Shown here one piece after another: positions 1-64,000 of a DNA stretch of 64,000 nucleotides. Position numbers and translations under genes: made by a program. How positions within the stretch are numbered: position 1 is the stretch's first letter; each line of letters opens with the position of its first letter. This DNA comes from an uncultured Alkaliphilus sp. GTDB lineage: Bacteria; Bacillota; Clostridia; Peptostreptococcales; Natronincolaceae. Where the stretch lies: NCBI GenBank assembly GCA_938074565.1, contig CALJEQ010000006.1, positions 1 to 64,000 of the forward strand, in the 5' to 3' direction. The notes beneath the pieces were generated by a model. That model was not told the origin of the DNA and did not search any database. It saw only the letters and a program-made list of their open reading frames with translations.

Positions 1-138
1 AGAGAAACTAGGCTATAAAAGCATTAGTAAGAGGTATCAGTTAGTACATTAGTTCCTAGTGAACCGCCGTATACCGAACGGTATGTACGGTGGTGTGAGA
101 GGTCGGTAGATAAAATAATTATCTACCTCCTACTCGAT
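1..138 (+). mobile_element. Group II intron, 3' end (domains V and VI)
   Basis: Only the last part of the element is in the window. A 34-nt domain V hairpin lies at 61-94, with arms ACCGCCGTA and TACGGTGGT around an ACCG-AA-CGGT inner hairpin. It is followed by a domain VI hairpin with arms GGTAGATAA (105-113) and TTATCTACC (119-127). The sequence then ends in CTACTCGAT at 130-138, a typical intron 3' end finishing in AT, with A132 a plausible branch adenosine about seven bases from the splice site. The intron reads on the plus strand whereas the gene it sits in reads on the minus strand, so splicing of that gene's own mRNA cannot remove it. The class of intron cannot be decided from this fragment. 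Confidence 0.85.
2..52 (+). CDS. Group II intron-encoded protein, C-terminal tail (partial)
   Basis: An open frame enters from the window edge and ends at TAG 50-52, coding for sixteen residues ending KSISKRYQLVH. It stops nine bases before domain V, where the open reading frame of a group II intron (reverse transcriptase/maturase, located in domain IV) normally ends. The peptide is too short to identify alone; position and reading direction make the call. The rest of the protein would lie upstream of the window. Confidence 0.5.
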   Translation, partial: EKLGYKSISKRYQLVH

Positions 139-1177
139 TACGTATTGACTGATGTATATAATTAGCAAAATCCTTTGCCTTTTCCTCAATATTAGTCACT
201 TCTAAAATACTTCCAGGGTCATTGGCAATTTCCATCATGGTAAAGTATGGAGGTAGAAAAAAACCTTTATTAATAGTAAGGGCATCTATAAGCTGTCTTG
301 CGATGGAATCACTGCCAGAGTTACCAGAAACTATAACGGAAAAAATAGTTTTATTGTAGAAGTTCATCCTTCTATAAAGGGTAGTGAGTCTATTAATAAC
401 AGCCATTAGGTTAGAAGCAATAGAGTCATTGTAATTGGGGCAAATCCACACTAAAGCATCAGCATTCTCCACGGCTGGTAAAATATCCTTGGTCATCACT
501 CCTCCATAAAAACAACTTTCATTTTCGCTGAATTTCATACAGGTTTTATAGGAACATCCATAGCAATCATAAACAGAACCGTTTTTAATATAAAGCTCTT
601 GAACTCTAGTAGTTTTTAAATTTTTCCTTACCATATGCCATAAGCTCAAGGTATTAGAAGTAGTACGAGAGCTGGAATGGAGGGCGACAATACTAGGGTT
701 CTTTACTATAATAGAAGAATATTCCCTTAAACGTTTACCCAATTGATGAGACATCTCTAAAGATATTTCTTCAAGGGATAAATTAAGGGTTTTTTGCCAT
801 GTGCGAAAATTTAATAACCCACCTGTGGCCTCCACCAGTGGATGACCAATAAAGCTACAGCCCATTTGATTAGCCATAAAAATAATATGGGATGCAGAGC
901 TTTTTGTATATAAGTCGGTATCACTATGGATTAACAAAGCTCCAACAGAAGACTTCATGGAGTCAAATCCTTTACTATAAAGGGTAGAGAGAAGTTGTAA
1001 TAGAGGAATATTTACTCCAAATTGCCCCAGTTCCACAACAAATAATATTTTTTTATTTTGAAGGTTAGGTAAATTAGTACTATCTTTAATAATGAAGGTT
1101 TCCTGCCCCTTTGTAGCAGCCCCTAACATATTCATCAGTTGTAGAGAGGGTTCTCCAGCCATGATGACATAAATCAT
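119..1177 (-). CDS. Tandem flavodoxin-fold oxidoreductase, 3' end overwritten by a group II intron
   Basis: The 352-residue protein looks like two flavodoxin/NAD(P)H-dependent FMN-reductase-type domains in a row. The first (about 1-155) contains KILFVVELGQFG and a GHPLVEATGGLLNF segment. The second (from about 165) has the phosphate-binding loop HSSSRTTSNT, a cysteine-rich YDCYGCSYKTC stretch and ENADALVWICPNYNDS. A redox role with bound flavin is inferred; the substrate is unknown. The start overlaps the stop of the dehydrogenase gene upstream by four bases, so the two are translationally coupled. The intron 3' junction falls at 138/139, so the last codons and the stop at 119-121 are intron sequence read antisense. 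The native C-terminus is therefore altered or shortened, probably only slightly because the fold already looks complete. Confidence 0.7.
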   Translation of the reverse strand: MIYVIMAGEPSLQLMNMLGAATKGQETFIIKDSTNLPNLQNKKILFVVELGQFGVNIPLLQLLSTLYSKGFDSMKSSVGALLIHSDTDLYTKSSASHIIFMANQMGCSFIGHPLVEATGGLLNFRTWQKTLNLSLEEISLEMSHQLGKRLREYSSIIVKNPSIVALHSSSRTTSNTLSLWHMVRKNLKTTRVQELYIKNGSVYDCYGCSYKTCMKFSENESCFYGGVMTKDILPAVENADALVWICPNYNDSIASNLMAVINRLTTLYRRMNFYNKTIFSVIVSGNSGSDSIARQLIDALTINKGFFLPPYFTMMEIANDPGSILEVTNIEEKAKDFANYIHQSIRNRVGGR

Positions 1178-2415
1178 AGGAGACTCTCCAATTTATTATA
1201 GGTTACTTGTAAACGTTCCAGTAGCTGATGGGGAAGCTCTAATCTTTCTACTTCAACACCAGAAGGCAGTAACCGATTCATAGCACCCATATACACTCCA
1301 CCCATAAAGGTGGCACTGTAATGCCAATCACCTCTAAGGGTAGCTAATATAGATAAAGTACCAGAAGAAAGGGCAGGGGCAATATATGGTTTATAACCTG
1401 TTTTTCTTACTTCTAAATTAGCCGTTTTAGCTTTTTCGGTTAAATATAAAGAAAGTTCATGGTTATAGTGCTGAATACTATCGGCTATTACTAAATCTGC
1501 ACCATGGGGCCCATAGGCTCTACCTTCAGAAACATAATGTTTTGTGTTTTCCTTCTGATTAGCATAGTAGAGGGCACGGGCATTCATTACACCTAGCCCA
1601 TATCCACGAATTTGTTCAGGTGCAAGACCTTCTCCATCTAGCTCTCCTGCTTCATTTGTATTACTGGAAAGATAAACGGATTTACAAAGAAGATCTACGG
1701 GGTCAGATACAACTGCAAAAATACCGTTAAAATTAGATTGACGGGCTAAGCTACCATAATGATTAATAATTTTAGAATTTGCCTCCAACTGTACCATTCT
1801 AACATCAACTTTTTCTTCACCTATGGCAGGTACATGGGCGGCAATACAAAAAAGAAAAATATCACAGTTAAAAACTTCATCTTCTTGAAGTATTTTAACA
1901 TTTGGAAGAGAAGGAGTTTCATAACCATTTATTTGATTAATTTCATATTCCCATCTTTGTAACTTGTTTAAATCACGATCATAAATGCCTATTTCATCAA
2001 TACAGTCTGCACCAAGAAGTCTTAAGCCAATTAATAAAGTACCACCAACATCCCCAAGACCAGCAATATTTAACCGCCATTTCTTTGGCAATGAAGAAGA
2101 AAGAGCTTTCTTCCAGTTGTTATAGGCTATGTTAACGGACATTACTTCTCGTCTATCAATCTTGTCCTTTAACCATTGGGGCATTTCACCAGTAAAGTGT
2201 TCTTCTCCATGAAGAAGGTTTAAATCCTCCTTCATAGAGAAAACAAGTGATGGGTGGGAAACTGAGAAACATCTTCTTGATTGGGTAGGTTCTATGTTTT
2301 TTAATAAGAAAATAGTGTCTTTGGATTTTTGGGCTTCTTCTTCGGTAATCAACTGAAATTGTGTATAATGTTGAGGCGAAAAAAGAATTTCATTTCCTAA
2401 TCGATAGTAATTCAA
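1174..2415 (-). CDS. Lactate/malate dehydrogenase-family NAD-dependent oxidoreductase
   Basis: This 413-residue protein has the LDH/MDH family layout after an N-terminal extension of about 115 residues. A Rossmann NAD-binding motif reads GLGDVGGTL, VVSDPVDLL stands where LDH/MDH enzymes carry their TNPVD-like loop, and YGPHGADLV matches the catalytic-histidine loop (GEHGDS in LDH). The predicted reaction is NAD-dependent interconversion of a 2-hydroxy acid and a 2-oxo acid. The unusual N-terminal extension and divergent loops mean lactate or malate need not be the substrate. It starts one base after the stop of the large multidomain gene and overlaps the flavodoxin-like gene, so the three form one minus-strand operon. 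Confidence 0.75.
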   Translation of the reverse strand: MNYYRLGNEILFSPQHYTQFQLITEEEAQKSKDTIFLLKNIEPTQSRRCFSVSHPSLVFSMKEDLNLLHGEEHFTGEMPQWLKDKIDRREVMSVNIAYNNWKKALSSSLPKKWRLNIAGLGDVGGTLLIGLRLLGADCIDEIGIYDRDLNKLQRWEYEINQINGYETPSLPNVKILQEDEVFNCDIFLFCIAAHVPAIGEEKVDVRMVQLEANSKIINHYGSLARQSNFNGIFAVVSDPVDLLCKSVYLSSNTNEAGELDGEGLAPEQIRGYGLGVMNARALYYANQKENTKHYVSEGRAYGPHGADLVIADSIQHYNHELSLYLTEKAKTANLEVRKTGYKPYIAPALSSGTLSILATLRGDWHYSATFMGGVYMGAMNRLLPSGVEVERLELPHQLLERLQVTYNKLESLL

Positions 2416-2416
2416 A

Positions 2417-5400
2417 TTAATTCCTCCTTATATCAGAAGATAAAATACTGGACTTTAAACGTTTTAGCAACTCTAAATCATTTTTTAGATAGCTGGATGG
2501 AGTCAAATTAAGATCATAGTTAACGTTCTCCCCATGATCAGGACATCGGGGGTATAAGAAGACCTCATTTAATAGGGAAAGATTAAGTCTACGTTCGTTA
2601 ATTTTTTGATACTCCAACTCTAAGACTTTTAGTATATCTATGGCATTTGTAATAGAAACCTCTGATAATTTATAAATTACTTCATTGGCTACACCGTTAA
2701 TAAAGTGAGGCGAGGTATAAGGTAATATTAAGTTAATGGAAGGTAATAAATTTTTCTCCGGATAAATTCCCCTCCATAGGGTATCTCCACCAATAAAGGG
2801 GTAAAGTAGGTTTTCGTTAAACCATAATCTAAGCTTAGGGATAAAATAAGCACTATCTACTTCACGATTTTGAATTTCCATTAATTCTTTACCCCTGCCA
2901 GAGAGAATTCCAACAATTATTTTTTTTACACCAACATTTTGAGCTTTTAATAGGGGGTCTAATGCCTTAATGCGATAGCCTTTATTTAAAATATCATCTA
3001 CCAAAATAACTGATCGATTAAATGAACCAATCATCTTAATTTGATTAACTAAATCTAGATAATAAGGATATGGACCAATGGAGAATCCCTTCATGTCTGG
3101 TCTAAATAGTTTTTCTGTGTGTAATGACTTGGTAACAGTGTTGGGAACAATGGATCGATTAAGGATATTACCAAAAGGGACACACATGAAATCCCCTAAA
3201 TTTCTTGGATTTGAAGGAATTGGAGACACACCATTAACCTCACATATTTTTCTTACCAGTGTCTCGTCAATAATACTTCGGTCAAAAGACAGTACAAGGT
3301 TACCTGGATACAACTCCGTTAATGCAGCTTGAAGTTTTTTTCTTGTGCTGGAGATGACTTCTTTTACATAATAATTACTTCTAAAGGGTTCTTTAATGAT
3401 GGTTTCTAAGTCCAAATTCAATGTACAGGGGTTAGTCATATCTACTGCTAATATTGGATTATTATCAGTAGATAGAGGTAACAATTGAAACCCATGGAGC
3501 TGTATCATCTCTAACAATTCTTCAGAGGATTCATTATCAATGGAATTTCTAAAAATGCCATAACCAAAGTCGTTTCTTAAAGAATAGGTTAAGGTTTCTG
3601 TAAGGATAATTTGATATAGTGAATTTAAGTTTGCATAATCTTTTGCAAAAAATCCATCATAAGAAATGATTCTTCCCCTATAGTTTTTCCTTATTATTTC
3701 TGTAATTTGACTGTTTTTAAATTCTTGATAAATCATGTCTGACGGTATCCAATGGAAGGCTGAATAAGCTAAAAGTTCACCTTTATTATGGATGTCTTTA
3801 ATAATAATTAACTTACCATCGGGTTGTTGGCAAATCCATCTAAGTTTTGCCACAGCGTCTTCATCTTTTCCATGAAAGGTAGTGGCTATTTCTTGGAATA
3901 AAGATTCATCATTCCCCTCGAATACATCAATACTTATCGATATGGTTTGAGTAATTGACTTATACAGAGGTTCTTTGCGATAAAGGTTATTTTTATAAAT
4001 ATATTTTTGTGCTAGAGGGTCTATTAATCTTGAAATATCCCTGTTTTCATCAATATAGTTTCTAATTTGGGTTGAACTAATTTCCTCATATTGAGGAGGT
4101 AAATTTAGTTTAATGACAGGTGCTAAAATTTGTTTAATTGCATTTTCTAGTAAATCATTATAAGTCTGTTGATTCTCCACTTCCTTACGTTCAAAAATGA
4201 TGTGGGGAAAGTGATGTATTGATGAGTCTTGTGGAGCTAATTGGTAGGCAGATGCATTAATAATTACATCACTGCCGACAACTATATAGACTTCATCGGT
4301 GGAAACATTATCTTTTAATTTCTTCAAATCCATAGGGTTAGCAATGTTTGTAGGGAAATCTTCTGGATAAATATAAATATTCATTTCATCTGCAATGGAT
4401 TGACTAATAATATTTTTTCTAATTAAATTTGGTTGTGTTCGTTTGGACCAAGAAAATTCATCAACAGCTAAATAAACCTCAAATCCATTATCCCTTATAG
4501 CCCTTGATATTTCCTTATGCCCAAGGGTAAAGGGGTCGAAGGTACCAGGGAAGAAGGCTACCTTTGAAGGCGAATTAATTTTAATTTCACCATAAGAAAA
4601 AACATAGTTTGATATAAAGCGATAAATATGATTTAAGCCTGATGAATTGGTGAGGAACAGTAGTTGGGTTTCTTCGCATTCGGATAACAAAGTAAGGATC
4701 TTTTTTCCAATTGATTCAAAAATAGAATTCTTTTCCATTAAGGATAGTTTATTAGAACCAAATAATTGCTTACCAATAACACTAAAGGAAATCTGTCTAA
4801 TTTGTAGGTCATCATGAACTAAGCCATTCAATAAAATGCCTAAAAGTTTTAGTCTTCGCTTGTTGTAAATATATTCATTTTCTTGATATTGTTTTTTGTA
4901 TAAAGAATAATTGGAAACTATGATTCCCATTGTCTTTAATAAAAGAGATTTTATTTGATTGCTGGCTTGACGAATTTTTTCTTCTAAGTCTTCAATAATT
5001 TCATCCAACTCAAAAGGTTGTAGATAAAGAAGAATTTCTCCTAAATAATTAGGAATATATTTAGTGAATTGATAGCCTTCAATTTCTAAAGCTCTTAAAA
5101 GTTCAATAGCAATATCATTTCGTTGTTCTATTGGAAGATGGGGAAAAAGTTTTATTAAAGCTTTACCCGCACCATTACGAACGCTTTCAATGGCACTGAC
5201 CTTTAATAAGTTACAAAAATGCATTGCAGTATAAAGTCCACTGGTTTTTCCACTTTCAAGATAGTATTCTGTTAGCATTTTTACTTGTACTTTTTTGGTT
5301 ACCCAACTGGTGGCAGTTTTTAAATTACTTAAGAAAATATCAGAAAGTTTCTCCATATCTTTTTGGCATAGGTTGTTGTAATGGTTTACTCTTTTTTCAT

Positions 5401-7318
5401 CAATAGATAGTTTTTCATAAATCTTTAATTTAAGATAATTTTCAGCTGGAAATACGAGGTCGTCATCCTGTTGAAGCATATTAATTATTTTATTTACTAA
5501 ATCATTATTAGTATCAATATGGCATATGAGATAGTAAACAGCCTCAAGAGAAGCCACCTTAAGGTCTTTTATAGAACTTTTTAAGTTTGTAGAAATATAG
5601 TTACAAATAATTTCAAGGGAGTTAGAGTCTCCTTCAAGGGGTATATATTTTATAATGTCTAACAAATAAATGTTGATGTTAGTGTTAAAATAAGTTTTAT
5701 CGGTATAATACTTCAGTACAACTTTTTTGTACTGTTGAATTTGAGTAGGTTGGCAACTGGAGAATATAGAAGTAATTAAAACCTTGAAACTATAACCCAT
5801 CCAGTGGCGATGTAAGGGGATTACATTATGGGGTGGAGAAATAAATAAGCTAAGGTATTCATCCAGCAGTCCACAACTGGTTATGTCAGCAGGGGCTATG
5901 GTTACGCCTTCCGGGATCTCTTTTCGATAATCCTCATCAAACATTGTTATTAAGTTGCCCATCAACTCTGCACATTGCCTTCTAATATCTTCTTCTGAAT
6001 GAATTAGTTTTTCATATAAAAATCTTAAAGTAATCATTTTTTGTTTTTGTGTCAAGTAGGTGGAGTATTCTTGAAACACGTCTAAATACTCCCTTAAATT
6101 TCTGGGGTCTTTTTCGCTACGGGCCATTTCTAATATTTCATTTAAAGAAGTTTCGTTTCTAAATTGATGCATTAAATGTATATTGTGACGAATGGCAAGA
6201 TATTTGAGATGTTGTGTAACTTCGTTACTCTTCATTAAAGCATAATATTTTTTCTTAGGATGATAAATTGAAGGAATAGGTAGCGTTGGGTCTGTTTCAA
6301 CACCTAAACTTACAATATAATCTTCAAAGTCCTTTAGTTTAGAATAAACACGGGTATATCTTCTTTCTTTAGCTCCATCTAGGTTGTCCAGTTTATTTAA
6401 AATAACGTCAAAGGAATCTTTTAGATTAAAGAATTTCATTTCATATTGATTATTTTGATTTAAGTCGTTTTTAACACGAAAATCTGCATAAATTAAAATT
6501 AATGACTCTATAGATAAGTTTTCTAATTCTAAATCCCAAACGGAGTGATTAAGGGCAATATGACCAATATAGGTTATTTCACGATTCTTAAACCATAAAT
6601 CGGTATAATAATAGTGAAGATAGGCAACTCGTTTACCTTCTAAACTTTTGCAACCAAATTTACCTAAGTCGTGACCTGCTGCGGCTCCAGAAACTCTGCC
6701 TAAATCAACAGGAACACCAGCGTCTAATAATTGTTTTCCTATAAACAGTGATAGATGATGAACACCAGAGATATGATCCAGTGTATTGTGATGAAGGACT
6801 TCTTGATTTAATTTCATCATTTCATAAATAAACTCTGTATAAAAATACCATTTGAATTGTTTATATTCTTCAGATACCCTATAATGATTTTCTTCTTCTG
6901 ATGTTAGAAAACGTAGTGGGTATTGTTGAACAATGGTATTACCATAACTTTCTTTTTCTAAATGGCAAATAACCCTTAATACATGTAAGTAAAGAAGACA
7001 ACCATTGGTGAAATAGTCTTTTAAATCAATTTCCACAGACTCAGGAAAGGACTTGCTTAAGCTGAATTGATAGATATAATATAAGGGATTTTCAGGAGCT
7101 TGATTCCCCCAAAGATTTTGTAAAATCTCTTGGCAAAGGGTAAAAACAGCATGACAACTATAGTCTCCATCATTGACAATATGGGCTATTTGGTTAATAA
7201 ATGATGGTTCTTCTATTTGTAGTTTGATGAAGTCTATGTCCAATTGAAGTGCTTCAATAAAATCTGGTTGTAGTAGTTGACTACAAACGCTTTGATATAA
7301 GCGTCTAGGTGTAACCAT
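2417..7318 (-). CDS. 1633-residue multidomain protein: HD + helical repeats + NadD-like + GNAT-like + PRTase-like
   Basis: Domains visible in order are as follows. An HD phosphohydrolase-like region (about 175-290) has paired histidines and GHDLGK at 215-220. A long alpha-helical, HEAT-like region covers about 380-900. A nicotinate-mononucleotide adenylyltransferase-like domain (about 918-1100) has GTFDPFTLGHK, the HxGH-type signature, and ISSTQIR, the second signature of NadD enzymes. A GNAT-like acetyltransferase region (about 1130-1290) ends in GYGIFRNSID and LHGFQLLP. A phosphoribosyltransferase-like domain has VILVDDILNKGYR near 1436, an atypical PRPP loop lacking the usual TTG. Nucleotide or NAD-related chemistry is suggested by the parts, but no single known function is assigned. 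The RBS GGGGG just upstream fits the ATG. It is the first gene of a three-gene operon. Confidence 0.7.
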   Translation of the reverse strand: MVTPRRLYQSVCSQLLQPDFIEALQLDIDFIKLQIEEPSFINQIAHIVNDGDYSCHAVFTLCQEILQNLWGNQAPENPLYYIYQFSLSKSFPESVEIDLKDYFTNGCLLYLHVLRVICHLEKESYGNTIVQQYPLRFLTSEEENHYRVSEEYKQFKWYFYTEFIYEMMKLNQEVLHHNTLDHISGVHHLSLFIGKQLLDAGVPVDLGRVSGAAAGHDLGKFGCKSLEGKRVAYLHYYYTDLWFKNREITYIGHIALNHSVWDLELENLSIESLILIYADFRVKNDLNQNNQYEMKFFNLKDSFDVILNKLDNLDGAKERRYTRVYSKLKDFEDYIVSLGVETDPTLPIPSIYHPKKKYYALMKSNEVTQHLKYLAIRHNIHLMHQFRNETSLNEILEMARSEKDPRNLREYLDVFQEYSTYLTQKQKMITLRFLYEKLIHSEEDIRRQCAELMGNLITMFDEDYRKEIPEGVTIAPADITSCGLLDEYLSLFISPPHNVIPLHRHWMGYSFKVLITSIFSSCQPTQIQQYKKVVLKYYTDKTYFNTNINIYLLDIIKYIPLEGDSNSLEIICNYISTNLKSSIKDLKVASLEAVYYLICHIDTNNDLVNKIINMLQQDDDLVFPAENYLKLKIYEKLSIDEKRVNHYNNLCQKDMEKLSDIFLSNLKTATSWVTKKVQVKMLTEYYLESGKTSGLYTAMHFCNLLKVSAIESVRNGAGKALIKLFPHLPIEQRNDIAIELLRALEIEGYQFTKYIPNYLGEILLYLQPFELDEIIEDLEEKIRQASNQIKSLLLKTMGIIVSNYSLYKKQYQENEYIYNKRRLKLLGILLNGLVHDDLQIRQISFSVIGKQLFGSNKLSLMEKNSIFESIGKKILTLLSECEETQLLFLTNSSGLNHIYRFISNYVFSYGEIKINSPSKVAFFPGTFDPFTLGHKEISRAIRDNGFEVYLAVDEFSWSKRTQPNLIRKNIISQSIADEMNIYIYPEDFPTNIANPMDLKKLKDNVSTDEVYIVVGSDVIINASAYQLAPQDSSIHHFPHIIFERKEVENQQTYNDLLENAIKQILAPVIKLNLPPQYEEISSTQIRNYIDENRDISRLIDPLAQKYIYKNNLYRKEPLYKSITQTISISIDVFEGNDESLFQEIATTFHGKDEDAVAKLRWICQQPDGKLIIIKDIHNKGELLAYSAFHWIPSDMIYQEFKNSQITEIIRKNYRGRIISYDGFFAKDYANLNSLYQIILTETLTYSLRNDFGYGIFRNSIDNESSEELLEMIQLHGFQLLPLSTDNNPILAVDMTNPCTLNLDLETIIKEPFRSNYYVKEVISSTRKKLQAALTELYPGNLVLSFDRSIIDETLVRKICEVNGVSPIPSNPRNLGDFMCVPFGNILNRSIVPNTVTKSLHTEKLFRPDMKGFSIGPYPYYLDLVNQIKMIGSFNRSVILVDDILNKGYRIKALDPLLKAQNVGVKKIIVGILSGRGKELMEIQNREVDSAYFIPKLRLWFNENLLYPFIGGDTLWRGIYPEKNLLPSINLILPYTSPHFINGVANEVIYKLSEVSITNAIDILKVLELEYQKINERRLNLSLLNEVFLYPRCPDHGENVNYDLNLTPSSYLKNDLELLKRLKSSILSSDIRRN

Positions 7319-7457
7319 ATATAAAACCCCCTTTCAAAAACGCTAAAGTGTTTAAAATTTATTTGTTACTAATCATTATATCCCAACAATAAAATAATAA
7401 TAAAGGGTATCTGAAAGAAAAATATTAATTGGTTCTTTATTAGTATGTATTTTATTG

Positions 7458-7473
7458 AGTTTGTCAACAAACT
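7458..7473. promoter_or_regulatory. Perfect operator-like dyad in the divergent intergenic region
   Basis: AGTTTGT-CA-ACAAACT is a perfect 7+7 inverted repeat between the minus-strand multidomain operon and the plus-strand membrane protein gene. Read on the minus strand it contains TTGACA (complement of 7462-7467), a candidate -35 box with a poor -10 (ACTAAT) 17 bases on. A repressor site overlapping the operon promoter is an inference; the dyad does not match the usual Rex or CcpA consensus. Confidence 0.35.
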
Positions 7474-7555
7474 TAATGTATTAGTGCTGTTTTTAATAGA
7501 CTTTTTGTGAACATTTTTGTATAGTAAAATTAAACTAATAAAAGGAAGTGTAATT

Positions 7556-8278
7556 ATGTTTAGGCTATTTATTTTACTGTTACCCACAATAGTTTTAACA
7601 ATAACTGCAATTTTAATTAAGTACTATAAGTGCTATTGGCTTATATCTGGCTATAACACTTCATCTAAAAAGGAAAAGGAAAAGTATAATACAGAAGGTT
7701 TAGGAAATTTTATGGGTAATGTACTTTTTGTTTTGGCGGGAATAAACTTATTTGGTATTATATTAAAGAAGTTAGGTTTTGAGTTGTTGGGGGATTTAAC
7801 TTGGATTGTCTTTTTAGTAATAATTTTTTATCTAATAATAAAAAGTCAACGGTTCTATCGAGATGACCATAACACTTTAAGGTTGAGTACAAAAGTTATG
7901 TTATTGGTGGTATGTATTCCATTATTGTTCTTGTTTTTTATTCCACTGATTTATGGAACAATGCCAAATGAGGTTTACTTTGAGGGGAAGAATATTGAAA
8001 TTACAGGTATGTATGGTACTACAATTAATACTGAAGCCGTTACCTCCATTGAATTAATTTATGAAATACCCAATATTGACAGGAAGATAAATGGATTTAG
8101 TTTTGGACATTTTAGAAAGGGTACCTTTAAGTTGAGAGATTGGGGTAGAGGAAGGATTTATATACAATCTAAAACAACACCTTATATACTAATAAAACAT
8201 AAAAGAGAAGGTTTTATTTTAATAAATTTTAAAAGTATAGAAGATACTATTGAGGTTTATGAGATGATTTCTAATTAA
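7556..8278 (+). CDS. Small membrane protein, DUF3784-like N-terminus plus PH-like C-terminal domain
   Basis: The ATG at 7556 is chosen because AAAGGAAG lies seven bases upstream; an in-frame upstream ATG at 7517 lacks a good RBS. The 240-residue product begins with a membrane segment (about 2-20), then the LISGYNTSSKKEKEKYNTEG stretch typical of DUF3784-type proteins, and two or three further membrane segments up to about residue 140. The final 95 residues (PNEVYFEGKNIEIT onward) look like a bacterial pleckstrin-homology-type beta domain facing one side of the membrane. Function is unknown. It is transcribed divergently from the multidomain operon and is monocistronic. Confidence 0.65.
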   Translation: MFRLFILLLPTIVLTITAILIKYYKCYWLISGYNTSSKKEKEKYNTEGLGNFMGNVLFVLAGINLFGIILKKLGFELLGDLTWIVFLVIIFYLIIKSQRFYRDDHNTLRLSTKVMLLVVCIPLLFLFFIPLIYGTMPNEVYFEGKNIEITGMYGTTINTEAVTSIELIYEIPNIDRKINGFSFGHFRKGTFKLRDWGRGRIYIQSKTTPYILIKHKREGFILINFKSIEDTIEVYEMISN

Positions 8279-8339
8279 ATCATCATTGATTTTGCAAAGC
8301 CATCTTGTAAAAGATTATAGTAAGAAATTTATTAATAAA

Positions 8340-8368
8340 TTGACAACCCTATAGGCTTATGCTAATAT
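8340..8368 (+). promoter_or_regulatory. Sigma-A promoter of the pyr operon
   Basis: TTGACA at 8340-8345, a 17-base spacer and TAATAT at 8363-8368 make a near-consensus housekeeping promoter. Transcription should begin near 8375, giving a leader of about 360 bases before pyrC that contains the PyrR-like hairpin and attenuator. Confidence 0.8.
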
Positions 8369-8390
8369 ATTTAAGAATATGACTACCTTT

Positions 8391-8421
8391 AATTTGGTAC
8401 AGAGAGACCAGAAAGGAATGA
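8391..8421 (+). promoter_or_regulatory. PyrR-binding-type RNA hairpin in the pyr leader
   Basis: A five-pair stem TTGGT/ACCAG encloses the loop ACAGAGAG (8399-8406), followed by AAAGGA. The CAGAGAG core matches the loop recognised by PyrR in Bacillus pyr leaders, and it lies about 20 bases after the predicted transcription start. In the known system, UMP-bound PyrR holds this anti-antiterminator so that the downstream terminator forms. No pyrR gene is in this window, so the regulator would be encoded elsewhere. Confidence 0.7.
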
Positions 8422-8570
8422 AGTGTTATGAAAAATAAGGCTATGTTTTTTTATTGTACAAAAAAATATAATATATACAATTATAAGTTATTAAAAAACA
8501 ATGGAGTAATGGCTTTGTCACCATTGTATATTTTAATTTCTACATCTTTATTAATTATTAATTTAATCCA

Positions 8571-8617
8571 GAGCAACAAAAAGAAGATTTGTAAATCCTC
8601 TTTTTGTTGCTCTTTTT
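8571..8617 (+). terminator. Attenuator terminator of the pyr leader
   Basis: A strong hairpin (arms GAGCAACAAAAAGA and TCTTTTTGTTGCTC, ending at 8612) is followed at once by TTTTTGTTTT. It lies about 115 bases before pyrC and after the PyrR-like hairpin, so it is read as a regulated terminator rather than the end of a gene. The region 8418-8570 would supply the competing antiterminator, but I could not fold it reliably by eye. Confidence 0.75.
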
Positions 8618-8732
8618 GTTTTATCTAAAGGTAAGTAACAAATTTTACAACATAGACTTTATGGATAAAGTGGAATAATGGAAAAATTAAATAATTAAAT
8701 ACAATTGTTAATTGAAGGGGAGGTATAAATGG

Positions 8733-10064
8733 ATGAAGATATTAATTAAAAATGGTAGATTAATTGACCCAATGACGAAAACCGATAAAGTAATGGATTT
8801 ATTAATAGAAAATGATATTGTTAAGGCTATTGGAAAAAACCTTGAAGTTAATTCAGAAAAAATAATAGATGCCACTGGTTATTGGGTTGTACCAGGACTA
8901 ATAGATGTACATGTTCATTTAAGAGAACCTGGTTATGAATATAAAGAAACAATTTTATCAGGAAGTTGTAGTGGGGCAAAGGGTGGCTTCACCACCATCT
9001 GTTGTATGCCAAATACTAACCCAGTTATTGATAATAAAGATGTTGTTGAATTTATAAATAAAAAAGCTCAATTGGCAGGGGTGGTTAATGTCTTACCAAT
9101 TGGTAGTATTACAAAAGGTCAACGTGGGGAAGAAGTTGCTAATTTACACGAACTAAAGAGGGCAGGAATTTGTGGTATCAGTGAAGATGGAAAAACAGTA
9201 ATTAATGAAGACCTTTTAAATCAAGCCATGAAGGAGGCTAAAAGTTTAAATTTACCTGTATTATCCCACTGCGAAGATCATCAACTGGCAGGGGATGGAG
9301 TAATGAATAAAGGGAAATTAGCAGATGATTTGAGACTTAAAGGTATACCAACAGAAGCAGAGGAAAGCATTATTTTAAGGGATATTAACTTAGCAAAAAA
9401 AGCAGGTTGTAAATTGCATATATGTCATGTAAGCACAAAGGGAGCAGTGGGTATTATACGACTTGCTAAACTTAGGGGAGAAAAGGTTACAGCAGAGGTT
9501 TGCCCCCATCACTTTAGTTTAACGGAGGAAGCTGTGGGGGAGAAAGACCCTAACTTTAAAATGAACCCTCCATTAAGGGGAAAAGACGATGTGGAAGAAA
9601 TTTTAATGGGACTTAAGGATGGGACAATAGATATTATTGCCACCGACCACGCCCCCCATCACTTAGAGGAAAAGGCATTGGGTTTTGAGAAAGCCCCCTT
9701 TGGGGTTGTAGGTTTAGAAACAGCAGTGGCATTGGGAATTACAGAACTGGTGGAAGTGGGAATATTAACACCAATGGAACTAATTGAAAAAATGAGTTCT
9801 AACCCAGCAAAATTATTAGGAATAGATGGGGGAAGTATTAGAATTGGAAACAAAGCTGACATCGCCATGATAGACCCTAAAATAGAATATGAAATTAATG
9901 TTGATGAGTTTAGTTCTAAAGGTAAAAATAGTTCCTTTCATGGAAAGCGGGTAAAGGGAAAGGTTATTTATACCATTGTTAATGGAAGAATTGTTGTTGA
10001 GGAAGGTCAATTAATAACTGAAATAATTGAACAATTAAATTACAATTCTAAGATAGATAAATAA
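8733..10064 (+). CDS. pyrC: Dihydroorotase (class I)
   Basis: PyrC cyclises N-carbamoyl-aspartate to dihydroorotate in pyrimidine synthesis. The 443-residue protein has the amidohydrolase metal motif DVHVHLREPGYEYKET, then CCMPNTNP, HCED, HICHVS and ATDHAPHH, all in the usual order. The ATG at 8733 is preferred: GGGGAGG lies nine bases upstream, while an upstream in-frame TTG (8712) sits before that RBS and the ATG at 8729 is out of frame. It is the first gene of pyrC-F-K-D-E, downstream of the attenuator. pyrB and carAB are not in the cluster. Confidence 0.95.
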   Translation: MKILIKNGRLIDPMTKTDKVMDLLIENDIVKAIGKNLEVNSEKIIDATGYWVVPGLIDVHVHLREPGYEYKETILSGSCSGAKGGFTTICCMPNTNPVIDNKDVVEFINKKAQLAGVVNVLPIGSITKGQRGEEVANLHELKRAGICGISEDGKTVINEDLLNQAMKEAKSLNLPVLSHCEDHQLAGDGVMNKGKLADDLRLKGIPTEAEESIILRDINLAKKAGCKLHICHVSTKGAVGIIRLAKLRGEKVTAEVCPHHFSLTEEAVGEKDPNFKMNPPLRGKDDVEEILMGLKDGTIDIIATDHAPHHLEEKALGFEKAPFGVVGLETAVALGITELVEVGILTPMELIEKMSSNPAKLLGIDGGSIRIGNKADIAMIDPKIEYEINVDEFSSKGKNSSFHGKRVKGKVIYTIVNGRIVVEEGQLITEIIEQLNYNSKIDK

Positions 10065-10080
10065 TTAAGGGGGATTTTAA

Positions 10081-11007
10081 ATGATAGATAAATTAATTGA
10101 AAAAATACAAGAAAAAGAAAACCCAACGGTGGTGGGGCTAGACCCAAGATTAAATTTTATACCAGAACATATTAAAAATGATGCCTACGAGAAATTTGGT
10201 AAAACACCAGAGGGGGCAGCAGAAGCCTTCTATCAATTTAATTGCCAAATTATTGATGCTATTTATGACATTGTACCTGCTGTAAAACCACAGATTGCAA
10301 TGTATGAACAATATGGTGGCGCTGGTATAGAAGCTTATATTAAGACGATAAAATATGCTAAAGAAAAAGAACTGGTTATTATAGGTGATATTAAGAGGGG
10401 AGACATTTCCACCACTGCTGAAGCCTATGCCGATGGTCATATTGGAAGAGCTAATGTGGAGGGGGAGAAGTTTGAAGTCTATCACGAAGACAGTATAACC
10501 CTTAATGCATATTTAGGTTATGATTCTATTCAACCCTTTATTAAAGATTGCTTAGAATATAATAAAGGTTTATTTGTTTTGGTTAAAACCTCTAACCCTA
10601 ATAGTGGGCAAATACAAAATTTAGAGGTTGGTGGTAGAAAAATTTATGAAATAATAGGTGAAATGGTGGCAGAATGGGGTCAGCAGGTAATGGGAACAAA
10701 GGGCTATAGTAGTATTGGTGCTGTTGTAGGGGCTACCTACCCTGAAGAAGCAACGGTTCTAAGAAAAATAATGCCCCATACTTACTTTCTAGTACCTGGT
10801 TATGGAGCTCAAGGAGGAACAGCGGAAGACTTAAAGGGGTGCTTTAATAAAGATGGGTTAGGGGCAGTTATTAATTCATCTAGAGGAATTATAGCGGCTC
10901 ATCTTCAAGAAGAAAACAAGAGAAGATTTTCTGAAAAGGAATTTTATTTGGCAGTTAGGGAGTCGGCTGTTTTAATGAAGGCAGATTTGAAAAAAGTTAT
11001 TGGATAG
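10081..11007 (+). CDS. pyrF: Orotidine 5'-phosphate decarboxylase (type 2)
   Basis: PyrF decarboxylates OMP to UMP. Its 308 residues and the VVGLDPRL opening fit the longer type 2 family rather than the roughly 240-residue type 1 enzymes. The catalytic Asp-Lys-Asp segment reads IIGDIKRGDIS, and the C-terminal phosphate-binding region includes FLVPGYGAQGG and NSSRGI. It follows pyrC by sixteen bases with RBS AAGGGGGAT, so it is cotranscribed. Confidence 0.95.
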   Translation: MIDKLIEKIQEKENPTVVGLDPRLNFIPEHIKNDAYEKFGKTPEGAAEAFYQFNCQIIDAIYDIVPAVKPQIAMYEQYGGAGIEAYIKTIKYAKEKELVIIGDIKRGDISTTAEAYADGHIGRANVEGEKFEVYHEDSITLNAYLGYDSIQPFIKDCLEYNKGLFVLVKTSNPNSGQIQNLEVGGRKIYEIIGEMVAEWGQQVMGTKGYSSIGAVVGATYPEEATVLRKIMPHTYFLVPGYGAQGGTAEDLKGCFNKDGLGAVINSSRGIIAAHLQEENKRRFSEKEFYLAVRESAVLMKADLKKVIG

Positions 11008-11060
11008 TAAAAAAACTAATTATAAGACATGATAAAATCAACTAATTTGGGGGTGAAATA

Positions 11061-11828
11061 ATGATGGAAAAACTTCAATTAAAAATTAGAATGAATGAAG
11101 AAATTGCACCAAAGATTTATAAGATAATATTTTTAGCAACAGAAATAGTAAAAAAAGCTAAGGCAGGGCAATTTATAAACTTATATTGCAACAAAGGAGA
11201 ACTTTTACTACCCCGTCCCATAAGTATTTGTGAAGTCAATAAAAAAACTGGCGAAATCACTTTAGTGTATGCTGTAGTGGGTAAAGGTACAGAAATTATT
11301 TCAACAATGAAGAGTGGAGATACCATTGAAGCGATTGGGCCTTTGGGAAATGGATTTTCTGTTGATGAAGAAGTTAAACAACATCTTATTATCGCAGGGG
11401 GAATAGGAGTTCCTCCTATGGTGGAACTGGTGAAGTTCCTTAAAGGAAATATTACTGTATATTTAGGGTTTCGTTGTAACCCAATTTTGGTGGAAACCAT
11501 TAAACAATACGGTGCAACTGTCTATGTGGCAACGGAGGATGGTAGTGTAGGTATAAAGGGAAATGTTATGGACTTAATTAATCAACACAATCCAGTTGCA
11601 GAAATGATATATAGTTGTGGGCCAAAGCCAATGTTAAAAGCTGTAGCAGAATGGTCAGAGAAATTGAAAATACCTGCACAACTTTCTCTAGAGGAAAGAA
11701 TGGCTTGTGGTATTGGAGCTTGTTTAGTATGCACCTGCAAAACAAAAAAAGAGCAAGACTGGGAAAACAAAAGGGTTTGTAAAGATGGTCCAGTATTTTG
11801 GAGGGATGAGGTGATTTGGCATGACTAA
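11061..11828 (+). CDS. pyrK: Dihydroorotate dehydrogenase B, electron-transfer subunit
   Basis: PyrK carries FAD and a [2Fe-2S] cluster and passes electrons from PyrD to NAD+. The FAD-binding motif is LLPRPISICEV, followed by AGGIGVPPMVELVKFL of the ferredoxin-reductase NAD domain. The C-terminus supplies four cluster cysteines in CGIGACLVCTC and RVCKDGPVF. Two adjacent ATGs (11061 and 11064) fit the RBS GGGGGTG equally. The gene overlaps pyrD by eight bases, consistent with a 1:1 complex. Confidence 0.93.
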   Translation: MMEKLQLKIRMNEEIAPKIYKIIFLATEIVKKAKAGQFINLYCNKGELLLPRPISICEVNKKTGEITLVYAVVGKGTEIISTMKSGDTIEAIGPLGNGFSVDEEVKQHLIIAGGIGVPPMVELVKFLKGNITVYLGFRCNPILVETIKQYGATVYVATEDGSVGIKGNVMDLINQHNPVAEMIYSCGPKPMLKAVAEWSEKLKIPAQLSLEERMACGIGACLVCTCKTKKEQDWENKRVCKDGPVFWRDEVIWHD

Positions 11829-12732
11829 GGTTAATATGAAGGTGAATATATCAGGGGTGGAATTAAAAAACCCAGTGATGACAGCTTCGGGTACTTTTGG
11901 TTCGGGAATAGAATATGGAGAATTTGTAGATTTAAATCGTTTAGGGGCTGTGGTGGTAAAGGGCATTGCTAATACATCGTGGAAGGGGAATGCCAGTCCT
12001 AGAGTGGCGGAAACCTTTGGAGGAATGTTGAATAGTGTAGGACTTCAAAACCCAGGGGTAGATGAATTTATTCAAAAAGACATCCCTTTTCTAAGGAAAT
12101 ATGACACGAAAATCATCGTTAACATAGCAGGAAAAACAGTGGAAGAATATTGTGAAGTGGTGAAAAAATTGGCTACTGCTGATATAGACCTATTGGAATT
12201 AAACATTTCATGTCCCAATGTAAAAGAGGGGGGAGTTAGTTTTGGAACTGATGCTAAAATGGTGGAATATGTAACTAAACAAGTAAAAAGAGTTTCAAAA
12301 CAACCATTAATTGTTAAACTAACACCAAATGTAACCGACATTGTGGAAATTGCAAAGGGGGCAGAAGCAGGTGGAGCTGACGGATTATCCCTCATTAATA
12401 CATTGTTGGGTATGGCGATAGATATTCATAAAAGAAAGCCAGTTTTGGCAAATGTTGTGGGGGGGCTTTCTGGGCCAGCCATAAAACCAGTGGCTATTAG
12501 AATGGTATATCAAGTGGCTAAGGCTGTAGGGTTACCCATTATTGGAATGGGAGGAATAATGACAGGGGAAGATGCCATTGAATTTATCCAAGCAGGGGCT
12601 ACGGGGGTGGCAGTGGGGACAGCTAACTTTATTAATCCTACAGCTACAATGGATGTATTAGAGGGAATAGGAAAGTATATGAACCAATATGGTGTAGAAA
12701 AAATAAGTGATATAAGAGGTATTATAGCATAA
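11821..12732 (+). CDS. pyrD: Dihydroorotate dehydrogenase B, catalytic subunit
   Basis: PyrD (class 1B) oxidises dihydroorotate to orotate using FMN, with PyrK as partner. The 303-residue barrel shows TASGTFGSG near the start, NSVGLQNPG, the catalytic cysteine loop LNISCPNVKEGG, LTPNVTD, and the FMN phosphate-binding GMGGIMTGEDA and GATGVAVGTA. The ATG overlaps pyrK, and GATGAGGTGATT within pyrK serves as RBS. Confidence 0.95.
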   Translation: MTKVNMKVNISGVELKNPVMTASGTFGSGIEYGEFVDLNRLGAVVVKGIANTSWKGNASPRVAETFGGMLNSVGLQNPGVDEFIQKDIPFLRKYDTKIIVNIAGKTVEEYCEVVKKLATADIDLLELNISCPNVKEGGVSFGTDAKMVEYVTKQVKRVSKQPLIVKLTPNVTDIVEIAKGAEAGGADGLSLINTLLGMAIDIHKRKPVLANVVGGLSGPAIKPVAIRMVYQVAKAVGLPIIGMGGIMTGEDAIEFIQAGATGVAVGTANFINPTATMDVLEGIGKYMNQYGVEKISDIRGIIA

Positions 12733-12789
12733 GGTGTTTTTAAAAATTAAAATATAAAACCTAAATTCATAAAAGAAAGGTGAGAAATT

Positions 12790-13368
12790 ATGTTAAACAA
12801 AGAGCGAGTATTAGAAATTTTAAAAGAAACTAATGTATTACTGGAGGGTCATTTTTTATTAACCTCAGGAAGACATAGTAACCAATATATGCAATGTGCA
12901 AAAATATTACAATACCCCTGGTACACAGAGGAAATTGCAGGGGGACTGGCAGAAGCTTTTCAGGGTGATAAAGTAGACTTAGTTGTTGGACCTGCCATGG
13001 GTGGAATTATCTTAGCTTATGAAATGGCTAGAAAACTAAAGGTTATGAATATATTTGCAGAAAGGGAAGATGGAAAAATGACTTTAAGAAGAGGTTTTTC
13101 CATTCCAAAGGGTGCTAGGGTATTGGTGGCAGAAGATGTGGTTACCACTGGAGGGTCAGTTAAGGAAGTAATAGAAATTGTTAAAGCCCAAGGGGGTGAA
13201 GTGGTGGGGGTAGCTGTTTTAGTAGACCGAAGTAATGGAACAACTGATTTTGGAACAAAACTAGAAGCAGCATTAACCACAGAAGTCATTTCCTATGACC
13301 CACTGGAGTGTCCTTTGTGTAAAGAATACGGTAATTCTCCTATAAAACCTGGTAGTAGAAATATTTAA
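12790..13368 (+). CDS. pyrE: Orotate phosphoribosyltransferase
   Basis: PyrE joins orotate to PRPP to give OMP. The 192-residue protein carries the PRPP loop VLVAEDVVTTGGS, the flexible catalytic loop RREDGKM-like segment (AEREDGKMTLRRGF), and the LLTSGRHSNQYMQCAK N-terminus of the family. It is the last pyr gene, separated from pyrD by 57 bases with RBS AAAGGTGAG and followed by a terminator. Confidence 0.94.
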   Translation: MLNKERVLEILKETNVLLEGHFLLTSGRHSNQYMQCAKILQYPWYTEEIAGGLAEAFQGDKVDLVVGPAMGGIILAYEMARKLKVMNIFAEREDGKMTLRRGFSIPKGARVLVAEDVVTTGGSVKEVIEIVKAQGGEVVGVAVLVDRSNGTTDFGTKLEAALTTEVISYDPLECPLCKEYGNSPIKPGSRNI

Positions 13369-13410
13369 TAAAAGAAAACATTAATTATTAATTTATAAAG
13401 GAAATTTAAG

Positions 13411-13448
13411 CCCTTTGTCTAAATATAATGACATAGGGATTTTTTTTT
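13411..13448 (+). terminator. Terminator of the pyr operon
   Basis: Arms CCCTTTGTC and GACATAGGG (one mismatch) are followed by a run of eight or more T. It lies 43 bases after the pyrE stop. Confidence 0.75.
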
Positions 13449-13485
13449 CTATAAATATAGGCTAATTGTAAGGAGGGGAGTCCTA

Positions 13486-13929
13486 GTGTATATAAAGTTC
13501 TTAGAAATGTTAGATGGTCTATTTACAGTAAAACAAACTAAGCATACATGGAAAAGGGTGGTATTTACCTTTGTTTTAGTAATACTGATGGTTATGAGTG
13601 TTCCACTTTATTTTAGGTATGAGAGAGCTGTTTATGAGAATTATTATGATGAATATATGCAAGCTAAACAACTAATAATGGAGTATTATAAAGTCCATGA
13701 AGAATTTCCTATAGGGGAAAGATTTGATTTTGCAAAAGAAAAGGATTTACGGATCTTTTTCACTGAACATAAGATGAGTATGAATCGAAAGCTTTATTAT
13801 GTAGATACTGCCTTATTACTAGAATTAAAAGACTTTAAATATACCTATGTTATAGATGTAGATAATCAATTTGTTTTTACACGTGAATTTGTTGTATATG
13901 CCATGGAAAGATGGCATTATGCTAAGTAG
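13486..13929 (+). CDS. Membrane-anchored protein of unknown function
   Basis: The GTG start follows AGGAGGGGAG by about six bases. The 147-residue product has a short basic cytoplasmic N-terminus, one membrane segment at about 26-42 (VVFTFVLVILMVMSVPLYF) and an outward, tyrosine-rich soluble domain of about 100 residues. I do not recognise the family. It lies between the pyr terminator and a PHP phosphatase gene, with no obvious functional link to either. Confidence 0.6.
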   Translation: MYIKFLEMLDGLFTVKQTKHTWKRVVFTFVLVILMVMSVPLYFRYERAVYENYYDEYMQAKQLIMEYYKVHEEFPIGERFDFAKEKDLRIFFTEHKMSMNRKLYYVDTALLLELKDFKYTYVIDVDNQFVFTREFVVYAMERWHYAK

Positions 13930-14009
13930 TTAAAGAAATTTTATTAATGGATTTATCAAAAAGGAGCTAATAGTTAAAATGTTTAATAAAACTAATGAGG
14001 TGAATTAAA

Positions 14010-14843
14010 TTGAGAATATCTAACTATCATATGCATTGTTCATATTGTGATGGTGCAGGTGAACCAAAACAATATGTGGAAGAAGCTATAAAGAAGGGGT
14101 TTAGTGTAATTGGATTTTCTAGTCATACTCCTGTTCCTATTGACAATTGTTGGACTATGAAGGAAGAAAGAATGCAGGAGTATTTAGACAACATAGAAGA
14201 ATTAAAAAAGGAATATAGTGAAAAAATTGAAATTTATACTGGACTTGAAACCGACTACTTCGAGGGAGATAATCGTAATATTTTCAATACTTATAAAGTT
14301 GACTATCAGATTGGATCTGTTCATTTTTTAAAGGACTATAAAACAAACAATTATTATACAGTAGATGGAAATAAAGAAGATTTTGAAAAGACATTATATG
14401 AATGTTTTGAAGGAGATATAAAACAGTTCGCCAGTAATTATTATCATCAAATTATTAAAATGTTAGAAGAATATACTCCCGAAATTTTAGGGCATCTTGA
14501 TGTTATTAAGAAGAATAATGGTGACGGAAAGTATTTTTTAGAAGAAGAACAGTGGTATAGAGAATTAATAGAAAAAGTACTGGATGTTGTAAAGGATAAG
14601 GGTATCATTGTTGAGGTAAACACAGGTGGTATTACAAGGGGTTATATTCAAGAACCATACCCCAGTAAGTGGATTCTTGCGGAATGTAAAAAGAGAGAAA
14701 TACCTGTTATGGTTAATTCAGATGCCCATTCAGTAGAAAACATTGATGGATGTTTTGATTTAGCCTATTCAATCTTAAAGGAAGTTGGTTATAGGGAATT
14801 GGCGATTTTAAAGGATGGGAAATGGGGAAGCACTAATTTTTAA
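14010..14843 (+). CDS. PHP-family phosphatase, histidinol-phosphatase (HisJ/HisK)-like
   Basis: The TTG start is chosen because GAGGTG lies nine bases upstream and the PHP motif begins immediately after it. The 277 residues show the four PHP metal motifs: YHMHCSYCDGAG, GFSSHTP, GLETDYF and, near the end, VNSDAHSVENIDGC. IGSVHFL and LGHLDVIKK add further ligands. The family hydrolyses histidinol phosphate in histidine synthesis, but no his genes are nearby, so another phosphoester substrate is possible. Confidence 0.8.
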   Translation: MRISNYHMHCSYCDGAGEPKQYVEEAIKKGFSVIGFSSHTPVPIDNCWTMKEERMQEYLDNIEELKKEYSEKIEIYTGLETDYFEGDNRNIFNTYKVDYQIGSVHFLKDYKTNNYYTVDGNKEDFEKTLYECFEGDIKQFASNYYHQIIKMLEEYTPEILGHLDVIKKNNGDGKYFLEEEQWYRELIEKVLDVVKDKGIIVEVNTGGITRGYIQEPYPSKWILAECKKREIPVMVNSDAHSVENIDGCFDLAYSILKEVGYRELAILKDGKWGSTNF

Positions 14844-14942
14844 TAGGATATATATGAGACTTTATAAAACTAAGTTAAAATTTATAAAGACTAAATATGT
14901 TTATAAGCTAAATGGTTAGGGTAACGAAATATAGTATAAATT

Positions 14943-14980
14943 ACAGGAGACTTCTTTTGGAGAAAAAAGAGGTCTCCTGT
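14943..14980. terminator. Bidirectional terminator between the PHP gene and larE
   Basis: Arms ACAGGAGAC and GTCTCCTGT enclose a loop of about 20 bases. It lies between two convergent genes, directly beside the larE stop, and can serve both strands. Confidence 0.7.
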
Positions 14981-14984
14981 ATTA

Positions 14985-15821
14985 TTACTTTGATAGATTT
15001 TTTGATTTAATATCTTCGGTAAGTACCTCGTTCATACTACCAGTACGATAACCTAATAAGTCTAGGGTGGCATAATCAAAACCTATTTCTTTAAAATAAG
15101 TACCTACTTTATCCATTGTATCAGTATCAAAAAACTTAACTCGCTCTTCTTTAGCAATTTCAATTCTTGCAATGTTTTCATGGTGGCGTACTCGAATTTG
15201 TCTAAATCCTAAATCCATTAAAAATTGTTCTGCCAGTTCCACCATTTTTAGTTTTTCAGTAGTTATTTCATTTCCATAGGGAAAACGGGAGGATAAACAA
15301 GCAAAGGCAGGTTTATTCCAAGTGGGTACTGCTAGTTCTTTAGATAGTTGACGAATATCATCTTTAGTTAATTGAGCCTCTTTTAGTGGACTAATTACAT
15401 TTAATTCTTTTGCAGCGTGCATACCTGGTCTAAAGTCAGAAAGATCGTCAAAATTAGAACCATCTAAAACATGTTTATAACCATATTGATCTGCTACTTC
15501 ACGAACTTTAGTAAATAATTCATGTTTGCAATAGTAACAACGATTAACTGGATTTTTAGAAAATCCTTCAATGTCTAGTTCCTCTGAAACAATAGAAATA
15601 TGCTTAACACCAAAATCTTTAGCATACTGGATTGCTTCATTATATTCCCTTTCAGGGTAAGTGGAGGAACGGGCAGTAACAGCAATTACCTTATCTCCTA
15701 AAACATCGTAGGCAACTTTAAGAAGAAATGTACTATCTACTCCACCAGAGAAGGCAATAGTAACACTTTCAAGATCTTTAATAATTTCTTTAAGTCGAGT
15801 ATATTTATCGGCTAAATTCAT
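14985..15821 (-). CDS. larE: LarE-type ATP-dependent sulfurtransferase, three-cysteine form
   Basis: LarE adenylates and sulfurates pyridinium-3,5-dicarboxylate mononucleotide to make the nickel-pincer cofactor of lactate racemase-type enzymes. The PP-loop motif SGGVDS is at residues 25-30. Three cysteines stand at the functional places: C95 and C98 in NRCYYCK, and C175 in PAFACLSSRF. C175 matches the sacrificial cysteine of Lactobacillus LarE; the added CxxC is the pattern of the [4Fe-4S] LarE described from Thermotoga, which is not consumed. The length of 278 is normal. No larA, larB or larC is in the window. The RBS AGGAGG lies just before the ATG. Confidence 0.88.
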   Translation of the reverse strand: MNLADKYTRLKEIIKDLESVTIAFSGGVDSTFLLKVAYDVLGDKVIAVTARSSTYPEREYNEAIQYAKDFGVKHISIVSEELDIEGFSKNPVNRCYYCKHELFTKVREVADQYGYKHVLDGSNFDDLSDFRPGMHAAKELNVISPLKEAQLTKDDIRQLSKELAVPTWNKPAFACLSSRFPYGNEITTEKLKMVELAEQFLMDLGFRQIRVRHHENIARIEIAKEERVKFFDTDTMDKVGTYFKEIGFDYATLDLLGYRTGSMNEVLTEDIKSKNLSK

Positions 15822-15993
15822 AAAAAACCTCCTAGTTATATATGGCTAAAAGTATATGTATGATGGTATTAGTTTATCATAACTATTTAATGTATTCAAT
15901 TATACATATAAAGATACTAGTTATAATGTGTAAAGTAAGTTATTTTTATTTATATTTTAGTAGTGTTAATATATAATATTGTAATATAAACAC

Positions 15994-16018
15994 TGAACTT
16001 TTTAGTTATAAAAACGTT
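15994..16018 (+). promoter_or_regulatory. Candidate ECF-sigma promoter of the sigY-like operon
   Basis: TGAAC at 15994-15998 and CGTT at 16015-16018, sixteen bases apart, resemble an ECF -35 (AAC) and -10 (CGT) pair. SigY-type operons are usually autoregulated. The site lies only 20 bases before the start codon, so the leader would be very short; this lowers confidence. Confidence 0.4.
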
Positions 16019-16037
16019 CAATAGATAGGAGGTTGTT

Positions 16038-16574
16038 ATGGAGGAACATTTATTAGTAAAAATGGCTAAAAGAAATGACAAATTAGCTATGGAGAAACTA
16101 CTTCATAATAATTATTCAATATTAAAGGGTTATCTATTGAAAATGACATTAAATCAGACAATTACAGATGATTTAACTCAAGAAACCATGCTAAAGGCCA
16201 TATTAAATATTGAAAAATATGAACATAAAGCTAAATTTTCTACTTGGTTAATTACTATTGCAACAAATTTATATCGAGATCAATTAAGGAAAGATAAGCG
16301 TTTGATATACCAAGAAGAACAATTTGATTTTAAAGATACAAGAAATATAGAAGAAGATCTTATAAAAAAGGTTGAATATGAAAATTTAAAAAAGGTTTTA
16401 AAAGAATTACCAGAAGAAAAAAGAATGATTTTTATTTTAAAGCATTATTATGATTATACATATCAAGAAATATCTGAAATACTAAATTGTCCTGTGGGAA
16501 CAGTCCGATCAAGGTTACATTACTGTATAAAAGAAATAAAAAAACATATGGAGGGAGGGGAAAATGGTGAGTAA
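16038..16574 (+). CDS. sigY: ECF RNA polymerase sigma factor, SigY-like
   Basis: The 178-residue protein has an ECF region 2 (DDLTQETMLKAILNIEKYEHKAKFSTWL split around residues 45-75) and region 4 (LPEEKRMIFILKHYYDYTYQEISEIL, then CPVGTVRSRLHY). It directs RNA polymerase to a stress-type regulon. The call to SigY rests mainly on context: the following five genes match, by size and type, the sigY-yxlCDEFG operon of Bacillus subtilis. RBS AGGAGG precedes the ATG. Its stop overlaps the next gene by eleven bases. Confidence 0.8.
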   Translation: MEEHLLVKMAKRNDKLAMEKLLHNNYSILKGYLLKMTLNQTITDDLTQETMLKAILNIEKYEHKAKFSTWLITIATNLYRDQLRKDKRLIYQEEQFDFKDTRNIEEDLIKKVEYENLKKVLKELPEEKRMIFILKHYYDYTYQEISEILNCPVGTVRSRLHYCIKEIKKHMEGGENGE

Positions 16575-16986
16575 AGGTTGTAGCCAATATCAAGAAGATT
16601 TAATGGACATATATTATGGAGAGTTGGAATGGGATGTTAAAACTAAAGAACATCTTTTAAATTGTGAAGAATGTAATGGTTATTGGGAACAATTAATGGA
16701 AATGAAAAAAACATTAGAAATAACCAGTGAAGAGCCTATTAACTATAGTGAAATAAGGAATGTGATGGAGAAGGCAGAAGAGATACAACAAAAAAATTCC
16801 CTTAAAGATTTATTTATTTTTATAATTTTAGCCAGTGGGTTTCTGTTTACCATTGCCAGTTTAGTCTTTAAAGGTTACGGTAGATCTATTTTGTATTTGC
16901 AAGGAATATTACATCTGGCATTACCATTAAGCCTTCCTTTTCTCTTAAAAAGACGGTTGTTAAAGGAGGAATTAGATGAACATTAA
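16564..16986 (+). CDS. yxlC: Anti-sigma factor with zinc-binding motif, YxlC-like
   Basis: The N-terminal half has KEHLLNCEECNGYW, the H-x3-C-x2-C motif of zinc-binding anti-sigma domains, with an earlier cysteine at residue 6. Two membrane segments follow (about 79-98 and 105-125), ending in a basic tail. It should bind and hold the cognate ECF factor at the membrane. Overlap with the sigma gene supports coupled expression. The gene symbol is assigned by operon position. Confidence 0.7.
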   Translation: MVSKGCSQYQEDLMDIYYGELEWDVKTKEHLLNCEECNGYWEQLMEMKKTLEITSEEPINYSEIRNVMEKAEEIQQKNSLKDLFIFIILASGFLFTIASLVFKGYGRSILYLQGILHLALPLSLPFLLKRRLLKEELDEH

Positions 16987-17251
16987 TATAGATAAAAAAA
17001 GTCCTGTGGTATGGGGATTTATTATTTTAATAGTATTAATACAAGCAAGTTGGATTTTTAATGATGCATCAAAAAGAGGAGAAAATAAATGGATATGGGG
17101 ACTGTTGGGCTGTATAAACGTTCCTTCCTCATTATTAATTTACCTCATAGTAACTAGAAATATAATCAAATCAAAACCCTGCAATAGCTGTGGTGGTTAT
17201 GGAAAAAAAAGTGCAAAATATTGCTCCCATTGTGGGGAAAAGTTAGAATAA
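16976..17251 (+). CDS. Small membrane protein with C-terminal zinc ribbon, YxlD position
   Basis: The 91-residue protein has two membrane segments (about 10-27 and 42-60) and a C-terminal zinc ribbon with CNSCGGYG and YCSHCGEK, four cysteines in CxxC pairs. In the sigY operon the equivalent place holds a small membrane protein that restrains the sigma factor together with the anti-sigma. It overlaps the anti-sigma gene by eleven bases. The perfect hairpin that follows includes its stop codon. Confidence 0.6.
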   Translation: MNINIDKKSPVVWGFIILIVLIQASWIFNDASKRGENKWIWGLLGCINVPSSLLIYLIVTRNIIKSKPCNSCGGYGKKSAKYCSHCGEKLE

Positions 17252-17310
17252 AAAAGGTTCAAAAAAAATACGAAAAAAAATTTTTCGTATTTTTTTTGAA
17301 CCTTTTTTAT
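17248..17310. terminator. Thirty-base-pair perfect hairpin inside the sigY-like operon
   Basis: Arms of 30 bases (17248-17277 and 17281-17310) are exactly complementary around an AAA loop. The GGTTC/GAACC core is flanked by A and T runs, so both strands end in T-rich tracts. It separates the sigma/anti-sigma genes from the ABC-transporter genes and probably ends most transcripts, allowing limited readthrough. An attenuator or RNase III site are alternatives. Confidence 0.75.
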
Positions 17311-17357
17311 TAGTAGAACGTTATAGATGTAAATAAAAAATAAAGGGGAGAGCTAAA

Positions 17358-17576
17358 ATGTTAGATTTAAAAGATATAACATTAATTGAATTAGTAAAAA
17401 TGTTGGCACCATTAATTATAATGGAGTTGAGTTTAAAAGTATTTTGTCTTTATTTAATTATAAAAAACGGAGTTAGGAACTTATCCAAGTTGGTGTGGGC
17501 AATTATTTTACTGGCAAATATAGTAGGACCAGTTGCATTTCTATTGTTTGGAAGAAGGAGGGATTCAATTGATTAA
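17358..17576 (+). CDS. yxlE: Small PLDc_N-type membrane protein, YxlE-like
   Basis: The 72-residue protein has two membrane segments and the ending AIILLANIVGPVAFLLFGRR, the pattern of phospholipase D N-terminal-type small proteins (B. subtilis YxlE is of this sort). RBS GGGGAG precedes the ATG. It overlaps the ABC ATPase gene by eight bases, so it belongs to the exporter half of the operon. In B. subtilis YxlD and YxlE together act negatively on SigY; the same here is inference. Confidence 0.65.
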   Translation: MLDLKDITLIELVKMLAPLIIMELSLKVFCLYLIIKNGVRNLSKLVWAIILLANIVGPVAFLLFGRRRDSID

Positions 17577-18453
17577 AGTTGAAGGCTTAGTAAAAAAATA
17601 CAATGATCATTCTGTGTTAAAGGGAATTAATTTTGAAGTTAAGAATAATGAGGTATACGGTTTTTTGGGTCATAATGGTGCGGGGAAATCAACGACAATT
17701 AATATTTTAACTGGATTAATTAAATATAACGGGGGCAATGTGATGGTAAACGGAAGTGTTGGTTATTTACCAGAAGACCCTAAGTTTTATCCATATATGA
17801 CAGCTAGGGAATATCTTCGCTTTATTGGTGAACTAAGTAACACTAATAAAGCAAGCATAAACTCCCGCTGTGATGAATTGTTAGAATTGGTAAAATTAAA
17901 AAATGCTGCCAATAGAAGAATAGGTGGATATTCAAGAGGAATGAGACAGCGAATGGGGTTTGCAGTAGCTCTTTACAATAACCCTCAACTTTTATTATTG
18001 GATGAACCTGCATCTGCTTTAGACCCAGAAGGAAGAAAAGATATGATGGATTTAATTAAAGGTTTTAAAGAAAAGGGAGGAACTGTATTTCTATCAAGCC
18101 ATATTTTAAGTGACTTAGAACGTATTGCAGATAGAATAGGTATTTTGAATAAAGGACAAATGGTGATGGAGGGTAGTTTAGATGAAATTAAAAGGGAACA
18201 TCTACTGCCTATCTACGATATAGAATTTGAAGAGCCATGTGGAGAAGTAGCTGAAAAAATAAGAGTTTTAAATTGGGTGGAAGATGTGGAAGTGGAGGAT
18301 AGAACAATGAGTATAACTGTAAGAGATCAACAGGTAGCTAATAATCTATTATTAAGAGCCTTATGGGAGAATAATATAACTGTAGTTTCCTACCAAGTTA
18401 GAAAAAGTAGTTTAGAAGATATTTATATGAGGGTGGTGCAGGAAAATGAATAG
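17569..18453 (+). CDS. yxlF: ABC transporter ATP-binding protein, YxlF-like
   Basis: The start is put at TTG 17569: AGGAGGG lies six bases upstream and the product then begins MIKVEGLVKKY as in other ABC ATPases. Its 294 residues have Walker A GHNGAGKST, signature YSRGMRQRMG and Walker B LLLDEPASALDP, followed by a C-terminal extension typical of ABC-2 exporters. It pairs with the permease encoded next. Substrate unknown. Confidence 0.8.
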   Translation: MIKVEGLVKKYNDHSVLKGINFEVKNNEVYGFLGHNGAGKSTTINILTGLIKYNGGNVMVNGSVGYLPEDPKFYPYMTAREYLRFIGELSNTNKASINSRCDELLELVKLKNAANRRIGGYSRGMRQRMGFAVALYNNPQLLLLDEPASALDPEGRKDMMDLIKGFKEKGGTVFLSSHILSDLERIADRIGILNKGQMVMEGSLDEIKREHLLPIYDIEFEEPCGEVAEKIRVLNWVEDVEVEDRTMSITVRDQQVANNLLLRALWENNITVVSYQVRKSSLEDIYMRVVQENE

Positions 18454-19216
18454 TTTTAAAGTGTATTTTAAGAAAGAAATAATGGAAAGTATTCGTTCTT
18501 ATCGATATATTATTTTAGCAGCTGTATTTATAGGTTATGGGATACTAGATCCTGTATTATTGAAAATGCTACCAGCAATATTAGAAAAACAAGGGGATGC
18601 AGGTATTGATTATAGTCAATTATTTAGGATAACCCAAGTCAGTGCCTTGCAAAGTTTTATGGGAAATTTATTTCAGATGGGGATATTAGTATTAGTTTTA
18701 TGTTTAATGGGAGTAGTGTCGGAAGAAATAAAAAATTATACATTTGTACTGCCTTCTACTAAGAAACTTTCTTTTGGTGGAGTAGTATTAAGTAAAAGTT
18801 TACATTATAGTCTATTGATGGTGGTTTTAATATTTAGTGCTTTGATGGTAAATTACTATTACATTACCACATTATTTCAAGATGATTTTGTAACTTTTCA
18901 ACAAGTAATGAAAAGTGGATTCTTTATTTCTTGTTATTTTATCTTTATCATAAATCTTCTGGTATGTATTAGTAGTTTCTTTAAAAAAGGAGGTATTGTG
19001 TCTCTTGTTACTTTAGGTATTTCTTTATCAATGCCCTTTTTAAGTCAAATCAATGCTCTAAGAAAGGTATTACCCTATTATTTTCTTCAAAGAGCAGGAC
19101 AACTATCACAACCTTTAGATTCTTCAATAATATTACCTTTGATATTATTAGTTACCTACATTGTACTATTAAATATAATTGCTATACTAAAATTAAATAG
19201 GGTGGAGTTGAGTTGA
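18446..19216 (+). CDS. yxlG: ABC-2 type permease, YxlG-like
   Basis: The 256-residue protein has six likely membrane segments (near 20-38, 70-92, 108-128, 152-172, 178-198 and 230-250), the layout of ABC-2 exporter permeases. It overlaps the ATPase gene by eight bases and ends the sigY-like operon. Substrate unknown. Confidence 0.78.
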   Translation: MNSFKVYFKKEIMESIRSYRYIILAAVFIGYGILDPVLLKMLPAILEKQGDAGIDYSQLFRITQVSALQSFMGNLFQMGILVLVLCLMGVVSEEIKNYTFVLPSTKKLSFGGVVLSKSLHYSLLMVVLIFSALMVNYYYITTLFQDDFVTFQQVMKSGFFISCYFIFIINLLVCISSFFKKGGIVSLVTLGISLSMPFLSQINALRKVLPYYFLQRAGQLSQPLDSSIILPLILLVTYIVLLNIIAILKLNRVELS

Positions 19217-19275
19217 TAAGTTTATGAAGGAATCTATTCACCTGTAGCGAATCCTATTTATAGGAGGTGGTGAAG

Positions 19276-21333
19276 TTGAAGGAGACGAAAAAAATCATCT
19301 TAATTACTGGAACAGAAGATACAAGAAGAACCCTTCACAAACAAATACATTCGTTAATATATCCTCTTGGAATAGTGGATAGTTTTGCATCAGATGAGGG
19401 ATTACCATCCTTTGTTACTGGAGACTTAATTGTGCTATCTACAGGTCTTCTGATGGATACAGTTATTAACGTACTAGATCCTGATACACCATTAGTGATT
19501 GCCCGACGAATGATAGATTATGATTATATTGATCAAATTTTAGTATTGCCAATGGGTAAAAAGGTACTTTTAGTCAATGATGTACAAGAAACCACTTATG
19601 AAACTATAGACTATCTTAAACGTCTAGGAATAGATCATCTGAATTACAAACCATATTATCCTGGTGGAGAAATAGATTTACAATGTACCATTGCCATAAC
19701 TCCTGGAGAACGTCATTTAGTACCTAATCATATTAAGGAAGTCATTGATATTGGACCGAGACTAATTGATATGACATCGATTATGGAGATTTTTAGAAAA
19801 TTAAATATTATAGATGCCAGAGCAGATGTTCTTTCAGAGAAGTATATAAAAAAAATTATACAAATGACAAAAAAAATAGCCCAATTCAGTAGTGAAAAAT
19901 CCGCATTAAATCAACAGTTAATGACGGTTATTAATAATATTAATGATGCCATCGTTGTTACGGATGAAAAAGGAAATATTCATTTAATGAATGATAATAT
20001 GGAAAATCTATTAAAAGTAAGTAAGAAACGGGCACTACACCAAAATATTCGATTTTATCTGCAAGATAAATGTTTATTGCATTTTATTTTTGAAGAAGTA
20101 ACAGAAAAAAGTAAAATATTAAATTACAAACAGCAGGACTTTGTGGTGGAGCGTTTTTGGTTTGAAGAGACAAATTTAATTGTTATTACCTTTAAAAATC
20201 CCCATGAAACATTAGAAATAGAAAGAAAACTTAAACGTGAGCTGATCAATAAAGGGTATGTAGCGAAATATCACTTTCCGAATATTATAGGGGAAAGTAG
20301 ATTAATAAAAGAGGCTAAGGAGATTGCCAATAAGCTAGCACGGGTTGACTATACAATATTAATTGAAGGAGAAAGTGGTACTGGTAAAGAGTTGTTTGCC
20401 AGTGCTATTCATAATGCCTCTGCCCGTAGAGAAGGACCATTTCTTGGCGTGAATTTCAGTGCATTGTCGGAAGAACTGGTGGAAAGTGAACTGTTTGGAT
20501 ATGAGGAGGGGGCTTTTACTGGTGCTAAAAAGGGTGGGAAAATAGGTTTGTTTGAGCAAGCAAATGGTGGGACTATTTTTCTTGATGAAATTGGAGACAT
20601 CTCCCATAAGATACAAACTAGGTTATTAAGGGTATTACAGGAAAAAGAGATAATGAGAGTGGGGGGAAGTCGAATCATTCCCATAGATGTTAGAATTATT
20701 GCCGCCACCAATAAGAATCTATTGGAAATGATAGAAATAGAGAAATTTAGAGATGATTTATACCATAGATTAAAGACTTTATATCTTCACTTGCCCCCGT
20801 TAAGAATGAGGAAAGAAGACTTGGAATTATTAATACAATTTTTTCTAAAGCAAGAGGGTAGAGCAGGTTTAGTGGTGACAGATGAAGTTATCCATCAATT
20901 AAAAGAATATAATTGGTACGGAAATGTACGGGAATTGAAAAATATAATTAACTATATGGTGGCGGTTTCCAGTGGTAATACTATTCAACTGAAGGATTTG
21001 CCTAATAAAAACTTCTTTCAAAGGGATAAACAAAAACATAAATTATATGAAGTTGACGATGAAATTAATAAACTAGAATCCTATGGTGACCTTAAAGAAT
21101 TCTCCTATATATTAGCTATGATAGAAGAAGTTAATACAAGGGGAGAAAATATCGGTCGAGGAAAGTTGATTGTAGAACTTAAAAAAGTAAATGTTATTTT
21201 ATCGGAACAAAAAATTAGATACCGTTTAGATATATTAGAACAGCAAGGATATATAACTAAAGGAAAAGGGCGTAGTGGCTCTAAAATTACAATAAAAGGC
21301 AGAAATTTATTAACTAAGTTAAAAGGATTATAA
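19276..21333 (+). CDS. Sigma-54-dependent transcriptional activator with PAS domain
   Basis: The TTG at 19276 is preferred because AGGAGG lies eight bases upstream; two in-frame GTGs (19267, 19270) overlap that RBS. The 685-residue protein has an unrecognised N-terminal sensory region (about 1-190), a PAS domain (about 215-310), and a sigma-54 AAA+ domain with GESGTGKE near 364, the sigma-54 contact loop GAFTGA near 411 and GTIFLDEIGD. The C-terminus is a winged-helix-like segment (QKIRYRLDILEQQGYITKGK) instead of the usual Fis helix-turn-helix. It lies just upstream of a sigma-54 promoter driving a transporter and isoaspartyl dipeptidase, which it most likely controls. Confidence 0.88.
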   Translation: MKETKKIILITGTEDTRRTLHKQIHSLIYPLGIVDSFASDEGLPSFVTGDLIVLSTGLLMDTVINVLDPDTPLVIARRMIDYDYIDQILVLPMGKKVLLVNDVQETTYETIDYLKRLGIDHLNYKPYYPGGEIDLQCTIAITPGERHLVPNHIKEVIDIGPRLIDMTSIMEIFRKLNIIDARADVLSEKYIKKIIQMTKKIAQFSSEKSALNQQLMTVINNINDAIVVTDEKGNIHLMNDNMENLLKVSKKRALHQNIRFYLQDKCLLHFIFEEVTEKSKILNYKQQDFVVERFWFEETNLIVITFKNPHETLEIERKLKRELINKGYVAKYHFPNIIGESRLIKEAKEIANKLARVDYTILIEGESGTGKELFASAIHNASARREGPFLGVNFSALSEELVESELFGYEEGAFTGAKKGGKIGLFEQANGGTIFLDEIGDISHKIQTRLLRVLQEKEIMRVGGSRIIPIDVRIIAATNKNLLEMIEIEKFRDDLYHRLKTLYLHLPPLRMRKEDLELLIQFFLKQEGRAGLVVTDEVIHQLKEYNWYGNVRELKNIINYMVAVSSGNTIQLKDLPNKNFFQRDKQKHKLYEVDDEINKLESYGDLKEFSYILAMIEEVNTRGENIGRGKLIVELKKVNVILSEQKIRYRLDILEQQGYITKGKGRSGSKITIKGRNLLTKLKGL

Positions 21334-21339
21334 AGCCAT

Positions 21340-21378
21340 AGGTTGTTTATGGTTGCTCATATTAACCATGTACAACCT
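21340..21378. promoter_or_regulatory. Candidate upstream activator site (interrupted dyad)
   Basis: AGGTTGT-TT-ATGGTT and AACCAT-GT-ACAACCT form a two-part inverted repeat around a nine-base centre. It lies about 110 bases upstream of the -24/-12 promoter, a normal distance for an enhancer-binding protein, and no T run follows it. A terminator for the activator gene is the alternative. Confidence 0.55.
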
Positions 21379-21485
21379 ATTAATTCTGCTTCTCGACAAA
21401 ATTACTTTTTAATAAAGATTGAAACCAACTTTGAAACAATGGTGGTACTAACGTCCTATAATATTTAAAAGCGTGTGTTACTTTT

Positions 21486-21501
21486 TGGCATAATATTTGC
21501 A
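21486..21501 (+). promoter_or_regulatory. Sigma-54 (-24/-12) promoter
   Basis: TGGCATAATATTTGCA has the invariant GG (21487-21488) and GC (21499-21500) separated by exactly ten bases, and flanks matching the TGGCA/TTGC consensus. It lies about 40 bases before the transporter start codon. Confidence 0.85.
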
Positions 21502-21540
21502 ATATTTATTAAACAAATTTATGAAGGGGGATGAAAAAAC

Positions 21541-22956
21541 ATGACAGTAAAAAATAGCACAAAGAAGAAGAGCTTTAAGGTACCACATACCTATGTTATT
21601 ATCTTTTCAATTTTATTATTGGTTGCATTAGCTACCTACATAATTCCTGCGGGGGAATATGAAAGACAAGAAAATGCCAGTGGAAGAACTGTAGTTGTTG
21701 AAAATTCATATCATCATGTAGAACGAAGTCCACAAGGAATTAGCAAGGTATTACAGGCACCATTGGATGGTATTAAGGAAACCTCCAGTATAATTGGATT
21801 TATACTAATTGTAGGTGGCGCATTTGCAGTTGTTCAAAAGACAAAAGCAATTGATGCTGGAATAATAAAGGTAACTCAACGTCTTAAAGGATATGAAATA
21901 CTAATTATACCTGCTGTTATGGTTTTATTTTCTTTAGGTGGGGCTGTATTTGGAATGTCAGAAGAAATTATTCCCTTTGTAGCAATTTTCGTTCCTTTGG
22001 CTTTAGCTTTAGGGTACGATACAATTACAGGGGTTGCCATGTGTTACGTGGGGGCTCATATTGGTTTTGCAGCAGCATTTATGAATCCCTTCACAGTTGG
22101 TATTGCTCAAGGTATTGCAGAGTTACCTCCTATGTCGGCAATGGGGTATAGATTATTTGTATGGGCTGTTACAACAATAGTCGGTGTTGCTTATGTAATG
22201 ATTTATGCAAATAAAATAAAAAAGAATCCTGAATTAAGTATAACTTTTGAACATGATCAAAAAAGAAGAAAAGAGTTTAGTAAAGAAGCAACTTTAACAA
22301 ATAAGTTTACTGGTAGACATGCATTAGTTTTAACGGTATTTTTTATTGGTATTGTTACTTTAGTTTCGGGGGTAATCATTTATGAATGGTGGATCAGTGA
22401 AATAGCAGCAATTTTTGTAGCTATGGGTATTGTTGCAGGTCTTGCTGGAGGGTTAAAACCAGGAGAAATTGCAGATTCATTTATAGATGGAGCACGGGAT
22501 CTTGTTGGGGCAGCCCTTATTGTAGGTCTTGCTAGAGGAACTTTGATTTTAGCAACAAACGGTAAGATTATTGATACTGTATTGGCAAGTGTGGTTGGCG
22601 TTATTGGAAACGTTCCCAGTGTCATTTCTGCTTATTTAATGTTCTTTATACAAAGTATAATAAATTTCTTTGTGCCTTCAGGAAGTGGCCAGGCGGCGTT
22701 AACAATGCCTATTATGGCTCCTTTAGGGGAATTAGTTGGAATTACAAGACAAACAACAGTTTTAGCTTTTCAATTTGGAGATGGTTTCACTAATATGATT
22801 ATTCCAACCTCTGGAGTTCTTATGGGGGCACTGGGAATGGCTAAAATTTCTTGGGATCAATGGGCAAAGTGGATGGTTAAACTTCAAATTTTATTCTTAA
22901 TTTTAGGTTGTTTATTATTAACACCTGCTGTATTGATGCACTTAGGACCATTCTAA
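21541..22956 (+). CDS. YfcC/DcuC-family transporter
   Basis: The 471-residue membrane protein has about twelve hydrophobic segments and YfcC-family landmarks: YIIPAGEYER after the first segment, GMSEEIIPF, and NFFVPSGSGQAALTMPIMAPL. The family moves C4-dicarboxylates or basic amino acids and small peptides across the cytoplasmic membrane. Because it is cotranscribed with an isoaspartyl dipeptidase from a sigma-54 promoter, uptake of isoaspartyl dipeptides or exchange of the aspartate formed is a reasonable inference. RBS AAGGGGGATG precedes the ATG. Confidence 0.85.
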   Translation: MTVKNSTKKKSFKVPHTYVIIFSILLLVALATYIIPAGEYERQENASGRTVVVENSYHHVERSPQGISKVLQAPLDGIKETSSIIGFILIVGGAFAVVQKTKAIDAGIIKVTQRLKGYEILIIPAVMVLFSLGGAVFGMSEEIIPFVAIFVPLALALGYDTITGVAMCYVGAHIGFAAAFMNPFTVGIAQGIAELPPMSAMGYRLFVWAVTTIVGVAYVMIYANKIKKNPELSITFEHDQKRRKEFSKEATLTNKFTGRHALVLTVFFIGIVTLVSGVIIYEWWISEIAAIFVAMGIVAGLAGGLKPGEIADSFIDGARDLVGAALIVGLARGTLILATNGKIIDTVLASVVGVIGNVPSVISAYLMFFIQSIINFFVPSGSGQAALTMPIMAPLGELVGITRQTTVLAFQFGDGFTNMIIPTSGVLMGALGMAKISWDQWAKWMVKLQILFLILGCLLLTPAVLMHLGPF

Positions 22957-22982
22957 AAAATAACATAAATAGTAAAAAGATA

Positions 22983-23011
22983 AACCGTAGGTCATTAATT
23001 GATCTACGGTT
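22983..23011. other. Intercistronic hairpin between transporter and iadA
   Basis: AACCGTAGGTCA and TGATCTACGGTT pair over twelve positions, with one G-U pair, and are followed only by ATCCTTT. With a single promoter upstream this is more likely a partial terminator or RNA-stability element than a full stop. Confidence 0.5.
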
Positions 23012-23054
23012 ATCCTTTATATTTAACTCAAATGATCAGGAGGAGAGGACACAT

Positions 23055-24221
23055 ATGTTACTAATAAAGGGCGGAACAGTTTATGCACCTAACTATGTAG
23101 GTAAAAAAGATATATTAATAGCGGGTAATCAAATAGAGATGATTGCAGATGAAATTCCCGTACCCGTAGGTCTTGAAATAGAAGTAATTGATGCAGAGGA
23201 TAAATTGGTTGTACCAGGGTTTATTGACTCCCATGTACATGTTTTGGGGGGCGGTGGTGAAGGTGGTTATAAAACTAGAACACCAGAAATTCAATTAACA
23301 GATTTGACTTTAGGTGGAATTACAACTGTAGTTGGTTGTTTAGGGACGGATGGTATTACAAGGTCGATGACATCCCTTGTGGCAAAAACAAGAGGTCTAG
23401 AGGAAGAAGGGATAACTGCATATTGTTATACGGGTTCTTATGATGTACCTGTTAAAACATTACTGGATAGCCCTAAGGAAGATTTATTAATGATTGATAG
23501 AATAATAGGAGTTGGTGAGATTGCCATTTCAGACCATCGTTCTTCGCAACCTACATCCCAAGAATTAAAGCGTGTGACAGCTGATGTACGGGTTGGGGGT
23601 ATCTTATCTGGTAAGGCAGGGGTGGTTAGTATACATTTGGGTGATGGTGAAGGAATGTTGCAACCGTTGTTTGAAATAATTAATACTACAGAAATTCCAA
23701 TTACACAATTTATACCAACCCATATTAATCGAAGTAAGAAACTGTTGGATGCCAGTATAGAGTTTGGAAAAAGAGGAGGATATTTAGATTTAACCACCAG
23801 TTCAGACCCAGAACATCTAGAAGAAGATGAAGTTAAAGCCAGTAGTGGATTAAAGTTGCTTTTAGATGCAGGTGTTGAAATTGAATGTATAGGCTTTAGC
23901 TCAGATGCGCAAGGGAGTCTTCCTATATTTAATAAACAAAAAGAATTTATTGGTTTGGGAATTGGTTCTGCTCAATCTTTATATAGAGAAGTAAAGGATT
24001 CAGTAAAGAAAGATGGTGTTCCTTTTGAGAAGGCACTGAAAGTCATTACAGAAAATCCTGCCAGAATTTTAAAATTGAAAAGAAAAGGTATGCTACAAAA
24101 AGGATTAGATGGTGATGTTGTTTTGTTGTCAAAAGACAGCATGGAAATTGATACTGTTATAGCAATGGGGAATATTATGGTAAAAAATAGAACTGCCATT
24201 GTTAGGGGAACGTTTGAATAA
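23055..24221 (+). CDS. iadA: Isoaspartyl dipeptidase (beta-aspartyl dipeptidase)
   Basis: IadA splits beta-aspartyl dipeptides left by protein deamidation. The ATG at 23055 follows AGGAGGAGAGG. The 388-residue length is that of the E. coli enzyme (about 390). The amidohydrolase metal motif SHVHV (H60, H62) is followed by the family's glycine-rich GGGGEGGYKTRTPE, ISDHRSSQP, PTHINR and FSSDAQGS. The residue aligned with the carbamylated bridging lysine of the E. coli enzyme is E155 (GVGEIAISD), so the metal bridge would be a carboxylate side chain. It lies in a sigma-54-controlled operon with a transporter. Confidence 0.9.
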   Translation: MLLIKGGTVYAPNYVGKKDILIAGNQIEMIADEIPVPVGLEIEVIDAEDKLVVPGFIDSHVHVLGGGGEGGYKTRTPEIQLTDLTLGGITTVVGCLGTDGITRSMTSLVAKTRGLEEEGITAYCYTGSYDVPVKTLLDSPKEDLLMIDRIIGVGEIAISDHRSSQPTSQELKRVTADVRVGGILSGKAGVVSIHLGDGEGMLQPLFEIINTTEIPITQFIPTHINRSKKLLDASIEFGKRGGYLDLTTSSDPEHLEEDEVKASSGLKLLLDAGVEIECIGFSSDAQGSLPIFNKQKEFIGLGIGSAQSLYREVKDSVKKDGVPFEKALKVITENPARILKLKRKGMLQKGLDGDVVLLSKDSMEIDTVIAMGNIMVKNRTAIVRGTFE

Positions 24222-24246
24222 TTTTATATGTAAAACTGGTAATTGA

Positions 24247-24278
24247 AAAGCCCATCGTTTATTAAAATGATGGGCTTT
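24247..24278. terminator. Terminator after iadA
   Basis: AAAGCCCATC and GATGGGCTTT flank a twelve-base loop just after the iadA stop. Confidence 0.7.
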
Positions 24279-24696
24279 ATAGTAATTTGATTTTTAATGT
24301 TAAAGTTTTACAATAAAAAGGACTAATTAACTATTTACTTTTTATTAAGTCAATAAAGCAATATTATTAAATTTACAATTTATAATAAAAATATTGAAAA
24401 ATGTTGAAGAATTATGTATTATTGAAGTATATATAGATGTAAAATAACTTATTAATGAAAGTAAATTACTAATTAATTGACACAATAAACACAATTAATA
24501 AGTACACTAAATAAGTTATTACAATATATGGAGCATTAAATATATGTAAACTTTGTTATTGAAAAAATATTATGAAAAATGATTTTATTATTTTTCAATA
24601 TATTAAGATAATGATATTCAATGGAAATATAAAAAGATTTATGGATCTGTTTAATGTTTTTTATAAAGCAAAATATTAAAGGATGAGGTGGAGACG
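24279..24696. other. Gene-free A+T-rich region upstream of the chemoreceptor
   Basis: No open frame with an RBS is seen. The stretch contains TTGACA at 24477 without a convincing -10. It also has inverted copies of AATAACTTATT (24442) and AATAAGTTATT (about 24509), and a weak hairpin around 24557-24602. It presumably holds the chemoreceptor promoter, which I cannot place. Confidence 0.4.
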
Positions 24697-26031
24697 GTGT
24701 TTAAGAAAATTTTTGGTGGTAAAGGTGGAAAAAATTTAGAAATACTGATTCAAAAGAAAGATGATCGATTAGTAAAGTTAATAGATCAAACAGCAGATAT
24801 GGTTATTGATACAAACCAAATGACTCATAATGTTAAAGACATTATTAATGAGACGGAAGAAATAACAAAAAGACAGGCAGAATCAATAGCAGAATTGGCA
24901 GAAAGTACAAAAATATTAGCCAATGATTCAGAAGAAGTAGCGTTAAACATTACAAAATTATCGGATGTTGTATCTGGTGCTTCTTTAAAATGTGAAAATG
25001 TAAATAATAAAACCCTTCATATGGTGGATATTTCTCAAAAAGGTAAAAAATCTATGAAAAATACTGCCGAGAATGTTAGTCATGTAATACAATCCATTAG
25101 TCAGTTGTCTGATACTGTGGCAGAAGCAGGTAATTCAGCTTCAGAAATTAAAACCATTATTCAAGTAATAGATTCTATAGCTTCTCAAACTAATCTATTG
25201 GCATTAAATGCATCTATTGAAGCAGCTAGAGCCGGTGAACATGGTAAAGGTTTTGCAGTGGTGGCAGAAGAAATTAGAAAGCTGGCAGAAAGTGTTACAG
25301 GAGCTACAAAAACCATAGCTGACCTAATTTTAAATGTTGAAAATATTGTAAATCAGGCTGTAACTCAAACTCAGACTAATAAAGAAAGTGTGTACTTAGT
25401 TAGAGATTCTGTTAATGACACTGATCAAATTTTTGAAAGTATGTTAGAAGCAGTAGATGTGGTACAAAAAGATATAGCTTTTATTGTTAAAGATATGACA
25501 TCAACCAGTACTTTTGCACAAGAGATTGCCAGTGTAACACAAGAACAGTTGGCTGCTTCTGAAGAAATCTGTGCTACATCAGAAAATGTTAAAGAAGCAA
25601 CAATTATTACATTGGAAAACAATAAAACTGTTTTAGAAAGTGTGGACCAGTTGTTTAAAGCTGCAAACAACATTGGAAGACGAATTGTATTAGAAACTGG
25701 TGAAAATGGCGAGTTAGGTTATTTCTCCTATAGACATGACTTAGCTGGAGCATTTGAATACGTAACTAAATCAGTTGAGACTGTATTGGGGTATACGAAG
25801 GAAGAATTTATGAAAAATTATCAAATGTTTCTTTCGGATAATCCTATAAATAATAAAGCAGAAAAATATACTAGTCTGTCTTTAAAAGGAATACAACAAA
25901 ATAAGTATGATTGCGAGTTTAAGCGCAAAGATGGTACAAAATGCATGACAGAAATAACTGAAGTGCCAGTATTTAATGAAAATGGACAAGTAATAGCAGT
26001 TGAAGGACTTATAAAAGCAGTTAATAGATAG
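24697..26031 (+). CDS. Soluble methyl-accepting chemotaxis protein with C-terminal PAS domain
   Basis: The GTG at 24697 is preferred, with GAGG eight bases upstream; an earlier in-frame GTG (24688) overlaps that RBS. The 444 residues contain no membrane segment. The signalling hairpin tip ([19 protein letters not shown], about 165-185) shows it couples to CheA/CheW. A PAS-like domain occupies about 335-444 ([21 protein letters not shown], then [13 protein letters not shown]). The sensor is thus after the signalling domain, the reverse of most receptors. A cytoplasmic redox or metabolite signal is inferred. It stands alone upstream of the decarboxylase pair. Confidence 0.85.
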
Positions 26032-26130
26032 CAATGAATGTGATTTTATTACATATCAAACTGAATTGAAGTAGATATATAGATCTCAATTTAGTAATTA
26101 ACAATGATGATTATTTATGGGGGATAATAG

Positions 26131-27741
26131 ATGGAGTATAAAGAAGATAGAGAGTGCAATGATTTTAATCTACCACCTGAAGGTATTTCAGCAGATAAAA
26201 GAAATAAAATTTTTATGAACCAATTAGAATTTTTTAAAGAGCAGAAAAAGAACTTCTTAGGGTATCAAGTTAACCAATGTATTAATCATGAAGAAATTAT
26301 AAAGCAGTTTTTTAATTTGCATATAAATAATGTGGGAGACCCTTTTGAAAAAGGGAATATGACTATTAATAGTAAACCTATGGAACAGGCTGTATTAGAT
26401 TACTATGCAAAATTATTAAATGCCACAACACCTTATGATCCAAATAATGGTGAGTCTTATTGGGGTTATACTCTTTCAATGGGAAGTACACAAGGTAATT
26501 TTAGTGCAATATTTAATGCAAGGGATTACTTGGGAGGTAAGGTCTTATTAAAATATGAAGAAGATAAACGGGTGATAAAACTAAATAGTAGAAACAGTAA
26601 GTGTACACGTTTAACTGAAAATTTAGTGTGTTATCAAGCAGAAATACCTAAAAATAATAGGAATGCATATACACCGGTGGCTTTTTACTCGCAGGATACT
26701 CATTACTCGATTTTTAAAGCAACTAGGGTTTTAAATTTTCAAACATTTTATGAATTAGGTAGTGCAAATTATGAATGTCCATTAAATTACCCTGATGATT
26801 ATCCAGATGGATTTTCTCAAAATCATTTAGGTGAAAACAATTGGCCAATTAAAGTGCCATCTAACCGAGATGGGAGCATAAATATACCTATTTTAGTCAA
26901 GTTAGTTGAGTTTTTCGTTAAAAAAGGACACCCTATTTATATTTGTTTTAATTATGGAACCACATTTAAAGGAGCTTATGATAATGTGCAAGAAGCAGTT
27001 AATGCACTTGTCCCTATATTAAAAGAGAATAATATGTATGAGAGAGAAATAACTTACATACAAAATAATGAAATAAAGAAGATTAAAAGAAATGGTTTTT
27101 GGTTTCATGTAGATGGAGCTTTAGGTGTTGCTTACATGCCTCTTATTGAAAAGGCAATTGAAAAAGGGTTAATTACATTACCAGAGAACTATAAGTTTCC
27201 TTACTTTGATTTTCGTATTCCAGAAATACATTCTATTGTGATGAGTATATATAAGTGGATTGGGTCTCCCATTTCTTTTGGTTTATTTATGACGAAAATA
27301 AAACATCAAATTTCAATACCTAGAGATCCGATGTATATAGGCTCTCCGGAAACTGCCTTTTCGGGTTCTAGAAATGGTTTAGCTCCAATAATTTTATGGA
27401 ATTTTCTAGCAAAGCATTCTGAAGAAGAACAAATACGGATGGCATTACATACAGAGATGTTGGCTCAATATGCAGAAAGCAAGCTTAAAGAACTACAACA
27501 AAAGTCTAATATAGATTTATGGGTGGAACGTTCACCTTTAGCCCTAACCATTCGTTTCAGAAAACCTAATAAAAGTATTATTTTCAAATACTCGTTATCA
27601 TGTGAAACAACGTATGTTAATGATGAACAACGTTCTTATGCACATATTTTTACAATGGGTCATGTATCACAAGACTTAATAGATAGGCTAGTTAATGACT
27701 TAAATAAGCCAGATGCATTTGTCGAATCGTTGGAAGGATAA
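26131..27741 (+). CDS. PLP-dependent decarboxylase family protein, copy 1 (diverged active site)
   Basis: The 536-residue protein belongs to the group II PLP decarboxylases (histidine/glutamate/aromatic amino acid type). SMGSTQGN and HVDGALG are the phosphate- and ring-binding motifs, and the PLP lysine is K375 in SIYKWIGSP. In most relatives, and in copy 2, a histidine precedes that lysine; here it is tyrosine. NYGTTFKG replaces NSGTTFKG of copy 2. The overall match to copy 2 is high and colinear, so they arose by tandem duplication. Decarboxylation of an amino acid is predicted but the substrate and even activity of this copy are open. Confidence 0.75.
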   Translation: MEYKEDRECNDFNLPPEGISADKRNKIFMNQLEFFKEQKKNFLGYQVNQCINHEEIIKQFFNLHINNVGDPFEKGNMTINSKPMEQAVLDYYAKLLNATTPYDPNNGESYWGYTLSMGSTQGNFSAIFNARDYLGGKVLLKYEEDKRVIKLNSRNSKCTRLTENLVCYQAEIPKNNRNAYTPVAFYSQDTHYSIFKATRVLNFQTFYELGSANYECPLNYPDDYPDGFSQNHLGENNWPIKVPSNRDGSINIPILVKLVEFFVKKGHPIYICFNYGTTFKGAYDNVQEAVNALVPILKENNMYEREITYIQNNEIKKIKRNGFWFHVDGALGVAYMPLIEKAIEKGLITLPENYKFPYFDFRIPEIHSIVMSIYKWIGSPISFGLFMTKIKHQISIPRDPMYIGSPETAFSGSRNGLAPIILWNFLAKHSEEEQIRMALHTEMLAQYAESKLKELQQKSNIDLWVERSPLALTIRFRKPNKSIIFKYSLSCETTYVNDEQRSYAHIFTMGHVSQDLIDRLVNDLNKPDAFVESLEG

Positions 27742-27829
27742 TATAAGTGTATTAAATACCTTTTTAAAATATATTGAAGCAGTTGACTATTTATCAATAA
27801 TTTATCAATATCAAGAGGGGGAATGGCAA

Positions 27830-29527
27830 ATGAAACAAGATAATATTGAAGGAATAGACTATGATGATTTTAAACTTTTATCAGAAGGTTTAACTGATCA
27901 ACAAAGAAATAAAACACTGGCAAATTTTAGAGATTATTTAAATCAACAAAAAAAGTATTTTTTAGGCTACCAAGTAAACAATAACATGAATTATGAAGAA
28001 GATTTAAAATACTTCGTTAACATGCATATTAACAATGTAGGGGATCCTTTTATTTCAGGTAACTTAACTATGAATAGTAAACCTATGGAGCGAGCCGTAT
28101 TGGACTATTATGCTGAATTGTGGAATGCAGTTACACCCCATGATAAGAAAAACCCTGAATCCTATTGGGGATATACACTTTCTATGGGAAGTACCGAAGG
28201 TAATGTTTATGCCATTTGGAATGCTAGAGATTATTTAAGTGGTAAAATATTATTAATTGATGAAGATATGGATCAAGCTTCTAAGATGGCGAGTTTAGAT
28301 GGTGTTCCTGTAAAAGTACCCTGTGGTTTTTCCTATTGTCAGGCTGAGGCTCCAATAGATAATGAAAATGCGTATACACCTGTGGCATTTTACTCTCAAG
28401 ATACTCATTATTCAATTGTAAAATCAATGAGGGTACTTAACTTTCAAACATTTTATGCATTAGGAAGTCAAAATTATAAATGTCCTCTTAAGTATCCAGA
28501 CGATTATCCAGAAGGATTTTCAGAAAAATATCTAGGTATTAGAAAATGGCCTTTAGAAGTACCATCTAACCCAGATGGAAGTATACATATTCCTTCTTTA
28601 ACGAAGTTAGTTGAGTTCTTTGTGGAAAAAGGGTATCCAATATTTGTATGTTTTAATTCTGGGACAACCTTTAAAGGTGCATATGACAATGTAGAAAAAG
28701 CTGTAAATGCCCTTGTTCCAATATTAAAAGAAAACAATATGTATGAGAGAGATGTAGCTTATAAACAGAAGTGTAAATATAAAACTGGAAAACGTAATGG
28801 ATTTTGGTTCCATGTTGATGGAGCATTAGGCGCTGCATACCTTCCTTTTGTTGAAAAGGCAATAAAGGAAGAGAGATTTGAATTACCAAAAGACTTTGAG
28901 TTTCCTGTTTTTGATTTTCGTATACCAGAAGTTCATTCAATTGTAATGAGTTCCCATAAATGGATTGGTTCACCATACTGTTGTGGTCTATTTATGACAA
29001 AGACAAAATATCAACTTCTACCACCAGATGATCCTATGTATATAGGTTCTCCAGACACCACATTTGCAGGTTCAAGAAATGGTTTAGCACCTATGATATT
29101 ATGGGACTATTTAGCTAGAAACTCAGATAAGACTCAAATACAAAAAGCTATAAGAACAGAAGAGATGGCTAAATATGCAGAGGGTAAACTTAAGGAGTTA
29201 GAAGTTAAACTACAAAAAGATTTATGGGTAGATCGTTCGCCATTGTCACTTACAATACGATTTAAGAGACCTATTGATGAAATTATATTTAAGTACTCAT
29301 TGTCCTGCGAGTCCCTTTATGTCAATGGTGTGGAACATAGCTATGTGCATATATTTGCAATGGAACATGTAACAGAGGAGTTAATTGATATGTTGGTGGA
29401 TGATTTAAGTAAACCAGGTGCTTTCTCCGATCTAGAAGAAAACAGTGTTACTAAGGAAAAAACTGAATCAGAAGTAAAACAAGTTCATACAGAGATAATA
29501 GAGGATAGTATTGGGAAAAGTTCATAA
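27830..29527 (+). CDS. PLP-dependent decarboxylase family protein, copy 2
   Basis: The ATG at 27830 is chosen for the RBS AGAGGGGG nine bases upstream; the frame is open 39 codons further up but overlaps copy 1. The 565 residues include SMGSTEGN, SQDTHYSI, NSGTTFKG, HVDGALGAAYLP and the canonical SSHKWIGSP with PLP lysine K377. The C-terminal tail of about 30 charged residues is absent from copy 1. The group II family releases CO2 from an amino acid to give an amine; a histidine decarboxylase-like role is a guess. No antiporter for amine export is next to it. Confidence 0.8.
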   Translation: MKQDNIEGIDYDDFKLLSEGLTDQQRNKTLANFRDYLNQQKKYFLGYQVNNNMNYEEDLKYFVNMHINNVGDPFISGNLTMNSKPMERAVLDYYAELWNAVTPHDKKNPESYWGYTLSMGSTEGNVYAIWNARDYLSGKILLIDEDMDQASKMASLDGVPVKVPCGFSYCQAEAPIDNENAYTPVAFYSQDTHYSIVKSMRVLNFQTFYALGSQNYKCPLKYPDDYPEGFSEKYLGIRKWPLEVPSNPDGSIHIPSLTKLVEFFVEKGYPIFVCFNSGTTFKGAYDNVEKAVNALVPILKENNMYERDVAYKQKCKYKTGKRNGFWFHVDGALGAAYLPFVEKAIKEERFELPKDFEFPVFDFRIPEVHSIVMSSHKWIGSPYCCGLFMTKTKYQLLPPDDPMYIGSPDTTFAGSRNGLAPMILWDYLARNSDKTQIQKAIRTEEMAKYAEGKLKELEVKLQKDLWVDRSPLSLTIRFKRPIDEIIFKYSLSCESLYVNGVEHSYVHIFAMEHVTEELIDMLVDDLSKPGAFSDLEENSVTKEKTESEVKQVHTEIIEDSIGKSS

Positions 29528-29594
29528 TAAATCTTAGAAATATTAATAAGATAGCCGGTTTAATACTGTGGAGAACTTTATATTTTAGATTAAT

Positions 29595-29638
29595 AAAAGC
29601 CATCACCTTGACATATATACTTAAGGGTGATGGCTTTT
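29595..29638. terminator. Bidirectional terminator between decarboxylase copy 2 and bioB
   Basis: AAAAGCCATCACC and GGGTGATGGCTTTT form a strong stem (one G-C pair shifted) between convergent genes, with T runs on both strands. Confidence 0.8.
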
Positions 29639-29688
29639 ATAACGTGTGAGGGTATGTTTAAATATTATAATGGGTAGAGAAATCTTTA

Positions 29689-30660
29689 CTAAATCATTAA
29701 ACCTTCTTTATTTATCATATCAATATCTTCTTCAATATTATTACCTACAGTAGTTAAGTAATTTCCCACAAGGGCAGCATTAACCCCTGCTCTAAAGCCT
29801 ATATTTTGAAGATCACCTAAAGCATTTCTGCCTCCAGCATAACGGATGTAGGCAGAAGGGAGAATAAACCTAAATAGAGCCATGGTTTTTAAAATTTCAT
29901 CTGGAGTTAAAGGTTCAGTACCTTCCAATGGGGTTCCTTGAATAGCATTTAATACATTAATTGGAACAGATTGAATACCTAAATCCCTTATTTCTAATGC
30001 CATCTGTAGTCGATCTTCCATCGTTTCCCCCATACCAATAATTCCACCACAACAAATATCCATTTCAGCAGAGAGTACGTTTTTTATAGTGTCAATACGA
30101 TCATCATAACTATGGGTATCACAAATTTGATTAAAAAAGTTTCTGCTGGTTTCAATATTATGGTGATACATAGTAATGCCCACTGCCTTCAACCTTAGGG
30201 CATCTTCATAGGAAAGCAGTCCGTGGGAAGCACAAAGGTGTAAATTGGTTTCTTTTCTTAAAGTATTATAGATTTCCAGCACCTGATTAAAATCATCATT
30301 AGAAAGACTCTTTCCACTGGTGACAAGACTAAAACGATGAACACCAGCTTTTTCATTTTCCCTAGCCATTTTTAAAGCTTCTTCCTTAGTAATTAGAGAA
30401 TATTCTTGTACTCCAGTAGTATAGTGGGCAGATTGGGCACAATATTTACAGTTCTCTGAACATTTTCCAGATTTAGCATTCATTATGGTACATAGATCTA
30501 CCTTATCTCCCATAAACTTTTGTCGAATCCGATTAGCAGCAGAATAAAGGGCCTGTAAATCCTTTTCTTTAGATAATTCTAGGGCTTCCTGTAGGGTAAT
30601 TAATTCCCCAAATATAATTTTTTCTTCTAAGCTTTCAATCAATGTTTTTTTAGTTTCCAT
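29689..30660 (-). CDS. bioB: Biotin synthase
   Basis: BioB is a radical SAM enzyme that inserts sulfur into dethiobiotin. The 323-residue protein has the SAM-cluster motif KCSENCKYCAQS, then YHHNIETSRNFF and the ARYAGGRN-like RYAGGRNALGD, normal for the family. The ATG follows AAGGGGGAG. No other bio genes are in the window, so dethiobiotin would come from uptake or from genes elsewhere. I found no complete BirA-type operator upstream. Confidence 0.95.
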   Translation of the reverse strand: METKKTLIESLEEKIIFGELITLQEALELSKEKDLQALYSAANRIRQKFMGDKVDLCTIMNAKSGKCSENCKYCAQSAHYTTGVQEYSLITKEEALKMARENEKAGVHRFSLVTSGKSLSNDDFNQVLEIYNTLRKETNLHLCASHGLLSYEDALRLKAVGITMYHHNIETSRNFFNQICDTHSYDDRIDTIKNVLSAEMDICCGGIIGMGETMEDRLQMALEIRDLGIQSVPINVLNAIQGTPLEGTEPLTPDEILKTMALFRFILPSAYIRYAGGRNALGDLQNIGFRAGVNAALVGNYLTTVGNNIEEDIDMINKEGLMI

Positions 30661-30930
30661 TGCTACTCCCCCTTATTAATTACTTATATATAAACAGATA
30701 GTTTGTTTTTATATGGTAAGTTTTAAGTGACATATCTTTGCTACACTAGAATAAACTTAAATTAATATATTGTCAACTGAATATTAGAAAAAGGTTAACC
30801 TATTACGCTGAAGGTTTGATGTTTGATTAACTTGATTATTACATCGTTTTAATGTAGTATAATGTATTAATAGATAATTAAATACAGGATAAACTATTTT
30901 ATAAATTAAAGCTAATAGAGGATGATAATA

Positions 30931-31824
30931 ATGACGATACGTTATATAGATCGTAAAACAGGAGAGTATAAAGAGGAAGTAGTAGCAGGGGATAAAATTA
31001 TTAGGTGGACTTATGGAACAACCGTTGGTAAGTTACTACTGGAAACATTAATGAAAAAAAAGCTGCTGACAAAATTATTTGGTTGGTATATGGATATACC
31101 CTATAGCAAAAGAAAAATACAAAAATTTGTTAAAGATTTAGATATTAATTTATCGGAAGCCCAACGGGATAAAATAGAAGGCTATAAAAACTTTAATGAC
31201 TTTTTTGCTAGAGAATTAAAGGTTGATTCAAGACCCTTATGTTTAGATGAAGAAAATCTTGTTTCTCCAGCAGACGGCAAAATATTAGCCTACGAAAACA
31301 TTGATATTAATAATATTCTTCAAGTAAAAGGTTCTTATTACTCATTAAAGGAGTTTATTCAAGATGAAGCATTAGCGATGGAGTACACAGGTGGTATCTG
31401 TGTTGTGGTTAGATTAGCACCTTCTGATTATCATCGTTTTCATTTTCCAGACAGTGGAATTCCTGAAAAGGAAAAGAAAATAAAGGGACACTATTATTCC
31501 GTAAACCCCTATGCATTAAGACAGATAATAGGTCTATATTGCCAAAACAAAAGAGAAATTACTAGTTTTAATTCCCACAATTTTGGTAAGATGGTTTTAG
31601 TTGAGGTGGGGGCTACCTGTGTTGGAAGTATAATTCAAACCTATAAAGCAGGTAAACCTGTTGATAAGGGTGCAGAAAAAGGCTATTTTAAATTTGGTGG
31701 ATCAACTACGGTACTCTTTATTAAAAAAGGTATTTTAAAGATGGATGAGGATATAATTAAAAACACAAACATGGGCGTAGAAACAAAGGTAAATATGGGG
31801 GAAGTAATAGGTAAGAAATTGTAA
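30931..31824 (+). CDS. psd: Phosphatidylserine decarboxylase proenzyme
   Basis: Psd converts phosphatidylserine to phosphatidylethanolamine at the membrane. The ATG at 30931 suits the RBS AGAGGAT; an ATG at 30922 overlaps that RBS. The 297 residues show FFARELK, SPADGKIL, YHRFHFPDSG and the self-cleavage site FGGSTTVLF, where the serine becomes the pyruvoyl group and splits off a short alpha chain. No pssA is adjacent. Confidence 0.93.
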   Translation: MTIRYIDRKTGEYKEEVVAGDKIIRWTYGTTVGKLLLETLMKKKLLTKLFGWYMDIPYSKRKIQKFVKDLDINLSEAQRDKIEGYKNFNDFFARELKVDSRPLCLDEENLVSPADGKILAYENIDINNILQVKGSYYSLKEFIQDEALAMEYTGGICVVVRLAPSDYHRFHFPDSGIPEKEKKIKGHYYSVNPYALRQIIGLYCQNKREITSFNSHNFGKMVLVEVGATCVGSIIQTYKAGKPVDKGAEKGYFKFGGSTTVLFIKKGILKMDEDIIKNTNMGVETKVNMGEVIGKKL

Positions 31825-31861
31825 ATAATATTAAAAAACCAACTTAAATGGATTTAACAAC

Positions 31862-31887
31862 AAAAGCCACCTCAAATGGGTGGCTTT
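31862..31887. terminator. Terminator after psd
   Basis: AAAGCCACC and GGTGGCTTT pair around a short loop 38 bases after the psd stop; the T run after it is short. The next 130 bases up to rubrerythrin hold nothing I recognise. Confidence 0.6.
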
Positions 31888-32023
31888 AGACTATGGAAAA
31901 CCTCTTCGTTTTCATCCCTGGAAAATTCAGCACCTTTACGTATTTCTGTTACGTTGAGTCGTTGAATTATTCAGTTCCTTGAATTTAAAGGTTGTTTGAT
32001 CAGTCATATTTTGTTATTAAAAA

Positions 32024-32581
32024 CTATTTTACTGTAACAAAGGTTGTAAACATATCAGGTTTTACTTTACATACAGGGCAATTATCTTCTAAAGCACCTG
32101 TTAATGAGTAACCACAGACATTACATACATGTACTGTATCTTCAGCAAAATCAGAATTTGCATCTACTGCTTCTTTAGCTTTTGAAAATAATACTGCGTG
32201 GGTTTTTTCTGCTTCAACAGCAAACTGGAATGATCTAATACTACCTTTTTCATTTTGAAGTTCTGCTACTGCAATAAAAGCAGGGTACATTTGTTCTACT
32301 TCAAAGTTCTCTCCATCAATAGCTCCTTGTAGGTTTTCAGAAGTTGTAGTCAAACCAAAACCTGCTCCAGCTGTTACAGAAGCATCACCAACAGCATTCT
32401 TTAATTCTCTAAAATGATTAGCTGCATGAACTTGTTCTGCATAAGCAACAGCATTAAATAAGTTTCCTACGTTTGGGAAACCTTCCTTAACTGCAAATGC
32501 TCCCCATTGTAAATATCTCATGTGGGCCATACTTTCTCCACCAAAGGCTGATTTAAGATTTGTAGCTGTCATTTCGTTCAT
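32024..32581 (-). CDS. rbr: Rubrerythrin
   Basis: Rubrerythrin reduces hydrogen peroxide in anaerobes with a di-iron centre and a rubredoxin domain. The 185-residue protein has the ferritin-like diiron part (FGGESMAHMRY; AEQVHAANHFREL) and the C-terminal rubredoxin knuckles CNVCGYS and CPVCKVKP. RBS GGGGAGG precedes the ATG. A sequence resembling a PerR/Fur box lies in the divergent upstream region near 32802-32820 (TATAATTAATTCTAATTA), but far from the start. Confidence 0.93.
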   Translation of the reverse strand: MNEMTATNLKSAFGGESMAHMRYLQWGAFAVKEGFPNVGNLFNAVAYAEQVHAANHFRELKNAVGDASVTAGAGFGLTTTSENLQGAIDGENFEVEQMYPAFIAVAELQNEKGSIRSFQFAVEAEKTHAVLFSKAKEAVDANSDFAEDTVHVCNVCGYSLTGALEDNCPVCKVKPDMFTTFVTVK

Positions 32582-32718
32582 TAATTATTCCTCCCCTTTA
32601 TCTTTTAAAATTAAATTTTAGCTTAAAAATATTTATCTGTCTAGCCATAGGTATAAATACCCACGGCTTTTTAGTTTAAACAAAGAATTATTAATAATAT
32701 GAAAAGAAAAAGGATTTT

Positions 32719-32746
32719 TTGACTATTTCTCGAAATTTATTATAAA
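32719..32746 (+). promoter_or_regulatory. Candidate sigma-A promoter
   Basis: TTGACT and TATAAA are sixteen bases apart, 125 bases before the membrane-protein gene at 32872, and could drive it together with the yhaM-like gene. Confidence 0.45.
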
Positions 32747-32871
32747 GAATAATTAAAAACCCAGTAATAATCTATTGTAAAAATTAGTTTTTTAGTACTT
32801 ATAATTAATTCTAATTATTTTTTGATTGGGTCAAGTTATTGAGTGGTAAAAAAAGCAAGGAGGTTCATTTG

Positions 32872-33216
32872 ATGAAAGATTATTTAAAGGTAGCATTACA
32901 AGGAGCAATTGCTTCTTTTATAGCAGGTGCAGTAGGGGTTATTTTTGCATTAATTAAGGGTATGGACTTACTCCACGGTGCAAACCGATTTATGTATATT
33001 TTAAGCCTTATGCTGGTGTTTTTTAGCATTACTAGTAACATTAGTATATTTCAGAAGCGTGATGAGTCTAGTAAGGTGTTTTCCAGCAAAGAAGTTGAAC
33101 AGCATATGCGAAAAAGAAAAGACTCCCATCGTAATGCACCGAAGGATTATATTAGAGCAGTTGTGGCATTAGCAATAGCAATGATGTTGGAAACCATCAG
33201 ATTCTACGTACTATAG
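32872..33216 (+). CDS. Small membrane protein of unknown function
   Basis: The ATG at 32872 follows AAGGAGG; an in-frame TTG 33 bases upstream lies before that RBS. The 114-residue protein has three likely membrane segments (about 6-27, 38-56 and 93-112) and a basic loop between the second and third. It starts the transcription unit that includes the exoribonuclease ten bases downstream. The family is not recognised; a sporulation membrane protein is one possibility that I cannot support. Confidence 0.6.
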   Translation: MKDYLKVALQGAIASFIAGAVGVIFALIKGMDLLHGANRFMYILSLMLVFFSITSNISIFQKRDESSKVFSSKEVEQHMRKRKDSHRNAPKDYIRAVVALAIAMMLETIRFYVL

Positions 33217-33226
33217 GAGGGTATAA

Positions 33227-34198
33227 ATGGAGGTAAGACAATTAAAGGAAATTAATAAAAGTCATATAAGTGGTACAATTGAAGTGGTGGCACTACTGGT
33301 GGAGGTAAAGGTAAAAACCTCCAAAACAGATAAACAATATGCAGATTTAATTTTACAGGACACATCTAAAAAAATAGAGGCTAAGTGTTGGGATTATGAA
33401 GAAAATAAACAGTTTTTAAATAATATAGGAGAAGCTGAAATTGTTAAAGTAAAGGCTATTGTAGGGGAATATCAAGGTCAAATTCAATTAACAGTAAAGC
33501 AAATTAGTAGAGTAGAGTCGGATGCTGTAAAAATAGCAGATTTAATTCCCACCAGTGACTGGGGTTTAGACACTCTGAAAAAGGGATTACAATATTATTA
33601 TGAGAAGGTGGAGACCCCCCATCTTAAAGCCTTATTAGATAAAATGATTTTTACTAATGAGTACTATGAACGATTTAGCACATATCCTGCGGCACGACAA
33701 GTACATCATAATTTTTATCATGGTCTATTGCAACATGTTTTAGAGGTGATAAAATTTGCCATAACAATTGCTACAACTAAAAAATTATCCCGCCGACAAC
33801 AGGAACGATTAATCGTGATGGGGTTTTTACATGATTGGGCAAAAATATTTGAGTATAAACCTCTTCCTAATATTGGTTTTACAGAAGAAGGAACAATGCT
33901 AGGACATATCTTTTTAGGAGCCCACATGACCATGAAGGTGATGGATGAAATAGAAAACTTTGATCAAGATGATAAATTAATTATATTAAATGGGATATTA
34001 AGTCATCATGGTAAATTAGAATATGGATCTCCTGTATTACCTAAAACGGTGGAGGCACAGATTCTACATCACGCAGACTGTACATCTGGGGATATTGAAA
34101 GTATATTGTCTTTTATGGAAGAACAACAAGAGTCGGAGGATACCTTTACACCTAAACTTTGGAATATGGGGACGGATTTTTATAAAAAAGGAAGATAA
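33227..34198 (+). CDS. yhaM: 3'-5' exoribonuclease, YhaM-like (OB fold plus HD domain)
   Basis: The N-terminal 90 residues form an OB-fold nucleic-acid domain (QYADLILQDTSKKIEAKCWD). The HD domain includes HGLLQHVLEVI, GFLHDWAKIFEY, GAHMTMKVM and LSHHGKLEYGSP, the metal ligands of YhaM enzymes. At 323 residues it is close to B. subtilis YhaM (314). The enzyme trims RNA and DNA from the 3' end in the cytoplasm. RBS AGGAGGG precedes the ATG; a terminator follows. Confidence 0.88.
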   Translation: MEVRQLKEINKSHISGTIEVVALLVEVKVKTSKTDKQYADLILQDTSKKIEAKCWDYEENKQFLNNIGEAEIVKVKAIVGEYQGQIQLTVKQISRVESDAVKIADLIPTSDWGLDTLKKGLQYYYEKVETPHLKALLDKMIFTNEYYERFSTYPAARQVHHNFYHGLLQHVLEVIKFAITIATTKKLSRRQQERLIVMGFLHDWAKIFEYKPLPNIGFTEEGTMLGHIFLGAHMTMKVMDEIENFDQDDKLIILNGILSHHGKLEYGSPVLPKTVEAQILHHADCTSGDIESILSFMEEQQESEDTFTPKLWNMGTDFYKKGR

Positions 34199-34204
34199 AA
34201 AAGA

Positions 34205-34235
34205 AAAAAACTGTCGGAATTTTCGACAGTTTTTT
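34205..34235 (+). terminator. Terminator between yhaM and addB
   Basis: AAAAACTGTCG and CGACAGTTTTTT pair perfectly around a seven-base loop, with six T at the end. Confidence 0.85.
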
Positions 34236-34264
34236 CATAGGAAAGAATGAAAAGAGGTGGCATA

Positions 34265-37200
34265 ATGGAGATTAAATATATACTAGGACGCAGTGGCGTA
34301 GGTAAAACCCATTATATATTAAATGATATAAAACAAAGACTAGAAGAAAAAGAAGAACATAAATTAATATTACTTGTACCAGAACAATTTACATTGCAAG
34401 CAGAAAGAGACTTAATTGAAAAATTAAAACTAGATGGAATTATGAGGGTGGAAGTTTTAAGTTTCAGCCGCTTAGCCCATCGGGTTTTAAATGAAGTTGG
34501 GGGATTAACCCGTATTCATTTAAATGACATGGGAAAAAACATGGTGATAAGGAAACTGTTGGAGGAACGGGGAAAGGAATTAAAACTATATCAAAAAGCT
34601 TCAAAACAAGAAGGATTTGTTGCTAAACTAAATGAGTTGATTACAGAAATGAAACAGCATGACATAAGTCCAATGGAGTTGAATTGTCAGTTAGAACAAC
34701 TGGAAGAATCTCCACTATTAAAAATGAAATTATCGGATTTTAACTTGATATATGAACATTTTAATAGTTATTTAGCCAACAGATATATTGATACAGAAGA
34801 CCATATCAATTTATTAATAGAAAAGATTAAAGATGCTAAGTTTTTACAGGGAACAGAAGTCTGGATAGATGGGTTTCATCGTTTAACACCTCAGTCGTTA
34901 CGGATAGTAGAAGAAATGATGAAAAAGGTAAAAAACATAACAATGACCTTTACAGTAGATGCAAACCCTCAAAGTCGGGAGGGGGACTTGTTTTCTATTA
35001 CCACTAATACAATAGGGAAAATTAGAAGGATAGCAAAGGATGTAAAAGCGAAAGAGACGATTATAAAGATAGAAAGTTCTCCTAATGAAGAAAATAAAAA
35101 ATCCGATGAATTATCTCACTTAGAAAAAAAAATTTATGCTTATCCATATAAAATTTATGAAAAGAAACTAGAAGGTATAGAGGCGTTTGCTGCTAATAAT
35201 TTACACACAGAGATTGAAGGAGCGGCAATAAAAATTCTTTCGTTGGTTAGAGATAAAAAATACCGTTTTCAAGATATAGCAGTGGTTTCTGGAGATCCAG
35301 AAGGCTATGGAATGATAATTAAAAGGGTCTTTAAAGAATATAAAATACCCTACTTTATGGATCAAAAAAGAGGAATTGTAGACCATCCTATTATAGAATT
35401 AATTTTAGCTGCTATAGACACATTAATTGGAAATTTTCAGTATAAAGATGTTTTTAGGTATCTTAAAACAGGCTTCAGTGGCTTAACTAAAAATGAATAT
35501 GAAGAATTGGAAAATTATGTATTGGGATATGGTGTTGGCGGAAACCAGTGGGGAGAGGTGTTTTACAAGGGAGAAAAAGAAGATTTAATAAGACTTAATG
35601 AACATAGAAGTAAGTTTATAGCTCCCTTTATGAAGTTAAAACAAAACATCAACGGAACAAAGACAATATTAGAGGTTACCAGGGGATTATTTAAGTTTTT
35701 AGAAGAATTAAAGATAGAAGAAAAGTTACAAAACTGGATAGAACAGCTTAAGGAAATGGGTCATTTTGATTATGTTAATGAAAATACTCAAATTTGGAAT
35801 ACGGTGATGGAAATATTCGATCAATTATCAGAAATAATGGGGGATAATACCATTAGCTTAAGGGGTTATAGAAAAGTTTTAGAGTCAGGTTTTTCCTCCT
35901 GTGAAATAGGCGTAATTCCCTCTACTGTAGACCAAGTTTTGGTGGGAAATATAGAAAGATCAAGAAGCCATGATATTAAGGCTTTATTGGTGGTGGGGGT
36001 AAATGATGGTATTTTACCAGCCATCAGGGAAGATAATGATATATTATCAGGTAATGAACGGAAACTCCTTAAAGAAAAAGGTTTTTCTATGGAGTACGAT
36101 GATGATAGTCGTTTGATAGAAGAAAAGTTTGCTATTTATTCATCCTTTACAAAGGCAAGTGATTTTCTTCTTTTAAGCTATGCTTTAGCCAACAAAGATG
36201 GAAAAGCGTTAAGACCTTCCATTTTAATAGATCGCTTGAAAAAACTATACCCTCAATTAAAGGTTACCAGCGAATTAAATAGACAATTGGAAGATGAATT
36301 GGCATTAGTGGCAACACCAGACAGCACTATTAAACATTTAGTTGAAAAAATTAGAGTTGATATTGATGATAACAAGATGGATAGTTTTTGGTGGGATGTT
36401 TACAGTTGGTACTTTAACAATAATGATTGGCAGGAAAAAATCAAGGTTATTAATGAAGGTTTTTTCCATGAGAATCAAGTCTACTATATCCCACAAAAAA
36501 AGGCTAAAGAGTTATACAATAGACCTATTACTGCCAGTATATCAAGGTTAGAAAAGTTTTCAAACTGTCCTTTTTCACATTTTGTTACCTATGGGTTAAA
36601 ACCTAAAGAAAGAAAAGAATACCAATTAAATCATCCAGATATAGGTAAATTATTTCATCATTCAATGGATTTATTTAAACAGAAACTGGAAGATCAGGAC
36701 TTGAATTGGAGTGAACTGGAAAAACCTAAATGTGAAGAATTAGTGGAGGAAGTTATTGATGGGATGTTAGATAACTTTGAAAATGGCATTCTGCAAAGTA
36801 GCTATCGTTATCAATATTTAGTAAAACGTTTAAAACGTATTAGTAAAAGATCTTTATGGACATTAACCCAACATTTAAAGAGGGGAGGGTTTACTCCCTT
36901 AGGTCACGAAATTCGTTTTGGTGAAGGTGAAGACATACCTCCTATTGTTGTGGAACTGGAGGATGGTGAAGTAATTTATCTGGAAGGAAGAATAGACAGG
37001 GTAGATGTTTTGGAGGATGATGAAGGTCGTTATATTAAAATTATAGATTATAAATCTGGTAATAAAGACTTTAGTTTAACCGATGCTTATTTTGGGTTAC
37101 AACTACAATTGTTGGTTTATTTAGATGCCATGATGTCTATGAAAAGTCACTTAGGTAATAACAAAGTGTACCCAGGAGGAATTTTCTATTTTAAGATAGA

Positions 37201-37657
37201 TGACCCTTTAATTAAGACAACAGAAAAAGCAGCAGAAATAGTGGAAAAAGAAATAAATAGTAAATTAAAGATGAAGGGTATAGCCCTTATGGATATAAAA
37301 ATAATTAAGGAAATGGATCGAGATATTAAAAGTTATTCAGATATTATACCAGTAAAGCTGAATAAAGGGGATGAAATATCAAAAACCTCCTCTGTATTGT
37401 CAAAGGATGACTTTAAAGAGTTATTGAATCATATTCGACATCTGATTAAGGAGATTTCCTGGGAAATGCTGAAGGGAAATGTCAAAATATATCCTTGTAA
37501 AAAAGGAAAACAAATTTCTTGTCAGTATTGCTTGTATCAGGGTATTTGTCAGTTTGATGGTTCGTTAGAAGATAATCATTACAAAAATATAAAAGAACTT
37601 AAAGACGATGAAATATTTGAAAAAATTAAGAAAAAGGGGGAAAACTCCCATGCCTAA
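34265..37657 (+). CDS. addB: ATP-dependent helicase/nuclease subunit B
   Basis: AddB partners AddA in double-strand break end processing. The ATG at 34265 is chosen since AGAGGTGG lies six bases before it. The 1130-residue protein begins with Walker A GRSGVGKT, has a nuclease core near GRIDRVDV and IIDYKSG, and holds the four iron-sulfur cysteines: one near 766 (FSNCPFSHF) and three at the end in CQYCLYQGIC. This cluster is a hallmark of AddB. The start of addA lies inside its last codons. Confidence 0.93.
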   Translation: MEIKYILGRSGVGKTHYILNDIKQRLEEKEEHKLILLVPEQFTLQAERDLIEKLKLDGIMRVEVLSFSRLAHRVLNEVGGLTRIHLNDMGKNMVIRKLLEERGKELKLYQKASKQEGFVAKLNELITEMKQHDISPMELNCQLEQLEESPLLKMKLSDFNLIYEHFNSYLANRYIDTEDHINLLIEKIKDAKFLQGTEVWIDGFHRLTPQSLRIVEEMMKKVKNITMTFTVDANPQSREGDLFSITTNTIGKIRRIAKDVKAKETIIKIESSPNEENKKSDELSHLEKKIYAYPYKIYEKKLEGIEAFAANNLHTEIEGAAIKILSLVRDKKYRFQDIAVVSGDPEGYGMIIKRVFKEYKIPYFMDQKRGIVDHPIIELILAAIDTLIGNFQYKDVFRYLKTGFSGLTKNEYEELENYVLGYGVGGNQWGEVFYKGEKEDLIRLNEHRSKFIAPFMKLKQNINGTKTILEVTRGLFKFLEELKIEEKLQNWIEQLKEMGHFDYVNENTQIWNTVMEIFDQLSEIMGDNTISLRGYRKVLESGFSSCEIGVIPSTVDQVLVGNIERSRSHDIKALLVVGVNDGILPAIREDNDILSGNERKLLKEKGFSMEYDDDSRLIEEKFAIYSSFTKASDFLLLSYALANKDGKALRPSILIDRLKKLYPQLKVTSELNRQLEDELALVATPDSTIKHLVEKIRVDIDDNKMDSFWWDVYSWYFNNNDWQEKIKVINEGFFHENQVYYIPQKKAKELYNRPITASISRLEKFSNCPFSHFVTYGLKPKERKEYQLNHPDIGKLFHHSMDLFKQKLEDQDLNWSELEKPKCEELVEEVIDGMLDNFENGILQSSYRYQYLVKRLKRISKRSLWTLTQHLKRGGFTPLGHEIRFGEGEDIPPIVVELEDGEVIYLEGRIDRVDVLEDDEGRYIKIIDYKSGNKDFSLTDAYFGLQLQLLVYLDAMMSMKSHLGNNKVYPGGIFYFKIDDPLIKTTEKAAEIVEKEINSKLKMKGIALMDIKIIKEMDRDIKSYSDIIPVKLNKGDEISKTSSVLSKDDFKELLNHIRHLIKEISWEMLKGNVKIYPCKKGKQISCQYCLYQGICQFDGSLEDNHYKNIKELKDDEIFEKIKKKGENSHA

Positions 37658-40600
37658 CTGGACAAAAGAACAAGAAGAGGCAATACAGGCAAGAGGTAGC
37701 AACTTGTTGGTGTCGGCAGCGGCAGGCTCTGGAAAAACGGCAGTATTGGTGGAGCGGATCATAAAATTAATTATTGAAGATGGGGTAGATATAGACCAAC
37801 TACTAATTGTAACATTTACCAATGCCGCAGCAGGGGAGATGAGGGAAAGAATTGCCAATGCCATTGTAAAGGAACTGGAAATAAATAGTGAAAAAGAAGA
37901 ACATATCCGTAGACAAATGACTTTATTAAATAAAGCCACCATCACCACATTACATTCCTTTTGCATAGAGGTGGTAAAAAGACATTTCCATCTTATTGAG
38001 ATAGACCCGTCCTTCCGAATAGGAGATGTATCTGAAACAGAAATATTACGCTTAGAGACAATTGCTGAACTTTTTGAGTCGGAATACAAGGAAGGTCATC
38101 CAGACTTCTTGGGGTTGGTGGAATCTTTTGGTGGTAATCGAGTAGATACACCTCTTCAAGAATTAGTAATGAAAATTCATCGTTTTATACAGAGTAAACC
38201 ATATCCATACAAGTGGTTAGAAGAAAAGTCGTTGGACTTTGATATGAACATTGTAAACTTGGAGGATAGCCCTTGGGGGAAAACAATAAAAAATAGCATC
38301 TATATTCGTTTAATAGGGGCAAAGGATTCCTTAATAGAAGCTAGAGAAATATGTAAATTACCCAACGGGCCCGATTGTTATATGCCAGCAGTGGAGGATG
38401 ATTTACTTCAAGTAGAGGAACTAATTAAAGAAATTAATATAGGAGTAACCCCGTTTCATAAACGTTTAAAAACAGTAGAGCATCAGAAATTAAGCCGTAT
38501 TGGAAAAGACCGAGATGTAGAGCTTAAAGAGGAAGCAAAAGATCTTAGGGATCAAGCTAAAGACATATTGAAAAAAATAGATAAAGATTTCTTTAACTTA
38601 GCACCAGAAGAATATATAGAAGACCTTAATCTTATTTCGCCACTGATGAAATATCTATGTTATTTAGTAGGGCAGTTTGGCGAAATATTTCAAGGTAAGA
38701 AGGCTGAAAAAGGGATAGTTGATTTTAATGATTTAGAGCATTATACATTGGCAATTTTAGAAGATGAGTTGGTGGCAACAGAATATAAAAATAAATTTGA
38801 ATATATTTTCATAGATGAGTATCAAGATAGTAACATTGTACAGGAAACAATGATTCGGAAAATAAATCGCCATAATAATTTATTTTTGGTGGGAGATGTA
38901 AAACAGAGTATTTACCGTTTTAGACTGGCAGACCCTTCTCTTTTCATCGATAAATATGAAAAATATCAATTAAAAGACGATGAAATAAATAGAAGGATAG
39001 ATTTAGCTAAAAATTTTAGAAGCCGTAGTGAAATTTTAAAGGGTGTTAATTATATTTTTAAAAATATTATGAGCAAAACTTTGGGGGAAGTAGATTATAA
39101 TGAATCGGCTTATCTTTATGAAGGGGCAACTTTTCCACCAATTAATGACGCTACAATAGAATTAAACCTTATCGAAAAACAATATGAAGTAGAAGAAATA
39201 GAAGAAGAACTCGAACTGATGGAGGATATTGAAGTTGAAGCAAAGATTGTTGCCCAGCGAATAAAAAAGGTTTTAGACGATGAAATATTTGACTTTAAAA
39301 AAGAACAATATCGTAAAGTAGATTATAAAGATATTGTTATACTTCTAAGAACTACACAAAATTGGGCTACTATTTTTCTTGAAACCTTAATACAAGAAGG
39401 TATTCCTACTTATGCCGACGCCAATGCAGGTTACTTTGAAACAACAGAAATAAATATATTTTTGAACCTGTTAAAAGTAATAGATAATAAGAGACAGGAT
39501 ATACCTCTATTAAGTGTTATGAGATCACCAATTGGGGGCTTTACAACGGAGGAATTAATTGATATACGGATAGGTTATAAAAAAGATAGTTATTATGAAG
39601 CTATGCTAAACTACATCATAGAAGGTGAATCTTATCTAAAGGTTAAGTTGATTTCATTTGTTGAAAAGTTGAACCATTGGTTTGAGATGTCAAGATACAT
39701 GAAATTAGATGATTTTATATGGAAAATATTAACTGACAGTGGTTATTATCACTATGTCGGAGCAATGCCAGGTGGAGTTCAAAGGCAAGCTAATCTAAGA
39801 ATATTATTAGACAGAGCTTCGGAATTTCAAAAGACCTCCATAAAAGGGTTATTTAATTTTATTCATTTTGTGGCAAAAATCCAAAGTAGTAAAGGTGACC
39901 TAGATGCCGCAAAGATATTAAGTGAAAATGATAATGTTGTAAGAATAATGAGTATTCATAAAAGTAAAGGTTTAGAATTTCCAGTGGTTATTGTGGCAGG
40001 AATGGGAAAAAACTTTAATTTAACTGATAGTAATGAAAGTTTACTTCTGCATAAGGAGTTAGGGTTGGGGCCAAGATTTGTAGACACTGAACTACGGGTT
40101 ACTAGAGACACCATTGCAAAACTTGCCATGAGGGACCAAATAAAAATAGAGAGTTTATCAGAGGAAATGCGGGTACTATATGTGGCTTTAACTAGACCTA
40201 AAGATAAGCTGATTTTAGTGGGATCAACTAGGAATATTGAAAAGCAATGTGGAAAGTGGAAAAGAGGGTTGGGAACATATTCATTACTTAATGCCAAGTG
40301 TTATTTAGATTGGCTGGGAAGTGTTCTTATTCGACATTCTGATGGAGTTGGACTAAGGGGTAAAGGTAATCTTTTGATTGAAGAGTTGTTGGATGATGCA
40401 TCAAAATGGACCATCTTATTTACAGGAAGAGCCGATTTAGTATTAGAGAAGCAGGAAGAAACAAACCAACAAAACCAGTACAAAGAGAAATTAAAGAATT
40501 TTAAATCTATGGGAAAAACACCCTATCAAGAAATGATTGAGGAAAGGTTAAATTGGCAATATCCTTATGAAAAGTCATTAAATATACCTTCGAAACTTTC

Positions 40601-41219
40601 CGTAACAGACATAAAACATGCTCATTTTAAGAAAATGGAAAGTTTGGGACATAAAATTCCACCACTGGTTAAAATGCCAAAATTTATGGAGGCAGTGAAG
40701 GACTTTTCAACAATGGAAAAGGGTACAATATTACATTTTGTCCTGCAACATCTTGATTTAAATAGGCCAAAAGACTATGCAACAATCGAAGAAGAAATAG
40801 AGCTTTTCATTGGCAGAGAATTATTAACTGAGATGGAGGCTAAAACGGTTGATATAAATAAGTTAGTAACATTCTTCAATAGTGAAATTGGAAAAAGAAT
40901 GGTAGCTTCCCCTAAGGTGTATAGAGAAATACCCTTTAACCTAAGGAAAAAAGCAGAAGATGTGATTGAAGGTTTAGTAGACTATGAGGATGAACTTCTA
41001 GTGCAAGGGGTAATTGACTGCTATTTTCAAGAAGAAGATCAGTGGGTATTGTTGGATTATAAAAGTGATTTTGTATTGGAGGGTAAATCCTTTGAAATGA
41101 AACATAAATATGAAACCCAGTTGAAACTTTATCAAGAAGCATTGGAGAAAATTACTGGGAAAAAAGTTAAAGACCTGTATCTGTATTTATTCCACTTAGA
41201 TGAGGCATTAAAACTATAG
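37650..41219 (+). CDS. addA: ATP-dependent helicase/nuclease subunit A
   Basis: The ATG at 37650, with GGGGG upstream, gives the family start MPNWTKEQEEAI and overlaps addB by eight bases. The 1189-residue UvrD-like helicase has Walker A AAAGSGKTAVL, motif II FIDEYQDSN, GDVKQSIYRFR, MSIHKSKGLEFPVV and EEMRVLYVALTR. The C-terminal nuclease domain has GVIDCYF and LLDYKSD. It unwinds and cuts DNA ends in recombination repair with AddB. Confidence 0.95.
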   Translation: MPNWTKEQEEAIQARGSNLLVSAAAGSGKTAVLVERIIKLIIEDGVDIDQLLIVTFTNAAAGEMRERIANAIVKELEINSEKEEHIRRQMTLLNKATITTLHSFCIEVVKRHFHLIEIDPSFRIGDVSETEILRLETIAELFESEYKEGHPDFLGLVESFGGNRVDTPLQELVMKIHRFIQSKPYPYKWLEEKSLDFDMNIVNLEDSPWGKTIKNSIYIRLIGAKDSLIEAREICKLPNGPDCYMPAVEDDLLQVEELIKEINIGVTPFHKRLKTVEHQKLSRIGKDRDVELKEEAKDLRDQAKDILKKIDKDFFNLAPEEYIEDLNLISPLMKYLCYLVGQFGEIFQGKKAEKGIVDFNDLEHYTLAILEDELVATEYKNKFEYIFIDEYQDSNIVQETMIRKINRHNNLFLVGDVKQSIYRFRLADPSLFIDKYEKYQLKDDEINRRIDLAKNFRSRSEILKGVNYIFKNIMSKTLGEVDYNESAYLYEGATFPPINDATIELNLIEKQYEVEEIEEELELMEDIEVEAKIVAQRIKKVLDDEIFDFKKEQYRKVDYKDIVILLRTTQNWATIFLETLIQEGIPTYADANAGYFETTEINIFLNLLKVIDNKRQDIPLLSVMRSPIGGFTTEELIDIRIGYKKDSYYEAMLNYIIEGESYLKVKLISFVEKLNHWFEMSRYMKLDDFIWKILTDSGYYHYVGAMPGGVQRQANLRILLDRASEFQKTSIKGLFNFIHFVAKIQSSKGDLDAAKILSENDNVVRIMSIHKSKGLEFPVVIVAGMGKNFNLTDSNESLLLHKELGLGPRFVDTELRVTRDTIAKLAMRDQIKIESLSEEMRVLYVALTRPKDKLILVGSTRNIEKQCGKWKRGLGTYSLLNAKCYLDWLGSVLIRHSDGVGLRGKGNLLIEELLDDASKWTILFTGRADLVLEKQEETNQQNQYKEKLKNFKSMGKTPYQEMIEERLNWQYPYEKSLNIPSKLSVTDIKHAHFKKMESLGHKIPPLVKMPKFMEAVKDFSTMEKGTILHFVLQHLDLNRPKDYATIEEEIELFIGRELLTEMEAKTVDINKLVTFFNSEIGKRMVASPKVYREIPFNLRKKAEDVIEGLVDYEDELLVQGVIDCYFQEEDQWVLLDYKSDFVLEGKSFEMKHKYETQLKLYQEALEKITGKKVKDLYLYLFHLDEALKL

Positions 41220-41351
41220 ATTCTGTATATTCTACAATAATAATCTTAAAACCCTAAATTATTATAAAATATTAAAAATTACTTTTACATTTGGAAAAAA
41301 TGGGTATCTTAAAAATATTCCATATGTTAAAATAGAGAGAGGGGAAAGATT

Positions 41352-41801
41352 ATGAAAATAAAAGAAATAATGACTAGAAACGTTATTACAGTAAAGAAAG
41401 ATGATAAAATAGAAAACGTTGTTAAAATTTTGTTGGAGAATAATATCAGTGGATTACCTGTGGTGGATGAAGAAAACTTTGTAATTGGAATTATTACAGA
41501 GGGAGACTTAATTTATCGCAGTAAAAAACTTCAAATACCCAGTTATTTTACGATACTTGATAGTTATATTTTTCTTGAAAATCCCAATATTATAAAGGAA
41601 CAAATGAGAAAAATGGTGGGCTATAAGGTAGAGGATGTTATGACTGATGTGGTAATTGTTGCAAATGAAGATGATTCAGTGGAAGAGGTTGCCACTATTA
41701 TCACCAATAGGAAAGTGAACCGATTACCCATCGTTAAAGATGATAAACTGGTGGGAATTGTAAGTCGCAGGGACATCATTAAGGCATATGCTAAGGAATA
41801 A
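41352..41801 (+). CDS. Protein of two CBS domains
   Basis: The 149 residues are almost entirely a CBS pair: IMTRNVITVKKDDKIENVV with GLPVVDEENFVIGIITEGDL, then VMTDVVIVANEDDSVEEV with RLPIVKDDKLVGIVSRRDII. Such pairs bind adenine nucleotides and regulate partners; no partner can be named. RBS GGGGAAAG precedes the ATG. It is monocistronic, with a terminator after it. Confidence 0.88.
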   Translation: MKIKEIMTRNVITVKKDDKIENVVKILLENNISGLPVVDEENFVIGIITEGDLIYRSKKLQIPSYFTILDSYIFLENPNIIKEQMRKMVGYKVEDVMTDVVIVANEDDSVEEVATIITNRKVNRLPIVKDDKLVGIVSRRDIIKAYAKE

Positions 41802-41813
41802 AAGATAATAAAC

Positions 41814-41845
41814 AAAAACCTACCCTTAATTGGGTAGGTTTTTTT
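41814..41845 (+). terminator. Terminator after the CBS gene
   Basis: AAAACCTACCC and GGGTAGGTTTT flank six bases and end in seven T. Confidence 0.88.
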
Positions 41846-41874
41846 AAAAAACTAATAAGTAAAGGGGTAAATGT

Positions 41875-42849
41875 ATGGAGGAGATATTGAAGGTCGAAAG
41901 CTTAAAAAAGGTATATTCTATGAAAGGGAAGAAGGAATTCATAGCTGTTAACGATGTTTCTTTTGCCGTCAACAAGGGGGAAATATTTGGTTTATTAGGG
42001 CCAAATGGAGCAGGAAAAACCAGTACAATTAAATGTATTTGTGGCTTATTACAATATGATGCTGGAGAAGTTTTGGTAAAAGGTCATTCTATGCAAAGAA
42101 GCAGAACAAAAGGATTAAACCATATTAGTGCAGTATTGGAAGGAAACCGTAATATTTATTGGAGAATGACTGTAGAGGAAAACCTTGAATTCTTTGCTGG
42201 CATAAATGGAATTGCCAGTGGAAAAACAAAGCAGAGAAGAGATTATCTATTAAAACAGTTTCAGTTGGAGGAACAACGGAATGTGGTGGTGAACAATTTA
42301 TCCCGTGGGATGAAGCAAAAGGTCGCCATTGTAATTTCATTAATCACTGATAAATCTATTATTTTATTGGACGAGCCTACTCTAGGTTTAGATGTAGGAA
42401 TGAGTCAAGATCTAAGGCAACTGCTTAGAACAATAGCAAAAGAAGAGGGCAAAACCATTCTACTTAGTACCCATGATATGAAAGTTGTGGAAGAAACCTG
42501 TGATCGCTTGGTAATTATTAATCAAGGTAAAACAGTTGCCCATGATACTGTAGAAAATTTAATGAAATTAACTAATCAACATAATTACCGTATTCAAATG
42601 AAGGATTGTATTCCTGCAGAAATAAAGCAAAAAATAAAGCAAATTACTGTTAAATTCAATGAACAAAAAAATGATAGTAGCTTTACTTATCAAATAACTA
42701 TACATAACCCTAATGATCTTTTTGAAATTATGAATCTATTAAAAATAAGTAATGTAGAATTAATTTCACTTGAAAGAACTAATTATGACTTAGAGGAAGT
42801 ATTTATGAATCTTGTTAAGGGGGTTGAAAAAAATGAAATATCTTCATAG
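41875..42849 (+). CDS. ABC transporter ATP-binding protein (exporter type)
   Basis: The 324-residue protein has Walker A GPNGAGKTSTI, signature LSRGMKQKVA and Walker B IILLDEPTLGLDV, plus a C-terminal regulatory extension of about 90 residues common in ABC-2 exporters (CcmA/NatA group). It is coupled to the permease by a 17-base overlap. Substrate unknown; no resistance or peptide gene sits beside it. A TTG twelve bases downstream is a possible alternative start. Confidence 0.85.
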   Translation: MEEILKVESLKKVYSMKGKKEFIAVNDVSFAVNKGEIFGLLGPNGAGKTSTIKCICGLLQYDAGEVLVKGHSMQRSRTKGLNHISAVLEGNRNIYWRMTVEENLEFFAGINGIASGKTKQRRDYLLKQFQLEEQRNVVVNNLSRGMKQKVAIVISLITDKSIILLDEPTLGLDVGMSQDLRQLLRTIAKEEGKTILLSTHDMKVVEETCDRLVIINQGKTVAHDTVENLMKLTNQHNYRIQMKDCIPAEIKQKIKQITVKFNEQKNDSSFTYQITIHNPNDLFEIMNLLKISNVELISLERTNYDLEEVFMNLVKGVEKNEISS

Positions 42850-43609
42850 TTTTTGGGCAGTTACTAAAAGAGAGTGGATTGAATTAAGGCGTTATTCATT
42901 TAATAGTCTTGTTGGTTTAGCCCTCTATATTGGAATGTTTGCAGCCTTGTTTAGTGGGGCTAAGTATATCGGACAAAATAATTATGCATTAAATGATAGT
43001 CTTGAAGGATTTTTAATAAGTTATGCTCTCTGGTTTATGGCTATGGCTGCTTTTTCAGATACAGCAAATTCAATAATAGATGAAGCAAGAAAGGGAACGC
43101 TGGAACAGTTATATATGACAGAGATTCCGTTTGTATGGCTTTTGATTAGTAAAAATATGATTTCCACCATTATTTTTTCATCATTATTCTTTATCATTGT
43201 GCAATTCCAAATGTTGATTACAGGAATACAATTACATGTAGATATTATTAGTATTTTTGTGATTCTTTTCATAGGATTATTTAGTCTTTATGGTATTGGC
43301 TTAATCATGGCAGGTCTAGGGTTGCTATTTAAGAGAATACAAAATCTATTAGGGGCATCCCAATTCATTATTGTGGGAGTAATGATTGTTTCACCTACGG
43401 ATATTCCCTTAGTTAAGCTACTTCCTTTTGTACATGCCCGTGAATTAATTATGTCTATTATGAGAAGAGGCATATCTATGTTTCAGTTTTCTCTATATGA
43501 TTGGCTTACGCTATTTTTAAATTCCTCCTTCTACATTATTGTAGGGGTGGTATTATATAAATTAGCAGAGAAGGAAGCTTTCAAAAGAGGAATGTTAGGT
43601 CAATATTAA
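42833..43609 (+). CDS. ABC-2 type permease
   Basis: The ATG at 42833 has AAGGGGG upstream. The 258 residues include six likely membrane segments after a basic start and the EARKGTLEQLYMTE segment in the second cytoplasmic loop, usual for ABC-2 exporters that pair with NatA-like ATPases. It forms the transporter with the ATPase encoded just before it. Confidence 0.82.
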   Translation: MKYLHSFWAVTKREWIELRRYSFNSLVGLALYIGMFAALFSGAKYIGQNNYALNDSLEGFLISYALWFMAMAAFSDTANSIIDEARKGTLEQLYMTEIPFVWLLISKNMISTIIFSSLFFIIVQFQMLITGIQLHVDIISIFVILFIGLFSLYGIGLIMAGLGLLFKRIQNLLGASQFIIVGVMIVSPTDIPLVKLLPFVHARELIMSIMRRGISMFQFSLYDWLTLFLNSSFYIIVGVVLYKLAEKEAFKRGMLGQY

Positions 43610-43789
43610 TAACTAAAAAATGGTAAGGTGTATTAATTGTTGATTTAGTGATGAGGTATATAAACCACTAAAAAGTTAATAATTAATTAACAACAACAAT
43701 TAATGCATCTATTTATAGAATAGAAAATACATCATTAAACATAATAAAATTCAAACTTTAATATAAAAAAAAGTAATAGATAAGATTAT

Positions 43790-43818
43790 TTGACATATTA
43801 TTATCAAAGTTGTAGAAT
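43790..43818 (+). promoter_or_regulatory. Sigma-A promoter for the small membrane protein cluster
   Basis: TTGACA, a 17-base spacer and TAGAAT lie about 38 bases before the first small gene. Confidence 0.7.
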
Positions 43819-43855
43819 GTTTATAGGAATTTTATAACTTAAGGGGGGATAAGTA

Positions 43856-44023
43856 ATGTCTAGAAAAATAATAGGCTTTTTAGCGTTCATTGCAACTGGA
43901 GTAGGGCTACTTGGAGGGACTTTTTTTAATAATAATAATACGATAACAATTGCTAGTATTTTAACAATATCAGCTTTTTTTATTATTGGACTAATTGATC
44001 ATTATAAACAATTAACAAAGTAG
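43856..44023 (+). CDS. 55-residue membrane protein
   Basis: This short gene has RBS AAGGGGGG five bases before ATG, a good promoter upstream and a stop 14 bases before the next gene. The product (starting MSRKIIGFLAFIATG, ending DHYKQLTK) has two membrane segments (about 5-23 and 30-48) joined by an NNNN turn. The family is not recognised. It is the first gene of a three-gene small-membrane-protein cluster upstream of the antiporter operon. Confidence 0.7.
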   Translation: MSRKIIGFLAFIATGVGLLGGTFFNNNNTITIASILTISAFFIIGLIDHYKQLTK

Positions 44024-44037
44024 AGGGGGGATATTAA

Positions 44038-44397
44038 GTGAAATTTGATAAGTCTAAAATAAATATGATAATTTGTGCATTTTTTGGTGTCACTTTAACT
44101 TGGTTCTTAAATCATGAAATGGGCTATGGTGCAATTGTTGCCAATGGATTGATGGGGGTATTAGCAGCAATTTTATTACCAGCTCCTTTGGCAGCTGTTA
44201 CCTATTCTTCTTCCTTCGTGGGTATGTCATCTACAGCGATAATCCCTTCTTTACTGGCAGCATCAGTAGGAGGCGTAATTATGGGGATTATTTGGGTTAC
44301 CACTTCAGAGGTGTATGCTGGAATTGGTGGAAAAGGTGGAACAACAGCAGCTTTAACAGCTTTAATTACTAAAACAATTATGGGTTTCTTTGGATAG
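44038..44397 (+). CDS. Small membrane protein, paralogue A
   Basis: A GTG start follows GAGGGGGGAT. The 119 residues form four or so membrane segments with YSSSFVGMSS and a conserved AGIGGKGGTTAALTALI segment near the end. The next gene's product shows the same two landmarks in the same order (CASYAGM and VGVGGKLGTIAAIACF), so the pair arose by duplication. Unknown function; a membrane complex of the two is likely. Confidence 0.68.
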   Translation: MKFDKSKINMIICAFFGVTLTWFLNHEMGYGAIVANGLMGVLAAILLPAPLAAVTYSSSFVGMSSTAIIPSLLAASVGGVIMGIIWVTTSEVYAGIGGKGGTTAALTALITKTIMGFFG

Positions 44398-44409
44398 GGG
44401 GTAAGCACA

Positions 44410-44823
44410 ATGGAGAATATAATCATTTTATTTGTGGCAGTTTTAGCAGGAATAGCTTCCTATACCATTAGCATTACAATGAATAAGGGAGCGGTATTTG
44501 GTTCAGCAGTGGTTACTTTAATTTCGGGTATCGTGTTTCCACACTTTGTACCAACAATAGGGGCTAAGTTAGCAGTAGTAGCAACTTGTGCATCTTATGC
44601 CGGTATGGTAGCAGTAAAGAATGTACCAAAGTTATGGGAAATGGCAATAGTATCTTTTATTGCAGGAGGATTATTTATATTATCAGCAACTACCTATGTG
44701 GGGGTGGGGGGTAAATTGGGAACAATTGCTGCCATTGCTTGTTTTACTTGGATTGGTTGTAAAAAAGTGTATGAGGTATCAAAAGTTTCCAATAATCAAA
44801 AAACTGTTAAAACAAATTATTAG
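44410..44823 (+). CDS. Small membrane protein, paralogue B
   Basis: The 137-residue protein has about four membrane segments and ends in a short charged tail. It is a diverged copy of the preceding gene, twelve bases away, with RBS ATAGGGGG. The glycine-rich VGVGGKLGT motif is the shared signature. The location just before the Mrp-type operon suggests, but does not prove, a role in ion transport. A strong terminator follows. Confidence 0.68.
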   Translation: MENIIILFVAVLAGIASYTISITMNKGAVFGSAVVTLISGIVFPHFVPTIGAKLAVVATCASYAGMVAVKNVPKLWEMAIVSFIAGGLFILSATTYVGVGGKLGTIAAIACFTWIGCKKVYEVSKVSNNQKTVKTNY

Positions 44824-44868
44824 ATATAAATTAACATCTTTGAAGATACTGACTTTTCAATAAGATAG

Positions 44869-44899
44869 AAAAGACCTATATAGCTTTTATAGGTCTTTT
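44869..44899 (+). terminator. Terminator after the small membrane protein cluster
   Basis: AAAAGACCTATA and TATAGGTCTTTT pair around a short loop and end in T5. Confidence 0.85.
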
Positions 44900-44935
44900 T
44901 GCTGTGGGTATATATAGAGGAATGCTAATGGGTCA

Positions 44936-44964
44936 TTGAATATTATTTAAATCTGCTGTACAAT
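44936..44964 (+). promoter_or_regulatory. Sigma-A promoter of the Mrp-type operon
   Basis: TTGAAT and TACAAT are 17 bases apart, 70 bases before mrpE and directly after the upstream terminator. Confidence 0.65.
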
Positions 44965-45034
44965 AAATAGTAGACATACTGCATAAAAAAACAAATATGA
45001 TTAAAGAATGATTTAAAGGTTTAGGAGGAGCAAA

Positions 45035-45538
45035 ATGAAATTAATAAATGGGTTATTTACTAAAAGATCTATTTTATTATTATTACCCTTATTGCTATTT
45101 TGGATAGTATTATCACCATCGTTATCGCTGCAATCAATTATTTCTGGTCTAATTGTATCGATAATTGTTGTATTTTATAATTTAGACCTAACTTTTGAGG
45201 AAAAAGAAACATCTTATTACTCAATAATAGGATTAAAAAAACTCATTGTTTTTATTGGTGTTTTATTAATTGAAATGGTAAAGGCAAATATTGATGTTGC
45301 TAAAATTGTATTAAGTCCATCAATGCCCATATCACCATGTTTTGTAAAGGTACCATTAAAATTAAAGAAGGATGTTAATAAGGTAATCTATGCCAATAGT
45401 ATTACCCTTACTCCAGGTACGTTATCTGTTGATATTAATGAAAAAGAAATATTAGTCCATGCACTAACGGAAGAAGTGGCTGCGTCGATGAAGGATAACA
45501 TACTTGAAAAATATGTAGGAAAGCTAGAGGAGGAATAA
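45035..45538 (+). CDS. mrpE: Na+/H+ antiporter subunit E
   Basis: The 167-residue protein has two N-terminal membrane segments and the MrpE-type domain with SITLTPGTLSVDI and LVHALTEE. It is a required small subunit of Mrp antiporters and equals MbhA in archaeal Mbh complexes. RBS AGGAGG precedes the ATG, and the stop lies one base before mrpF. Confidence 0.9.
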   Translation: MKLINGLFTKRSILLLLPLLLFWIVLSPSLSLQSIISGLIVSIIVVFYNLDLTFEEKETSYYSIIGLKKLIVFIGVLLIEMVKANIDVAKIVLSPSMPISPCFVKVPLKLKKDVNKVIYANSITLTPGTLSVDINEKEILVHALTEEVAASMKDNILEKYVGKLEEE

Positions 45539-45539
45539 T

Positions 45540-45806
45540 ATGAGTATTCAAGCTTTTATGGTGGTGGCTATAGCTTTGGCGCTACTGTCAATTGTAAGTT
45601 TATATCGCGCTTATGTTGGACCAACTCCAGCTGATCGAGTTATTGCAATTAACGTTATTTCAACTAAAGTGACTGTATTAATTACATTATTGGCAGTGTT
45701 AACGATGCAAGATACTTTTACTGACGTTGCTTTAGTGTATGCAATGATGGGTTTTATAACAACAGTCTGTGTTTCTAAATATATGGAGAAGGGCAAATTG
45801 TTTTAA
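45540..45806 (+). CDS. mrpF: Na+/H+ antiporter subunit F
   Basis: The 88 residues make three membrane segments with the family motif RAYVGPTPADRVIAIN. The aspartate in that motif is conserved in MrpF/MbhB. It follows mrpE directly, with AGGAGG within the mrpE end as RBS. Confidence 0.92.
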   Translation: MSIQAFMVVAIALALLSIVSLYRAYVGPTPADRVIAINVISTKVTVLITLLAVLTMQDTFTDVALVYAMMGFITTVCVSKYMEKGKLF

Positions 45807-45819
45807 GGGGTGAAAAAAC

Positions 45820-46113
45820 TTGGAATTATTAATAGATATATTAATCATTGTTTTACTGGCAGGTGGAACCTTCTTCTTTTTAGTGGGAACATTAGGCTTA
45901 ATTAGAATGCCAGATGTTTTCTGTAGAATGCATGCCACCACAAAATGCGATACATTAGGAGCAGGTTTAATTTTATTAGCCCTAATGATCCATAGAGGAA
46001 TGAGTCTAATTAGTATTAAATTATTACTCATAATTATTTTTATCTGGATAACTAACCCTACTGCTGCCCATATTATTGCAAAAGCAGAATGGAATAAAGA
46101 AAAGGAATCCTAG
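45820..46113 (+). CDS. mrpG: Na+/H+ antiporter subunit G
   Basis: A TTG start follows AAGGGGTG. The 97-residue protein has the MrpG/PhaG landmarks GTLGLIRMPDVFCRMHATTK, then GAGLILLAL and a conserved NPTAAHIIAKA end. Three membrane segments. It equals MbhC. Confidence 0.92.
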   Translation: MELLIDILIIVLLAGGTFFFLVGTLGLIRMPDVFCRMHATTKCDTLGAGLILLALMIHRGMSLISIKLLLIIIFIWITNPTAAHIIAKAEWNKEKES

Positions 46114-46138
46114 TTTCTTAGGAAAGAGGTGATGGAAC

Positions 46139-46378
46139 ATGGTGTTATTAAATGTTATTTTAGTTATTTTTCTAATTATATGTGCTATTGCCGTTGAAAG
46201 AACAAAAGATTTGTTAGGGGCAGTTATTATCTTTGCGGCTTATAGTTTGATCATGGCAGTATTATGGCTATTGATGAAGGCGCCGGACATCGCTTTAACG
46301 GAAGCTGCCATAGGGGCAGGAGCTACATCAATTTTGTTTATTGCGGTTATTAGTCGAACAAGGAGGATGGAAAAGTGA
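46139..46378 (+). CDS. MrpA C-terminal-type subunit (DUF4040, MbhD-like)
   Basis: The 79-residue protein has the signature KAPDIALTEAAIGAGATS, found in the C-terminal part of MrpA and in the separate MbhD subunit. In classical Mrp operons this piece is fused to the large NuoL-like MrpA; here it is free-standing. RBS GAAAGAGGTG precedes the ATG. Confidence 0.85.
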   Translation: MVLLNVILVIFLIICAIAVERTKDLLGAVIIFAAYSLIMAVLWLLMKAPDIALTEAAIGAGATSILFIAVISRTRRMEK

Positions 46379-46686
46379 AGAAATTAATGTTTATGGTGGT
46401 GCTGACAGGCCTATTCTTACTGTTGGTGACCAGTATATTAAAAATGCCAGCCCTTGGTAGTCTAAATAATCCTTCTTATAATGAAGTAAGCCATTATTAC
46501 TTGGAAAACACAATTGAAGATACCAGTGCTCCCAATGTTATTGCAGCGGTAATTACAGATTATAGAGCCTTTGATACATTAGGAGAAACTACTGTATTGT
46601 TTACTTCTATTGCAGCGGTAATTTCTGTTTTACAGATTAGCCACAAAAACCATAACAAGAAGAAGGTGGAAAAACATCATGGATGA
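46375..46686 (+). CDS. MrpA/MrpB-related subunit (MbhE-like)
   Basis: A GTG overlaps the previous stop by four bases. The 103 residues contain TDYRAFDTLGETTVLF, the signature of the second C-terminal piece of MrpA, present as MbhE in archaeal complexes. Two membrane segments bracket an outer loop. It overlaps mrpB by eight bases. Confidence 0.85.
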   Translation: MKKLMFMVVLTGLFLLLVTSILKMPALGSLNNPSYNEVSHYYLENTIEDTSAPNVIAAVITDYRAFDTLGETTVLFTSIAAVISVLQISHKNHNKKKVEKHHG

Positions 46687-47101
46687 TTTAATAGTAAAAA
46701 CAATAATCCGACTAATTGTACCCTTTATACAGTTATATGGTATTTTTATTATACTTCATGGTCATATATCTCCTGGTGGTGGTTTTTCAGGTGGAGCTGT
46801 ATTGGGGGCAAGTATTATATTGTATACGTTGTCTTTTGGACTTAAAAAAGCATCCAAGAAGCTACCCCATAAAGTCTCACAAGTAATGGAATCGGGTGGA
46901 ATTTTGTGGTATATGTTTGTTGGATTATTAGGTATTATCTTTGGAGGTTCTTTCCTTGCCAATAAAGGGGCAGGTTTTTTTATGGGGGAGGCAGGAAATC
47001 TTTTGAGTGCAGGAATTATACCTTTGTTAACAATTGGAATAGGAATTAAGGTAGCCAGTACGATGGTTACTTTATTTCATACTATTATTGAGGAGGACTA
47101 A
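46679..47101 (+). CDS. mrpB: Na+/H+ antiporter subunit B
   Basis: The 140 residues give four membrane segments with HGHISPGGGFSGGAVLGAS, the MrpB/MbhF signature. It lies in the EFG-(DUF4040)-(MbhE)-BCD order, and its start overlaps the preceding gene. Confidence 0.92.
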   Translation: MDDLIVKTIIRLIVPFIQLYGIFIILHGHISPGGGFSGGAVLGASIILYTLSFGLKKASKKLPHKVSQVMESGGILWYMFVGLLGIIFGGSFLANKGAGFFMGEAGNLLSAGIIPLLTIGIGIKVASTMVTLFHTIIEED

Positions 47102-47103
47102 TT

Positions 47104-47484
47104 GTGGAAGTATTAAATTCAATAATAGAACACATTAATTATATTGGTGCAGTGGCGCTTTTTGTAATTGGATTATATACTGTTTTGACCCATACAAATC
47201 TATTGAAAAAAGTAATTGGCATTAATATTATGGAGACTTCTATTTTTCTTTTTTTCGTTTCAATAGGTTATGTCCATGATGGTGTTTCGCCAATTATTAA
47301 TTTGGGTGGAGATCGTGTAATCTATGTAAATCCTCTACCTTCAGCATTAATCCTTACGGGGATAGTGGTAGCTGTTAGTATCACTGCTTATTCGTTAAGT
47401 TTAATTATGAAACTGTATGAAGCTTATGGAACAATGGACATTGATGAGATTATGGAGTTAAGGAGTGAGGCTACAAATGAATAA
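47104..47484 (+). CDS. mrpC: Na+/H+ antiporter subunit C (NuoK-like)
   Basis: A GTG start follows GAGGAGG. The 126-residue protein has three membrane segments, GLYTVLTHTNLLKKVIGINI and PLPSALILTGIVVA, as in MrpC/NuoK. Its stop overlaps mrpD by eight bases. Confidence 0.92.
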   Translation: MEVLNSIIEHINYIGAVALFVIGLYTVLTHTNLLKKVIGINIMETSIFLFFVSIGYVHDGVSPIINLGGDRVIYVNPLPSALILTGIVVAVSITAYSLSLIMKLYEAYGTMDIDEIMELRSEATNE

Positions 47485-48970
47485 TATACACTTTCCAGTA
47501 TATATACTACTCCTATTATTAGCTACAGCTGTTATCATACCCCTTGTGGGGAAGGATAGTTTTCCAAAAATTAAAAGAATGATGATGACAGTCTTACCTG
47601 TTACATGGGTCATTTCACTAGTAACACTCATGAAGGTGTATAGAGAAGGTTCATTTATTTATAATTTTGGTAACTGGAGTGAAAAAATAGGGGTTCAATT
47701 TGTGATTGATGAGTTTTCTGCCTTAATGGGTTTGTTTATTTTAACGATGGCATTTTTTATTATTCTTTACTCATTAAAAGATATTGAACATGAAATAGAA
47801 TCAGACCAATTTTCAGGATATTACACGTTAGTATTTATTTTGTTGTTCTCAATGTTGGGGATTACCTTCACCAATGACTTATTTAACATGTATGTATTTA
47901 TGGAAATTTTATCTTTAACCTCTTGTAGTATTATTTCTATTAAAAGAAAAAAAGACAATTATATGGCATCCTTTAGGTATTTAGTTTTAAATACTATTGG
48001 TTCTTTATCAGTTCTATTGGGGATTGCTCTATTATATATGGTAACTGGTCACTTAAACATTACAGAAGCAGCTAGAAATATTGCTGAAATATGGAGAATA
48101 TATCCATCTAACATATTAGTGGCGGTGGGCTTTATGTTAACGGGTATGGGGATTAAAGCAGCTGTATTTCCCCTACACATTTGGTTACCAGATGCCCATT
48201 CTTCCGCACCAACACCTTCCAGTGCATTATTGTCAGGTGTTGTGGTAAAAGTATATATATTTACTGTCATTAAAATATTGTTTAAGTTAATGGGTATTAA
48301 CATTGTTAAATCTTTAGGAGTTCCTGCTTATATCACTTATTTTGCCGCTGTAGGTATGATAATGGGTTCTGTATTTGCCATTGGTCAAAAAGATATTAAG
48401 CGGATGCTGGCTTATTCCAGTGTAGCCCAAATTGGATATATCTTCTTAGGTTTGGGACTTGCTACAAAACAAGGATTATCAGCAGCTTTATTTCATGTGA
48501 TTTCCCATGCATTGATGAAGTCTGCCTTGTTTTTAAGTGCTGGAGCCATTATATATAAAAAAGGTAAACGAGATATAAGGGACTTAGATGGAATTGGTTA
48601 TGAAATGCCCATAACTATGGTAGTGTTTACTATAGCTGCTTTTGGAATGATTGGTATTCCAGGAATAAATGGGTTTATGAGTAAAATATATTTAAGTTTT
48701 GCTGTATTAGAGGCAGAAAAACCAGTGTATTTAGCCATCATTTTGGCGAGTAGTTTCTTAAATGCCATTTACTATCTACCAATCATTATTTCAGCTTTTC
48801 TTAAAGAGGGAAAAGATAGAAAAAATGTTATGAAAATGGATGACTTACCAAAACGAATGATTATTCCTATGGTTTGTATTGCTTTAGGTTGTATCATTAT
48901 AGGATTCTATCCGCAATTAATTATGGATTTAGTTGAAAAGGCAGTTCCCACTTTTTTTATGGGTAACTAG
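47477..48970 (+). CDS. mrpD: Na+/H+ antiporter subunit D (NuoL/M/N family)
   Basis: The ATG at 47477 is preferred over an in-frame GTG at 47465 because GAGG lies six bases upstream of it. The 497-residue protein has about fourteen membrane segments. Ion-path residues are visible: glutamate in YVFMEILSLT, lysine in GMGIKAAVFPLH, and LPDAHSSAPTPSSALLSG, followed by a lysine-bearing KVYIF helix. It equals MbhH and completes the Mbh-like A-H order. It closely resembles the product of the next gene. Confidence 0.92.
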   Translation: MNNIHFPVYILLLLLATAVIIPLVGKDSFPKIKRMMMTVLPVTWVISLVTLMKVYREGSFIYNFGNWSEKIGVQFVIDEFSALMGLFILTMAFFIILYSLKDIEHEIESDQFSGYYTLVFILLFSMLGITFTNDLFNMYVFMEILSLTSCSIISIKRKKDNYMASFRYLVLNTIGSLSVLLGIALLYMVTGHLNITEAARNIAEIWRIYPSNILVAVGFMLTGMGIKAAVFPLHIWLPDAHSSAPTPSSALLSGVVVKVYIFTVIKILFKLMGINIVKSLGVPAYITYFAAVGMIMGSVFAIGQKDIKRMLAYSSVAQIGYIFLGLGLATKQGLSAALFHVISHALMKSALFLSAGAIIYKKGKRDIRDLDGIGYEMPITMVVFTIAAFGMIGIPGINGFMSKIYLSFAVLEAEKPVYLAIILASSFLNAIYYLPIIISAFLKEGKDRKNVMKMDDLPKRMIIPMVCIALGCIIIGFYPQLIMDLVEKAVPTFFMGN

Positions 48971-48990
48971 CTTCATAAAAGAAAAAGTAT

Positions 48991-49020
48991 AAGCACCCTT
49001 TAAGAATAATAAGGGTGCTT
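48991..49020 (+). terminator. Terminator-like hairpin after mrpD
   Basis: AAGCACCCTT and AAGGGTGCTT enclose ten bases. A good T run is lacking, but the perfect stem and the 290-base gap suggest that the downstream antiporter-like genes form separate units. The remaining gap to 49259 is A+T-rich with TATAAT at 49091 and no clear -35. Confidence 0.6.
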
Positions 49021-49259
49021 AAAATTGTAGAAAAAAATTATTAAATAATAGTAAATATTGGCTATGTTAAAGAAAAACGGCTAATTTCCTTATAATACTG
49101 TGAATATCAGCAAAATAATACATTTCTGGAGTATTGCAAACCTTAAATAAGAGGAGTAAAATAATAGTAGAAGGAAGAAAGTGTTAAATCAATAACAATC
49201 TATAAAAATATGTTCAAAAGTAATTTATTAGTGTTAATTATTGCAAAGGAGGATTTAAA

Positions 49260-50918
49260 ATGAAAAGTACAGATTGTATTGTTAATCCAGATGATGAAGA
49301 TGAAAGTATGAAATCCTCAATAACTCATCATAAGATGGATTTTTTTTCTGTAAACTCTTTGATTTTATTAATTATATTTACGTTATTAACAACAGGTTAT
49401 GTACTACTAAATACACGGTTTGGCAGCTCTATTCTCACAATTATTCTGCATAACCCGAAAGTACCTATGGTTATATTATTGTTACCCTTTATTGCAGCAC
49501 CCCTATCAGTGTATATTGGGTATAAGTCAGAGGACTATAGAGATATATTAATGGTAAACATGATATTTATTACATTATTGTTGGTATTATCATTGTATAC
49601 TGATATAGCCAATGGAAGCATGGCTGTGGTAATGCCTAAAATACTTGGTTTTGGGCTACATTTTAAGATTGACCGTTTAGTATGGATGTTAATGTTGACT
49701 GCTTCAGGTTTGTGGTTAATGTCGTGTATATATGCCCATAATTATATGTTTGAGGAGGAACAACATAGAAATAGATTTTATTTTTGGATGTCCATTACTT
49801 TTGGTGGTGTAATGGGGGCGTTAATGGCAGAAGACCTATTAACCATGTTCCTGTTCTTTGAGATTATGTATATTAGTTGTTATTTCTTAGTTGCCCATAA
49901 TCAAACTAACAGTGCTTTATTAGCAGGAAATAGATATATTTATTTAGGTGTTGTTGGGGGTTTGAGTATTTTATTAAGTATGAGCCTTATATACGCTAAA
50001 ACAAGTACCTTTATTATTGCAGAAATAGGTAGCTTAATACCAGCAGTATGGCAAACAAATCAAATGTTTATTTTAATAGCGATTATATTTATGTTATTAG
50101 GACTAGCCATTAAATCTGCTATATTTCCCCTGCATTTTTGGTTGCCTGAAGCCCACTCCAGTGCACCAACACCCTCCAGTGCAATTTTGTCGGGAATGGT
50201 TTTAAAGGTGTATATTTTTTCAATAATAAAGATCCTATTTAGAGCAATAGGAATGGATGTCATAACGAGTGTTAACTTACCTTTTGTAATAACAACGTTG
50301 GCTATCGTCGGTATGATCATGGGATCCATATTGGCAATTGGACAAAAAGATATTAAAAAGATGTTGGCTTACTCCAGTGTAGCTCAAGTAGGATATATGT
50401 TGTTGGGTATTGGCTTAGCAACGGAACTGGGAATGGCGGCCGCACTCTTTCATATCATAACCCATGCTTTAATGAAATCAGCATTGTTTTTCTGTGCAGG
50501 GGCAATTATCTATCAAAAAGGTAAACGAGATATTAGAGAATTTCAAGGGATTGGATATGAAATGCCCATTACAATGGTGGTGTTTTCTATAGCAGCTTTT
50601 TCAATGATTGGTATTCCAGGATTAATTGGTTTTATGAGTAAGTGGTATTTAAGCATTGCAGCACTATCATCTAATAAACCAGTATTTGTTATTATGATTA
50701 TGATAAGCAGTTTCTTAAATGCAATGTACTACTTACCAATTATTATTACAGCTTTTTTAAAGGAGAATAAAAATAGAAATAATGTATTAGTGAAGGATAA
50801 AGTACCAAAAACAATGATAGTTCCAATGGTGATTATGGCTTCACTTTGTGTAATAATTGGTTTTTTTCCCCAATGGTTGATGGACTTTATAACAAAAGCG
50901 ATAACACTTTTTTACTAA
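49260..50918 (+). CDS. Extra MrpD-like proton-antiporter subunit 1
   Basis: The 552-residue NuoL/M/N-family protein is a close relative of mrpD upstream (shared KGKRDIRE, GIGYEMPITMVVF, LPEAHSSAPTPSSA). It adds an N-terminal extension with an extra membrane segment. Catalytic-type residues are kept: glutamate in FLFFEIMYIS and lysine in GLAIKSAIFPLH. RBS AAGGAGG precedes the ATG. It may stand in for the NuoL-like half of MrpA, which is otherwise missing. Confidence 0.82.
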   Translation: MKSTDCIVNPDDEDESMKSSITHHKMDFFSVNSLILLIIFTLLTTGYVLLNTRFGSSILTIILHNPKVPMVILLLPFIAAPLSVYIGYKSEDYRDILMVNMIFITLLLVLSLYTDIANGSMAVVMPKILGFGLHFKIDRLVWMLMLTASGLWLMSCIYAHNYMFEEEQHRNRFYFWMSITFGGVMGALMAEDLLTMFLFFEIMYISCYFLVAHNQTNSALLAGNRYIYLGVVGGLSILLSMSLIYAKTSTFIIAEIGSLIPAVWQTNQMFILIAIIFMLLGLAIKSAIFPLHFWLPEAHSSAPTPSSAILSGMVLKVYIFSIIKILFRAIGMDVITSVNLPFVITTLAIVGMIMGSILAIGQKDIKKMLAYSSVAQVGYMLLGIGLATELGMAAALFHIITHALMKSALFFCAGAIIYQKGKRDIREFQGIGYEMPITMVVFSIAAFSMIGIPGLIGFMSKWYLSIAALSSNKPVFVIMIMISSFLNAMYYLPIIITAFLKENKNRNNVLVKDKVPKTMIVPMVIMASLCVIIGFFPQWLMDFITKAITLFY

Positions 50919-50952
50919 AGGATATGTATAAAATATTATGGAGGAGATAAAA

Positions 50953-53157
50953 ATGAAAAGTTCACAAGGACTTGAGAAGCATTTCACGAGTCAAAAACCT
51001 AATGGGGTATCGATAAAAGATCAGATATTTAATTCTTTTGGTATAGATTGTGTTGTGGTATTTACAACGGTATTAGTGATTATAATGGGTTTTATAGCGC
51101 TGACGGCCACAAACATAGGCAGTAAATTAACAGCAAATTTTAGTGGGATAGCAACTATTTCAAACTTCCTGTACAGCTATAAGGCACTACCATTATTAGC
51201 AATATTAACGCCCTTCATAGGTGGTCTAATTGAAACTTATTTTGGTACTAAGTCTGATAATATGAGGGATGTAGCAGTGGTTAATACCACCTTCATTACG
51301 CTACTGTTGGTACTGGCAATGTACCCACAAGCGATGGCTGGCACATTAAATTATAAGATTTCTAAAATTTTAGGGTTTGGACTTAGTTTTAAAGTAGATA
51401 TGCTAAGTATGACGATGGCTGTTACCACATCGATATTATGGTTAATGGTTATGATTTATTCCCATGATTATATGTTGGAGGAGAATCATCGAAATCGTTT
51501 TTACCTATTTATGTCCATTACCTATGGAGCTATATTAGGTACAGTAATGGCAGGAGATATTTTTACAATGTTTTTATTCTTTGAAATTATGACCTTTAGT
51601 TCATATATGTTGGTTTCCCATTGTGAGCATGAAGAATGTATTTCAGCAGGCTATAATTACATTTATATGGGGGTTTTAGGGGGACTAAGTATTTTATTAG
51701 GTATGATTTTATTATATCTTAATACTAATACTTTGGAGTTTGTACCAATGGCTTCCCAATTCCACCAATTGGGTGTCGTAAAATATTGGATTATTGGTTT
51801 GTTTATTTTCGGATTTGGTATAAAGGCTGGAATGGCTCCAGTGCATGTTTGGTTACCTAAAGCCCATCCAGTAGCCCCAACCCCAGCCAGTGCTTTATTA
51901 TCTGGAATTATGATTAAAATTGGTGCATACGGAATATTGCGGGTAACCACAAGTTATTTCTTCCCTCTTCATAGTGAAATTGAAGGTTATAAAGACGTTC
52001 TATGGAGTGCTTCAAAAACATTAGGGGCAGGGATTATTTGGTTGGGAATTATTACAATGGCAATGGGTGTTTTCTTAGCATTACAACAAGCAAACATTAA
52101 AAAAATGTTGGCATATCATAGTGTAAGTCAAATGGGTTATATTATTATGGGAATAGGAGTTGCTATCTATCTAGGTTACAAAGGTGCAATGGGCTTCTCT
52201 GGTAGTGTATACCACATAATTAATCATGCTTTATTTAAGTCAGTGTTATTTATGGTGGCAGGGGTTATTTATTTACGTACCCATGAGTTAGATATGTATA
52301 AATTGGGCGGATTTTGGAAAAAGATGCCTTTTACTGCGGTGGCATGTCTTGTGGCTGCTTTAGGGATTACGGGTATGCCAGGTTTTAATGGATTTGCCAG
52401 TAAATCAATCTTACACCATGCTATCATCGAGGCATATGACTATGGTCATCCTTCATTTAAATTTGCCGAAACTATGTTTACCATAATTAGTGCAGGAACA
52501 GTATGTTCCTTTATAAAGCTGTTTGGGTTTGTGTTTTTAGGAAAATGCCCAGACAAATATAAAAATATAGATGGTGGATATCGAATGATGGATATGGCAA
52601 TGGGAGGTCTAACATTGCTAATTATTGGAATAGGATTAAAGCCTAATTATTTGTTAAATCAGTTTATTATACCAGCAGCAAGAAGTATCACTTATGACCC
52701 TAAATTTATTGATAAGTATTTAGTGAATATGAACTTCTTTAACTCCCACGACATGATAGGAATGGTATGGGTATATTTATTAGGGGCTGTTATCTTTGTA
52801 GTGGGTATTAAATTTCATCTATTCCATCTCCACTTCCCAGAATGGTTAAAGATGGAGCACATAGTGTTTTATCCATTGAATAAGGTTTTACAGGTGGCGA
52901 GCAAAGCCATGACAACAGGAGAACAGATGGGAATACAAAAGAGTGAGAAAGCAATAGCAGGAGCATCTTCAACAATACATTCTATGGTTGAGCATCATGA
53001 AGATAAAGATCATAACAAAGTAGGTATTATTAACCGTTTTGTTCATACCATTAGTATTTTTACTCATCGTTATGAAACTAATATGATTAAAAGCGACGTT
53101 GTAATTTATTCTATTGTTTTAACGGGTATTTTAGCTATTTTATTGATATTTAGTTAG
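50953..53157 (+). CDS. Extra MrpD/NuoL-like proton-antiporter subunit 2
   Basis: The ATG at 50953 is used because GGAGGAG lies five bases upstream; the frame is open fifteen bases earlier. The 734-residue protein has FLFFEIMTFSSYML, FGIKAGMAPVHVWLPKAHPVAPTPASALLSG and KMLAYHSVSQMGYI of the NuoL/M/N core. A C-terminal extension of about 150 residues contains a long hydrophilic histidine-rich linker and a final membrane helix, reminiscent of the lateral helix of NuoL-type proteins. It is a paralogue of the following gene. Confidence 0.82.
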   Translation: MKSSQGLEKHFTSQKPNGVSIKDQIFNSFGIDCVVVFTTVLVIIMGFIALTATNIGSKLTANFSGIATISNFLYSYKALPLLAILTPFIGGLIETYFGTKSDNMRDVAVVNTTFITLLLVLAMYPQAMAGTLNYKISKILGFGLSFKVDMLSMTMAVTTSILWLMVMIYSHDYMLEENHRNRFYLFMSITYGAILGTVMAGDIFTMFLFFEIMTFSSYMLVSHCEHEECISAGYNYIYMGVLGGLSILLGMILLYLNTNTLEFVPMASQFHQLGVVKYWIIGLFIFGFGIKAGMAPVHVWLPKAHPVAPTPASALLSGIMIKIGAYGILRVTTSYFFPLHSEIEGYKDVLWSASKTLGAGIIWLGIITMAMGVFLALQQANIKKMLAYHSVSQMGYIIMGIGVAIYLGYKGAMGFSGSVYHIINHALFKSVLFMVAGVIYLRTHELDMYKLGGFWKKMPFTAVACLVAALGITGMPGFNGFASKSILHHAIIEAYDYGHPSFKFAETMFTIISAGTVCSFIKLFGFVFLGKCPDKYKNIDGGYRMMDMAMGGLTLLIIGIGLKPNYLLNQFIIPAARSITYDPKFIDKYLVNMNFFNSHDMIGMVWVYLLGAVIFVVGIKFHLFHLHFPEWLKMEHIVFYPLNKVLQVASKAMTTGEQMGIQKSEKAIAGASSTIHSMVEHHEDKDHNKVGIINRFVHTISIFTHRYETNMIKSDVVIYSIVLTGILAILLIFS

Positions 53158-53204
53158 GTAAGAATAAATAGAAATGATTTAAATAAAAGTATTTGCAATA
53201 GTTA

Positions 53205-53235
53205 GGGTGGGTATATTGAATACCTTCCCTTTTTT
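53205..53235 (+). terminator. Terminator between antiporter-like subunits 2 and 3
   Basis: GGG-TG-GGTAT and ATACC-TT-CCC form a stem with one small internal loop, followed by TTTTTT. Confidence 0.75.
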
Positions 53236-53311
53236 ATGTTAAGATTATTATGTTTTGTAAGTATTTTTATGTATGTTGCAGTCTGAACTCAAATCACTGG
53301 AAACCCTTGCC

Positions 53312-53340
53312 TTGCAATTTAGCAATATTTCATGTATTAT
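53312..53340 (+). promoter_or_regulatory. Sigma-A promoter of antiporter-like subunit 3
   Basis: TTGCAA and TATTAT are 17 bases apart, 80 bases before the start codon and after the upstream terminator. Confidence 0.6.
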
Positions 53341-53421
53341 GATAATTAAATAAGAATTATTATTAATGTTAATTATTGTAAAATTATGGGAATAAAAAGA
53401 AGATGACAGGAGGGTTATTAA

Positions 53422-55278
53422 ATGAATTTTCTTGAAGTTGTAATCCTATTATGGCTACCTATTTTGGTGCTATTTTTTGGGTTGCTGGAGGCATTGGTTA
53501 TACCATTATTAGGGGATAATCATAGATTTATTAGAAGATTATCAGTTAATGGTTTTATACTATTTACGACAATCTTAATTATGATGACCTTTAAGCAAGT
53601 GAAGGAAGCTCCTATTGTTTATGAATTTGGTAAAATATTTGGTATGGGTATCTTCTTTAAAATTGACCTTTTGAACTATATTCTTATGGTGTTTGCAGGT
53701 ATTATATTTATGGTTGCCAGCATTTATAGTTTGGAGGATATTAAACAGAAAGATCGTGAAAGAACATTTTATTTCTTTTTCATTATCTCATTTGTTGCTA
53801 CCATCGGAACTCTAATGGCAGGGGATTTATTAAGCTTTTTCTTATTTTTTGAGATAATGACTTTTGGTACGTATGCCCTTATGGTACATTATCGAGGAGA
53901 CAAGGTTTTGGAGGCTGGAAATGTTTATATTTATATGGGTATTATAGGTGGTCTTTGTATATTAAGTGGTATTATACTTCTTTCAGCCTATACACAAAGC
54001 TACGAATGGACAAATCTTGCTGTTAAATTTAGCTCTATGGGGGTAATAAAATATATTATAGGTGGGTTATTTATTGTTGGATTTGGGATTAAGGCAGGAA
54101 TGGTACCCTTCCATTTCTGGATGCCTAAAATGTATAGAGAAGCACCATTTTCAGTTAATGCCATTTCATCAGGTATATTAACCAAGGTGGGTGCCTATGG
54201 AATACTAAGGGTAGCTACAATCATTTTTTCTGTAGGGACTGCTGAAGCATCAACATCAGGTAAAATATTATGGCAAACTTCACAACAAATTGGAGTTGTT
54301 ATTATTTGGCTAGGTATAATTACTATGGTGGTGGGGGTCTTTTTAGCGTTACTAGAAGGTAACATGAAACGAATGTTAGCCTACCATAGTGTTAGTCAAA
54401 TGGGTTATATAATTATGGGTATCGGTGTTGCAGCCTATTTAGGGTATAAGGGTGCTACCGGGTTTTCGGGTAGTATTTATCACATGATTAATCATGGATT
54501 TTTTAAGGCACTACTGTTCATGGTGGCAGGGGTAGTCTATTTAAACACAAAAGAAACGGATATGTACAAATTAGGTGGTATGTGGAAGGTAATGCCTTTT
54601 ACAGCAATAGTGGCATTGATTGCAGTGCTGGGAATTACTGGTATGCCTGGTTTTAATGGATTTGCTAGTAAATCCATATTACATCATGCCATAATTGAAG
54701 CATATAAATATGGACATCCATCCTTTAAGTATGCAGAACTAATATTTAAGTTAGTTAGTGCAGGAACAGTGTGTTCCTTCTTAAAGTTCTTCGGATTCAT
54801 TTTTATGGGTAAGTGTCCAGAACAATATGCAAAATTAAAACCAAAGTATTCACGTATGGCGGTGGCAATGGGGATACTTGCAACTTTTGTGGTGGTTATT
54901 GGAATAAAACCAGATTTTGTACTAAATACATTCATCGTTCCTGCTGTACTTTCCTTCACTTATGACGCTGTTTTTGTTAGTGAACATTTAGTAGGTCTTA
55001 ATTTCTGGAATATGAAGGATATTATGGGAATGGTCTATGTGTATGGATTAGGGGTAATAATATTTATTGTAGGGATTAAGTTTCATTTATTCCATAAACA
55101 TTTACCTAAATGGTTAAATGCTGAACGGTTGATTTATACGCCAGTTACACAGTTTTGCGAAGACTTCCCAAATCTTTGCGTACAAAGATATGAGAAAAGA
55201 ATGATTTTAGGGGATGTATTTATTTATGTGACCCTATTAACAATTATATTAGGTTTATTGATTGTTTCGGGATTTTAA
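53422..55278 (+). CDS. Extra MrpD/NuoL-like proton-antiporter subunit 3
   Basis: The 618 residues closely follow the preceding gene's product (MGYIIMGIGVA, TGMPGFNGFASKSILHHAIIE). The TM5 glutamate (FLFFEIMTFGTY) and TM7-type lysine (GFGIKAGMVPFH) are kept. The otherwise conserved segment LPxAHxxAPTPxSA is changed to MPKMYREAPFSVNA, losing the histidine. RBS AGGAGGG. It has its own promoter, so it may be expressed separately from the other subunits. Confidence 0.82.
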   Translation: MNFLEVVILLWLPILVLFFGLLEALVIPLLGDNHRFIRRLSVNGFILFTTILIMMTFKQVKEAPIVYEFGKIFGMGIFFKIDLLNYILMVFAGIIFMVASIYSLEDIKQKDRERTFYFFFIISFVATIGTLMAGDLLSFFLFFEIMTFGTYALMVHYRGDKVLEAGNVYIYMGIIGGLCILSGIILLSAYTQSYEWTNLAVKFSSMGVIKYIIGGLFIVGFGIKAGMVPFHFWMPKMYREAPFSVNAISSGILTKVGAYGILRVATIIFSVGTAEASTSGKILWQTSQQIGVVIIWLGIITMVVGVFLALLEGNMKRMLAYHSVSQMGYIIMGIGVAAYLGYKGATGFSGSIYHMINHGFFKALLFMVAGVVYLNTKETDMYKLGGMWKVMPFTAIVALIAVLGITGMPGFNGFASKSILHHAIIEAYKYGHPSFKYAELIFKLVSAGTVCSFLKFFGFIFMGKCPEQYAKLKPKYSRMAVAMGILATFVVVIGIKPDFVLNTFIVPAVLSFTYDAVFVSEHLVGLNFWNMKDIMGMVYVYGLGVIIFIVGIKFHLFHKHLPKWLNAERLIYTPVTQFCEDFPNLCVQRYEKRMILGDVFIYVTLLTIILGLLIVSGF

Positions 55279-55305
55279 GATTATAAGAAAGAAAGGATTT
55301 TTTTT

Positions 55306-56163
55306 ATGAAGTTAGGTTCCCATGTATCGGTGTCAGGTAAAGGTTTACTATCTGCTGTAAAGGAATCAATAAAGTATGGTTCTGATACTTTTATGATTTA
55401 TACAGGTGCACCACAGAATACTATCAGGAAAAAAATTGAAGATATGAGCATTGAAGAAGGTCTAAAACTAATGAAGGAACACGGACTATCAGACTTTGTG
55501 GTTCACGCGCCTTATATTATTAATTTAGCATCGCCAAATGATGAGACTTTTAAAATGTCCATCGAATTTCTTAAGAAAGAAATACTTCGCACAGAAGCAA
55601 TGGGTTCAAACTATATAGTAATACATCCAGGGGCTCATGTTGGCTCTGGTGAGGAGGAAGGACTTAAACGGATTAGCGAAGGATTAAATCAGGTAATTGA
55701 AAAGGATCAAAAAGTATTTATAACGCTAGAAACTATGGCCGGGAAAGGAACTGAATTAAATTATTGCTTTGAACATACGGCTTATATATTAGAACAAGTG
55801 AAATATAATGAAAAACTAGCAGTATGTTTTGATACTTGCCATGTTCATGATGCTGGTTATGATATTATTAATGATTTCGATGGTGTAATGGAATCTTTTG
55901 ATAAGATAATTGGTTTAGAAAGATTAAAAGTATTTCATATTAATGGCTCGTTAAATAAAAGGGGCGCTAAGAAGGATAGACACGCAAATTTAGGAGCAAC
56001 GGAAGAAAACTCAAAGGGGAAGGACTATATAGGTGTTGATGCAATTAAATATATTGTACACCATGAAGTTGCTAAAGGAAAACCATGTATATTAGAAACA
56101 CCGTGGTTAGATAAGAAAACAAATTTGTATAAAGAAGAAATTGCTCTTTTAAGAGGAGTATAA
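55306..56163 (+). CDS. nfo: Endonuclease IV (AP endonuclease)
   Basis: Nfo cuts DNA at abasic sites. The 285-residue barrel starts LGSHVSVSGKGL and keeps zinc ligands in IHPGAHVGSG, TLETMAG, CFDTCHVHDAGYD, KKDRHANLG and ILETPW. The usual HLNDSKN reads HINGSLN here, a variant just before the KDRH loop. RBS GAAAGGA precedes the ATG, 27 bases after the previous gene. Confidence 0.93.
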   Translation: MKLGSHVSVSGKGLLSAVKESIKYGSDTFMIYTGAPQNTIRKKIEDMSIEEGLKLMKEHGLSDFVVHAPYIINLASPNDETFKMSIEFLKKEILRTEAMGSNYIVIHPGAHVGSGEEEGLKRISEGLNQVIEKDQKVFITLETMAGKGTELNYCFEHTAYILEQVKYNEKLAVCFDTCHVHDAGYDIINDFDGVMESFDKIIGLERLKVFHINGSLNKRGAKKDRHANLGATEENSKGKDYIGVDAIKYIVHHEVAKGKPCILETPWLDKKTNLYKEEIALLRGV

Positions 56164-56167
56164 TAAT

Positions 56168-56194
56168 AAAGCAGAGATAATTTTACTCTGCTTT
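56168..56194 (+). terminator. Terminator after nfo
   Basis: AAAGCAGAG and CTCTGCTTT pair around nine bases directly after the stop codon. Confidence 0.7.
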
Positions 56195-56232
56195 AGATGA
56201 TTGAAAAGGTTTTAGGCTTTTTTAGTTATGTT

Positions 56233-56280
56233 AAAAGTCAGCACCCCTTTGTATTCTATACAATGGGGTGGCTGACTTTT
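56233..56280. terminator. Second, bidirectional terminator between nfo and the lipoprotein gene
   Basis: AAAAGTCAGC-ACCCC and GGGGT-G-GCTGACTTTT make a fifteen-pair stem with one bulged G, ending in T4 on both strands, between convergent genes. Confidence 0.8.
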
Positions 56281-56300
56281 ATGTATTTGTTGATAAACAC

Positions 56301-57242
56301 TTAGCTACCAGACTCAAGTGGAGGAATCATTAATACTATATTTTTCATTACGATGGCTGATTTAATTTGAATTAAATGAAAGTTTTCTGATTCTATTTCA
56401 TGTTGTAAGTCTTCCAATGAAAGGGTAAGTTTTTGCATAACATCTTCTGCACCTTTATCAATAACCCGTTGTTTTAAACCTTTAGCCAACTCTTTTGATT
56501 TTTCTGTTTCTTTAAGGGCTTCATCAAATTCATCCATATTAGCCAGTAAGACAGTTTTACGAGTATGGTATTTTAACCGATAGACTTCATAGGGAACTTT
56601 GTCTTTAAATTCGTTACGAAACTCTGCTAAAAGTCCCAATAATTCATTAAAACTTAGCAAACTTTCCTCAACTTTTGTTTCATCAACATAAGTTGTTGTT
56701 TCTTCTAATAATGTTTCAAATTTTTCCATTTCAGTTTTATTAACTTTAACTTCCTGTAGATTAGTTTCTAAAACGTTCCATTGACGATGGATTAAGTATA
56801 TGTTCTCTTGTATTTTAAACCATACTTCATCAGCATCGGTAGGGGGAGAATCTGTTTCTATCATTTTGCCCTCCACGTCTTCTTCCTTTAAGACGGGAAT
56901 GATAATAGAGTTTTCTTCAATCTTTTTATTAATATCAACTGACTCTTTAGCTGCGTTTTCTTTTTCTTCTTTCTTTTGATCTACTTCACTTTCCTCAGTT
57001 ATTTCTTCTTTTTCTTTGTCCATTTCTTTAATTGTTTCCTCAACACCTTTAATGCTGTCGATGGTATACATTGTCTCAAGTATTGTATCCTCCATTTCTG
57101 TTAAAATTTCAGGAACTTCAGGAGGATTATTGCTGTTTTTTTGTGGGTTTGGTTTTTCTGGGTTTGCTCGACAGCCAGATAATAAAACTAGTGTTAAGGT
57201 TATAATCAGAAATGAAGCAATAATTTTTTTGTTTTTTAACAT
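56301..57242 (-). CDS. Coiled-coil lipoprotein of unknown function
   Basis: A signal peptide with lipobox LLSGC (C24) marks the 313-residue product as a lipoprotein. A proline/asparagine-rich linker follows, then a glutamate/lysine-rich acidic stretch (about 60-115), and a long helical coiled-coil half to the end. The protein is fixed to the outer face of the membrane. I do not recognise the family. RBS GAGGTGA precedes the ATG. It is divergent from the coiled-coil gene at 57507; the 264-base gap between them is very A+T-rich with no identifiable site. Confidence 0.68.
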   Translation of the reverse strand: MLKNKKIIASFLIITLTLVLLSGCRANPEKPNPQKNSNNPPEVPEILTEMEDTILETMYTIDSIKGVEETIKEMDKEKEEITEESEVDQKKEEKENAAKESVDINKKIEENSIIIPVLKEEDVEGKMIETDSPPTDADEVWFKIQENIYLIHRQWNVLETNLQEVKVNKTEMEKFETLLEETTTYVDETKVEESLLSFNELLGLLAEFRNEFKDKVPYEVYRLKYHTRKTVLLANMDEFDEALKETEKSKELAKGLKQRVIDKGAEDVMQKLTLSLEDLQHEIESENFHLIQIKSAIVMKNIVLMIPPLESGS

Positions 57243-57506
57243 TCTAAATCACCTCTAATGTATTTTTTCCAATATATTAGAAAAAATTACATTATTACAG
57301 ATAAAAAACAAAATATTTTTTTATGAGTATATATAATAAATAAGTATTATTTAAAATTAGATAATTAAACTACCTAATTTAATAATATTTTAATATAATA
57401 ATAAAATAGGACAAAAGCACTGGCAGGAAAAGATGCTAAATATATCGAAATATGTTGAAGTATATAAAAATACCTTTCATAAGCATATATAGAAAAGAGG
57501 GCAATT

Positions 57507-58133
57507 ATGTTTTTTATTAAAAAGCGTAGAAAATTTCTTCTCGATAAAAATATTATAAAGAAAAGTAATGTACCAATTCTTATTAAAGATAAAGCCTGGA
57601 GGGACGTTTTTACTGATAAATCCAATAAAACGATAACAGCCCTAAGTAAGCAGTTGGAGGAATTAATAATAGAAGAAACTGCATATAAAAAGACTTTGTC
57701 AGAAAAGAAAAAGATTAAAAACGAATTTATGAATAAAATATTAGCTTTGTCGGATGATATAAATACTAAAGGCGTAGAAGACTCTGTTGAAGAATTAGAA
57801 AAATGTAAAGAAACATTCACTGATGTAGTTATAGAAATTGATGAGTTATATAAACAATTAGAAGTATACCCAGGAGAAATAGAAAAATTAAACTTAGCCC
57901 TTTTAGAAGAAACAGTACAGATTGCCTACCATGATTTATTAGAGGGACAAAAAGAACTGGATGATATTCATAATGAAATACAACAATTAAGGGATCGATT
58001 AGCTGGATTAAGGGAGCAAAAGGAAGGTTTAGATAATAAACTAAGTTATTTATACACATTTTTGCATACAATGATTGGACATGAAGAAATAGAAAAATTG
58101 GATATACATTATTTTAAACAAGAAGAGGAGTAG
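57507..58133 (+). CDS. Coiled-coil protein of unknown function
   Basis: The 208-residue protein begins with a very basic segment (MFFIKKRRKFLLDKN), then two long heptad-rich helices (about 45-110 and 140-190) and no membrane segment. RBS AGAGGG lies six bases before the ATG. A partner role near the membrane or DNA is possible, but nothing in sequence decides it. Confidence 0.6.
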   Translation: MFFIKKRRKFLLDKNIIKKSNVPILIKDKAWRDVFTDKSNKTITALSKQLEELIIEETAYKKTLSEKKKIKNEFMNKILALSDDINTKGVEDSVEELEKCKETFTDVVIEIDELYKQLEVYPGEIEKLNLALLEETVQIAYHDLLEGQKELDDIHNEIQQLRDRLAGLREQKEGLDNKLSYLYTFLHTMIGHEEIEKLDIHYFKQEEE

Positions 58134-58178
58134 AATGTCCACAACATTTGGAAACCTACACCTTCTTTGTCGTTATGA

Positions 58179-58231
58179 AAACTCAGCCAACGGGACGTAA
58201 GTATCAATACGTTTCGTTGGCTGGGTTTTTT
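58179..58231 (+). terminator. Terminator after the coiled-coil gene
   Basis: AACTCAGCCAACG and CGTTGGCTGGGTT flank a 22-base loop that can itself pair (ACGTA/TACGT), followed by TTTTTT. Confidence 0.82.
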
Positions 58232-58428
58232 AGTTCGTGTAATACACAATTTTTTTGCAAATCCTGTAGAAATTCGTATTATAAAACGAAGAATATAGTA
58301 TGTATGAGAGCATATATTTTTGAAATGAGTTAATGGATAGATAATTTGTTAAAGCTTACATAACTGATAGCAACACATTAACAGTTAAAAAATTTAATAT
58401 ATTAAAAAGGGGAGTGCCGTTAATTATA

Positions 58429-58456
58429 TTGCTTTAATACAATTAGGTAGTATAAA
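58429..58456 (+). promoter_or_regulatory. Candidate promoter of the XRE-TPR regulator
   Basis: TTGCTT and TATAAA are sixteen bases apart, 210 bases before the start codon. The rest of 58232-58668 is A+T-rich with no gene that I can support. Confidence 0.35.
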
Positions 58457-58668
58457 AAGTATAAATTAACTATAAACATATTTAAAAAGTCTAAAGTCAA
58501 AAAATTCATAATTATACTTAAAATAATTGAAAAGTAGTAAAATATCATGTATTATTAAAAATATAACATAAAATACAACAAGATAGTTTACAAAAACTAA
58601 TATCTTATATAAAAAAATAGTTAACATAGGGGTAATAATTTTTGTTTTGTTGGGAAGGGGATAGTGCA

Positions 58669-59997
58669 ATGCAAACATTAACTACAGGAGAAAAAATTAG
58701 GCAGTTACGAAAAGCCATAGGACTAAAACAAGAAGATATTACTAATGAGGAACTTTCTAAAAGTTTAATTAGTCTAATCGAAAAAAATAAAAGAAACTTA
58801 ACTAAAAATACCGCTAACATAATTGCTGATAGCCTAAATAAATACTATAAACAAGTTGGTAAGGAAATTACACCAGAATATTTATTAGAAACGGAAGAAG
58901 ATCAAATAAAGAAAACTATACAAAAAGACCTTGAATATCTACAGAAAATTATTAATTCTGATGATGTAGAAGAAAAGTTAGTACATACTGCTTTTGAAAA
59001 AGTAATGGGTCTAGTTACCCAATGGGGGTTGAAAGAAGAACTAGTAGAATTGAAAATTTTAAGAGGTAATTTTTATTATAATAACTATCAATACAATGAA
59101 GCCCTTAAAGATTTTTTTGAGGTATTAAATCATTCAATACAAGCAACAGATTATGGACAAATAGCAAGAATGTATAATGCATTAGGTTCTGTATATCAAA
59201 TGCAGATGATGACAGATACAGCAATAGTACATTTTGTTCAGGCATATGACACTGCTGATATTAATAACACCACTAATAAAGATAAAGTAAAAGTCCACTC
59301 GGTTTTTAATCAAATACTCTGTTATTATAATATTACTAGGTATGACTTAGCCCTTAATCATATAAATAAATTTAAAGAATTAAAATGGGAAGACCCCTTA
59401 TATAAAGTATTTAACAACCAAGTAATACTAATGGAAGCTAATACCTATAGAGATTTAAAAAACTTTGATAAGGCAATAAAATTATATGATAGATTAAAGC
59501 ACGAAGAAGAGGAATTAGACAAAGAGACATTATTTTTACTTTATGAGAACTATTCAGTTTTCTTTAGACAACAGGGGAAAATGGATAAAGCTTTAGATTA
59601 TATTAATAAAGCCTTTACTATGAAGGATCATGTAGATGTTAATTACATACCGGCATTATATCTATATCAAGCTAAATGTTATCATTTGTTGGAGGATAAT
59701 AAGAAAGTAGTTGCACTATTGGAACAGGGTCTTAGACTAGCTGAACTGGTTTCAAAGAATTATATTGTTATTGATTTGCATTTTGCCTTTGCAGAGATTT
59801 ACATAGAATTAAAGGACTTTTCCAGTGCATTATGTCATTTACAAGAGGCAGAGAAGGTTATTGAAGAAAAAGATATGAATTCTAAAAAGCATGATTTATA
59901 TAGTTTCTATTGTGATGTCTATTGGGGTATGGGTGATGAGATTAAAGCAAAAACATATCTTAATAAAATAAGAAAGAGTTATTTAAAGGACATTTAA
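58669..59997 (+). CDS. XRE-family regulator with TPR repeats (RRNPP-like)
   Basis: The ATG at 58669 follows AAGGGGAT; a TTG 27 bases upstream is before that RBS. The 442-residue protein has an N-terminal helix-turn-helix (about 5-60: TGEKIRQLRKAIGLKQEDIT, then SLISLIEKNKRNLT) and a C-terminal array of helical TPR repeats (about 120-435, e.g. ARMYNALGSVYQMQ, ALDYINKAF). This is the architecture of peptide-sensing RRNPP regulators (PlcR, Rap, NprR, Rgg). It is followed 39 bases later by a gene for a 52-residue exported peptide, the typical place for a cognate signal. Confidence 0.82.
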   Translation: MQTLTTGEKIRQLRKAIGLKQEDITNEELSKSLISLIEKNKRNLTKNTANIIADSLNKYYKQVGKEITPEYLLETEEDQIKKTIQKDLEYLQKIINSDDVEEKLVHTAFEKVMGLVTQWGLKEELVELKILRGNFYYNNYQYNEALKDFFEVLNHSIQATDYGQIARMYNALGSVYQMQMMTDTAIVHFVQAYDTADINNTTNKDKVKVHSVFNQILCYYNITRYDLALNHINKFKELKWEDPLYKVFNNQVILMEANTYRDLKNFDKAIKLYDRLKHEEEELDKETLFLLYENYSVFFRQQGKMDKALDYINKAFTMKDHVDVNYIPALYLYQAKCYHLLEDNKKVVALLEQGLRLAELVSKNYIVIDLHFAFAEIYIELKDFSSALCHLQEAEKVIEEKDMNSKKHDLYSFYCDVYWGMGDEIKAKTYLNKIRKSYLKDI

Positions 59998-60036
59998 GTA
60001 AAAGTATTAATTAAAATAGAGTTGGAGGGTTACATT

Positions 60037-60195
60037 ATGAAAACGAGAAAAATTTTATTGGCGACTTTAGTGATTTCTACAGTACTAGTAGGGTGCATTG
60101 GTGGTCTTTGGTTAAGTTTTAATGAAAAGAACTGTGAATGTATTACCATAGGAATGTTTACCACTGATGAAAACCCAAATCCTAAAATATTTTAA
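60037..60195 (+). CDS. Candidate secreted signalling propeptide
   Basis: This 52-codon gene has RBS GGAGGG eight bases before ATG and sits between the XRE-TPR gene and a strong terminator, so it is cotranscribed with the regulator. The product has a basic start (MKTRK), a hydrophobic segment (6-26) and a short polar tail ending MFTTDENPNPKIF. LVGC at residues 17-20 could serve as a lipobox or as part of an export signal. Size, layout and position match RRNPP propeptides, whose mature signal comes from the C-terminus. A tiny lipoprotein of other function is the alternative. Confidence 0.65.
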   Translation: MKTRKILLATLVISTVLVGCIGGLWLSFNEKNCECITIGMFTTDENPNPKIF

Positions 60196-60212
60196 TTAAG
60201 TTTTCTAAACAT

Positions 60213-60264
60213 CTATATACAAAAAACCCACTTCTAATGATTGAAGGGGGTTTTTTGTATATAG
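60213..60264 (+). terminator. Terminator of the regulator-peptide operon
   Basis: CTATATACAAAAAACCC and its exact complement GGGTTTTTTGTATATAG form a 17-pair stem with inner CTTC/GAAG pairing. Confidence 0.85.
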
Positions 60265-60377
60265 ATTAAGTTATATTGTTAAAATTAGCAATACATAATA
60301 ATTATAATAGAAAAAAATTTTTAGTATTCTAAAATTTGTAGAAAGATGATAGGATAGAAGTAGTAAGGAGGCATAAG

Positions 60378-60761
60378 ATGATTAAAGGAATAGGTATAGA
60401 TATTATAGAAATAGAAAGAATTAAAGGGGCAGTTGAAAAAAACAATAAATTTTTAGAACGTTTCTTTACTTCAAATGAAATAGAGATTTTTAAGAGTAAA
60501 AATTTTAAACCTGCAACAATAGCTGGCTTCTTTGCAGCAAAGGAAGCTGTAGTCAAATCATTAGGAACAGGATTTAGAAATATGAAGTGGCAAGACATTG
60601 AAGTCGGACAAGATTCGTTGGGAAAGCCATTTATAAAATTGCATAATAATGGTCGACAAATAGCATATGATAAAGGTATAGAAGAAATATTAATTTCAAT
60701 TTCCCATAGCAGGTTCAATGCAGTTGCCCAAGCAATGGCAGTAGGAAATCAAGAAAGTTAG
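60378..60761 (+). CDS. acpS: Holo-[acyl-carrier-protein] synthase
   Basis: AcpS attaches phosphopantetheine from CoA to acyl carrier protein. The 127-residue protein has the metal and CoA motifs GIGIDIIEIERI near the start and FFAAKEAVVKSLGTG in the middle, and ends in SISHSRFNAVAQA. It has RBS AAGGAGG and opens the conserved acpS-lipoprotein-alr-ndoAI-ndoA block. Confidence 0.94.
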   Translation: MIKGIGIDIIEIERIKGAVEKNNKFLERFFTSNEIEIFKSKNFKPATIAGFFAAKEAVVKSLGTGFRNMKWQDIEVGQDSLGKPFIKLHNNGRQIAYDKGIEEILISISHSRFNAVAQAMAVGNQES

Positions 60762-60828
60762 AGGTAAAGCATAAATTGGCGGTGGGGGAAAATTTTTAAA
60801 AGAAAATTAAAATTGGGAGGGTTTAAAG

Positions 60829-61449
60829 TTGAAATACCTTAAGGTTACAGTGGTGATATTTCTAATTGCGCTACTTACAGCTTGTCAACAACCCACTAAT
60901 GAAGAAGTGTTTTATAAAGCACAAAAGAAATTAGGCGAAATGGAAGGTTACCAATGTACTGCTAAAATCTATGTACAGAGGGAAAATGAAGAAAAAGAGT
61001 ATATATTTAAACAAACCTTTCAATATCCTGATAAATATCGGTTGGAGGTTCTATCACCGGAAAATCTAAAGGGTAACTTAACGATTTCCAATGGTAAAAC
61101 GGCTTGGATGAAACATCCTTCCATTAATCAAGTATGGAAAATGGATCAATTTGAACAATCACAAGAACAATTAATGTTTATAGGCTATTTTATGAGAAAT
61201 CTATTAAATTCAGAGGAAACTAACTTAGAAAGCAAAAGTTTAGATGGAAATGATTATATCGTTATTACAACAACACTTCCCGGTGGCAATTATTATTTTA
61301 ATGAACAAAAACTATGGATTGATACAGAAAAAATGACTCCGAATAAATTATATATACTAGATGAAAAAGGCAAAACTCGATTTAGAGTAACTTTTGAAGA
61401 TTTTGAATATAATCCTAAACTACAAGAAGATTTATTCAATTTAAACTAG
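60829..61449 (+). CDS. LolA-like outer-face lipoprotein, YdcC/GerS-like
   Basis: A TTG start follows GGGAGGG. The 206-residue product has a lipoprotein signal ending LLTAC (C19) and then a LolA/MucB-type beta domain (FQYPDKYRLEVLSPENLKGN split across 65-85, ISNGKTAWM, LYILDEKGKTRFRVTFEDFE). Position between acpS and alr matches B. subtilis ydcC, a sporulation gene, and adjacency to alr matches C. difficile gerS, a germination lipoprotein needed for cortex breakdown. A role in sporulation or germination is therefore likely by context. Confidence 0.75.
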   Translation: MKYLKVTVVIFLIALLTACQQPTNEEVFYKAQKKLGEMEGYQCTAKIYVQRENEEKEYIFKQTFQYPDKYRLEVLSPENLKGNLTISNGKTAWMKHPSINQVWKMDQFEQSQEQLMFIGYFMRNLLNSEETNLESKSLDGNDYIVITTTLPGGNYYFNEQKLWIDTEKMTPNKLYILDEKGKTRFRVTFEDFEYNPKLQEDLFNLN

Positions 61450-61491
61450 AAGAAAACTTATACTTACATAGTAAAGGAGGAGTTAAGTAAT

Positions 61492-62664
61492 ATGCTAAAG
61501 AAGAAACTGCTAAGACCAGTATGGATTGAGGTTAATCTTGATCACCTAAAACATAATCTACAGGAAGTAAAAAGAGTAGTAAAGAAAAATACTAAAGTTT
61601 GTTGTGTAATTAAGGCAGATGGTTATGGACATGGGGCTGTGGAAATAGCAAAAACCTTAAAGGATAACGGAGCTGATTATTTTGCAGTTGCAACATTAAC
61701 AGAAGCTATACAATTGAGAAAGGGTGGAGTAGAGCTACCTATTTTAGTTTTAGGTTATACACCAGAAGAACATTGGCAACAAATTATAGATTATGATATT
61801 ATTCAAACTGTGTACAGTTTAGCTCAAGCTAAAGCATATTCACAAACTACCTCTGATTGTAAAAAAGAGATGAAGGTGCATTTAAAAATTGACACGGGAA
61901 TGTCTAGGTTAGGATTTAATGTTTCTAAAGAAACAATAGAAGCTATAAAAGTTATCCATCAACTACCCTATATGATGGTGGAGGGAATTTATACACATTT
62001 TGCAACAGCAGATGAAAAAGATAAAACTTTTACAGTTAAACAATATAATAAATTTATGAGTTTAGTAGAAGAACTGGAGGGGGAAGGTTATACTTTTCCT
62101 ATAAAACATGTATCTAATAGCGCAGCCATTATTGATTTACCAAAAATGAATTTAGATATGGTTAGGGCAGGCATTATGTTATATGGTTTATATCCATCAC
62201 CAGAAGTAGACCATCAAGCAGTGAATTTAAAACAAGTTATGTCATTAAAGGTTAAAGTGGCGCAGGTTAAAAAGCTGCCAGCAAACAGTGGGGTTAGCTA
62301 TGGTTTGATATATAAAACAGAGGGAGAAAGACAAATTATTACACTACCTATTGGATATGCCGATGGGTTTACTAGAATGTTAACCAATAAAGTAGAAGTA
62401 ATATTGAAGAATAGGAAAGTACCAATTGTAGGGAGAATTTGTATGGACCAGTCAATGGCGGATGCTACGGGTATAGAAGTAGAACGTGGCGATGAAGTGA
62501 CCATCATAAGTAATGATCCAGCCAGTGGTAATACTGTCGATGAAATAGCAGAAAAACTAGGTACAATAAATTATGAAATTGTTTGTATGATGGGTAAAAG
62601 GATACCGAGAGTATATATGGAAAATAATAACCTTTTACACATTAAGGATAGTCTGATAGAATAA
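61492..62664 (+). CDS. alr: Alanine racemase
   Basis: Alr makes D-alanine for peptidoglycan. The 390-residue protein has the PLP-lysine motif VIKADGYGHG, the catalytic tyrosine loop SGVSYGLIY, GRICMDQ and ADGFTR. RBS AAAGGAGGAG precedes the ATG, 42 bases after the lipoprotein gene, so the two are probably cotranscribed. Confidence 0.95.
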   Translation: MLKKKLLRPVWIEVNLDHLKHNLQEVKRVVKKNTKVCCVIKADGYGHGAVEIAKTLKDNGADYFAVATLTEAIQLRKGGVELPILVLGYTPEEHWQQIIDYDIIQTVYSLAQAKAYSQTTSDCKKEMKVHLKIDTGMSRLGFNVSKETIEAIKVIHQLPYMMVEGIYTHFATADEKDKTFTVKQYNKFMSLVEELEGEGYTFPIKHVSNSAAIIDLPKMNLDMVRAGIMLYGLYPSPEVDHQAVNLKQVMSLKVKVAQVKKLPANSGVSYGLIYKTEGERQIITLPIGYADGFTRMLTNKVEVILKNRKVPIVGRICMDQSMADATGIEVERGDEVTIISNDPASGNTVDEIAEKLGTINYEIVCMMGKRIPRVYMENNNLLHIKDSLIE

Positions 62665-62759
62665 AAAAAGGATGGATTAAAATATAGGTAAGAATACCTT
62701 ATTTAATCGAAAAATTTTATTTTTATTTACACGGCAAATTGTATAATTAAGAAGTAATA

Positions 62760-62788
62760 TTGACACACTTTAAATGAATATATATATT
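62760..62788 (+). promoter_or_regulatory. Sigma-A promoter of ndoAI-ndoA
   Basis: TTGACA at 62760-62765, a 17-base spacer and TATATT at 62783-62788 lie about 105 bases before ndoAI, in the 232-base gap after alr. Confidence 0.75.
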
Positions 62789-62896
62789 TGTGTATATATT
62801 ATTGATATATAACAATACTAATGGAAAGTATGATCAGCTACTTAGCCATTATCTAAATTCTATTTGATTTATTGAAATAATTCTAGGAGGTGCGCA

Positions 62897-63172
62897 ATGG
62901 CTGATTCTAAAAGAATTATGATAAGCCTTCCCGACAGTCTTTTGAAGGAAATTGACTCTATTGTTAATAATGAAAATACCAATAGAAGTGAATTTATTAG
63001 AAAGGCAATGCAACTATATATTAGAGAAAAAACTAAAGTCGAGATACGGGAAAGAATGAAAAAAGGCTATCAAGAAATGGCGACTATTAATCTTTCACTG
63101 GCAGAACTTGGGCTTAGTTTAGATGTATCTTCGTTAGAAAATTATGAGGTCAAAATGGCGGAGTGTGAATAG
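62897..63172 (+). CDS. ndoAI: Antitoxin EndoAI (ribbon-helix-helix, MazE role)
   Basis: The 91-residue protein has an N-terminal ribbon-helix-helix DNA-binding fold ([19 protein letters not shown], then [14 protein letters not shown]) and a C-terminal tail that in B. subtilis binds and blocks the EndoA toxin. RBS AGGAGGTG. It lies one base before the toxin start codon. Confidence 0.92.
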
Positions 63173-63173
63173 T

Positions 63174-63524
63174 GTGAATGTTAAAAGAGGAGATATTTAT
63201 TATGCAGATTTAAGTCCTGTTATCGGATCTGAACAGGGAGGAGTTAGACCAGTATTGATTATCCAAAATGATATAGGTAATCGATATAGTCCAACTGTGA
63301 TTATTGCTGCCATAACTTCACAAATTAACAAAGCAAAGCTACCGACTCATATAGAAATTATTGCGACTGATTATGGACTGCCAAAGGATTCAGTAATTCT
63401 ATTGGAACAAATTCGCACCATTGATAAAAGACGACTAGAAGAAAAAATCGGTCATATAGATGATGAGATGATGGAAAAAGTCAATGATGCTCTAATGATC
63501 AGTTTGGGATTAATTGATTTTTAA
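63174..63524 (+). CDS. ndoA: mRNA interferase EndoA (MazF family)
   Basis: The GTG at 63174 is chosen: it begins right after the antitoxin stop, gives the family start [14 protein letters not shown] and the exact 116-residue length of B. subtilis EndoA. Conserved parts include [34 protein letters not shown] and [13 protein letters not shown]. The enzyme cuts single-stranded RNA at U-rich sites; GGAG inside the antitoxin end is its RBS. Confidence 0.95.
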
Positions 63525-63545
63525 ATTAATTTTATAAAAAGTATT

Positions 63546-63575
63546 AAAGACTTAAGGGGATTCTTAGGTCTTTTT
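63546..63575 (+). terminator. Terminator after ndoA
   Basis: AAAGACTTAAG and CTTAGGTCTTT pair with one mismatch and end in TTTTT. Confidence 0.7.
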
Positions 63576-63623
63576 GTGTGGGATTAATTACATTTTTATG
63601 TTATATTACAATTAATAATACTA

Positions 63624-63656
63624 TTGCTTCAAATTTTTATATAAGTATAGTATAAT
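63624..63656 (+). promoter_or_regulatory. Candidate promoter of the last gene
   Basis: TTGCTT is followed after sixteen bases by TATAGT overlapping TATAAT, about 50 bases before the start codon. Confidence 0.5.
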
Positions 63657-63703
63657 AAGTACATGTAAATTTAATTATTATGATTGGCTATTAGGAGGCG
63701 ACT

Positions 63704-64000
63704 ATGATGATACGAAAAAATAAAAAATTACTTTTTTCTTTAATAACGATTTGTGGAACAATACTAATGATAGGTCAGATTGTGTATGCTATAAACAAAG
63801 AACCCGGTTCAACCGAGGACCCTTTAGTTACTTTATCTTTTGTTGAACAAAGAATAGATCAACTAAAAGGTTATATTGATGAAAAAATTAAGACAACCCC
63901 CAGCACTGGTGGAGCTGTTAGTCTAGAAGTAGTCAACTTAAAAGCAGGGGAAAATCTAATTGCTTATCAAGGTACAGAAATTATTTTAAGAAGTGGACGG
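63704..64000 (+). CDS. Secreted protein of unknown function, 5' part only
   Basis: Two adjacent ATGs (63704, 63707) follow TAGGAGGCG. The 99 codons present encode a basic start, a hydrophobic signal segment (about 9-30, probable cleavage after VYA) and an extracellular region with PGSTEDPLVTLSFVEQRI, a helical part, a TTPSTGG linker and NLKAGENLIAYQGTEII. The gene runs off the window. The family name is unknown to me; a cell-envelope role is likely from the signal peptide. Confidence 0.6.
   Translation, partial: MMIRKNKKLLFSLITICGTILMIGQIVYAINKEPGSTEDPLVTLSFVEQRIDQLKGYIDEKIKTTPSTGGAVSLEVVNLKAGENLIAYQGTEIILRSGR

Follow-up and report, generated by a model that had tools for sequence, protein, structure and literature searches.

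The window analysed here is a 64,000-nt stretch of contig C6 in a 3.68-Mb genome congeneric with Alkaliphilus transvaalensis ATCC 700919, and hence of an Alkaliphilus species. In the window, a regulator gene and a small gene form a two-gene unit with the following features:

58514..58559, plus strand: predicted promoter of the pair (−35 box TTGAAA at 58527-58532, 17-nt spacer, −10 box TATTAT at 58550-58555)
58669..59997 including the stop codon (codons 58669-59994), plus strand: receptor gene, 442 aa (direct reading, Pfam, paralogues and AlphaFold)
60023..60027, plus strand: ribosome-binding site GGAGG of the propeptide gene (direct reading)
60037..60195 including the stop codon (codons 60037-60192), plus strand: propeptide gene, 52 aa (homologous small genes lie behind paralogous receptors)
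60172..60192, plus strand: predicted signal NPNPKIF, the C-terminal heptapeptide, a [DEN]-P-x-P-x-x-x pattern right before the stop codon, with its mature ends inferred
60211..60266, plus strand: intrinsic terminator closing the unit (inverted repeat, 23 predicted pairs)

The two genes are direct neighbours, and the order given by an earlier sequence-only reading (a regulator, a gap of 39 nt holding the GGAGG site, and a 52-codon gene whose product ends in DENPNPKIF) was confirmed by the sequence. The terminator that it had placed at the end of the unit was likewise recovered, as a hairpin of −30.9 kcal mol−1 (z = −7.8) that none of 200 shuffled sequences equalled. Downstream of the pair lie acpS, a lipoprotein gene, alr and a MazEF-like pair (alr and MazEF being named from reading the translations). 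A search against Rfam returned no match.

The receptor starts with an XRE-type helix-turn-helix (HTH) at approximately residues 1-72, matched weakly by HTH_19 (E = 1e-4, below the Pfam cut-off), and continues with nine helical TPR pairs over residues 76-434, which Pfam assigns to PF13424 (E = 3.1e-17). Its AlphaFold model (pLDDT 90.3) consists of the HTH plus the nine helical pairs, and the top structural match of this model is apo NprR (Z = 28.9 over 344 residues; VIA-align). As unrelated TPR proteins reached Z values of about 25 in the structural search, the TPR fold alone is not diagnostic; a profile built from 30 receptors of the family also matched NprR, in one unbroken run of 225 residues (E = 4e-10). 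Asparagines recur on the A helices of these receptors (N214 in 28 of 30, N258 in 24, N294 in 22 and N170 in 17). Peptide-backbone-anchoring asparagines are found on the concave face of TPR receptors, for example Asn227 of RapF and Asn208 of ComR (PMC3601992, PMC5131891), and by analogy the recurring residues are as expected of such anchors, a likeness that implies no one-to-one match with a known one. When the receptor and the propeptide were modelled by AlphaFold as one read-through chain, the peptide tail was disordered (pLDDT < 50) and undocked.

The small protein is laid out as a basic start, a hydrophobic segment, a linker and a C-terminal signal region. Its length and that of the receptor fall within the ranges by which RRNPP pairs are recognized (10-100 aa for propeptides, ~250-500 aa for receptors), and the TPRs and the adjacency of the genes also agree with those criteria (PMC10075063), a putative Sec leader being suggested by the basic start plus the hydrophobic segment.

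The genome holds 18 further receptor paralogues of substantial length, at 34-59% identity to the window receptor. An HTH is present in 17 of the 19 receptors, the window's included (two of the 17 have an in-frame stop), and is absent from L022 and L024 (L and C labels denote collected loci and contigs). Thirteen of the 19, one of them HTH-less, have a small gene (49-58 codons, with a Sec-like leader) no more than ~50 nt downstream; no such propeptide gene lies behind the six other paralogues, nor behind roughly half of the A. transvaalensis ones. A propeptide profile retrieved 15 strong copies from the genome (E from 7e-11 to 3e-21, the next match being only 4e-4), among which 14 lie behind a paralogous receptor. 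The remaining one is an orphan on contig C58 (L094:1489-1635, minus strand), ending in HDPKPELG, with no adjoining receptor. At L017 (2308-2726), two tandem propeptide genes, with the ends DPAPVGM and DPAPKVD, follow a single receptor.

Among relatives, six pairs were found in A. transvaalensis and two in the MAG M1-B18 of another genus, and A. peptidifermentans has a 26-codon version of the propeptide that ends in GEPDPIPE; a profile search of 17 other genomes of the family gave no propeptide match at E 1e-5. Relatives in the Clostridiaceae retrieved by profile search are tandem receptors without a peptide, and in viral, phage and plasmid collections the only relatives were RstA-like proteins along with distant TPR or HTH proteins. 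Nearly all of the propeptides combine a basic start with a segment of strong hydrophobicity (Kyte-Doolittle 2.0-2.75 over 15 residues), a feature that speaks for an exported window peptide. The genome also encodes four oligopeptide-binding proteins.

Small genes behind homologous regulators, to which the sequence-only reading had pointed as informative, proved to have conserved leaders (MKKxK plus a hydrophobic stretch), variable linkers and a fixed pattern over the last seven residues. This pattern, [D/E/N]-P-x-P-x-x-x ending at the stop codon, was examined at 24 loci from four species and is intact at 22, the short A. peptidifermentans version among them; the other two have a single proline replaced. 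Apart from that short version, all 23 propeptides have D, E or N at −7, and one each has lost the proline at −6 (S in L009) or at −4 (A in L028, whose cognate receptor has an in-frame stop), whereas positions −5, −3, −2 and −1 are variable (entropy of 0.26 bits at each proline and 0.97 at −7 versus 2.7-3.0 at −5 and −3 to −1). As a control for chance, 5525 distinct mechanical ORFs of 20-80 aa were taken from all loci collected up to then; 25 of them end in [DEN]PxPxxx, comprising 22 family propeptides, two ORFs downstream of a receptor gene (one divergent, one shortened) and a single ORF that looks like chance. Given this single fixed C-terminal motif, the signal is probably the C-terminal heptapeptide, predicted from the sequence to be NPNPKIF in the window, perhaps preceded by E or DE.

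Two other explanations of the small gene were weighed. The sequence-only reading had noticed an LVGC lipobox and raised the idea of a lipoprotein, either remaining in the membrane or releasing its signal from the leader as enterococcal sex pheromones do. The LVGC is real (residues 17-20) and fits a lipobox in the window copy, yet none of the 22 other homologous propeptides has one, and the conservation that is fixed in position lies at the C-terminus and not in the leader. A sex pheromone precursor of the lipoprotein type, with a conserved lipobox and the signal in the leader, was accordingly rejected as a candidate, at one lipobox in 23 homologues; being confined to the window copy, the lipobox leaves the lipoprotein idea unsupported and, in our view, very improbable. 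Alternatively, a small hydrophobic protein adjoining an XRE regulator might be a membrane toxin or a bacteriocin-like peptide that the XRE-TPR protein regulates or neutralizes as antitoxin, and the receptor does match defence-type control proteins, though mostly through its HTH portion. However, the hydrophobic part and the linker vary, while [DEN]PxP keeps its spacing to the C-terminus; moreover, family searches gave no convincing match for the small protein, several receptors lack a peptide and at least one peptide lacks an adjoining receptor. A toxin is thus extremely unlikely, and a signal propeptide remains our preferred identity for the small gene.

In a tree of the receptors, the expansion is lineage specific, and the window receptor groups with that of L009 and next with the A. 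transvaalensis pairs. At L009, a repeat-like CCCTTCGGGAATTGAAA, possibly the edge of a CRISPR array, was seen 3′ of the pair (~3300-3350). Between the recent paralogues L018 and L021, the HTH (75 codons) has 2 amino-acid-changing and 19 silent codon differences, versus 106 and 67 in the TPRs (371 codons); as read from these codons, the HTH is under purifying selection and the TPRs are diverging. In Mantel tests, TPR distances correlated with those of the leader (r = 0.82) and of the last 12 residues (r = 0.36, P = 0.001), which is the expectation from joint duplication and is no proof of recognition. In the young pairs L016/L017 and L018/L021, the A helices of TPR 3-6 differ more than the B helices, but nothing is claimed from this: no enrichment was found when six peptide-bearing pairs were pooled (0.338 versus 0.324, P = 0.70), and a weak enrichment appeared in orphan receptor pairs (P = 0.02).

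The promoter of the pair matches the consensus at 10 of 12 positions. Promoter-like sites are frequent by chance (17 found versus 15.2 expected), so the real evidence for a promoter is the alignment of 30 upstream regions, whose information content is 17.8, versus 12.9-13.0 for shuffles. In this alignment, a common promoter lies ~100-115 nt before the receptor start codons, and in many of the regions a dyad, TTWAC-N17-GTWAA, is centred on the −35 box. With TTG in its middle, the dyad has 10 exact copies in the 3.68 Mb, eight of them at paralogue receptor promoters, one upstream of an apparent mnmE and one not evidently at a promoter; the reversed pattern occurs four times. As the pattern was derived from these same promoters, only its rarity elsewhere is new information. 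Allowing two mismatches, an operator search gave no excess over chance (116 sites versus 146 in the reversed control). The dyad is common to receptors whose HTHs are 92-99% identical, and its position over the −35 box at eight paralogue promoters, together with its rarity elsewhere, suggests auto-regulation and, among receptors with such near-identical HTHs, putative cross-regulation. Of the two half-sites, the window promoter fits the right one alone (GTAAA), and it may therefore have a different operator.

TPR receptors also occur in two other contexts on contig C5. Directly behind spo0A lies an HTH-less TPR receptor with a propeptide ending in HDPKPVIH (L024:1324-2613; C5:207823-209112). 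At the spo0A locus of A. transvaalensis (L140:2754-3473), the TPR gene is shortened and a small ORF with the end HDPIPEPM comes after it, and in the other genomes of the family that were checked spo0A has no such TPR or propeptide neighbour. At ~110-140 kb, C5 carries an integrated conjugative element with an integrase, TcpC, and coupling and VirB4-like ATPases. This element encodes a divergent TPR receptor outside the main family (L137:1297-2740; C5:111300-112743; profile E = 5e-13), with a propeptide one base behind it that ends in HTDNPNPTHV, the same signal motif.

The transfer operon of the element further contains, between the coupling-ATPase gene and tcpC and immediately before the latter, a leaderless 11-codon ORF with a strong ribosome site, MKKQDPEPVVH (L235:1255-1290; C5:126254-126289). 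A second leaderless ORF, of 17 codons and again with a strong ribosome site, is MDYKNIVFKQDPDPVVH (L236:845-898; C18:845-898). Over QDPxPVVH (the last nine codons including the stop), the two differ at 5 of 27 bases, all in third codon positions, which looks like coding conservation, as judged from two copies in one genome; no micro-ORF of this type was found in viral contigs. With two leaderless micro-ORFs in the genome, the motif may also exist in an intracellular form, and the window genes might then be a true receptor-peptide pair whose peptide acts inside the producer, with neither export nor re-import. For the pair itself this is improbable, given the basic start and the strongly hydrophobic segment of nearly all propeptides, and an exported peptide is the reading that we retain.

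By fold and layout, the pair is of RRNPP type (nine-TPR NprR/Rap/Qss clan), and we regard the family as a new subfamily that has a signal motif of its own. In the RRNPPA structural tree, clan B holds the nine-TPR QssR, NprR and Rap (PMC12700828); the window receptor, placed by its TPRs and fold, has the nine non-degenerate TPRs of that clan, in which an HTH is present or lost. NprR-NprX of the Bacillus cereus group is alike in its HTH plus nine TPR pairs, in the propeptide gene directly downstream and in a signal of heptapeptide size. It differs in sequence (~12% identity in the structural alignment) and in signal, SKPDIVG in NprX versus [DEN]PxPxxx in the window family. Qsr-Qsp (QssR-QssP) of solventogenic Clostridium, compared here by published description, likewise comprises XRE-TPR regulators with their own downstream propeptide genes, several per genome (PMC7376267, PMC7206700), and its active peptide QspB (QspB7), AEPTWGW, shares an acidic-Pro step; however, the conserved residues near the end of Qsp peptides are L, P (−5) and W (−1) (PMC7376267), whereas the window peptide lacks W, carries its prolines at −6 and −4, and has F as its last residue. 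Relatives from other families of the order have propeptides with GEDPHPWS or AEPRPWS, which recall QspB7. Related receptors with another propeptide type (AEPGVWS, EDPHPWS, AEPRPWS) were seen at L051:2346-2468, L052:1121-1243, L159 and L161 and are a possible link to the clostridial Qsp peptides.

The nearest characterized relative by sequence is RstA of Clostridioides difficile (23.5%, E = 2e-11), a repressor of its own promoter that acts at an imperfect dyad (PMC6414698). Unlike the window receptor, RstA is an orphan without an adjoining propeptide and is single copy in the RstA-like genomes searched, where the propeptide profile A2 found no DPxP propeptide. AloR-AloP of Paenibacillus polymyxa resembles the family in its many paralogous pairs per genome, with AloP numbered to 16, and in reported cross-regulation (PMC7425212), but belongs to another clan (degenerate nine-TPR; PMC12700828) and has other signals, for example SHGRGG.

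From the gene layout, the homology, the fixed motif, the conserved HTHs with divergent TPRs and the dyad, all at the level of sequence, the two genes are most probably an RRNPP-type peptide quorum-sensing unit (probability about 0.9). The earlier proposal of an RRNPP-type receptor plus an exported peptide with the signal at its C-terminus is thus supported by 13 pairs in the same genome and nine in three relatives. Its wording as an 'undescribed clostridial signalling cassette' holds in part: the motif and the subfamily appear undescribed in the literature searched, where no paper joining Alkaliphilus with RRNPP was found and where a large RRNPP survey took in complete genomes only (PMC10075063), but clostridial RRNPP pairs are known (qss; PMC7376267), and as every predicted cell-to-cell signal closes with one fixed pattern, we place the pair in a new branch of an already known family of signalling systems and not in a kind of its own.

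As a mechanism, we infer that the receptor and propeptide genes would be co-transcribed, that the propeptide would leave the cell via Sec and that extracellular cleavage would free the C-terminal heptapeptide, approximately NPNPKIF. Re-imported by an oligopeptide permease, the heptapeptide would bind in the concave groove that the TPRs of the receptor form and would alter DNA binding by the HTH. The window pair would be one of the 13 that arose in the genome by lineage-specific duplication, with signals that differ in the four variable residues of [DEN]PxPxxx, and at least part of the family probably controls its own and each other's promoters via the common dyad over the −35 box.

It is possible, though doubtful, that the pairs form one communication code, [DEN]PxPxxx, with many receptors to read it; acting on shared operators through HTHs that are nearly identical, these receptors would bring numerous signals together at the same promoters. 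Under this tentative scheme the conjugative element would participate with its divergent pair and with its leaderless micro-ORF, which could imitate or block host signals within the cell, and the HTH-less receptor beside spo0A could provide a link to sporulation.

At the level of the genus, the family comprises some 20 receptor-signal pairs whose signals obey a strict and simple pattern, so that the specificity and evolution of receptors and signals become directly testable with cheap synthetic heptapeptides. The copy on the conjugative element and the leaderless micro-genes raise the question of whether mobile elements listen to or imitate the signals of their host. Finally, as the receptors are distantly related to RstA, whose ligand is unknown, and one of them lies beside spo0A, the family may help to explain how cell density is coupled to sporulation in Clostridia.
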